Source of the DNA: an uncultured Bacteroidota bacterium
GTDB lineage: Bacteria; Bacteroidota; Bacteroidia; Bacteroidales; GCA-2748055
Assembly (NCBI GenBank): GCA_937129385.1
Contig: CAKZNC010000172.1
Coordinates: 1-41,130 of the forward strand
Direction: 5' to 3'
DNA length: 41,130 bases
Part shown: piece after piece, positions 1-41,130 of the stretch
Layout of the letters: each line of letters begins with the position of its first letter
Numbering within the stretch: position 1 is the first letter of the stretch
Program-made: the position numbers and the translations under genes
Notes under the pieces: generated by a model
What the model was told of the DNA's origin: nothing
Databases searched by the model: none
What the model saw: only the letters and a program-made list of their open reading frames with translations

Positions 1-71
1 GACGGCTGAAGCCTGACGACTGACGGCTGACGACTGACAACTGACGACTGACGGCTGACGACTGACGGCTG
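1..71. repeat. Heptamer tandem repeat (CTGACGA/CTGACGG)
   Basis: After a 5-base partial unit there are nine consecutive 7-base units of the form CTGACGA or CTGACGG, with CTGAAGC and CTGACAA as variants, ending in CTG at 71. The array is cut by the window edge, so its full length is unknown. The 7-base period matches the period inside the inverted-repeat arms at 1360-1386 and 1853-1879. It may be one arm of a similar element lying to the left, which is inference. Confidence 0.85.
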
Positions 72-371
72 TAAAACGTAACATTTCCCCAAAAATCACG
101 TTTAACGAACCATAGAGCCATGTCAATTATTTGACCCCGGTATGAAAAAACGGGATGATCAGCTGCCCTCAGCATGTGAATGATTGTTCATAAACAGGAT
201 TTGAGGTGTGGTTGAACTCATGTATATTTACATAGCCAAAGACTGTAAATAGCACTGAATCAATTTGATTCTGCAATATTTAAAATGTTAAAAACAAAGT
301 GGGTCCGGTAGGCAGGCATATTGTTGTTTAAAAAAAGTTACTAATTTTAGTTTAGATTTAAAGCAGCACGC
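72..371. other. Intergenic region upstream of the PorP/SprF gene
   Basis: This 300-base AT-rich stretch holds no convincing gene. It should contain the promoter of the gene starting at 372, but no clean TTTG / TAnnTTTG pair was found. The nearest matches are TA-rich boxes around 340-360 that lack the final G. Nothing else was recognised. Confidence 0.5.
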
Positions 372-1352
372 GTGAGGAAGTTGATCATAGCCATATCTTT
401 AATCCTGATTTTCAGAGGTATATCTGGTCAGGACCCCCACTTCACGCAATTTTATGCGAATCCGCTGTACCTGGCCCCGAGTTTTGCCGGCGCGATCCAG
501 TCGGACCGTATCGCTGCCGTATACCGCAACCAGTGGGCCTCGCTTCCAGGCGCCTATGTCACCTACAGTTTCTCCTACGACCATTTTTTCGAGAATTTCA
601 ATAGTGGCCTGGGAGTTTTGCTGATGCGTGATGTGGCGGGGACGGGAGACCTGGCCATGACGAATGCCGGTCTGCAATATTCCTACGACATCAAGATCAA
701 CAATTACTGGCATGTTCGACCGGGGATCCACGTCAACTACACGCAGATGGGGATCGACTATTTCAAGCTTACCTGGAACGACCAGCTGTCGACGGGCGGA
801 ACATCCGGCGGGACGATTGAGCAGCCGGGTGAGGAGGTGAAGGCTGATATCGACTTTTCCACCTCCGCTTTGGTGTATTCCGACCGGCTCTGGTTTGGGT
901 TCGGGGTGGATCATTTGCTGACGCCCAACTACGGGTTATGGAACAATGATGCCGACTGGCCGGTGAAGTACACCGTCTTCGGCGGTGCCCAGGTGATCAA
1001 GCGCGGTCATCTATTCAACCCCATCGACGAATCCCTGTCACTGGCCTTCCTGTTCAGGCACCAGGACATCTTCAATCAGCTCGACCTCGGTGTCTACTGG
1101 TACAAGGCACCGCTGATGCTGGGCCTGTGGTATCGTGGTGTGCCGATCATCAGCAAGGATCCGCGCGGTGATGCAGTCGCCTTCCTGGTCGGCTACAAGA
1201 TGGACGACATCCGCGTCGGCTACTCCTACGACTTCACCATCTCCAACCTGGTGAGCTCCACCGGCGGCTCCCACGAGATCTCCGTGGTATACGAGTTCAA
1301 CACCTCACGGGCGAGGAAAAAGCGGAGGATGGTGCCGTGTCCGGAGTTCTGA
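372..1352 (+). CDS. PorP/SprF family T9SS-associated outer-membrane protein
   Basis: This 326-residue protein belongs to the PorP/SprF family, beta-barrel proteins linked to type IX secretion and gliding in Bacteroidota. It starts at a GTG that gives a signal peptide (residues 1-19). The mature protein opens with QDPHFTQFYANPLYLAPSFAG-type sequence (core QFYANPLYL), the family hallmark. The remainder is rich in alternating aromatic/polar strands (YSYDI, WFGFGVDHLL, VGYSYDFTISNL), as expected of a barrel. Length is normal for the family. Orphan copies not next to porK-N, as here, often accompany secreted cargo or adhesins; that is family knowledge. The partner cargo is not identified, although two proteins with T9SS tails are encoded at 6307-8073 and 9333-11558. 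Confidence 0.92.
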   Translation: MRKLIIAISLILIFRGISGQDPHFTQFYANPLYLAPSFAGAIQSDRIAAVYRNQWASLPGAYVTYSFSYDHFFENFNSGLGVLLMRDVAGTGDLAMTNAGLQYSYDIKINNYWHVRPGIHVNYTQMGIDYFKLTWNDQLSTGGTSGGTIEQPGEEVKADIDFSTSALVYSDRLWFGFGVDHLLTPNYGLWNNDADWPVKYTVFGGAQVIKRGHLFNPIDESLSLAFLFRHQDIFNQLDLGVYWYKAPLMLGLWYRGVPIISKDPRGDAVAFLVGYKMDDIRVGYSYDFTISNLVSSTGGSHEISVVYEFNTSRARKKRRMVPCPEF

Positions 1353-1359
1353 TGAAAGA

Positions 1360-1386
1360 GGAGAGAGGAGAGAGGAGAGTTAAGAG
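1360..1386. repeat. Left arm of 27-bp perfect inverted repeat
   Basis: The arm consists of three 7-base units (GGAGAGA, GGAGAGA, GGAGAGT) followed by TAAGAG. It is the exact reverse complement of 1853-1879, and pairing breaks on both sides of the 27 bases. The stop codon of the minus-strand gene (1380-1382) lies inside it. Confidence 0.95.
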
Positions 1387-1769
1387 AGCCTGGGATTGGA
1401 TTGGGTTGCTTTTCTTAGGCCTGACAACATAGCACAGATTTCTTCAATCTTTTTCCTGAGTAGTTTATAGTTTTCTTCAGAGATATATTCCAATTCAAAC
1501 GAAATAATTAACTGATTCAATAGTTCTACGGCGCTACTGTATGATACATTGATAAAGCGCAATCTGTCCTTTTTCGTATATCTAACCGTTCCTTCCGCAA
1601 TATTTGATGCTACTGAGATTGCACTTCTACGCATCTGGGAAATAAGATTAAATACTTCATTCTGTGGAAATTCTTCCAGGGCAGTGATTTCGTATATTTT
1701 TTTCGCAAGCAATCTTGATCTTTGCCATACCTTCAGCCTTTCGAATGTAAATATACCTGCTGCTTCCAT
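1380..1769 (-). CDS. Four helix bundle protein (S23 / 23S rRNA intervening-sequence protein family)
   Basis: This 129-residue protein has the hallmarks of the four-helix-bundle/IVP family: an N-terminal F-x-x-LKVWQRSR segment, QMRRSAISVASNIAEG around residues 45-60, and a leucine-rich C-terminal helix pair (SAVELLNQLIISFELEYI). It is full length for the family. Related bundles include the S23 proteins of rRNA intervening sequences and the Avd proteins of diversity-generating retroelements, which bind nucleic acid; the function of free-standing copies is unknown. No reverse transcriptase or variable repeat is present here. The gene lies entirely inside an inverted-repeat pair and is read against both neighbours, so it is not part of their operons. 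Confidence 0.88.
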   Translation of the reverse strand: MEAAGIFTFERLKVWQRSRLLAKKIYEITALEEFPQNEVFNLISQMRRSAISVASNIAEGTVRYTKKDRLRFINVSYSSAVELLNQLIISFELEYISEENYKLLRKKIEEICAMLSGLRKATQSNPRLS

Positions 1770-1852
1770 ATGTTTTTATTATTAATGTAACAACAGCATT
1801 AATTCTCGTGTTATGCTCCATTTTTTTTCATCACTTTCAACTTTTTCATCTA

Positions 1853-1879
1853 CTCTTAACTCTCCTCTCTCCTCTCTCC
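1853..1879. repeat. Right arm of 27-bp perfect inverted repeat
   Basis: Exact reverse complement of 1360-1386. It ends 10 bases before the TATCTTTG promoter box of the next gene. About 83 bases of AT-rich leader separate it from the start codon of the enclosed minus-strand gene. Confidence 0.95.
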
Positions 1880-1889
1880 ACTTTTTTTC

Positions 1890-1897
1890 TATCTTTG
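1890..1897 (+). promoter_or_regulatory. Probable -7 promoter box (TATCTTTG) for the OmpH-like operon
   Basis: TATCTTTG is an exact match to the Bacteroidota sigma factor -7 consensus TAnnTTTG. It lies about 45 bases before the ATG at 1943. The expected upstream TTTG (-33) is not seen: that position falls inside the right arm of the inverted repeat. Confidence 0.6.
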
Positions 1898-1942
1898 TAC
1901 CCTGAATTTTAACAGTTAAGACCAATTTAACCCATAAGACCC

Positions 1943-2557
1943 ATGAAGAATATCAATTATGTGATCAATGCCATTCTTGGAGCGGCGGTGATCGTTCTTT
2001 TCGTACTTTATTTTAGCGGCGATTCCAGTGAGATGCCGTCTGAGAAGAAACAGGTATCCGATTCAGCCAGGATGGCTTCGGGACCGTCGAACATTGCCTA
2101 TTTCAAGATCGACAGTGTGTTGGCTAACTGGGAGCTGTACTTCGATCTGCAGGAGAAGCTTGGTTCAAAGCAGCAGCAGCTGGAATCTGATTTTGAGAGC
2201 AAATCGCAGAGTTTCATGAAGCGCGTGGAGGATGCACAGTACAAGATCCAGCGTGGTCTGGTTACCCGTGCCGAAGCGGAGCAACTGCAGCAGCAGCTTG
2301 CACAGGAGGAGCAGAACCTGATGGGACTGCAGAACAACTACGCAGCGCAGCTCCAGGAGGAAGGCGTGGTGAAGAACCGCCAGATGCTGGATAAGATCGA
2401 GCAGTACCTGAAGGAGTACAACGAAGACCAGGGATATGATTACATCTTCAGCTACACCTTCGGAGGGAACCTCTTTTATGCCGATGATGCACATGACATC
2501 ACCCAGGAGGTGATTGACGGCATCAACGAAACCTTTCCTGCAGAGACAGCGGAGTAG
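1943..2557 (+). CDS. OmpH/Skp family periplasmic chaperone-like protein
   Basis: This 204-residue OmpH/Skp-like protein probably helps hold unfolded outer-membrane proteins in the periplasm. Residues 5-25 (VINAILGAAVIVLFVLYF) form a signal anchor or uncleaved signal. The sequence NIAYFKIDSVLANWELYFDL (about 50-70) is the typical start of the domain. It is followed by a long glutamine/glutamate-rich coiled coil (about 75-135), then the conserved C-terminal part (YDYIFSYTFGGNLFYADDAHDIT). Bacteroidota often encode several OmpH paralogues, and an anchored N-terminus is common in them. The next gene starts 3 bases after its stop, so the two are probably co-transcribed. Confidence 0.9.
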   Translation: MKNINYVINAILGAAVIVLFVLYFSGDSSEMPSEKKQVSDSARMASGPSNIAYFKIDSVLANWELYFDLQEKLGSKQQQLESDFESKSQSFMKRVEDAQYKIQRGLVTRAEAEQLQQQLAQEEQNLMGLQNNYAAQLQEEGVVKNRQMLDKIEQYLKEYNEDQGYDYIFSYTFGGNLFYADDAHDITQEVIDGINETFPAETAE

Positions 2558-2560
2558 ACC

Positions 2561-3790
2561 ATGGCCTTTGCAGACCGATACCTGCAAAAGCATGCTGCCG
2601 GGAAGCCGTTGATCGGCATAGAGCCCGGGGCAGATTTACGACATATCGTTGCCATACCGGCAACCAGGGAATCCGGGCTCACCAAGTGCCTGGATTCTTT
2701 GTTTTTATGTGATCCCCCGGGTTCTCCCACAGAGGTGATCGTCCTGATCAACACAGCAGAGAACAGCGATCCGGATACCTTGCAGCTGAACCGAAAGGTC
2801 CACCAGGAGGCGACGGCTTGGGCGAAGGAGCACCGGCGGGAGGATCTCGTATTTCATATACTGCTGGCGGAAGATCTGCCGGCACGTCATTACGGGGCCG
2901 GACTGGCACGGAAGATGGTGATGGATGAGGCGGTGCATCGGTTCGATGCCCTGGATCGGTCCGACGGTGTGATCGTCTCGCTTGATGCCGACTGCACCGT
3001 GGAGCGCAACTACCTTTCGGCTGTTGTACAACATTTTAAGAGTCAGCCTGCTACCCATGGATGTTCCATTGCATTTGAGCACCCGAAATCGGGCAGTGAA
3101 TTTCCTCCCGAAGTATATGAGGCCATCAAAAATTACGAGCTGCACCAGCGCTATTACCTGGCTGCTGTAAGGTATACCGGCTATCCGTATGCTTACCACA
3201 CTGTGGGAAGCTGCTTTGCCGTTCGCGCCGGGGTGTATTGCAGTCAGGGCGGCATGTCCCGCCGCCAGGCCGGTGAAGATTTCTATTTCATCCAGAAGGT
3301 GGCGATGCAGGGACGGTGGAGCGAGTGCAACAACACCACCGTGTACCCGTCACCGCGTCCGTCCGACCGGGTACCATTTGGCACCGGTCCGGCTGTAAAA
3401 AGACAACTCGAAGCCCAATCCACGCAGCATTCCGGCGGTACGCCCCATTCGACAGACATACCATGGTTTCCTACCCACCACCCGGAGTTGTTTGAGATGG
3501 TGAAAGCGTTGTATGACCTGATCCCGGGGTATTACGCGGCAAATGATCCTGCATCGTTGAACAATGCGCTGCATCCCCTGTTGCAACAGTACATGACAGA
3601 ATGCGGATTTGACGAATTGGTGGCAGAGATCAGGGCCAATGTGGCTTCGCAGGCGGCTTTCAGGGAGCGGTTTTTCCGGAAGTTCAACATGCTCTGGCTG
3701 CTTCAGTGGCTCCATTTCGGAAGGGAACGGGGCTTCGGCGATGTCAAGCTTACTGAGGTGTTGTACAATAGCTTTTACAACGAAAAGTAA
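2561..3790 (+). CDS. Glycosyltransferase family 2-like protein
   Basis: This 409-residue cytoplasmic protein has no signal peptide and a GT-A style fold. HIVAIPATRE near residue 29 matches the first strand of GT2 enzymes. D142-A-D144 in VSLDADC is a DxD-type nucleotide-sugar/metal motif, and G238-E239-D240 (AGEDFYF) matches the acidic ED motif near the acceptor site. The C-terminal 150 residues are not a standard GT2 feature and end in a helical segment (FNMLWLLQWLHFGRE). Donor and acceptor cannot be predicted. It sits 3 bases after the OmpH-like gene, consistent with one operon. The fold call is fairly secure; the role is unknown. Confidence 0.75.
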   Translation: MAFADRYLQKHAAGKPLIGIEPGADLRHIVAIPATRESGLTKCLDSLFLCDPPGSPTEVIVLINTAENSDPDTLQLNRKVHQEATAWAKEHRREDLVFHILLAEDLPARHYGAGLARKMVMDEAVHRFDALDRSDGVIVSLDADCTVERNYLSAVVQHFKSQPATHGCSIAFEHPKSGSEFPPEVYEAIKNYELHQRYYLAAVRYTGYPYAYHTVGSCFAVRAGVYCSQGGMSRRQAGEDFYFIQKVAMQGRWSECNNTTVYPSPRPSDRVPFGTGPAVKRQLEAQSTQHSGGTPHSTDIPWFPTHHPELFEMVKALYDLIPGYYAANDPASLNNALHPLLQQYMTECGFDELVAEIRANVASQAAFRERFFRKFNMLWLLQWLHFGRERGFGDVKLTEVLYNSFYNEK

Positions 3791-3803
3791 GCCACTATAT
3801 TTG
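3774..3803 (+). promoter_or_regulatory. Probable promoter of pruA (TTTA, 18-bp spacer, TATATTTG)
   Basis: TATATTTG at 3796-3803 matches TAnnTTTG exactly. A TTTA at 3774-3777 is one base off the -33 TTTG, with an 18-base spacer. The ATG of pruA follows about 60 bases later. The box begins just after the upstream stop codon, so pruA probably has its own promoter. Confidence 0.55.
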
Positions 3804-3863
3804 CACCTGTGAAGGAGGACTGCGGAGAGAGGTTCGATCATTCATTTTTAAAACAAACGTATT

Positions 3864-5495
3864 ATGCCAAAAGGAATTTTCAAGGTACCGATTGCCAGGA
3901 ATGAGCCGGTAAAATCTTATGCCCCGGGATCACCCGAGCGGGCCGAACTGAAGAAAGAAATAGAACGCATGCGCTCTGAAGTGGTGGACATCCCCATGTT
4001 TATTGACGGGAAAGAGGTGCGGACCGACAACACCGTATCGATGCATCCGCCACATGACCGGAAACATTTGCTGGGTCACTTCCACAGGGGAGACGCCAGT
4101 CATGTGCAGATGGCCATCGAGGCAGCTTTGAAAGCCAGGAAAAAGTGGGCAGCGATGACATGGGAGCACCGTGCATCGATCTTCCTGAAGGCAGCCGAGT
4201 TGCTGGCCGGCCCCTACCGCATGAAGCTGAACGCAGCAACAATGATCGGTCAGTCCAAGAACGTCTTCCAGGCCGAGATCGACAGTGCCGCGGAGCTGGT
4301 TGACTTCTTCAGGTACAATGTACAGTACATGATGGAGATTTATGCACAGCAGCCATCCTCTCCGGTTTCCATCTGGGACCGCGTGGAGTACCGTCCGCTG
4401 GAGGGGTTTGTCTTTGCGCTGACACCCTTTAATTTCACCTCCATCGCCGGAAACCTTCCCACATCGCCTGCGCTGATGGGGAACACCGTGGTATGGAAGT
4501 GCTCCAATACGCAGATCTATTCTGCAAAAGTTATCATGGACCTGCTGCGCCATGCGGGTCTGCCCGATGGCGTGATCAACCTGGTGTTTGTATCCGGACC
4601 GGTGGCTGGGAATGAGATCTTCAACCACAAAGACTTTGCAGGGATCCACTTTACGGGATCGACCGAGGTATTTCAGAACATCTGGAAGACCATCGGGGAG
4701 AATATCCACAAGTACAAATCATACCCGCGGATCGTGGGTGAGACCGGCGGAAAAGACTACGTGTTCGCACACCCGACGGCCAACGTTGACCACCTGGTGA
4801 TCGCCTTGCTGCGTGGTGCCTACGAGTACCAGGGGCAGAAATGCTCGGCTGCTTCAAGGGCCTATATCCCGAAGAGCATGTGGAACGAGTTCATGGAGAA
4901 ATTCGAGGGTATGGTGAAAGGGATCAAGATGGGTCCGCCTGAGGATCTCTCCAACTTCTACAATGCCGTGATCGATGAGGCCTCTTTTGACAAGCTGGCA
5001 AAGTACATTGACAACGCGAAGAAGGACAAGGATGCCGAGGTGATCATCGGCGGTGGATATGACAAGTCGGAAGGATTTTTTATCGAGCCCACTGTGATCC
5101 TGGCGAAGGATCCGCACTACGTGACCATGGAGGAGGAGCTGTTCGGACCGGTGCTCACCATCTACGTGTATGAAGATGACAAGATGGAGGAGGCGCTGGA
5201 TACGCTTGACAATACCTCTATATATGCACTTACGGGTGCGATCTTTGCGAGGGACCGCTATGCCATTGAGTATCTCTCGAAGCGATTGGTGGATACGGCA
5301 GGGAACTTCTATATCAATGACAAGCCGACAGGTGCGGTGGTCGGACAACAGCCGTTTGGCGGTGCCCGCGGATCGGGGACCAACGACAAGGCCGGCTCAC
5401 AGCTGAACCTGATCAGGTGGGTGAGTGCGCGGACGATCAAGGAGGAGTTTGTACCGCCGGAGGATTACCGGTATCCGTTTATGGAGGAGGAGTAG
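3864..5495 (+). CDS. pruA: L-glutamate gamma-semialdehyde (1-pyrroline-5-carboxylate) dehydrogenase
   Basis: This 543-residue cytoplasmic aldehyde dehydrogenase oxidises L-glutamate gamma-semialdehyde to glutamate with NAD+, the second step of proline catabolism. The general base E293 lies in GETGGKDY and the catalytic cysteine C327 in GQKCSAASRAY. They are 34 residues apart, the usual ALDH spacing. The sequence (SIWDRVEYRPLEGFVFALTPFNFT, FTGSTEVFQNIW, QQPFGGARGSGTNDK) matches the stand-alone ALDH4A1-type enzyme rather than a PutA fusion. Length is typical. No proline dehydrogenase gene is nearby. It has an apparent promoter of its own and is followed by repeats, so it is probably monocistronic. 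Confidence 0.95.
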   Translation: MPKGIFKVPIARNEPVKSYAPGSPERAELKKEIERMRSEVVDIPMFIDGKEVRTDNTVSMHPPHDRKHLLGHFHRGDASHVQMAIEAALKARKKWAAMTWEHRASIFLKAAELLAGPYRMKLNAATMIGQSKNVFQAEIDSAAELVDFFRYNVQYMMEIYAQQPSSPVSIWDRVEYRPLEGFVFALTPFNFTSIAGNLPTSPALMGNTVVWKCSNTQIYSAKVIMDLLRHAGLPDGVINLVFVSGPVAGNEIFNHKDFAGIHFTGSTEVFQNIWKTIGENIHKYKSYPRIVGETGGKDYVFAHPTANVDHLVIALLRGAYEYQGQKCSAASRAYIPKSMWNEFMEKFEGMVKGIKMGPPEDLSNFYNAVIDEASFDKLAKYIDNAKKDKDAEVIIGGGYDKSEGFFIEPTVILAKDPHYVTMEEELFGPVLTIYVYEDDKMEEALDTLDNTSIYALTGAIFARDRYAIEYLSKRLVDTAGNFYINDKPTGAVVGQQPFGGARGSGTNDKAGSQLNLIRWVSARTIKEEFVPPEDYRYPFMEEE

Positions 5496-5497
5496 GA

Positions 5498-5615
5498 GGA
5501 CTCGCTGGCGCGGGGGGGTTAACCGCAGAGTGTCGCGGGGGTTTAACCGCAGAGTAACGCGGAGTATACGCAGAGTTAAAGTAATATTTGCAGTGCGTAA
5601 TTACCGCAGAGTTAT
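5498..5615. repeat. Degenerate CGCAGAG repeat block upstream of the GxxExxY gene
   Basis: Units of CGC(A/G)GAGTnn recur at about 10-11 or 24 bases. TTAACCGCAGAGT occurs exactly at 5519-5531 and 5543-5555, with looser copies near 5559, 5569 and 5603. The block begins with GGACTCGCTGGCGCGGG, which resembles the start of the repeat at 40969. An apparent open frame through here is low-complexity translation of the repeat and not a gene. Confidence 0.85.
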
Positions 5616-6156
5616 TTTAAAAAATTCCTTCTATTCGTCAGATAAATCCAGTTTCCATAACATTAACAGGTAGAAATCAATACCTGGTATTATGGAATTA
5701 AATGAACTTAGCCGTATAGCACTGCAATGCGCATTCAAAGTCCATGCAGACCTCGGTCCGGGATTGTTGGAATCTGCATACGAAGCATGCACCTATTATG
5801 AACTCTGCGAAGCAGGATTAACTGTAGAGAAGCAGAAGGTACTTCCAGTAACATATCATAATGTAAAACTCGATGCAGGTTACAGGGTTGACCTCTTGGT
5901 AGAAGACTCACTTATTCTTGAGATCAAAGCAGTAAAAGCACTTGATGAAGTACATTTCTCACAATTGTTGACCTACCTGAAACTTGCAGATTGTAAACTG
6001 GGTCTGCTCCTGAACTTCAATGTTAAATCTTTGAAACAGGGAATTCGCCGTGTGGTCAATGTTTATTAACCAATGAAGTGGAAATTCGCCTCGCTCCTAC
6101 TCTGCGTTCCACTGTGCTACTCAGCGGTTAAAATTATCTGTGCCCTCTGCGGTTAA
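5519..6156. mobile_element. Inverted-repeat cassette carrying a GxxExxY gene
   Basis: The 12-base core TTAACCGCAGAG at 5519-5530 recurs in inverted orientation at 6145-6156 (CTCTGCGGTTAA), enclosing one intact gene at 5692-6069. Further weaker CGCAGAG/CTCTGCG copies lie on each inner side in the matching orientation. The plan parallels the four-helix-bundle cassette at 1360-1879, with different repeats and a different protein. Mobility is inferred, and exact ends cannot be fixed because the repeats are degenerate. Confidence 0.45.
5692..6069 (+). CDS. GxxExxY protein (PD-(D/E)XK nuclease-like)
   Basis: This 125-residue protein carries the family motif G24-LL-E27-SA-Y30. Residues D67 (YRVDLLV) and E77-I-K79 (LILEIKA) fit the D...ExK core of the PD-(D/E)XK nuclease superfamily, to which GxxExxY proteins (PDDEXK_3) are assigned. 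HFSQLLTYLKLADCKLGLLLNFN is the conserved C-terminal half. It is full length and intact. Its biological role is not established. It stands alone between pruA and the repeat-rich end of the block, and is more AT-rich than pruA, consistent with a separate origin. Confidence 0.9.
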   Translation: MELNELSRIALQCAFKVHADLGPGLLESAYEACTYYELCEAGLTVEKQKVLPVTYHNVKLDAGYRVDLLVEDSLILEIKAVKALDEVHFSQLLTYLKLADCKLGLLLNFNVKSLKQGIRRVVNVY

Positions 6157-6169
6157 TACTCTCCTCGCT
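6088..6169. repeat. Inverted-orientation repeat block downstream of the GxxExxY gene
   Basis: ACTCTGCGTTCC (about 6099-6110), CTCAGCGGTTAA (about 6120-6131) and CTCTGCGGTTAA (6145-6156) are reverse-complement versions of the CGCAGAG units at 5498-5615. Short GCCTCGCTCC and CTCCTCGC tracts mark the two edges. Confidence 0.75.
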
Positions 6170-6180
6170 ACAAGGCAAAT

Positions 6181-6218
6181 AAAAAAAACAGGAGAAAACA
6201 AAACCGTTTCCTCCTGTT
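6181..6218 (-). terminator. Rho-independent terminator for the minus-strand beta-helix gene
   Basis: On the minus strand a 12-base-pair stem (6188-6199 with 6206-6217, one A-C mismatch, 6-base loop) is followed by eight U residues from the A-tract at 6181-6188. It lies about 90 bases after the stop of the gene at 6307-8073. Confidence 0.8.
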
Positions 6219-6306
6219 CATTATACACGAAATGACTAATCTTTCGTGATGTTCCCGAAAAACCGGCACTTCTGCCATCTTTTACGGGAGAGCCTAAAAC
6301 TACTAC

Positions 6307-8073
6307 TTAACGTTTAACTACTATTTCTGAGGTGATGATGCTATTATTCTCCCTCAGATTGATAATATATATCCCCTGGTTCAGATCAGATGTTGACAGT
6401 ACATCTCCTGATTGAATATGCTCTTTTGAGAGAACTGTTCTTCCTGATATATCAGATACAGTGATGGACGCATTTTCTATATTGGCAAAATCAACAGTGA
6501 CCTGTTCATCCATCGGATTGGGATAGACCCTGAAACGGAACCTCTCTGTAAGGCTGTTTTTAACCGCATTTGCCTCTTCAACTGTCACGGTAAAGGCATC
6601 GGTGACGGTAACCCCTCCTGAGGTGACAGCATATTCAACATCTGTCGTTCCGACAGCAACTGCTGAAATTGTCAGTTCATTTGCCGCCATCGAAGCTGTG
6701 GCAACTGCATCATCTGAATTGGAAACCAGCGCATAAGACATGTCATCATCATCCGGATCTGTAAACACAACAGAAACATCAATAATCGTGTCTGCAGCAT
6801 CCAGTTTTATAGTAAAACTTCCTACCGGCCGCACGAGGGTGGGTGGTATATTGACATACTCATAAGCACCAAGATCGATTTCTGTACCGGAAATCCGGTC
6901 TTCACCAATCAGATCTGAATCCGGTAACAATACATCATAACCTGTGGAAATTCCTCCATTGACCGCCGGGTTTTTTGCAGCACCCAGTTCAAGGGCCAGG
7001 GTGTAGTTTCCTGAACTGAAATTCGTAAATGGCGTATAAGTAAAATCATCCGTACCATTGCCATAGGGACCAGTCCACCTGCCATCGATGCAGTTTTCAA
7101 TACTCAGGATTGAACTGTCAACATTTGCATTTCCAAAGAATTTGATGGCAGGAAAATCGACTGAATCATTCAACAAGGTATCCATACTGATGCTGGCACC
7201 CTGCATCAATGAATTGTAAACTTCCAGGGTAGCATCATTATCCAGCATGATCGCACTTGGCACCCCTTCATTCGGCGCAGGGTTGTTCCAGAATACTGAA
7301 TTGACAACAACCAGAGGTTCATTCCAGCTTCCTTCAGCGCCCCAGTTCCCATAGTGAATGGTACCTCCCCTCCTTGGATGTGATGTTGTAGCTCCACCAA
7401 CTGAATTATTGACAAATGTACAGTTCACCACCATTGTAGTTGAAGTGGCTGAAAGTGTATTAAATGCAGCTCCGATCGCAGGGCCACCTTTAGAAAGAAC
7501 TGTGTTTCCGTCGAAAAGACAACCAACGTAAGTCATTTTGGCATTTTCACCTGCAACTGCACCTCCCCTTATGTTAGACTCATTGTTAATAAACTTGCAG
7601 TTTATAAATTCAATGGTATCCATTACAAATATGGCACCTCCATGATTGGAAGAGTAGCTGTCTTTGAATGTACAGTTTTCAAATCTGTTGATGCCCCTAA
7701 GATGCATTGCCGCACCCCGGAGCTCGCCGGCATTCTGAAACGTAACATTTTTTATGGTCATCTTGTTTTCTGGAATAAATGCCCTGATCAGACGGGTGGT
7801 ACCCTTTCCGTCAACAATAATATCATTGTCTCCCCCGTCAATCGTGATGGACTCGATCCTCAGTGTATCAAGATCCATGACACTGTCAAGTTCAATCACC
7901 ATGTTGCCGGAGAAAGTGATATCTGCCACACCGTCTTTGGCATCAATAAGAGCTTGTCTTAGCGTTCCATCGCCGCCATCGGCATCACTTGTTACAACTG
8001 TCTGGCCATTTATAAGATTGACACTGAGCAAAAAAGCCAGCATCAATAAAAAGGAAACGTAAATTTTTTTCAT
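6307..8073 (-). CDS. Secreted right-handed beta-helix protein with T9SS C-terminal tail
   Basis: This 588-residue secreted protein has a signal peptide (1-23). The beta-helix opens with SDADGGDGTLRQAL, common in autotransporter- and PMP-like beta-helix proteins. Coil repeats with IEFINCKFINN and HGGAIF/RGGAV turns run to about residue 400. An Ig/cadherin-like domain follows (about 410-500, FTDPDDDDMSYALVS). The last about 80 residues (FRFRVYPNPMDEQVTV, ISGRTVLS, LNQGIYIINL) are a type A T9SS sorting domain, so the protein is probably exported and surface-attached. No catalytic site is recognisable, so it may be an adhesin or glycan-binding protein. It runs opposite to the rest of the left half of the PUL and has its own terminator. 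Confidence 0.85.
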   Translation of the reverse strand: MKKIYVSFLLMLAFLLSVNLINGQTVVTSDADGGDGTLRQALIDAKDGVADITFSGNMVIELDSVMDLDTLRIESITIDGGDNDIIVDGKGTTRLIRAFIPENKMTIKNVTFQNAGELRGAAMHLRGINRFENCTFKDSYSSNHGGAIFVMDTIEFINCKFINNESNIRGGAVAGENAKMTYVGCLFDGNTVLSKGGPAIGAAFNTLSATSTTMVVNCTFVNNSVGGATTSHPRRGGTIHYGNWGAEGSWNEPLVVVNSVFWNNPAPNEGVPSAIMLDNDATLEVYNSLMQGASISMDTLLNDSVDFPAIKFFGNANVDSSILSIENCIDGRWTGPYGNGTDDFTYTPFTNFSSGNYTLALELGAAKNPAVNGGISTGYDVLLPDSDLIGEDRISGTEIDLGAYEYVNIPPTLVRPVGSFTIKLDAADTIIDVSVVFTDPDDDDMSYALVSNSDDAVATASMAANELTISAVAVGTTDVEYAVTSGGVTVTDAFTVTVEEANAVKNSLTERFRFRVYPNPMDEQVTVDFANIENASITVSDISGRTVLSKEHIQSGDVLSTSDLNQGIYIINLRENNSIITSEIVVKR

Positions 8074-8509
8074 AATAGTTCGAATTAGATGATTAATATA
8101 AAGAACAATCTTAATGAATTGATTTCAAAATGATTTGTTCTTATGTAACAGAAGTCTGACCGTATTGTACCAATTCCTGTAATATACTGCTTATCTGTCT
8201 CATATATAACCGAGCAGTCAAAAACTGACTCAAATTAATCCATTTAACAACCAGGCATATCAAAATTGAAGCGCACCCAGTATAAATAGAGGATCTGTTT
8301 TTATCCTGAATTGAAATTGCAAGGAATCAGACCATCTAACTAATTGTTTTTCTACTAATTGTATAATGCAGAACACTTCCTGTATTACACAGGACACCCG
8401 AAGAGGCTGTGTTGGGTAATTTTATTAGTGTGAATTACAGATTAAACGATTTTTCTCCCGACAGTATAAAGGAATTTGAGTTGATAATAAACTAATTGGA
8501 TTCAAGATT
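8074..8509. other. Divergent intergenic region
   Basis: This 436-base AT-rich region separates the minus-strand beta-helix gene from the AraC-type regulator and must hold both promoters, though neither was resolved. It contains the 13-base motif TAATTGTATAATG (8356-8368), shared with the SusC1 leader. It also contains a short perfect inverted repeat CCTGT-attac-ACAGG (8379-8393). No gene was seen. Confidence 0.5.
8356..8368. promoter_or_regulatory. Shared 13-base motif, copy 1 (TAATTGTATAATG)
   Basis: Identical to 14983-14995 in front of the first SusC gene. It lies 141 bases upstream of the AraC-type regulator. It could be a regulator site or a promoter-like AT-rich coincidence. Confidence 0.3.
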
Positions 8510-9205
8510 ATGGAATCAGCAACTTATTATTCTGCCAATGACAGAAACAGTGGTTATCTGATTGAACGTGGCAACCAAAAAGATGATCGTCCGCTTATAC
8601 TGGTCGTAGAAGAGAACAATGATGATTGCGAACAGATAAAAAATTTGCTTGACAAGGAGTTTAATGTCGTTATTACACTGAACAGCGGGAAGGTAGCGCA
8701 TCTGCCTGCAACGGTAACCAGGACAAGGAGGCTGAATTCAAACGAACTTTCAAATAACGTTCGGGATGCTATCCAGAGTATAAAAAATGCGCAGCAGCGA
8801 ATACATAGAAGAAGCGGATTTTCTCCCACTACAGATACTGATCCACAAAGGGATGAATTTTTACAGAAGGCAACAGCCATCGTTGCGAAGTATATGAACG
8901 ATAGTGAATTTAACGTCACGGTATTATGTAAAGAACTTTCAACAAGCAGGATGCAGTTGCATCGCAAATTGAAATGCTATACGGGTCAGAGTACTTCTGA
9001 ATTTATACGTTCCATTCGAATGCGACGGGCAGCTAAATTATTTGAATCAGGTAAAATGAAAGTTATAGAAGTGATGTATGAAATTGGCATAGAGAGTTGT
9101 TCCTATTTTACAAAAGCTTTTAAAAACCATTTCATGTGCACACCTTCGCAGTACGCATCCAATTGCAAGAAAAATCACACCCATGCATTGAGTATTGTAA
9201 AATAA
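8510..9205 (+). CDS. AraC-family regulator with truncated receiver remnant
   Basis: This 231-residue cytoplasmic DNA-binding protein has a C-terminal AraC-type double helix-turn-helix (about 125-217; FNVTVLCKELSTSRMQLHRKL and SCSYFTKAFKNHF). It is closest in style to the output domain of hybrid two-component proteins. Residues 28-61 (LILVVEENNDDCEQIKNLL) match the first strand and helix of a response-regulator receiver. Residues 73-102 (RRLNSNELSNNVRDAI) match the usual last receiver helix and linker. The middle of the receiver, including the phospho-acceptor aspartate, is missing. It therefore looks like a stand-alone derivative of a hybrid regulator with an internal deletion, probably acting without phosphorylation. 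It precedes the beta-helix and GH2 genes and may control the left part of the PUL. Confidence 0.8.
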   Translation: MESATYYSANDRNSGYLIERGNQKDDRPLILVVEENNDDCEQIKNLLDKEFNVVITLNSGKVAHLPATVTRTRRLNSNELSNNVRDAIQSIKNAQQRIHRRSGFSPTTDTDPQRDEFLQKATAIVAKYMNDSEFNVTVLCKELSTSRMQLHRKLKCYTGQSTSEFIRSIRMRRAAKLFESGKMKVIEVMYEIGIESCSYFTKAFKNHFMCTPSQYASNCKKNHTHALSIVK

Positions 9206-9332
9206 AAGGCAGGTCCGACATTTTAATCATGTTTTGATACATGCAAGCAACTTTCATTGCATCAAAATTCACAGTTTTGTCCTGTTGTATTGAATAATAT
9301 TTATAATTACAGTTTCAACTAATAATTACCAG

Positions 9333-11558
9333 ATGAAAAACCGACTATTAAAAAAAATTACTATTTCAATAATTCTTGTAATTTTTAATATTTCCATAAT
9401 TCCGTTCACTCTTTCAGCTCAGGGAGACAGGCATCCTGATATTAATTGTGAATATCCCGAAGATGCATTTTTACATGCAAATAAGGGCGGACGGATCCTT
9501 GACGTTACGCAACCTCCGTTCAATGCAGTCGGAGACGGGGTCACGGATGATACCCATGCGTTTGTAGCTGCATATGATTCGGTCCTTGCCATCATGGACA
9601 CTTATGGATGGGATAAAGGTGCTCCGGCTTCATACCAAACGACAAATATCATTTATATTCCTGATGGCACATACCTGATCACCAATACCATCATCTATTC
9701 CGGACCGAGCAGGTATGATCATCCCAATGAGCGTCTGGCACGGATCAGGTTTGTCGGACAGAGCCGGGACGGCACCATTCTCAAACTCGATGATAATTGT
9801 CCCGGGTATGAACTGGGATCGAACAAGGAACTGATCTCTTTCGGACAGGGAGATTTCAACAACGGCGTTGCATTCAACGCATTGCGTAATATGACTTTGA
9901 ATACGGGAAGCGGCAATCCGGGTGCCGTTGCCTTGAACTATTGTGGTGCCAACAACAGCAGCGTTCAGAATATTACCATCAAAAGTGAAGACGGCGAGGG
10001 AAGCATCGGACTGTATTTAAGAATCGGGCCAAATATGGGATACCATAACGATATCACCATCGAGGGTTTCGATTATGGAATCTACGCCCTGCCCTATCAC
10101 TTCGGTGTCAATACTTTCGAATATGTCACGCTGAAGAATCAGAAAAAGGCTGCCATCCGGACAGACAACAGTGGGCTGTCCATCAGGAAACTGCTCTCAG
10201 AAAACAGTGTCCCTGCAGTTGCACTGACTGAAACCGGAGCTCATGTGGTGATCATTGACAGCGAGCTCAATAACCCTTCAGGTGGCGGTATGGCCTTAGA
10301 TCTACGTAACGGACAGCTATTCGCAAGAAATGTAGTGACCAGTGGGTATGAAAATGAGATTTTACACCAATTTTTACCTGTTGATCTTCCCGATGCCAAT
10401 TATATCGAAGAATATGTATCCGGGGAAATTTTCAGCCTGAGAGAAGGACAAACACTCAAGTCCCTGGACATGGAGATCGAAGAGGTTCCGGTCATTCCAT
10501 GGGAGAATGAAATGGATGAGTGGGCAAATGTAAATGATTATGGCGCAGTCGGAGACGGTGTGACCAATGATAAAACTGCCATCCAGGCAGCAATGAATTC
10601 AGGAAAATCAACCATCTATTTTCCCAATGCTGAATACTATATTACCGGGTCAGTTTCTGTCCCGGCATCTGTAAAGAGAATAAATTTCATGTACGGCAGG
10701 TTAATGGGGCAGCTATATGTAGACGAAGATGCTTCAGAACCCTTATTAATAGAGGATGGCCTCAGCAGGGGCGCAGTAGTATTGCACTATGCCCCCAGGA
10801 CTGTTATCCTCAGCAACTTCAGTGGTAACTATAAGAATAAAAATTCTGAATACGGAGCAAAATTGTTTATCAACAATGTAACAAACTTAGGGAAATCGGA
10901 AGAAAATTTTGTGGATCAGAAAGTATGGGTCCGCTATATGAATACTGAATTTAAATCAGGTCCCAATTTCACTGCAAATAACAGCGAAATGTGGGTGCTG
11001 GGGTATAAGGTTGAGGGCAATACAACCAACTTCAAGGTGATGAACGGGGGCACCCTGGAAGTGCTGGGCGGAATCATCAATGAATGGCCGGGAGGAAGTG
11101 TATACTCACCCACCAATACCCCGCCGGCACTGATGAATGACAGATCCAATGTTTGCTTTATCGCATTTTCCAATGGTCCGTATACGCAGATCAATGCGAT
11201 TATGGAGATCAGTGAAAGCGGAACAGAGTATATCACGGAAGACATGTTACCAGACCGAACCGGTCAGTACGATGACTATTTTATTCCCATGTATGTCAGT
11301 TATGAGGATACAACCAGTACAATTGCCGTAATGGAAGCGGAAAACGTGGATGACTTCAGAATAAAATATTCCTCCCCGACACAGACTTTGTGGATTGACA
11401 CTGAAGATTATTCTGATGCCGAGTTGAAAATATATGACATCAACGGCAAAACTCAAATGGTTGCGAAACCGAACTTACCAATTGATGTTTCATACTTCAG
11501 TAATGGTATATACCTGATCATGCTGAATGGGGTATGCAAAAAATTTATTAAGTATTAA
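9333..11558 (+). CDS. Secreted tandem pectate-lyase-like (beta-helix) protein with T9SS tail
   Basis: This 741-residue secreted protein has a signal peptide (1-30, ending LSAQG). It has two copies of the start of the pectate_lyase_3 fold, NAVGDGVTDDTHAF (about 65) and YGAVGDGVTNDKTAI (about 405), each opening a right-handed beta-helix. The tandem plan recalls GH55 glucanases, but no GH55 catalytic residues could be confirmed. The last about 75 residues (DAELKIYDINGK, YFSNGIYLIML) form a T9SS sorting domain. It lies between the AraC-type regulator and a GH2. It is a plausible extracellular glycan-cleaving or glycan-binding component of a PUL that otherwise has no endo-acting enzyme. Enzyme class and substrate are unknown. 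Confidence 0.8.
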   Translation: MKNRLLKKITISIILVIFNISIIPFTLSAQGDRHPDINCEYPEDAFLHANKGGRILDVTQPPFNAVGDGVTDDTHAFVAAYDSVLAIMDTYGWDKGAPASYQTTNIIYIPDGTYLITNTIIYSGPSRYDHPNERLARIRFVGQSRDGTILKLDDNCPGYELGSNKELISFGQGDFNNGVAFNALRNMTLNTGSGNPGAVALNYCGANNSSVQNITIKSEDGEGSIGLYLRIGPNMGYHNDITIEGFDYGIYALPYHFGVNTFEYVTLKNQKKAAIRTDNSGLSIRKLLSENSVPAVALTETGAHVVIIDSELNNPSGGGMALDLRNGQLFARNVVTSGYENEILHQFLPVDLPDANYIEEYVSGEIFSLREGQTLKSLDMEIEEVPVIPWENEMDEWANVNDYGAVGDGVTNDKTAIQAAMNSGKSTIYFPNAEYYITGSVSVPASVKRINFMYGRLMGQLYVDEDASEPLLIEDGLSRGAVVLHYAPRTVILSNFSGNYKNKNSEYGAKLFINNVTNLGKSEENFVDQKVWVRYMNTEFKSGPNFTANNSEMWVLGYKVEGNTTNFKVMNGGTLEVLGGIINEWPGGSVYSPTNTPPALMNDRSNVCFIAFSNGPYTQINAIMEISESGTEYITEDMLPDRTGQYDDYFIPMYVSYEDTTSTIAVMEAENVDDFRIKYSSPTQTLWIDTEDYSDAELKIYDINGKTQMVAKPNLPIDVSYFSNGIYLIMLNGVCKKFIKY

Positions 11559-11582
11559 GGTATTCCGTCTGTCGAAATATGA

Positions 11583-14876
<3,294 letters not shown>

Positions 14877-14976
14877 GACATTCAATTTCATCCACCGATA
14901 TTCGGTATGTTGCAAAGAGAAACAAATAGATACCTGACACTGTAAAACTCATGTATACAGTGCTTTGTACGATATC

Positions 14977-14995
14977 ATACAATAATTGTATAATG
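14977..14995. promoter_or_regulatory. Inverted repeat and shared motif upstream of SusC1
   Basis: ATACAAT-A-ATTGTAT (14977-14991) is a perfect 7+7 inverted repeat with a 1-base centre. Its right half overlaps TAATTGTATAATG (14983-14995), identical to 8356-8368. A TTTG lies at 14964-14967. The site is 74 bases before the SusC start, a fitting place for an operator or promoter of the main operon. Confidence 0.4.
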
Positions 14996-15068
14996 GAGGA
15001 CAGGTAAACCTGATAATACTTAATATTTTAGAGTGATTTTCAATTAACTAACTTATGAAAGCTTACCA

Positions 15069-18000
15069 ATGAAAAGATTTCTAGTAACTTTTATTGTTCT
15101 GTCAGCAATACACATTATCGCCCTATCCCAGGTAATAACAGTTGAGGGAGTTGTTACAGGAGGAGACGGAGAGACGATCCCGGGAGTAAATGTTGTAATT
15201 AAAGGCACTACCAGGGGTACAATTACCGATGCAGATGGCAACTATTCCATATCCGCATCTCCTGGAGATACGCTGATATTTTCATATGTGGGATATTTAG
15301 CAGAAAATGTTGCAGTTGGTGGCCAGCGTGTCATTGACCTGACACTTTCCGAAAACGTTAACGAAATCGACCCCGTCGTTGTAGTTGGTTATGGCCGGCA
15401 AAAAAAGTCTTCCGTTGTAGGTGCAATCACACAGATCGACAGTGATGAGCTGAAACAATCCGGCGGTGTGTCTACCATTGGCCAGGCACTGCAGGGAAAA
15501 CTTCCGGGTGTTGTTACCATTTACTCAAATGGAGCACCGGGGAGTGAAGATATGCAGATATATATCCGAGGACAGAGTACCTGGAACAACAGCGGATCAC
15601 CGCTTATTCTTGTTGACGGTATTGAGCGGAGTATGAACGATATTGACATCAATGAAGTGGCTTCGATATCGGTATTAAAGGATGCATCGGCCACAGCCGT
15701 CTTCGGGGTAAAAGGTGCTAATGGTGTAATTCTGCTCACTACCAAAAGGGGCCAGGAAGGCAAAGCGCAACTTTCCGTAAATGCAGAATCAACCTTTAAA
15801 ACGGTATCCAAACTTCCTGCCAAACTCGACTCTTATGGGAGTATCATAACAGCGAACGAGGCCATCATGCGCGAGCTGATGTATTCTGAGACTTCATGGA
15901 GAGATTATACGCCTGTTGAGGTAGCTGAAAAATACAGGAATCAAACCTCTCAACTGGAAGAAGAAATATATCCGAATGTTTCCTGGAAAGACTACCAGCT
16001 GGAAGAGGTCGTGACTGATTACAGGCTGAATTTATCGGTCCGCGGAGGAAATAAAACTGCTGCCTATTTCGCCAACCTCTCCTACCTCCAGGAAAATGAT
16101 ATGTTCAAGGATTTCGATAACGGGAAGGGGTATGACGGAGGTTACAGTTTCAAGAGAATCAATTACAGAAGTAATCTTGATTTCAATATTACAAAAACCA
16201 CCAAACTCAGGTTGAACCTTTCGGGTGCTTACGGAAATCAGAACCGGCCGAACTTTGGTGAAAGCTATTATTATTTAGGGCTCTACCAGCTTGCACCGGA
16301 TATTTATTATCCGCGATACGAAGACGGAAGCTACGGATTCTTTGACAGCAATGAGTGGATTTTTACCAATCCTCTCTATTCCTATTCGTCAAGTGGCATT
16401 GTCTCGCGAAAAACTTTCAGGATGAACAGCGATTTCATACTTGATCAGGATTTCGGTTTCATTACGAAAGGACTTTCCTTTCAGGGAAAGTTTTCCTTCG
16501 ACAACAACCTGACTGGCGTACAATCAATCAATGATCGTGACAATGTAATCTTCAAGAGATACGTCAATGAAGGTGAGGACGTCGTCTACCAGTATCCTTC
16601 GACCAACAATGATTACGCGTATGTAATCCAGCCCTGGACCATTGATCCGATGAATCTTTCCAATGCAAGAACAAGGAGGGTTAACTATCAGCTCTCACTT
16701 AACTATGACCGGACTTTTGGGAATGGTCACAATGTGCAGGGACTGTTCCTGTTTAAGCGGGAAAAATATGCGTCGGGTAGTATGTTCCCGGTATTGTATG
16801 AGGATTGGGTTGGACGTGTCACCTATAATTACAACACCCGGTATTTCATGGAGTTCAACGGCGCATATAACGGATCTGAAAAATTCGGACCGGGGTACCG
16901 CTTTCAATTGTTTCCCTCAGTTGCCCTGGGATGGATGCCTTCCAATGAAAAATTCATGGAGGACATTGCATGGGTGAACAGACTTAAAATCAGGGGATCA
17001 TACGGATTGGTCGGAGATGATGGTTTTGCCGGCAGGTGGCAATACATTACACAGTGGATGTCTCTGAATGCAGGTGCAGCGATAAATACATCATATTACA
17101 ATACTTCTGATGATGCAAATGCTGCCTCACCCTACAAGTTCTATGTGGAATCGGTACTTGGAAACCAGGATCTTCACTGGGAAACAGCTGTTAAGAAGGA
17201 CCTGGGTTTCGAATTTGCCGGATTCAGAAACAGGGTGACGCTGGAAGCTGACTACTTTGATGAGTACCGCTACGATATTGTCATTTATGGAAGCAACAGG
17301 AGTATTCCTGACCTGTTCGGGAATGAGCCGCCGGATGCCAACCTGGGAGAGGTCAGGGTAAAAGGTTTTGAATTTGTATTTGGATTAAGGGAAAACATCA
17401 ATGATCATGCGCGTGTATGGACGAACCTTAGTTATACAAGTGCAAAAGACAAGATACTTTATGCCGAGGATCCTGAGCTGGCGCCGGATTACCAGAAGGC
17501 AGCAGGTTATCCGATCGGTCAGAAAACCTCGGCAATTGCAGGGGATATCATGGAAAGCTGGGATGATGTATACATGTCTACCCCGCTGATAAACGGCAAT
17601 GAATACAAGCGAACAGGTTACTACGATCTTGTTGATTTTGATGGTGACGGAGTGTATGATTCCAACTATGACGATGCGCCATACGGCTATCCGACCAGAC
17701 CCCAGAAAACCTGGACCTGGGCCTTTGGCGGGTCATATAAAAACTGGAGCATGACATGCCAGTTTTATGGCATGATCAACAGCACGAGAAATTACAACTT
17801 AAGGAGTTTCTCAGCCGGCACACATCTCTTTTTCGAGGAAAATGCCAACTACTGGTCTGTATCCAACCCGGACAATATCAGAACACTGGCCCCCTGGGAT
17901 CTTTCGCAGGCTGCCAGTTATCCTTACAGCACGCTTTATGATGCTTCCATGGTACGTTTAAAAATGGTCGAAATTGCCTATCAGCTGCCTGATACTTTCT

Positions 18001-18170
18001 GCAGTAAGATAGGTGTGTCAGGTCTTCGGTTCTATTTCAACGGAAATAATTTACTTCTCTGGACAGATATGGCTGATGACCGGGACTACAACAGCGGTTC
18101 CAATGCTGTGGCAAATGGCGACTACCCTACATTAAGAAGGTTTAACCTGGGCTTCAATCTTGATTTTTAA
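15069..18170 (+). CDS. SusC-like TonB-dependent outer-membrane transporter (first)
   Basis: This 1033-residue protein imports oligosaccharides across the outer membrane using TonB energy. In order it shows a signal peptide (1-20), a carboxypeptidase-regulatory-like domain (about 23-100, GVVTGGDGETIPGVNVVIKGT), a plug (about 105-225, VVVVGYGRQKKSSVVGAI, YIRGQSTWNNSGSPLILVDG, LKDASATAVFGVKGANGVI) and a barrel ending LRRFNLGFNLDF. This is the full SusC/RagA arrangement with normal length. The SusD partner starts 11 bases after its stop. The preceding 192 bases hold an inverted repeat that may be the operon operator. Confidence 0.95.
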   Translation: MKRFLVTFIVLSAIHIIALSQVITVEGVVTGGDGETIPGVNVVIKGTTRGTITDADGNYSISASPGDTLIFSYVGYLAENVAVGGQRVIDLTLSENVNEIDPVVVVGYGRQKKSSVVGAITQIDSDELKQSGGVSTIGQALQGKLPGVVTIYSNGAPGSEDMQIYIRGQSTWNNSGSPLILVDGIERSMNDIDINEVASISVLKDASATAVFGVKGANGVILLTTKRGQEGKAQLSVNAESTFKTVSKLPAKLDSYGSIITANEAIMRELMYSETSWRDYTPVEVAEKYRNQTSQLEEEIYPNVSWKDYQLEEVVTDYRLNLSVRGGNKTAAYFANLSYLQENDMFKDFDNGKGYDGGYSFKRINYRSNLDFNITKTTKLRLNLSGAYGNQNRPNFGESYYYLGLYQLAPDIYYPRYEDGSYGFFDSNEWIFTNPLYSYSSSGIVSRKTFRMNSDFILDQDFGFITKGLSFQGKFSFDNNLTGVQSINDRDNVIFKRYVNEGEDVVYQYPSTNNDYAYVIQPWTIDPMNLSNARTRRVNYQLSLNYDRTFGNGHNVQGLFLFKREKYASGSMFPVLYEDWVGRVTYNYNTRYFMEFNGAYNGSEKFGPGYRFQLFPSVALGWMPSNEKFMEDIAWVNRLKIRGSYGLVGDDGFAGRWQYITQWMSLNAGAAINTSYYNTSDDANAASPYKFYVESVLGNQDLHWETAVKKDLGFEFAGFRNRVTLEADYFDEYRYDIVIYGSNRSIPDLFGNEPPDANLGEVRVKGFEFVFGLRENINDHARVWTNLSYTSAKDKILYAEDPELAPDYQKAAGYPIGQKTSAIAGDIMESWDDVYMSTPLINGNEYKRTGYYDLVDFDGDGVYDSNYDDAPYGYPTRPQKTWTWAFGGSYKNWSMTCQFYGMINSTRNYNLRSFSAGTHLFFEENANYWSVSNPDNIRTLAPWDLSQAASYPYSTLYDASMVRLKMVEIAYQLPDTFCSKIGVSGLRFYFNGNNLLLWTDMADDRDYNSGSNAVANGDYPTLRRFNLGFNLDF

Positions 18171-18181
18171 TACAGATAATT

Positions 18182-20101
18182 ATGAATAGCAAAAATATCC
18201 TTAGCGCATTAGTAGTTGCATTACTCATCTTTGCCGTGTCCTGCGAAGATTATCTGGACAAGACCATTGAATCTGAGCTCCCAATGGAGGATGTGTTCAA
18301 AGATTTTGAACATGCACAGGGTTTTGTGGAACAGCTCTACGCATATGTTGTCAACTACGCTTCCTCAACGGATCAGTTCAATGCGAATAGTTTCTGTCTT
18401 TCGGATGAAACTGTTACAAACAGCACCAATCAGCTGGATCTCTTTTTCGACCGCGGGGCATTGGATCACTGGGTGAACAGAGGTTACTTTATAAACGGCG
18501 GTAGTGTCAGCGATGGCAGCATTGTGAACAGATTTGGAATCTGGAACGGATGGGAAGCCATTCGGATTGCAAACATTGCCATTGAAAATATCGACCTGAT
18601 GATCGGGGCTACACAAACAGAAAAAGACCTGATACTTGGACAGGCACTGTTCTTCAGAGCGTTTTTCCATCATGAGATCATGAAATTCTGGGGCAGGATT
18701 CCCTATGTTGACAAAGTGCTCACCGGAAACGATGATGATTTCAAACTCGCACGGCCGGCTTCATACTGGGATTGTGCTAAACGTGCGGATGAGGATTTCG
18801 CTGCTGCGGCAGAATTGTTGCCCTATAGCTGGGATGACCTCCAGGACGATCCTGATGCAACATTTCTCACATTCAGGGAGGCAACCTTCGGGAACAACCT
18901 CCTGAGAATTAACAAGGCCATCGTCTATTCCTATAAAGGGAAAAACCTTCTTTTCGCAGCCAGCCCGCTGATGCAGGAAAATATGGATACCTATGGCTAT
19001 GATGAGGAACTATGTGAAGCGGCCGCAGCAGATTTTGCCAGGGTGATCAAGATGGACCTGGACAATGTGAATAACCTTGGACTGGCAACAATGGATAATT
19101 ACGGCAGTGTCTTTTACACAACTGTTGCAGACAATTCAAACTGGCCGGGTACGGCAGAAAACATGGGCGGACAGGGGGAGTTCATTTTCAGCTCGACTGC
19201 ACAACCCCGTGGAAACAGTCAGAACCTGGCAAAAACATTCACGCCCTATAATACTAACCCCCGGAAAGCGGTACCCAGCCACAATTTTGTGCACCGGGTA
19301 TTTGGCACTGCGAACGGACTCTCATGCGATGAGGATCCGACACACGATCCCCAAAGTGAGTTTGAAAACCGCGACCCCCGGTTTTATAAGTGGTTGATTA
19401 TTGACGGTTCCATGATCATTGAGAAGGCTGCAGCCAATCCTGAATTCAAATATGCCAGGCTGTACTCGGGCGGCAAATTAAGAGAGGTAGTGGATATAGA
19501 TCATACAGGCTATTTCACAACAAAATGGGCAGACATTACTTTTAATTACGCCGCCAAAACCCAGGGCGCTGCTGATGGACAGACCAACATCACTGTTCAC
19601 TGGCTAAATATGAGGTTAACCGATGTCTACCTGATGTATGCTGAAGCACTTGCTGCCACTTCGACATACGGAGTGAACACTGCGCCGACCTATGATTACC
19701 TCGGCGGACTGTCTGCGCTTAATGTGATCAACATCCTTCGTGACAGGGCAGGAATTCCTCATGTGGAGGTTTCATACCCTGGTATTGCAAGTCAACCGGA
19801 AAAGTTCATGGATGTTTTAAGGAGAGAAAGAGGGATGGAATTGTGTTTTGAAGGTCACCGGTGGACAGATCTGAGGCGGTGGATGCTTGCACATCTGGAT
19901 GAATATAAAACCAAAACCGCATTGGATTTTGACAGGGACGATCCATCATCGATGGGGGACAGAAGCACCTTTACAAATATAAACTTCCGGAGCAGGAATA
20001 TACTGACCAGGGTTTGTGAATATCCCAAGCATTTCTGGCTGCCATTTCCAACGGATCAAACCATGATGTATCCGGGTTTTGAACAAAATCCTGGCTGGTA
20101 G
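18182..20101 (+). CDS. SusD-like glycan-binding lipoprotein (first)
   Basis: This 639-residue lipoprotein caps the preceding SusC-like barrel and binds glycan. The lipobox is FAVSC with C21, followed by the acidic residues ED, which suits surface export. SusD features include FDRGALDHWVNRGYFING, the TPR-like ALFFRAFFHHEIMKFWGRIPYV and the RagB/SusD C-terminal signature (RRERGMELCFEGHRWTDLRRW, FWLPFPTDQTM, NPGW end). It is longer than starch SusD, and the extra length probably lies in loops. Binding specificity cannot be read from sequence. Confidence 0.94.
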   Translation: MNSKNILSALVVALLIFAVSCEDYLDKTIESELPMEDVFKDFEHAQGFVEQLYAYVVNYASSTDQFNANSFCLSDETVTNSTNQLDLFFDRGALDHWVNRGYFINGGSVSDGSIVNRFGIWNGWEAIRIANIAIENIDLMIGATQTEKDLILGQALFFRAFFHHEIMKFWGRIPYVDKVLTGNDDDFKLARPASYWDCAKRADEDFAAAAELLPYSWDDLQDDPDATFLTFREATFGNNLLRINKAIVYSYKGKNLLFAASPLMQENMDTYGYDEELCEAAAADFARVIKMDLDNVNNLGLATMDNYGSVFYTTVADNSNWPGTAENMGGQGEFIFSSTAQPRGNSQNLAKTFTPYNTNPRKAVPSHNFVHRVFGTANGLSCDEDPTHDPQSEFENRDPRFYKWLIIDGSMIIEKAAANPEFKYARLYSGGKLREVVDIDHTGYFTTKWADITFNYAAKTQGAADGQTNITVHWLNMRLTDVYLMYAEALAATSTYGVNTAPTYDYLGGLSALNVINILRDRAGIPHVEVSYPGIASQPEKFMDVLRRERGMELCFEGHRWTDLRRWMLAHLDEYKTKTALDFDRDDPSSMGDRSTFTNINFRSRNILTRVCEYPKHFWLPFPTDQTMMYPGFEQNPGW

Positions 20102-20146
20102 GAAAGCACTAAAACTATGCTGTAACAACTAAATATTATTGAAAAG

Positions 20147-23038
20147 ATGAACCATATTCACAGATATATTTTATTTGCAGTCCTGGTATTTTCAGGAGTA
20201 TTTCCTGCACATGCCCAACAGAGCAATCTCAGCGACAGTCCTGATTCTGATATAAATCGCCGGCAACCTCTGCAGGAGCAAAATGACAAAGTAGTTGTAA
20301 ACGATTATGCAGGCGCTGACACTGTTCAGATTATTGATTTCGGTTTTATGCAAAAAACAAAGGAGGAGATTGTTACTTCGGCATCCTCAATCCCGGTGCC
20401 TGATGCAATAATCTATAACAATACTCAGAACATTGCCGGATTCGTCGAGGGTTTTATCCCGGGGGTCATGGGAATCAATAACATCAGAGGGCTTGGAAAC
20501 GTCCTGTATGTCGTTGATGGAATACCTGGAAGGGATATTTCAGCACTTTCGGCTGAAGAAATTGAGCGCATCTCCGTCCTAAAGGATGTGAATGCCCTGG
20601 CTTTATACGGATCACAGGGTAGAAACGGGGCCATTGTGATCACAACCAAAAGAGGCAGGGCCGGCAAAAACAGGGTCAGTGTCAGTGCAAGCTACCATCT
20701 GAAAACACCCATTTCTTACCCCAGCTACCTGGGTTCAGCCGACTACATGCAATTGTATAATGAAGCAAGGCTGAATGACGGATTGACTGAACTTTATGGT
20801 GAAGAAGTAATTCAGAATACACGGGACGAAGTGAATCCATACAGGTATCCCGATGTAGATTTTTATTCTGGTGAATACCTCAAAGAATATGCCTCGCAAA
20901 CTAAGGTTTCTACAATTTTCAGCGGGGGAAATGATAAGGTGAGATATTTTGTCAATATGGATCACAAATTCAACGGTACGCTGGAGAAACTTAACCCCGA
21001 AGCCAATGTCGGACAGAATCAATTCAAGGTCAGGGGAAATCTCGATTTTAAGATCAATAACTGGATCAGCAGCTCCGTCGATATTATGACCTACATCGAC
21101 AATAGTCGTTCGGCACATGCCAGCGTATTGTCTGCCGGCGCAACATTCAGACCAAATTTATACGCGCCCCTGCTACCAACATCCTTTGTGAGTGCCAGCC
21201 TCCAGGATCAAATGGATGCTATCCGCACCTATGACGGCTATATTCTTGGTGGCAACAGCTCATACACCGGGATTACACCCATCGCAGATATTTATGCCAA
21301 GGGGTATATGCGGGCAGTTGACAATATCACCCAGGTAGCCAATACATTGAGATTTGATTTGAGTAGTGTTGCAGAAGGGTTAACTGCGAAAACCAATATC
21401 AGCCTGGATTATTATGATGCCTATTCATTGTCTATCAATAATACCTATAACTTTTATCAACCAGTATGGGGAGTCGACAGTACCGACACCTGGGAAAGCG
21501 ATTCAATCGTTGCCCTGAATCCCCTTGGGGAAGGTGACAGGAAAGATCAAACTGAAAACATTTCAACCAATGGGTTTAACATGCGTTATGGTGTCTATGC
21601 CCAGCTGAATTATCAGCGACAACTGAACGAAAATCATTCGATCAATGCAGTACTCCTGGGATATACAAACGCCCTCATGGCGGATGGGAATATCCAGCTG
21701 GATAAACAATCACACCTGGCTTTAAGCGCTGTTTATGCATACAGGAATAAGATCTTTGCTGATTTTTCCACTGCCTATTCCTATTCCGTAAAACTTGGTA
21801 GCGACAACAGGGGCGGCTTCTCCCCCACTGTCGGATTGGCCTACCTGGTGTCTGAAGAGGAATTCCTGAAGGACAACGACCTGATCAATCATTTGAAAAT
21901 CAAGGCATCAGGTGGTGTTTTAAAAACGGATATCAATATTAACGGTTATTTCCTGTACCAGGAAGTCTACAACCTGAACTCTGGTGTGTACAGCTGGGAC
22001 GATGGTACTAGAAGTTTAGGACGAACCAGATTGATCAATGGCAGAAACCAGAACCTGACTTTTGAAGACAGAACAGATTTGAATTTAGGGATAGAAACCT
22101 CTTTGTTCAATGCACTGTTCCTGGAATTCAACTATTTCCAGATGACATTCGGGAACCAGGTCACACAATTGCAAAACACTAAATATCCGTCCTATTATAC
22201 CGATTTCACACCCTATTCCAATTTTGATGAAGACCTGTTCCTGGGATATGAGTTCAGCGCAAACATTTCAAAATCCATCGGTGATTTCCAAACCATTCTT
22301 GGGGTGAACTATATGAATATTCATACAGAAGTTGTCCAGAAAGATGAATCTGTTGAATTTGATTACCTGTCAAGAGTCGGACAGCCCACCAGTGCACTCA
22401 TGGGATTGGTCGCAGATGGGTTTTACCAGGTATCAGATTTCACCGGGGAGGGAGCATTGATAAGCTCACTTCCCAGTCCCCAGTTTGGTGAAGTCAGACC
22501 CGGAGATATCAAATATATTGATCAGAATGACGACAATCTAATCGATAACAACGACCGGACATTCATCGGGAAATCCATGTTTACCCATGCACTTGGAGTA
22601 AACCTGTTGCTCAAATACAAATCTGTAAGTCTGTTCATACTCTGCAGGGGGCGTTTTGGAGCAGAGGGAATGTTGAATGATGACTATTACTGGGTGGATG
22701 GCGATGACAAGTACTCTGAAATGGTGCTGGACCGATGGACAGAAGAGACTGCAGCAACAGCGACGTATCCAAGACTATCTTCGAAAGCAAACAACAATAA
22801 CTTTCGTAATTCAACATTCTGGCTCTACGATAAGTCATCTTTCGATATTGACCGCGTGCAGCTCACCTATGAGCTGAATGAGTCGGCCTGTAACAAGATC
22901 GGTCTTGAAAACCTGAGTATTAACCTGGCTGCTGTTAACCTGGCCAAATTCGGACCAAACAAAGAGACCCTTGAGTTAAATATAGGCAATAATCCACAAT
23001 TCAGATATTTTATGGTGGGATTGCGGACAGCATTATAA
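20147..23038 (+). CDS. SusC-like TonB-dependent transporter (second, lacking the N-terminal domain)
   Basis: This 963-residue outer-membrane transporter has a signal peptide (1-24, ending AHAQQ) and a plug with NNIRGLGNVLYVVDGIPG and LKDVNALALYGSQGRNGAIVITTKRG, followed by a barrel. Unlike the first SusC it has no carboxypeptidase-regulatory-like domain. About 40 polar residues lead into a possible TonB-box region (DTVQIIDFGFMQ), and the early plug is shortened. It starts 45 bases after SusD1 and is followed by its own SusD, so the locus encodes two import complexes. The two SusC proteins differ widely, so this is not a recent tandem duplication. Confidence 0.93.
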   Translation: MNHIHRYILFAVLVFSGVFPAHAQQSNLSDSPDSDINRRQPLQEQNDKVVVNDYAGADTVQIIDFGFMQKTKEEIVTSASSIPVPDAIIYNNTQNIAGFVEGFIPGVMGINNIRGLGNVLYVVDGIPGRDISALSAEEIERISVLKDVNALALYGSQGRNGAIVITTKRGRAGKNRVSVSASYHLKTPISYPSYLGSADYMQLYNEARLNDGLTELYGEEVIQNTRDEVNPYRYPDVDFYSGEYLKEYASQTKVSTIFSGGNDKVRYFVNMDHKFNGTLEKLNPEANVGQNQFKVRGNLDFKINNWISSSVDIMTYIDNSRSAHASVLSAGATFRPNLYAPLLPTSFVSASLQDQMDAIRTYDGYILGGNSSYTGITPIADIYAKGYMRAVDNITQVANTLRFDLSSVAEGLTAKTNISLDYYDAYSLSINNTYNFYQPVWGVDSTDTWESDSIVALNPLGEGDRKDQTENISTNGFNMRYGVYAQLNYQRQLNENHSINAVLLGYTNALMADGNIQLDKQSHLALSAVYAYRNKIFADFSTAYSYSVKLGSDNRGGFSPTVGLAYLVSEEEFLKDNDLINHLKIKASGGVLKTDININGYFLYQEVYNLNSGVYSWDDGTRSLGRTRLINGRNQNLTFEDRTDLNLGIETSLFNALFLEFNYFQMTFGNQVTQLQNTKYPSYYTDFTPYSNFDEDLFLGYEFSANISKSIGDFQTILGVNYMNIHTEVVQKDESVEFDYLSRVGQPTSALMGLVADGFYQVSDFTGEGALISSLPSPQFGEVRPGDIKYIDQNDDNLIDNNDRTFIGKSMFTHALGVNLLLKYKSVSLFILCRGRFGAEGMLNDDYYWVDGDDKYSEMVLDRWTEETAATATYPRLSSKANNNNFRNSTFWLYDKSSFDIDRVQLTYELNESACNKIGLENLSINLAAVNLAKFGPNKETLELNIGNNPQFRYFMVGLRTAL

Positions 23039-23128
23039 ACAAAAGTCAATTGAATACGCACGGTAAAACATAACCCCCGGGCAATAAAGTACAATATTTA
23101 AATGAGTTACTTCAAATATAACAATGGC

Positions 23129-24850
23129 ATGAAAAAAATAGTAATAGGTTTGCTTTTCTCTGCAATCATGATGGGACTCATCTCATGCGAAGAACTTTTA
23201 TCACCGGTTGATGAAAACTTAATCGGTGATGATTTTGCAACAGTGGATCCATCCAGTGCGGAAGGACTTCTGCTGAATGCGTATGCCGGGGTGTTGGGTC
23301 AATACCAGTTTACATCAGTGGCAACAGATGATGCAGTTACCAATCAGCTTACCAGCGGATACCGGAGGATGGCTACGGGTGAACTGACCGCTCAATTCAA
23401 TCCTGCCGGCAGGTGGTCAAAATATGAAGATATATTCTACGTCAATAAATTCTTATCCATAATCGATCAGGTCAAGTGGCAGGAAGACTCCCTTCTTAAT
23501 GAGCTTACTTACAGGAGGTTAAAAGGTGAAGCGCTGGCCCTGAGGGCGTTGCACCACTTTTATGTACTGGAGGGCCACGCGGGTAAAGATGCAGAAGGCA
23601 ATTTACTGGGCATACCCTACTTTAAGGAATTCATCGACAATGAGGGAAATTTCAATGTACCCAGACCCTCATTTGAGGCCACAATAGATAGTATAGTTGC
23701 AGATTTTGACTCAGCATATGCGTACCTGCCTTATGTATATTCCAGCAATCCTGACGATATCCCGGACAAAGACACGATCTACGACCAGGATGCATATTTA
23801 ACTGTTAACAGTCAGTATTACAACAACCGGATCAACGGGCAAATCGTGAGAGCTCTCCAGGGAAGAGTAAAACTATTTGCAGCCAGTCCGGCATTTCTGA
23901 ATAGTGCGGAAGTTTACCAGGAAGCGGTCAGCTATGTATCTCCACTGGTCGATGAAATCAATTTTCTGCTGCCCTCAGATGGTATTGAATATTATGAATC
24001 AGACCTTGACAGCGATAATCCTGAAGTCTTATGGAGAAGATCCGTGGCCGAGAATGCCAATCAGGAGCAGAACAACTTTCCACCTTCCCTGAATGGAAAT
24101 GGAAATGTGAATCCTTCTCAAAACCTGGTGGATGCCTTCCCGATGGCAGATGGGTATCCAAGAGGAAGCAGTGAATCAATGTATGATTACGATCCCAATG
24201 ATCCCTATGTAAACCGGGATCCAAGACTTGATAAATACATCCTTGTCAATGGAGGAATGATAGGTTCAAATACGATCTATACTGATAAGTCCAGTGAACA
24301 GGATGGTGTGAATCAAGTGTCTCAGAAGTCAACCCGGACCGGCTATTATCTGAAGAAATTACTTCGGCCGGATGTGATCATCCCGGTTTCCGGAAACGTG
24401 GTTGTGCAAAACCACTACGAGGTGTACTTCAGGTATACCGAGTTGTTTTTGATACTGGCCGAAGCACAAAATGAAATCGGCGGTCCCAACTACAGGGCAA
24501 ATGGGGTCTTTTTATCTGCCCGTGATATATTGAGGTTATCCCGTAGAAGAGCACTGGATTTATTTTCCGATCCCTACCTGGAGGGAATTTCGAGTCAGGA
24601 TGAAATGCGCAGTTTAATAAGAAATGAGCGGCGACTTGAATTGTGCTTTGAAGGGAACCGGTTCTGGGACCTGCGCAGATGGGGAGTAGAATTAGATGAA
24701 CCGGTATATGGGTATTACAAGGATGAAACCGGTTATGAGCAAATCGAAGTTGAAAAGAGACTTTTTGAAGGTGATAAATATACCTACATGCCGATTCCCT
24801 ATTCCGAGATACTGAAATTCTCTGCATTGGTTCAAAATGCGGGTTGGTAG
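23129..24850 (+). CDS. SusD-like glycan-binding lipoprotein (second)
   Basis: A SusD-like lipoprotein of about 573 residues, partner of the second SusC. The frame opens at 23102, but the ATG at 23129 gives a standard lipoprotein signal (MKKIVIGLLFSAIMMGLISC, C20) and is preferred. Family signatures are RLKGEALALRALHHFYVLEGHAG, FRYTELFLILAEAQNEIGG, IRNERRLELCFEGNRFWDLRRWG and the end YMPIPYSEILKFSALVQNAGW. The 90-base gap after SusC2 is the largest inside the operon, but no terminator was seen in it. Confidence 0.93.
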   Translation: MKKIVIGLLFSAIMMGLISCEELLSPVDENLIGDDFATVDPSSAEGLLLNAYAGVLGQYQFTSVATDDAVTNQLTSGYRRMATGELTAQFNPAGRWSKYEDIFYVNKFLSIIDQVKWQEDSLLNELTYRRLKGEALALRALHHFYVLEGHAGKDAEGNLLGIPYFKEFIDNEGNFNVPRPSFEATIDSIVADFDSAYAYLPYVYSSNPDDIPDKDTIYDQDAYLTVNSQYYNNRINGQIVRALQGRVKLFAASPAFLNSAEVYQEAVSYVSPLVDEINFLLPSDGIEYYESDLDSDNPEVLWRRSVAENANQEQNNFPPSLNGNGNVNPSQNLVDAFPMADGYPRGSSESMYDYDPNDPYVNRDPRLDKYILVNGGMIGSNTIYTDKSSEQDGVNQVSQKSTRTGYYLKKLLRPDVIIPVSGNVVVQNHYEVYFRYTELFLILAEAQNEIGGPNYRANGVFLSARDILRLSRRRALDLFSDPYLEGISSQDEMRSLIRNERRLELCFEGNRFWDLRRWGVELDEPVYGYYKDETGYEQIEVEKRLFEGDKYTYMPIPYSEILKFSALVQNAGW

Positions 24851-24875
24851 TATTAATTTTTAATAAACTAAACGG

Positions 24876-25931
24876 ATGAAAAAGAATATCTCAATATTAA
24901 TTGTTACAGTCCTTATCGCTTCTTCGATGGTCGGATGCGAAAACCAACCCATTGATTTTGATGACTACGATATAACAACCTGCTATTTTCCTTACCAGAC
25001 TCCGGCAAGGAGCATTCTCCTTGGAAAGTATAAGCCTGGATTCAATGAATCCGACATTAACCACCAGTTTGAGATCGGGCTGACCATGAGTGGTGTCTAT
25101 GAGAATGAAATTGACCGGGAGGTCCATTTCCAGGTTGATGAAAGCCTGCTTCAAGGGGTGGTGAATGTAACTGCTTTGCCGCAAGCCTATTACTCGATAG
25201 AAACAGAAAGTCCTGTTACCATTCCGGCAGGTTCCACGAAAGGAAGGATTTCTGTTCAGCTCACTGAGGCGTTTTTCGAGGATAACATGTCCCTGGCTCC
25301 ATTGGATTCTGTAAATTATGTCGTTCCTATGATCATTACCGATGCGGTAGGACTGGACTCAATTCTCCAGGGAGATGCAGCAGATGGAGTAAGCAACCCG
25401 GTAAGGACCAATGCAGGAGACTGGTCTGTCCAGCCAAAGGATTTCACCCTATACGGGATCAAGTTTATTAACAAATACCATGGGAACTATTTGAGAAGGG
25501 GTACTGATGTTCTCGACACGTTTAACATCGCAACAAGCACCTATGAATATGACACTACCATCGTTTACCATGAGAAATATACAGAAAGGGATGAGGTAGT
25601 CATGCTGACATCAACATCGTTAAGCAAAGTTGTTTTATCCAGTCCGATCAGACGTGGGGACCTGGCCACACCTGGCGATATTGATTTGTTGCTGACCTTC
25701 GATCAGAGTGAAAACTGTGCGGTGTTTGACAACAATACCATGGTGGAAATCGGAAATGGAGCATTCATTGAAAACGGTGATTCCTGGGGAGGAGAAGATC
25801 AGGATGTGATCCACATCGAATACAGTTTCCTGGATACAATCAACAATGAAATGCACCTTGTCAGCGATACGCTTGTCATCAGGGACCGGGCAGTAGTGTT
25901 TGAAGAATTTACAATCTATAATGAAGAATAA
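24876..25931 (+). CDS. DUF1735/DUF4361-type surface lipoprotein (probable glycan-binding protein)
   Basis: This 351-residue lipoprotein (SSMVGC, C21) has an N-terminal DUF1735 (BT_3987-like) domain, about 22-150, recognisable from YSIETESPVTIPAGSTKGRISVQL and NYVVPMIITDA. A DUF4361-like C-terminal domain follows (about 190-350). Such proteins follow SusD genes in many PULs and are taken to be surface glycan-binding proteins in the SusE/SusF position. It starts 25 bases after SusD2, and its last codons overlap the next gene's start by 11 bases, indicating tight co-transcription. The ligand is unknown. Confidence 0.85.
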   Translation: MKKNISILIVTVLIASSMVGCENQPIDFDDYDITTCYFPYQTPARSILLGKYKPGFNESDINHQFEIGLTMSGVYENEIDREVHFQVDESLLQGVVNVTALPQAYYSIETESPVTIPAGSTKGRISVQLTEAFFEDNMSLAPLDSVNYVVPMIITDAVGLDSILQGDAADGVSNPVRTNAGDWSVQPKDFTLYGIKFINKYHGNYLRRGTDVLDTFNIATSTYEYDTTIVYHEKYTERDEVVMLTSTSLSKVVLSSPIRRGDLATPGDIDLLLTFDQSENCAVFDNNTMVEIGNGAFIENGDSWGGEDQDVIHIEYSFLDTINNEMHLVSDTLVIRDRAVVFEEFTIYNEE

Positions 25932-27360
25932 CAGTTCGCTCCTATCGATTTTCAAAACTGTTCTTGCACTGCTCTTGCTTATGCATACAACATGTATTCT
26001 TGCAGGAGGTCAAAAGAAGCCAAATTTTGTACTTATCATAGCAGACGATGTAAGCTGGGACGATTTTGGATGTTATGGTAATCAGTACGTCAAAACACGG
26101 AATATTGATCATCTTGCAGAGGGAGGCTTCTTGTTTAATAACGCATTCCTTACGGCAAGTTCGTGTAGCCCAAGCAGGTGCAGTATAATCTCTGGAAAAT
26201 ACCCCCATTCTAACGGAGCAGCAGAACTGCACATAGCATTACCCGAAAGTGAAATTCCCTTCCCTCTTTTGCTCAGGAAAAATGGTTATTACACCGCCCA
26301 TGCAGGTAAATGGCATATGGGTGATCCTGCCCACCGGGCCTTCGATATTTATACCGATAAGAATGGATATGACATTGGAGATGGAGGAGAGGCAAATTGG
26401 GTGGAATTCCTTCAGGGAAGACCAAAAGACAAGCCCTTCTTTTTCTGGCTGGCGTCGAAGGATGCCCATCGATTCTGGGGAGCCGACACATTTATGATTA
26501 CACATCACCCAGACAGTCTGGAAGTACCGGTCTACCTTAACGATGATCCGGAGACACGAAGGGACATAGCATCCTATTACAATGAAATAGCACGGTTTGA
26601 TTATTATATTGGACAAGTGGTTAGTGAACTGGAAAAGCAAGGCGTCCTTGAAAACACGATGATTATTGTAATGGCGGATAACGGACGACCATTCCCACGG
26701 TGTAAGACACGTGTGTACGATAGTGGTATGAAAACACCCTTTGTTGTTTACTGGCAAAATGGAATAAAGAATCCCGGAACTCAAACAGAAAGTCTGATAA
26801 GTTCAATCGATATTTCTTCTACCCTTCTTGAACTTGCGGGCATTAATCAGCCCGACGACTACCAGGGCATAAGTTTCCTTCCGATATTAAATAATCCGGA
26901 TGCGGAGACCAGGGAATATGTTTTTTCTGAGCACAATTTCCACAGTTTTGAAGCCTATGAACGAATGTTGAGGTCAAAAGATTTTTTGTATGTCTGGAAT
27001 GCAAGACCCAACTTAAGCAATTGCGGTCCGTTTGATGTGTTGAATTCTCCCTCTCAGCATTCACTTGATGCTCTAAGAGACATGGGAAAACTAACCCCTG
27101 CCCAGGCAGACATTTACATGGTGCCCCGTCCGGAGGAAGAGTTATTTGATCTTTCACTTGAACAAGAGCAATTGCTGAATGTGGCTTCACTTGAACGATA
27201 CCATGAAAAGTTGATTTTCTTGCGTGGCATACTACAAAAATGGATGCAGGAAACGGGTGACACCACACCCGATGACTTAACACCGGACTGGTATGACAGG
27301 GAAACCCGGGAGCCGCTTCCTGAAAAGGGTACAAGGGGTACGATGCCCGGGACCTTATAA
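25921..27360 (+). CDS. S1 family sulfatase (SGSH-like), periplasmic
   Basis: A formylglycine sulfatase of about 479 residues removing sulfate esters or N-sulfate from a glycan. The frame opens at 25900, but the ATG at 25921 gives a proper signal peptide (LLSIFKTVLALLLLMHTTCILAGG) and is preferred. Metal ligands D42-D43 lie in IIADDVSWDD. C82 in SSCSPSR is the Cys-type residue converted to formylglycine, and HAGKWHMG and ADNGRPFPR are conserved active-site segments. The DNG-x-PFPR form resembles the heparan N-sulfatase (SGSH-like) branch, but subfamily and target position are not assignable by eye. It overlaps the previous gene by 11 bases. No maturase gene is in the window. Confidence 0.93.
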   Translation: MKNNSSLLSIFKTVLALLLLMHTTCILAGGQKKPNFVLIIADDVSWDDFGCYGNQYVKTRNIDHLAEGGFLFNNAFLTASSCSPSRCSIISGKYPHSNGAAELHIALPESEIPFPLLLRKNGYYTAHAGKWHMGDPAHRAFDIYTDKNGYDIGDGGEANWVEFLQGRPKDKPFFFWLASKDAHRFWGADTFMITHHPDSLEVPVYLNDDPETRRDIASYYNEIARFDYYIGQVVSELEKQGVLENTMIIVMADNGRPFPRCKTRVYDSGMKTPFVVYWQNGIKNPGTQTESLISSIDISSTLLELAGINQPDDYQGISFLPILNNPDAETREYVFSEHNFHSFEAYERMLRSKDFLYVWNARPNLSNCGPFDVLNSPSQHSLDALRDMGKLTPAQADIYMVPRPEEELFDLSLEQEQLLNVASLERYHEKLIFLRGILQKWMQETGDTTPDDLTPDWYDRETREPLPEKGTRGTMPGTL

Positions 27361-27405
27361 ACCCAGGTCTGAAAAAAAAGTAATTAAATGGCTTCCAGTA
27401 TTCGT

Positions 27406-30036
27406 ATGAAAATGATAAAACACAGACTCTCTTTACGCAAACTAAAAGGATGGCAATATGCTGTAGTTATTCTTTTCTTCACTCTGCTTGCAGGTTGCAG
27501 TAGCAAACAGATGCTGACAGATATAGACATTACTCTTTCCGGAGCATCCGTGAAAACTGATAAGAAAATTCTCATCGTCAATACAGGAAAGGTTGAACGT
27601 ACCTGGGAACTGACACAAACGGGATTGAAAACTGTATCGTTCAGGATGAATGACAGCAGTGAAATTTATTCGAATGAGCAGTCAGATATTTCATGTGACT
27701 GGACCTATTTCGGGATAATTGATGACCATTCAAAAGCCAGGCTGATCAATCTGTCAGCAAAAAACAGTACCGATGAAGGGTTTACCAGTGAACATATTGA
27801 GGTTGAAGCTGAATTTGAATATCGTGAGGTTGAAACATTCGTTAAATACTCGATTTGGATTTATCCTGGAGCACAGGGAATCCGCACCCAGCTGCATATA
27901 AAAGGAAATGGAGCGGAATACCTGGACCGGGAGAAATTACTGAAGCTTGATGAGGTTACTTTCACCCTTGAAAAAGGATCCAATAATGACAACTATAAAG
28001 CAAAGGCCATAGCGGAATTACCTGTCGCTTCAACTACAGAAGACAATAACCAGGTCGAATATTGTATCCAGGGTGTAAACAATAAAAATAAAAATAAGCT
28101 GGGCTTTACCTGGTGGGACTATGAGGGATCCGGAATTTCTCAGAATGTATTACTTGCAAGCATGGATGGGAAAGTGAAAACCCAGCCATTGAATAATGTT
28201 ATCCTGCCAAATTTTAAAAAAGACCACGCCGGATATGAAATGATTATTATAAATATTCCGGAAGAAGTAATCATTGATGGGGCCTTCCGGGTGATATTTG
28301 AAAAAACGAATGGAGACAAAGCAGTTGTTTCTGAGCTGTTCGCTTTTGAAGAAGGCGCAGAAAAACGACAAATCAAGAATGGCAAGAATGAACGTATAGA
28401 TAAAATTCAACAAGGCGCTCCATCAGGCTATAATCTTATCGGTTATGTGGATTGTGGGGCCCCAATCAAAGGAGAAAAGTTAATACCCACTGGTATGGTT
28501 GATCACATACCCTTTAATCCCCATGAGAAAAAGGTGAAATTTGTGGGCTATTACAACGACACGCAACACAGGAACAAACCTGAAACCCCGCTAATTAAGG
28601 AAGATGTAAGCATATTTAAAACTAATCCTCTGCAAAATACATGGAGCAGCCTGGTGGCAGTATCAAAGCACCAATCAGGTCTGGTAATGGTAAAAGAATC
28701 TCACAAGTGTGTGAATCAGTACGGTAATGACACCGGCGGCTTTGGGATCGCTCAGAGCGGATTAAGCAATACCGGAACCGGAGTCTTTCCTTCTGATATC
28801 CTGAAAGACGATTATTCCTGGTGTTGGGCTTCCTGGAGTATTCTTTACAATGGGGGCCAGAATGAATTGGAAAAGGCCATCAAGGAATTTGAGCGATACC
28901 GCTATCCCGTAGATCATAGCAGGGATATATATATCCAGGCAAATACCTGGGGTTCAGACCGGGGAAGGGCGGCGTCAAAAGAGGCAAATGTTCTGACTGA
29001 ACTTGAGAGCCAAATGGATCTGGGGATTGATATCCAGCAGATTGATGACGGCTGGCAAAATAGTAGTGTCCGGATGTTTGATGCCCAGACGCAGGAGGAA
29101 GGGGCGAAAGCTGACAATGAATGGCACGTCCGAAAAGACTGGTATCCGGAAGGATGGCAGAATGTAGTTAAGAAATCAGATGAGACTGGAGTTCATCTGG
29201 GACTCTGGGGCGCGGCACAGCCCATGACACTTGACGCATTGAAATGGAATTATGACCAGGCCGGATTTGTTTCATATAAACTGGACTTTGCAAATCTGGG
29301 CTCACATAAACAGATAAATGAATTGACAGAAAAGATCAGGTCGTTTATTAAATATACCAATCACCGTGTCAGAGTCAACTGGGATGTCACAGAGAATGCT
29401 CCGCGATTCGGCTATTTCTGGGCAAAGGAATATGGTTGTGTGTATCTTGAAAACCGCAAACCAAAAGTTCCGAAACATGTGGTGTACACTCCATCTCTTG
29501 TGCTACGGGATATTTGGCAACTAAGCAAATACACAAATATTAACCGTTTCCAGACGACTATCCAGAACATTGACAGGGTGGACCGTAACATAAGTGATGC
29601 CTACCGGTATAATCACCCGTACGCTGTAGCAATTGGATTGATAGGTACACCACTGTTTTTCCAGGAAACACATTTATACTCTGAACAGGCCAGGGAGGAA
29701 ATAAGACCTTTATTGACCGTTTACAAAGCCCACCGCGAAAAGATGTATGAAAAGTATGTGTATCCAATCGGAGACGAGCCAAATAATGCAGGCTGGACCG
29801 GGTTCCAGTGGATCAGTTCAGATCAGTCTGAGGGATATCTCATGGTATTCAGAGAAGTCAATAATATTGAGACAGAACGATCCATTAACCTTCGTTTTCT
29901 ATCCGGTCAAGCAGTAAAATTAACGAATTTAATGACTGGTTCCGAAGAGGAACTGCAGGTAAACGACCATGGAATGATTGATTTGAAGATTGTCAGGAAG
30001 GCTGATTACAGATTCTTCCATTTCGAGATCATTTGA
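27406..30036 (+). CDS. GH36/GH27-like (clan GH-D) glycosidase lipoprotein, putative alpha-galactosidase
   Basis: About 876 residues from the ATG at 27406; an earlier ATG at 27388 is possible. The lipobox LLAGC (C31) predicts a lipoprotein. An N-terminal beta-sandwich (about 35-330) precedes a TIM barrel with NTWGSDRG, DIQQIDDGWQ (D547, D548) and SYKLDFANLG (D627, at the clan GH-D nucleophile position). VNWDVTENAPRFGYF (D660, E663) probably supplies the acid/base. A C-terminal beta-sandwich follows (YLMVFREVNN to the end). The motifs resemble alpha-galactosidases but lack the standard GH36 KWDMNR form, so it may be a distinct branch. It is the last gene of the rightward operon, 45 bases after the sulfatase. 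Confidence 0.7.
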   Translation: MKMIKHRLSLRKLKGWQYAVVILFFTLLAGCSSKQMLTDIDITLSGASVKTDKKILIVNTGKVERTWELTQTGLKTVSFRMNDSSEIYSNEQSDISCDWTYFGIIDDHSKARLINLSAKNSTDEGFTSEHIEVEAEFEYREVETFVKYSIWIYPGAQGIRTQLHIKGNGAEYLDREKLLKLDEVTFTLEKGSNNDNYKAKAIAELPVASTTEDNNQVEYCIQGVNNKNKNKLGFTWWDYEGSGISQNVLLASMDGKVKTQPLNNVILPNFKKDHAGYEMIIINIPEEVIIDGAFRVIFEKTNGDKAVVSELFAFEEGAEKRQIKNGKNERIDKIQQGAPSGYNLIGYVDCGAPIKGEKLIPTGMVDHIPFNPHEKKVKFVGYYNDTQHRNKPETPLIKEDVSIFKTNPLQNTWSSLVAVSKHQSGLVMVKESHKCVNQYGNDTGGFGIAQSGLSNTGTGVFPSDILKDDYSWCWASWSILYNGGQNELEKAIKEFERYRYPVDHSRDIYIQANTWGSDRGRAASKEANVLTELESQMDLGIDIQQIDDGWQNSSVRMFDAQTQEEGAKADNEWHVRKDWYPEGWQNVVKKSDETGVHLGLWGAAQPMTLDALKWNYDQAGFVSYKLDFANLGSHKQINELTEKIRSFIKYTNHRVRVNWDVTENAPRFGYFWAKEYGCVYLENRKPKVPKHVVYTPSLVLRDIWQLSKYTNINRFQTTIQNIDRVDRNISDAYRYNHPYAVAIGLIGTPLFFQETHLYSEQAREEIRPLLTVYKAHREKMYEKYVYPIGDEPNNAGWTGFQWISSDQSEGYLMVFREVNNIETERSINLRFLSGQAVKLTNLMTGSEEELQVNDHGMIDLKIVRKADYRFFHFEII

Positions 30037-30305
30037 AATTCACAATCAGGAATCTAATACGATTCTTATGATTGCTCATCTTTCCCATATTGTTCTCTTG
30101 TCAGAATGAAAAAAAAGCAACCTGAAAACTGGTCAGATATACACCTGGAATGAACTGATGATATGCATACATCACACGGAATCCAGGAAACTGTAGTACT
30201 TTTTCAAACAACCTTATATTCGACCATTTAGAATAATCGTTATCTACTTTCCCGTTTTAGGAATATCCAGGAATTAGCCACTTCACTACAGAAAGAAAAA
30301 GACAG

Positions 30306-31901
30306 TTACTCTTTCCAGTAGGCAGTATCCTGCTCATAGTCGGTGCTGTTTATCCAGCCTGCATGGACTTCTTCACCCTCCATATATTTTTCGTAGAAAT
30401 TATTGATGGAAGTTGTTGGGTAAGAATCAAAAATATCGCCGTTTCCCAATATCCTTGGGTCCTGCTGCCGGGTCAACTCTTCGATTAACAGATCGGATAA
30501 CTCCTGCTGCATGGTATCATATTCCGGCTCATCAGCCAGGTTGACTGTGCAATCAGGATCATTGTTCAGATCGTATAATTCTTCAGCAGGCCTTTTCCCA
30601 AAGTTGAGCTTCCAGTAATATGTATCCTCACCTCTTCTCCGTAGATTCAAAATATATGACTTTGTAGGGCTACCGTCCGTATCGGTATATCCTGTCTCCG
30701 GGTTCCCTGCAGGCCACCGATCTGTTTTGAAGTTTCTTATATAGAGAAAACCATTTTTAATAATGGCCCTGACAGGATAGCCAACGTCACCAGGTCGTCC
30801 CACATCATTTCGTTCACGTCCAAGAATCACTTTGTTTCTGCCGGGAACAACCTGACCTGACTTCTTTGATTTGAAAATATCATCAAGTGATTCTCCCTCT
30901 ATTGGGTACATCCCCTGTTCGTCAATATCTAGCCCTGAAACATCTGCAAAAGTAGCAGCAAAATCAATAAAGGTTACGTAATCGTCAATGACCCTTCCCG
31001 GTTTATTGATACCGCTCTCCCACATGATAGCTAAAGGCAGGTGATTGGAATACTCGTAATTGTGGCCTTTTGCCCTGGGAAATGGCATTCCATTATCTGC
31101 TGTTACAACGATCAGTGTATTTTCAAGCTCTCCTGCAGTTTTTAGTATTTCCAGTATCTGTTCAAGCTGATGATCAAAATATTGTATTTCATACGCATAA
31201 TCGAGCATATCAGTCCGCACGGTATCCGTATCGGGCCAGAATTCAGGAACTCCTTCAATCATCTCCGGCGATGCACCGCCCTTTTCAATACCCGATTTGT
31301 ATTCATATCTTCTGTGCGGCTCATGACCTCCATACCAGAAAAAGAAGGGTTGTCCCGTCTCCTTTTTCTCCAGGAATAGCTTGAAGTTAGCAGCATAATC
31401 TTTATTGGATATTTCTTTTGTTGGTGGATTCAGCTTTCTTTCATTATACGCCTCTACAATCAGATCCCTCTTCTTTCCATCAATTTTACCCGCATTTCCT
31501 GGTGCCCATCCTTTCCCTGTATATCCCACATGATATCCTGATGAGGATAATGCCTCAGCGATTGTTGTAAATTTTTTGGGGAAATAGCAAATGTGATTCG
31601 CGGCCTCCTCCAGTTGCCATGGATTTCTTCCGGTTAATATCGCCGACCTGGAAGGGGCACATTTTGCTGTGGGCGTATAGGCATTATTAAAAAGCAATCC
31701 CCGTGCTGCTATTTCATCGAATCCCGGCGTTTTAACCCATTTGCAACCATAGGCCTCAAAATGCTTCCAACTGGCATCATCAGCAAGACAAAACAGAATA
31801 TTGGGTCTGGCCAGGGAAGCTTCATGGTCATTGCATCCGGATAATAATATGAACGTTATCATTGTAAGCGAAGAGCTTCTGATGCTTTTCAATATTCCCA
31901 T
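30306..31901 (-). CDS. S1 family sulfatase lipoprotein (SGSH-like)
   Basis: This 531-residue sulfatase has a perfect lipobox (LLSGC, C23) followed by NDHE, compatible with surface or outer-membrane anchoring. Metal ligands D41-D42 are in FCLADDASW. C81 in TAKCAPSRS is the formylglycine cysteine, and GYTGKGWAPG and TADNGMPFPRAK are active-site segments. The latter is the SGSH-like form also seen in the sulfatase at 25921. The C-terminal part (ELYDLNNDPDCTVNLAD) is standard for S1. It begins 19 bases after the stop of the minus-strand GH97, so the two form an operon. Its lipoprotein signal, absent in the other sulfatase, suggests action in a different compartment. Confidence 0.94.
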   Translation of the reverse strand: MGILKSIRSSSLTMITFILLSGCNDHEASLARPNILFCLADDASWKHFEAYGCKWVKTPGFDEIAARGLLFNNAYTPTAKCAPSRSAILTGRNPWQLEEAANHICYFPKKFTTIAEALSSSGYHVGYTGKGWAPGNAGKIDGKKRDLIVEAYNERKLNPPTKEISNKDYAANFKLFLEKKETGQPFFFWYGGHEPHRRYEYKSGIEKGGASPEMIEGVPEFWPDTDTVRTDMLDYAYEIQYFDHQLEQILEILKTAGELENTLIVVTADNGMPFPRAKGHNYEYSNHLPLAIMWESGINKPGRVIDDYVTFIDFAATFADVSGLDIDEQGMYPIEGESLDDIFKSKKSGQVVPGRNKVILGRERNDVGRPGDVGYPVRAIIKNGFLYIRNFKTDRWPAGNPETGYTDTDGSPTKSYILNLRRRGEDTYYWKLNFGKRPAEELYDLNNDPDCTVNLADEPEYDTMQQELSDLLIEELTRQQDPRILGNGDIFDSYPTTSINNFYEKYMEGEEVHAGWINSTDYEQDTAYWKE

Positions 31902-31920
31902 AGTAGTTGATTATTTCGGT

Positions 31921-33900
31921 TTATTGTTTATAAGAAACGTTCTCATTTTTTGTGCAGATTGCTGCCCAGCCACCACCGCCAGCCAATGCAATATCCAATA
32001 CTTCTGTGTTCTGAACGGTTTTTTCAATTCGTTTGTAGTCAATAGCTACTTTATTTGCATTCATTCCATCCTGCATGATCTCTATATCATACGCTCCATC
32101 ATCCAGAAATGACAGATCAACTTTCAGATTTCGGGACTCACCATCCGTCATGGCACCAATAAACCAGTCATTTCCGCTCCTGCGGGCGGTTATTATATAA
32201 TCCCCCACTTTCGCATCCAATACTTTTGTTTCATCCCAGACGGTTTTCATCTTACTCAGAAAACTGGTGCTTTCTTCCTCGTCATAGTATATAGAAGGAC
32301 TGTCAGATATCATTTGAAGGGGAGCATCATACACTACGTACATGGCGATCTGGTGGCAGCGTGTGCCAAGGCTCATTGGTCGCGTATCACTGATTACATA
32401 ATCTTCAGCATGCGCATTTCGAAATGCACCGGGCGTATAGTCCATCGGCCCTGCCAGCATCCTGGTAAAAGGGATGGTTACATTGTGCTCGGGTGTAATC
32501 TCATCACTCCATTTACAATTTTCAAGACCTTTAACTCCTTCGTAATTTACAATATTAGGATAGGCACGATGCAGTCCGACTGGCTTAAAGGCACCATGAA
32601 AATCCACCAGTAATTTATGATCTGCGCATGCGGCTGCAGTTCTTTCATAGAAATTTACCATGTATTGATTGGCAAGCATCATGAAATCGACCTTCAGTCC
32701 TTTTACACCCCACTTTTCAAATTGTTCCAGCACTGTATCCATATCCTTGTCAATGGCATTCCAGTTTGACCATAAAATCAGACCGACATTTCGTTCATTT
32801 CCGTATGTAACAAGTTCAGGCAGGTTAATTTCAGGCCTGGCTTCCATCACATTGGTGGGTGAGATCGACCAGCCACCATCCAGAATAATATAAGGTATAT
32901 TGTACTTTGCTGCAAAATCAATATAATATTTGTAGCTATCGGTATTTAATCCTGATTTGAAATCAACGCCATACAGACTCAAATCATTCCACCATTCCCA
33001 GGCTACCAATCCGGGCCTGATCCAGGAAGTATCCTCAATTTTACAGGCATCAGACAGCAAATACACCAGTTGATTCTCAACAAGTTCCGCATCGTTTTGA
33101 CTGATTATGAACACGCGCCAAGGTAAGCTGCGGCTACCTTTTATTTTTGCTATATAATCCGCCTCAGAAACATTTTTCATCCCGCGGGGAGCGCGATATT
33201 CAAAATCCAGAACAGCCTTAGGAAACTTCCCCGTTAAGCTCGGTTTACCTGTTGCTTCTAAAAACAATCCCGGATAATCATATAAATTCGCTTCTGTAAT
33301 GCCAATTTTAACGTTGTTTGAGGCCTCTACAAGTGTAGGCAAAGAACAGAATCGTCCTGAATCGATAGATGACAGTTTTTCATCCAGGTAAAGTTGTTCA
33401 TAATTTGATTTTAATGACTTTTCTTCGGGGAACAGGATACGGTTGTCCTCTGAAAAATTGAGCTCGACCAGTTCATCAGTTACGATGATTTCGTCCTTTC
33501 TGGCAGTTTCAAACCGATACGCAATACCATTGTTAAAAACACGGAATACAACAGCATATCCCGGATCAAAAAACAGCGTTAACTCATTGTATTCATTTAG
33601 AATTTCCCTTGATTTAACAGGGACTATAGTTGTCACCATTTGAGAAACAGAATTCTTTCTGGTTTTTATGACCCTGACATCATCACCAAGCACATTATCT
33701 TCTACTGTTAATCTTAAACGGTTATTTGTAAAAATCGGATGATTTTTTACGGAGGCAGACCATTGAATTCCGTCCTCTGTATGAATTGAGATTTTTATAT
33801 CACTGTCTGGTGAGCATACCTGGTATTCTTTCCCCACTAACGTTTTACCTCCATACAGGCAGGCTAAAAACAAGCAGCATGTTGCAAATAATCTGGTCAT
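31921..33900 (-). CDS. GH97 glycosidase, retaining (alpha-galactosidase) type
   Basis: This 659-residue periplasmic enzyme has a signal peptide (1-22), an N-terminal GH97 beta-sandwich (about 26-285), a catalytic TIM barrel (about 300-545) and a C-terminal beta domain. D405 (GLKVDFM), G436 (DFHGAFKPVG) and E460 (VKGLEN) are spaced 31 and 24 residues apart. From memory of the published enzyme, this equals the spacing of nucleophile D415, the glycine replacing the SusB base, and acid/base E470 in the retaining alpha-galactosidase BtGH97b (BT1871). AGPMDYTPG is conserved. It lies between the hybrid regulator and a sulfatase in the leftward group. Confidence 0.92.
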   Translation of the reverse strand: MTRLFATCCLFLACLYGGKTLVGKEYQVCSPDSDIKISIHTEDGIQWSASVKNHPIFTNNRLRLTVEDNVLGDDVRVIKTRKNSVSQMVTTIVPVKSREILNEYNELTLFFDPGYAVVFRVFNNGIAYRFETARKDEIIVTDELVELNFSEDNRILFPEEKSLKSNYEQLYLDEKLSSIDSGRFCSLPTLVEASNNVKIGITEANLYDYPGLFLEATGKPSLTGKFPKAVLDFEYRAPRGMKNVSEADYIAKIKGSRSLPWRVFIISQNDAELVENQLVYLLSDACKIEDTSWIRPGLVAWEWWNDLSLYGVDFKSGLNTDSYKYYIDFAAKYNIPYIILDGGWSISPTNVMEARPEINLPELVTYGNERNVGLILWSNWNAIDKDMDTVLEQFEKWGVKGLKVDFMMLANQYMVNFYERTAAACADHKLLVDFHGAFKPVGLHRAYPNIVNYEGVKGLENCKWSDEITPEHNVTIPFTRMLAGPMDYTPGAFRNAHAEDYVISDTRPMSLGTRCHQIAMYVVYDAPLQMISDSPSIYYDEEESTSFLSKMKTVWDETKVLDAKVGDYIITARRSGNDWFIGAMTDGESRNLKVDLSFLDDGAYDIEIMQDGMNANKVAIDYKRIEKTVQNTEVLDIALAGGGGWAAICTKNENVSYKQ

Positions 33901-34149
33901 TCTAATCAGTTTTCTTTTGACTTAATTGAACAAGGAACTGGAATTACTTCGCATCATTTCAGATTTAAGTCTTCTTTTCCTGTAAAAATCCCTGTTTCGT
34001 TTCCGAAATTAGGTATATATAATAAATTGTATGTCCTGATAAATACATGAAATGTCCTCAGCCATACATCACTCTGCTGAAGAATGCATTGAGTGGCCAG
34101 AAGATCAGATATTGACAGAAAATGAATTACCGTGCAGAGGAATTGAAAT

Positions 34150-37100
34150 TTATTTTCTCTTATCAATTAACTCTGTTGGTAATTTGCCATAAATGGTTTT
34201 AAAACACTGGTAGAAATTAGATCGGCTTTTGAACCCGGTCAACTGCGTTACCTGGCTCACACTATAATCTCCGGTAGATAACAGGTCTTTTGCCCTTTTT
34301 ATTCTGTACAACCGGAGAAATTCACCAGGCGTCTGATCTGTCAGGGCTTTTAGTTTTTTATAAAAATTTGTTCTGCTCATAAATACCGACTTGCTAAAAC
34401 TATCGGCTGAAAAAGCAGTGTTATCCAGATTCTCTTCTGCAATTTCGTATAAGGTATTAATGAACTCATTGTCTTTCACCGAAAAAGAATCTTTTACATC
34501 TTCGGAGTTGTCATTATAATCGCGTCTGTAACGAATCCTCAACCGTGCTCTGTTCTCGATGATGTTATTAATTCTCACCAGAAGGTGTTCTACATGGAAG
34601 GGTTTTGTAATATAATCATCGGCTCCTATCTCAAGTCCTTTTATGTAACTGTCGAATTCATTTTTAACAGTAAGCAGGATCACGGGAATATGGCTGGTGC
34701 AAGTTTCATTTTTTAATTTCTTTAACAACTGAACTCCATCCATGCCGGGCATCATTACATCACTCACAATGAGATCCGGCATTTTTGTACATGCCAGTGT
34801 AAATCCATCATTTCCATTGTCTGTTGATATAACATTATAATGCTCCCTCAGAATACCTTCAAGGTAGGCTTTCAATTTAAAGTTATCTTCAATAAGCAGT
34901 AGCGTAGGTGATTCATTGGTGACCTCTACCAACTCTTCCGGAACCTCACTGGTATCATGACCAGGAGAATCAGTATCCTGCTCAATTACAAATTCTTCAA
35001 GTATCTGCGGATTGCCTTCCATAATCTCTTCGATAGCCAGATGCTCTTTTCCCAAAGGCAGAACAAGTATAAAGGCAGCTCCTTCTCCCGGCTCACTTTC
35101 AGCAATTAAATCTCCATGATGGAGCAAGGCCAGGGATTTTGACAGCGTCAGTCCAATTCCTGTACCATGCAAATTTCCAGCTGATTTGGATTGATAAAAA
35201 CGTTCAAATATCATTGACAATTCTTCCTTTGAAATCCCCTGTCCACTGTCTGTAACTTTAATGGTCACTTTTGTTTCTGTCATCTCAATCCCTATTGCAA
35301 CAGATCCCCCCTTCGGCGTAAACTTAAATGCATTCGACAATAAATTATAGATGATCATTTCCAGTTTTGCAGGATCAAACCATACCATAATTTTATCCTC
35401 GCTGGGATGAAAATCATATTGAATACTTTTCTCAAAGGCTGTTGAATTGAAACTTTTCACAATTGTCCTTGTGAATGACACAATGTCTCGCTCTAGGCAT
35501 TTTAATTTTAACGATTCTTTCTCCACCTTCCTGAATTCCAGCAACTGGTTCACCAACCTCAGCAGATAATTGGCCTGCTCGTGAATCATCAACAGATTAT
35601 ATCTGATCCTGTTGCCTTCCTTAAACTCTCTGATAAGGTTCTCAACCGGACCCAGAATAAGGGTTACAGGTGTTTTGAATTCATGTGAGACATTGGTGAA
35701 AAATTTCAACTTAATGTCGTTGACCTCCTTTTCTTTTTCCTTATCCAGTTGCTCTAATTTAACTGCACTCTTTAACCTTTCAATGTTAAGTAATATAATG
35801 AATACCAAAACGAGGATGCCAGAAATTACCAGGATATATAAGCCAATAGCCCAACCTGTTTTCCAGAATGGAGGAACGACTTTAATGGATATCTGTTTGG
35901 TCGTATCAGACCATTCATTTTTATCATTGGAAACATTAAATTCGAAATGGTATTCACCTGGAGGCACATTCGCATATGCTGCCATGTTATTGATTGGTTT
36001 TGTATAAATCCAGTCCCTGTCATAATTATTTAACCGGTACCGGTAGTAAGAATCCTCGGGCTTGTCGAAACCAATTCCCAGCAATTCAATTGAAAAAGTA
36101 TTCTGAAAATATTTGAGCTTTAACTCATCGGTGTGGGACAGACTTTTACTAAGCACTTCATTTCCATCTAACATCTGGCCGGGATATACTTTCTTGTATG
36201 AAAGCAGAAAATCACCAAACTCAGGAGAAGGAATAGGGGTTTCAAGTTCGGCATCTGCCGGATCAAAAACAGAAATACCCTTATTACCCCCAAACGCAAT
36301 TTCATCATTTGGCAACTTGAGAGCGGCCTTGGTGAAAAAGTCACTTTTTAAGCCATCCTGAACATCATAATAGATAAATGATTCGTTATCGGGATCAAAA
36401 ACATCCAGTTTGTAGTTTGTGCCTAAATATATCTTTCCTTTTTTACCTTCGATAATACTTTTTATCGAATTGTTTGACAAGCCATCTTTTTCAGCGTAAT
36501 GAACAAATCCTGAATCCATATGGTTGTTTTTTAGCCGGCTGAGCCCGCCTCCTTCAGTTCCAACCCATAAATCACCATCTTCTGTACGAAGTATTGCACT
36601 GACAAAATTGCTACGTAGCGATTCAGGTCTGCCAGGTTTATAGGCGTAATGAATGATTTTAAAATCGTTTACATTCTTTTCTTTCCCGTTGATGATGATG
36701 TGATAAAGTCCATTATACAATGTGCCCATCCACAACGAGTTGTCAACAGGATCATTGTACAGCACAAAGACTGAAGCATTGTGCGCAATTCCATCAGCGC
36801 GTGAATTAAAATCAAGCACGTCTGAGATTACAGGTCTTTCATCAAAAGAAAGCCTTATGATTCCTGATACGGTACCTACCCAGATATTCCCAAAATTGTC
36901 TTCAGCAATTGATTCGATATATCGGAGAGGTAACGGATTTTCAGAATAGTTCAGCAATGTCGGCTTGCTTTGTGAACCCGGGCTTAAAAAATAAATTCCA
37001 CCGGATATCCCAAACCACAAATATCCACTATTGTCCTTATGTATTTGCGATACCTGTATATTTTTATTCTCAAACTCCGCGTCGTCAAACCAAACATTTT

Positions 37101-38268
37101 CAATCTGTTGCGTTTTAATGTTGTACACTGAAACTCCCCGCCTGGTACCGATCAGTATTTGCTCATCGCTGTAATGACTGATATCCATCACATAATCGTC
37201 TTTTAAACCATCACCTTGATCATAGTTTAAAAAGAGGCCTTTACTGTAGGAGAACTTATCGATTCCTTTTTCGGCGGTTGCAAACCATATATTGTTAAAA
37301 TCATCTTCATACATTTCAATCACCCAGTTACTGCTAATGCTTTCCGGGAATAACGGGTGATTCTGATAGTTTTCTATTATCCTTTTATTATTTTTTTGAG
37401 TGATCCGGAAAACGCCCTCATTGGTTGAGCTCATCCAGAGGTTTCCATTTGAATCTGACAGAATTGATGTAACAACAGATTCGATTTTAAATTCAGACTT
37501 CGGAATCATTTCAACCGAATCACCTGCATATGCCAGTGAAAATTCGTGCACCGTCGAGCTAAATGATAGCCATAGATTGTTTTTATCATCAATTTCGATG
37601 GTCCGGAGTATTCTGGATGCAAGATAAGTGGGCATCTCAAGTGAAAAATTGAGAAAATCCTTTTGATAGCAAATCAGACCATTGGAAGAGGCCAGCCAGA
37701 TATACCCTGAGTGATCCTCAACTATATCGTAAAACATCACATGTTTTCTACTGCTGTTAGATATATAGGAGAGACTTTTATGAAATCCGGTATTAAAATC
37801 AATCACATAAACAAAACTTCTGTCGGTTAAGATCCAAAGTCGATTGTTGGAGTCTTCGAACATCCTGACCACGGTAATCACATTCTCAATATTCTCAAAC
37901 TTTAATTCTTCAAATACCTCCAGCTCGGAATTATACACGCAAATCCCACGTTCTGTGCCAATCAACAACTTTCCTGAACTATGCTCAAATATGCATCGAA
38001 TCCTGTTGTTTATCAAGCTTTTTGAGTCATCCGGAATATGTTTAAATACTTTGAAATTTTTACCATCAAATCGATTTAAGCCATCAAATGTTCCAACCCA
38101 TAAAAAGCCCTTGCTGTCATTATAAAAACAACTCGCCCCTAAATGAGACAATCCATCTCTGATAGTATAGTTTTTAAATTTAACGTGCGGATCAGATTCA
38201 AAGCTGAACGCATCCACTGCGAAAAGCAGAAACGCAAGACAGATAATATGATACCGATTAATTCTCAC
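34150..38268 (-). CDS. Hybrid two-component system regulator (HTCS)
   Basis: This 1372-residue inner-membrane regulator senses a periplasmic oligosaccharide and activates PUL genes. In order: signal peptide (1-22), Reg_prop beta-propeller repeats (about 25-720, many GxLWVGT-type blades), Y_Y_Y domain (about 735-800), membrane helix (about 803-826), HisKA with H862 in NVSHEFKTP, HATPase (about 960-1075, N-box LLSNAFKF), receiver with D1170 in IVSDVMMPGMDG, and an AraC-type helix-turn-helix (about 1265-1370). All key residues are present. It is the likely master regulator of the locus. It is divergent from the second GH97 and upstream of the GH97-sulfatase pair, with 249 bases between. Confidence 0.96.
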   Translation of the reverse strand: MRINRYHIICLAFLLFAVDAFSFESDPHVKFKNYTIRDGLSHLGASCFYNDSKGFLWVGTFDGLNRFDGKNFKVFKHIPDDSKSLINNRIRCIFEHSSGKLLIGTERGICVYNSELEVFEELKFENIENVITVVRMFEDSNNRLWILTDRSFVYVIDFNTGFHKSLSYISNSSRKHVMFYDIVEDHSGYIWLASSNGLICYQKDFLNFSLEMPTYLASRILRTIEIDDKNNLWLSFSSTVHEFSLAYAGDSVEMIPKSEFKIESVVTSILSDSNGNLWMSSTNEGVFRITQKNNKRIIENYQNHPLFPESISSNWVIEMYEDDFNNIWFATAEKGIDKFSYSKGLFLNYDQGDGLKDDYVMDISHYSDEQILIGTRRGVSVYNIKTQQIENVWFDDAEFENKNIQVSQIHKDNSGYLWFGISGGIYFLSPGSQSKPTLLNYSENPLPLRYIESIAEDNFGNIWVGTVSGIIRLSFDERPVISDVLDFNSRADGIAHNASVFVLYNDPVDNSLWMGTLYNGLYHIIINGKEKNVNDFKIIHYAYKPGRPESLRSNFVSAILRTEDGDLWVGTEGGGLSRLKNNHMDSGFVHYAEKDGLSNNSIKSIIEGKKGKIYLGTNYKLDVFDPDNESFIYYDVQDGLKSDFFTKAALKLPNDEIAFGGNKGISVFDPADAELETPIPSPEFGDFLLSYKKVYPGQMLDGNEVLSKSLSHTDELKLKYFQNTFSIELLGIGFDKPEDSYYRYRLNNYDRDWIYTKPINNMAAYANVPPGEYHFEFNVSNDKNEWSDTTKQISIKVVPPFWKTGWAIGLYILVISGILVLVFIILLNIERLKSAVKLEQLDKEKEKEVNDIKLKFFTNVSHEFKTPVTLILGPVENLIREFKEGNRIRYNLLMIHEQANYLLRLVNQLLEFRKVEKESLKLKCLERDIVSFTRTIVKSFNSTAFEKSIQYDFHPSEDKIMVWFDPAKLEMIIYNLLSNAFKFTPKGGSVAIGIEMTETKVTIKVTDSGQGISKEELSMIFERFYQSKSAGNLHGTGIGLTLSKSLALLHHGDLIAESEPGEGAAFILVLPLGKEHLAIEEIMEGNPQILEEFVIEQDTDSPGHDTSEVPEELVEVTNESPTLLLIEDNFKLKAYLEGILREHYNVISTDNGNDGFTLACTKMPDLIVSDVMMPGMDGVQLLKKLKNETCTSHIPVILLTVKNEFDSYIKGLEIGADDYITKPFHVEHLLVRINNIIENRARLRIRYRRDYNDNSEDVKDSFSVKDNEFINTLYEIAEENLDNTAFSADSFSKSVFMSRTNFYKKLKALTDQTPGEFLRLYRIKRAKDLLSTGDYSVSQVTQLTGFKSRSNFYQCFKTIYGKLPTELIDKRK

Positions 38269-38531
38269 TGCTCCAATTTAGTCCTGATAATGCCTCACGG
38301 ATTAGGAGCACAATTTATAATTTTTTAATCAGGTATTATAGCACTGCACGACTTTAAAGTTTTACAACAGGCTGTATTGATTCATTTGCAAAAATGAGCC
38401 ACTGAATGAGGGGTTTATCACGAAAATAAACGTTGGAGTACAACAGAAATACAAAAACGAACAGTTTTCACATCTTTGTTCTGTTACTTCGTCAATTATC
38501 ATTCTGATTTAGCTAATATCAACAAATAGAA

Positions 38532-40472
38532 ATGCGCACAGTATTGTCAATTTCAATTTTTTTATTTCTTAGTGTTTCCGCAATTTTGTGTTCTTCATGC
38601 AAGCGGGAAGTTGTAATCAAAGCTCCCCACGGTTCATTGGTGCTTCATGTCAGCAACCCTGAAAACCGGCTTAAATACTGGGTAGAAAAGGATGGACAAG
38701 CGATCATCCACCCATCAGACCTTGGCCTGAGGAGTGAAAAATGGGATTTGTCTGCCGGGAGAATGGAAACTGTCGATCAAAAAGAGGTACACACCACGCT
38801 GGAACCTTTGTGGGGACCTTTTTCTAAAACTGAAATTTATTATCGCGAGGTGGTGATCCCCTTCATTTCGGAAGAGGGTATCAGCATGCAGATCGTGTTC
38901 AGGGTTTTTGAGGATGGTGTGGCATTCAGATATAATATTCCTGCGCAGCAGTCCATGGACAGCATCATCCTTACCGAAGATCTTTCGTCTTTCCAGTTCG
39001 GGCAGGATTTTACATGCTATGCGCTGGACAGCACAGACATAGAGAATACTAAAATTGCACCGGACAAATTGAAACGCACCTCGTTTTCACAATCACCCAT
39101 GCTGGTAAAAACAGAAAGCGAGTGGGTGGCGCTCAGTGAAGCATCCATCTATGATATGAGCATGATGTATTTTGTAAACCCAGGCAAAGAATCCGCAATG
39201 CGTGCCGATATTGGGATCTCCTGTTTGGCATTGCCTGCAAATACACCCTGGCGTGTGATTCAGGTAGGTAGTGTGGCAGGGGATTTCAGGGAATCTACCA
39301 TGATTGCCAGCCTGAATGAGCCGTGCGACAAAGAGGAGTTTTCTTGGGTAAGACCAGGTAAATGTCTCTGGGATCACAGGAATCTCGGGGATACAATCAA
39401 CGGCTTTGTATATGGTAAAGATGAGGCAACTATGAAGAGGCTTATCGATTTTGCTGCTGGGAATAACATTCGTTACCTGCTTATTGACGGTGGATGGTAT
39501 GCCGGGGATGGCCCCTTGTTTCCGCGTGAAGAACTCAATATCAAAGGGATTATTAACTATGCAAAAGATCAGGGCGTAGGAATAATTCTTTACGTTGACA
39601 AAAAGGAAGGGGCCATTGACTGGGACCTGCAGGAGGTCTTGCATGCCTTCAGGGAGTGGGGAGCCGCAGGAATTAAATACGGATTCCTGAGTAATGAATA
39701 TGGCTTTAATAAAGGCCATCTCGACAGGCAGGCTTACGTCAAGGCTACCCGAGAAATTGTCAGGTTGTGCGCTGAAGAACACATGCTTTTGAATTTTCAC
39801 GATCGTCCGGTACAGCTTGGTGGGGAACACGTTACCTGGCCAAACATGGTCACAATCGAGTATTGTCATGCGCAACAGGACGGACGACCAACACCGGGAA
39901 GAAGAAAGGTGGAACCGCACATGATGGTTTCTGTCCCATTTATCAATGGTCTTCATGGTCCGCTTGACATGACCAATGGTTTTTATGATCTTGAACATCT
40001 TCAAAACAGGACAAAAACGGACCCGCTCGGGATCAACAGCACTGCAGCAGGTGAAACGGCACGTTGCATGATCTATTATTCCCCAATGCTGATCCTGGGT
40101 GACAATGGAGACGAATACGCGCGCAAGGGTGACCTGTTTGAATTCATCAGGAAAATGCCCGATACCTGGGATGAAACCAGGGTATTGAAAGGGTTTCCGG
40201 GAGATTTCATAATTATGGCCAGAAGGACCGGGAGCAACTGGTTCGTGGCAGGAATTACCGATGAGGAAGAAAGGGAGTTCAGTATTCCTCTTGATTTTCT
40301 GGGAACAGGAGAATATGAGGCTACCATTTATGCTGATGATGAAGATACCCATTATCAAACCCGCAAGGAATCCTATAAAATCAGGAAGATTACCGGAACG
40401 AGAGAATCTGCTGTGAATGTTGTCATGGCCCCGGGAGGTGGCTTTTGCATGACATTGGAAAATACTTTATGA
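38532..40472 (+). CDS. Divergent GH97-like protein with altered catalytic positions
   Basis: This 646-residue GH97 fold protein has a lipoprotein-like signal (SAILCSSC). The N-terminal sandwich (VVIPFISEEGISMQIVFRVFEDGVAFRYN), barrel entry (SWVRPGKCLWDH, YLLIDGGWYAG) and HGPLDMTNGFYD match the family. By hand alignment to the GH97 at 31921, the nucleophile position is G384 (GIKYGFL), the SusB-base position is D424 (NFHDRPVQ), and the acid/base position is Q449, beside D450. About 9 residues are inserted before D424. It may be an inverting enzyme using D424, a sugar-binding pseudoenzyme, or a new GH97 branch. It is divergent from the HTCS gene across 263 bases and probably regulated by it. Confidence 0.85.
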   Translation: MRTVLSISIFLFLSVSAILCSSCKREVVIKAPHGSLVLHVSNPENRLKYWVEKDGQAIIHPSDLGLRSEKWDLSAGRMETVDQKEVHTTLEPLWGPFSKTEIYYREVVIPFISEEGISMQIVFRVFEDGVAFRYNIPAQQSMDSIILTEDLSSFQFGQDFTCYALDSTDIENTKIAPDKLKRTSFSQSPMLVKTESEWVALSEASIYDMSMMYFVNPGKESAMRADIGISCLALPANTPWRVIQVGSVAGDFRESTMIASLNEPCDKEEFSWVRPGKCLWDHRNLGDTINGFVYGKDEATMKRLIDFAAGNNIRYLLIDGGWYAGDGPLFPREELNIKGIINYAKDQGVGIILYVDKKEGAIDWDLQEVLHAFREWGAAGIKYGFLSNEYGFNKGHLDRQAYVKATREIVRLCAEEHMLLNFHDRPVQLGGEHVTWPNMVTIEYCHAQQDGRPTPGRRKVEPHMMVSVPFINGLHGPLDMTNGFYDLEHLQNRTKTDPLGINSTAAGETARCMIYYSPMLILGDNGDEYARKGDLFEFIRKMPDTWDETRVLKGFPGDFIIMARRTGSNWFVAGITDEEEREFSIPLDFLGTGEYEATIYADDEDTHYQTRKESYKIRKITGTRESAVNVVMAPGGGFCMTLENTL

Positions 40473-40619
40473 CTATGGAGTATCAGGGAATGTTGAATGT
40501 AGATCGAATGTCACAAGGATCACATTTCTGCCTTGGTTATAGTACCTGCGGATCAACTCTAGCTTCTCACTTCACATCGAATTCTACAATCAAAATTATA
40601 TATTCAAAATTCACCTGAG

Positions 40620-40916
40620 TTATTCCACCACCACGAAGATATCCTCATTGGGCTTTTTCATATAATACTGTTCCCGTGCGAATTTCTCGAGGTTCTCATC
40701 ATCGGTGGTGAGCTCATGCAGCCGTGTGGAGTCGCGTTTGATCTGCTCCCGGTAGTACTCTTTGTCATACTTGAGCTGGTTGAAGTTGCGGGAGAGCCTG
40801 ACCCTTTCCATGAGGCTGTACTGACTGAAAAACGAAATCCATACGAGGAACCCCACGAGGGTGATCACGTATTTGTTCTTCATGTAGGGCCATATGAATT
40901 TCCAGAAGGATCTCAT
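40620..40916 (-). CDS. Septum formation initiator (DivIC/FtsB) family protein
   Basis: This 98-residue bitopic division protein has a short cytoplasmic N-terminus, one membrane helix (about 16-33, VITLVGFLVWISFF), a charged coiled coil (about 35-72) and the conserved C-terminal LEKFAREQYYMKKPNEDIFVV. FtsB/DivIC proteins bind FtsL and FtsQ partners to regulate septal wall synthesis. Its base composition is closer to the left core block than to the PUL. A TAATTTTA box lies just before its start on the minus strand, one base from the promoter consensus. No partner division gene is in the window. Confidence 0.93.
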   Translation of the reverse strand: MRSFWKFIWPYMKNKYVITLVGFLVWISFFSQYSLMERVRLSRNFNQLKYDKEYYREQIKRDSTRLHELTTDDENLEKFAREQYYMKKPNEDIFVVVE

Positions 40917-40968
40917 GCGGTAAAATTAGCGAAATCCTGCGGGAAAGAAAGAGGAAGTTTTAAACAGG

Positions 40969-41130
40969 GACTCGCTGCGCTCGTCGGGGGTTAACCGCGG
41001 AGTGGCGCAGAGTTTTCGCAGAGTATATAGTTAAGCCGATGCGTCGCGCACTTCGCATTGATTCGCTCCGCTCATGGGGGTTAACCGCGGAGTGGCGCAG
41101 AGTTTTCGCAGAGTATATAGTTAAGCCGAT
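40969..41130. repeat. Tandem 55-bp repeats of the CGC(A/G)GAG family
   Basis: Two identical 55-base copies (40986-41040 and 41076-41130) begin GGGGGTTAACCGCGGAGT and end TTAAGCCGAT, repeating at a 90-base period. The 15 or so bases before each copy are also similar (CTCGCTGCGCTCGTC and TTCGCTCCGCTCAT). Inside each copy CGCGGAG and CGCAGAG units recur at 10-11 bases. The array runs off the window. The units match those at 5498-5615 in the same orientation. Confidence 0.95.

Follow-up and report, generated by a model that had tools for sequence, protein, structure and literature searches.

An S23/four-helix-bundle gene between inverted heptamer arrays: a candidate mobile unit outside rRNA

The question raised by this locus is why an intact gene of the S23 family should be enclosed by two matching inverted repeats at a site between protein genes. 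The window, i.e., the whole stretch of 41,130 nucleotides analysed here, belongs to the genome of an uncultured Bacteroidales bacterium (G000; 4.28 Mb in 236 contigs, 99.7% complete) with four PF05635 genes. One of these, located at positions 1380–1769 of the minus strand, encodes a protein of 129 aa predicted to form a four-helix bundle (FHB) and assigned to both PF05635 (E = 1.6e-34; 118.8 bits against a cut-off of 33.8) and TIGR02436 (108.5 bits against a cut-off of 24). In agreement with a preliminary description of the locus, its reading frame is intact and its stop codon lies inside the left repeat, hereafter the left arm. The exact 27-bp inverted arms claimed there, at 1360–1386 and 1853–1879, were likewise recovered, and their pairing extends to 32 nt with a single mismatch: the left arm (1355–1386, plus strand) is an array of the heptamer AGAGGAG that ends in GAGTTAAGAG, the right arm (1853–1884, minus strand) is its reverse complement at 31 of 32 positions, and 466 nt lie between them. 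The immediate context, outside the unit, consists of porP/sprF upstream (372–1352, plus strand) and an ompH-like gene downstream (1943–2557, plus strand), and no rRNA or other RNA family was found in the window by Rfam at gathering scores, which upholds the claimed position among protein genes. When 351 kb of the genome and the 41-kb window were scanned for inverted pairs (score of at least 36, span up to 1.5 kb; a palindromic 1.8-kb contig was omitted), the window pair was the only one. The omitted contig (L130, i.e., G000:C52; 1,817 bases) is nearly one long palindrome and is perhaps an assembly artefact.

Such a unit might be a relic of a 23S rRNA intervening sequence (IVS), or a hairpin retained solely for the processing of RNA, for example by RNase III, with no specific recognition by a protein. 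The protein family is the same and the size similar; moreover, the 28-bp terminal stem of the Coxiella 23S rRNA IVS is cut by RNase III (Warrier 2016, PMC4990558), and the minus-strand RNA of 1345–1894 is predicted to fold with the arms paired as a long terminal stem around the gene (MFE −142.1 kcal/mol, z = −4.37; none of 100 shuffles was equally good). However, rRNA was absent both from the window and from 11 other scanned loci, chosen mostly for their homologous neighbours, and an rRNA context was rejected on these grounds, while a recognition-free stem gives no reason to expect private words that follow the protein (see below). This origin is regarded as very improbable.

The structural model of the protein (pLDDT 92.3) consists of four long helices, and its best Foldseek match was 2gsc (Xcc0516; TM 0.85 by query), followed by 2rld (BT_0352 of Bacteroides thetaiotaomicron) and then by DGR Avd (TM 0.74 by query, E 0.19). 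Both 2gsc and 2rld contain five chains per entry, which fits a pentamer; S23 and Avd proteins form pentameric barrels. The residues Q45, S52, N56, E59 and E82 are 97–100% conserved among 191 sequences and constitute a conserved polar site with a putative function in binding or catalysis. Neither a transposase nor a reverse transcriptase is encoded within the unit 1355–1884, and the host genome has no PF00078 (RVT_1) match at E ≤ 1e-5, so DGR-like or reverse transcriptase-driven copying is unlikely here.

The observation was right and is far more general than first noted, the FHB family itself being abundant (at E ≤ 1e-16, at least 118 of the order's 169 genomes carry a PF05635 gene). For each FHB match, the 300 bp on its left were aligned to the 300 bp on its right in reverse-complement form; the thresholds were set by the authors and kept unchanged from the first set onward, and most of the genomes are drafts. 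The first set comprised 101 matches, 83 of which were counted after removal of 6 without locus sequence and 12 with a flank shorter than 300 bp. The second set was taken from genomes outside the first, best by E-value, with some contig-end genes skipped (one of them, L221, had sequence), and gave 86 counted genes. Inverted arms with a score of at least 36 were found in 43 of 83 and 46 of 86 genes, respectively, or 89 of the 169 FHB genes of the order; at a score of at least 30 the number rose to 112, leaving 57 below. In a further set of 80 loci from named genomes of many phyla, archaea included (73 counted, 7 with short flanks excluded), the two thresholds were reached by 33 and 49 loci, compared to 0.86% and 2.5% of 5,256 cross pairs. 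The loci scoring at least 36 include those of Calothrix, ANME-1, another Methanophagales archaeon, two Cerasicoccus, Planctomycetota, Omnitrophota, Helicobacteraceae, Clostridia, Nitrosomonadales and many Bacteroidota.

Since the arms are simple repeats, in which draft contigs often end (C50, C140 and the window among them), chance or an assembly artefact of low-complexity sequence was a candidate explanation, and it was rejected on the flank and placement controls. At the threshold of 36, the left flank of one gene matched the right flank of another in only 1.0% of 1,660 and 1.2% of 7,310 pairs. The same-genome cross pairs gave 0 of 244 in the first set and 3 of 98 in the second, so low complexity alone is insufficient. 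Flanks displaced outward by 300 bp scored in 3 of 161 cases and by 600 bp in 0 of 157, a position shift of 900 bp gave 0 of 334, and random placements in genome samples gave 6 of 2,244 (each of them within the palindromic contig) and 2 of 2,560. Together with the genome scan, in which the window pair stood alone, and with the same layout in finished cyanobacterial plasmids (scores of 46–60 in 6 and 16–22 in 4 of 10 records, taken from 30 matching ones and including several near-duplicates), these controls make chance or artefact scarcely credible. Direct-orientation matches at the same threshold (13/83, 18/86 and 7/73 in the first, second and named sets) are attributed collectively to arrays of complex structure or to gene copies in tandem.

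Two of the plasmid contexts deserve mention on their own. On plasmid pANA02 of Anabaena sp. 90 (L403, 316–3339), an array-flanked FHB gene has cas6 on one side and cas4 on the other, within a type I-D CRISPR-Cas operon. Plasmids 1 and 2 of Calothrix brevissima NIES-22 (L396 and L397) have one FHB cassette in common, arms included, situated inside a longer shared block and adjoining a gene of the phage integrase family.

The arms are tandem arrays of short units, mostly heptamers, mirrored around the gene. The window arms are not a fixed 27-bp repeat, as initially supposed, but one instance of a short-unit array whose word varies from locus to locus. Among the 118 arm-bearing genes of the 169 (score of at least 29), the identity by lag was 0.543 at 7 and 0.517 at 14, against about 0.25 at 3–5 and 0.40 at 8, and the best period of the 114 left arms that measure 20 nt or more was 7 in 73 and 8 in 26 cases. 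The median arm measures 34.5 nt, and the median outer span of the 89 genes scoring at least 36 is 530 bp. Read inward, the arms are richer in G (0.267) than in C (0.103), with G exceeding C in 104 of 118 genes. The inward heptamer consensus is wAGtnnw with the G at 0.83, as obtained by rotating into register 126 of 178 arm pairs, namely those in which both arms had a best period of 7; the register information amounted to 1.89 bits, compared to a maximum of 1.67 in 20 column-shuffled nulls.

A second, unrelated protein family occurs in a similar setting. A GxxExxY gene (PF13366) at 5692–6069 lies within 5509–6170 of the window between inverted TTTAACCGCAGAGT-type arms with a score of 32. Among its relatives (42 matches, 30 analysed, of which 2 had short flanks and 28 were counted), the score reached at least 36 in 10 of 28, against 0.8% of 756 cross pairs, with direct-orientation matches in 9 of 28. 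Inverted arms are thus not unique to FHB genes, since this family shows the same layout. The GxxExxY arms have a weak period near 9–10, not 7, and the heptamer arms look particular to FHB genes.

Within one genome, each FHB gene has its private word. The other three FHB genes of the host genome, named here after their contigs, were also found between inverted simple repeats, as the preliminary description would have it: C77 with the word AAAGGGC (score 61), C157 with TTCAGCC/GTCAGCC (score 37) and C43 with a GGAGCATG-like word, whose pair is short (17 nt) and weak (score 29); the window pair, with a fourth word, scores 59. Not a single one of 85 pairs of arm-bearing FHB genes from the same genome (arm score of at least 28) shared a word.

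Three of the four host words (window, C77 and C157) are dispersed over the genome and nearly absent from the relatives searched. The window word has 34 matches in the host genome at up to 1 mismatch, its own two arms counted, and none in 60 relatives, while the C77 word has 35 overlapping matches on 13 contigs and 1 match in the 60 relatives. The C157 word has 162 overlapping matches and none in 20 relatives; read backwards as a control, it still gave 120 matches in the host genome and 0 or 1 in the others. The control is high in the host because a separate array family, GACTGCC/GGCAGTC, is the mirror of this word. No FHB gene with the GACTGCC/GGCAGTC word was found in the host genome, and genome G053 has one with such arms. 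For the C43 word, the genome sample yielded nothing as an array beyond one partial match. In a 400-kb sample of another genome (G050), its own words were refound in 5 of 5 cases versus 5 of 46 for foreign words, and in the sample of the host genome in 1 of 4 versus 1 of 47. As a side observation, the contig of the window itself starts within an array of CTGACGACTGACGG units (13–66) from the array family of the C157 arms, and the assembly seems to break at arrays of this kind.

The 34 matches of the window word were reduced to 25 places (5 loci with overlapping or partner matches and 4 matches without locus sequence account for the difference). An inverted partner within 700 bp was present at three of them, i.e., the FHB cassette and sites on contigs C15 and C215, and absent at 22. 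At the latter two sites (L122, 1990–2309, and L123, 1952–2366), the inverted pairs lie 250–330 bp apart without an FHB gene, and are possibly gene-less forms by analogy with REPINs. They enclose other small repeats.

The arms and the gene are present or absent jointly at two sites. The porP–ompH junction was traced through 16 relatives with an ompH-like gene, six of which (G003, G006, G011, G007, G005 and G010) have a porP-like gene just upstream, called by eye from its conserved C-terminus. All six readable junctions, with a gap of roughly 100–350 bp, lack the whole unit, arms as well as gene; in the other ten, the place before the ompH-like gene is taken by a different gene or by the end of the contig. 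With these empty junctions and the arms of the other three FHB genes, neither of the two outcomes that would have spoken against the preliminary description was observed. The gap in G003 (L166), about 346 bp, is occupied by degenerate repeat-like filler of AGATCGCAGG... units with no FHB gene. The second site is that of the C157 cassette, which sits in a 630-bp gap downstream of a gene. The site is empty in 15 of 18 relatives, in which the stop of the upstream gene is at most 35 bp from the match start of the next gene, the distance being 118 bp in G018 and the upstream end not read for G023 and G015. Since both arms and gene are missing at the two sites, they were gained or lost together there, at empty sites too diverged for the exact insertion boundary or a target-site duplication to be read.

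These joint absences bear on the possibility that the inverted arrays existed first and received the FHB gene in their loop, whereby the arms would belong to the target. In favour of this, inverted same-word pairs without an FHB gene exist on C215 and C15. Yet the relatives without the gene are also without the arms at both sites, the words are abundant but never shared by two same-genome FHB genes (the above 0 of 85), and the words follow the protein across host families, as described next. Insertion into ready-made arrays is accordingly rated as improbable.

The similarity of the protein partly predicts the word of its arms. The comparison included the 118 genes with an arm score of at least 29 out of 169, only pairs from different host families were considered, and arms were called similar at a score of at least 28. 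The share of pairs with similar arms was 0.2–1.3% below a protein similarity of 0.4 and 3.9% at 0.4–0.5, and increased to 15% at 0.5–0.6 (n = 131; about 85% of these pairs are still without similar arms) and to 45% at 0.6–0.7 (n = 11). It was 0–1.5% when one arm was reversed, which keeps the composition, and at most 4.6% against the reverse-complement arm of the partner; in the first set, the reverse-complement similarity likewise climbed with the protein similarity. The Mantel correlation (real minus reversed) was 0.199 and was reached by none of 1,000 permutations, with 0.158 for the second set alone (0/1,000) and 0.159 for the first (0/2,000); the permutation treats genes as exchangeable, so that phylogeny is only partly controlled.

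The coupling is therefore statistical and partial, and it is mostly not the inheritance of one locus. Of the 44 coupled pairs, drawn from 49 genes, 8 have homologous neighbours in the available flanks and the remaining 36 do not, which rules out single-locus inheritance as the whole cause. For example, TTAATxTGCTAAT-type arms are common to four FHB genes from four host families, with the copy in G045 in the opposite orientation. At the level of single residues, the association of protein columns with heptamer positions was not significant (top APC 0.077 against a permutation maximum of 0.091), and the protein motif KRRYP was not significantly associated with a CAG word (Fisher p = 0.15). With the insertion differences and the coupling across host families, the idea of a small mobile family in which arms and protein belong together gained support.

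The reading preferred here, and held to be moderately probable, is that of a mobile arm–gene–arm unit whose S23 protein reads its own word, both the binding and the movement being inferred. Positions 1355–1884 would then be a minimal mobile element composed of a short-unit array, an S23/FHB gene and the inverted array. The predicted four-helix-bundle protein would recognise its own word, repeated in tandem, in the hairpin that its own element forms as RNA or as single-stranded DNA, presumably by physical binding. If one heptamer were taken up by each subunit of the ring, about 35 nt would be covered, as compared to the median arm of 34.5 nt. Recognition may drive or license the propagation of the element as well as of solo arrays without a gene, in the way proposed for RAYT proteins and REPs; a driving role of the protein itself in the movement is the less certain part of this reading.

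The main rival is that S23 is a TRAP-like RNA-binding regulator, in which case the arrays at its own gene would be autoregulatory and the dispersed arrays would represent a host regulon, with slippage and selection, and not the protein, causing the arrays to spread. The coupling of protein and word would be equally expected of such a regulator, and the copies of the window word between tandem genes are oriented in the sense of the genes in 5 of 5 cases. What makes it unlikely is that gene and arms are missing together in relatives at two sites, that the words are nearly absent from congeners, unlike a conserved regulon, and that a regulator does not by itself explain two inverted arms.

The mobile-unit reading would join two unexplained things, namely an abundant S23 family so far without a function and the heptameric intergenic arrays. 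If it is true, S23 proteins gain a function and an origin is suggested for the arrays, as well as a reason why words of one genome are missing from its relatives; the rRNA IVS would likewise gain relatives outside rRNA. The layout thus points to an overlooked kind of mobile element made of a repeat plus a protein. A broader version can be offered only tentatively, as possible rather than probable: the heptameric intergenic repeats, long a puzzle, might have their sequence-specific partners in the S23/FHB proteins of bacteria and archaea. A new class of selfish element would result, in which a ring protein without a transposase fold reads a private 7-letter word in tandem and propagates arm–gene–arm units and solo arrays, with the 23S rRNA IVS as one specialised descendant.

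Among known systems, TRAP offers only an analogy, that of a ring on tandem short repeats: its ring binds tandem short NAG-type repeats, and its fold is unrelated to that of S23. The unit differs from a MITE or an insertion sequence in having no constant terminal repeat among its copies, since the FHB words differ and none of the 85 same-genome pairs was alike. With the 23S rRNA IVS it shares the protein family, a similar length and the S23 ORF between pairing ends; unlike the IVS, it lies outside rRNA and its arms are genome-dispersed short-unit arrays. PF05635 resembles Avd (PMC10053308), and the fold is related. In contrast to DGR Avd, however, the window protein scores below the cut-offs of bAvd (29.3 versus 40 bits) and DivGenRetAVD (36 versus 80 bits), and the host genome has no RVT_1 partner match.

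Intergenic heptamer arrays as such have been described before. TAACTGA occurs as intergenic heptamer repeats, with no mention of S23 in the available part of that paper (MacGregor 2015, PMC4679880), and Xanthomonas campestris has 186 GGGAATC arrays with 70 inverted pairs, generally unassociated with mobile elements (Rehm 2015, PMC4692102). These resemble the present arrays, the Xanthomonas ones also in forming inverted pairs, but neither paper connects its arrays with S23 genes in the available text, and that of PMC4692102 mentions neither S23 nor xcc0516. The portion of the open-access literature covered contained no report tying S23 genes to heptamer or inverted arrays, which is no proof of absence.

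The closest parallel to the proposed unit may be REP/RAYT, in which RAYT genes always lie between two inverted REPs and the RAYT and REP trees share their topology, according to Nunvar 2010 (PMC2817692). In both systems, a protein gene is located between inverted copies of a genome-dispersed repeat and the protein and the repeat co-vary; in the host genome, two inverted copies flank each FHB gene and the repeat is dispersed for three of the four words. The differences are in the parts: S23 lacks the Y1/HUH (Transposase_17) fold, giving only S23/Avd-type families in Pfam and NCBIfam and a helix bundle in the model, and its arms are tandem short-unit arrays, whereas a REP is a palindrome with a GTRG head. 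Overall, the preliminary view of an IVS-like cassette stands as far as the compact arm–gene–arm organization is concerned, but the resemblance to REP/RAYT is at least as strong as that to the rRNA IVS.
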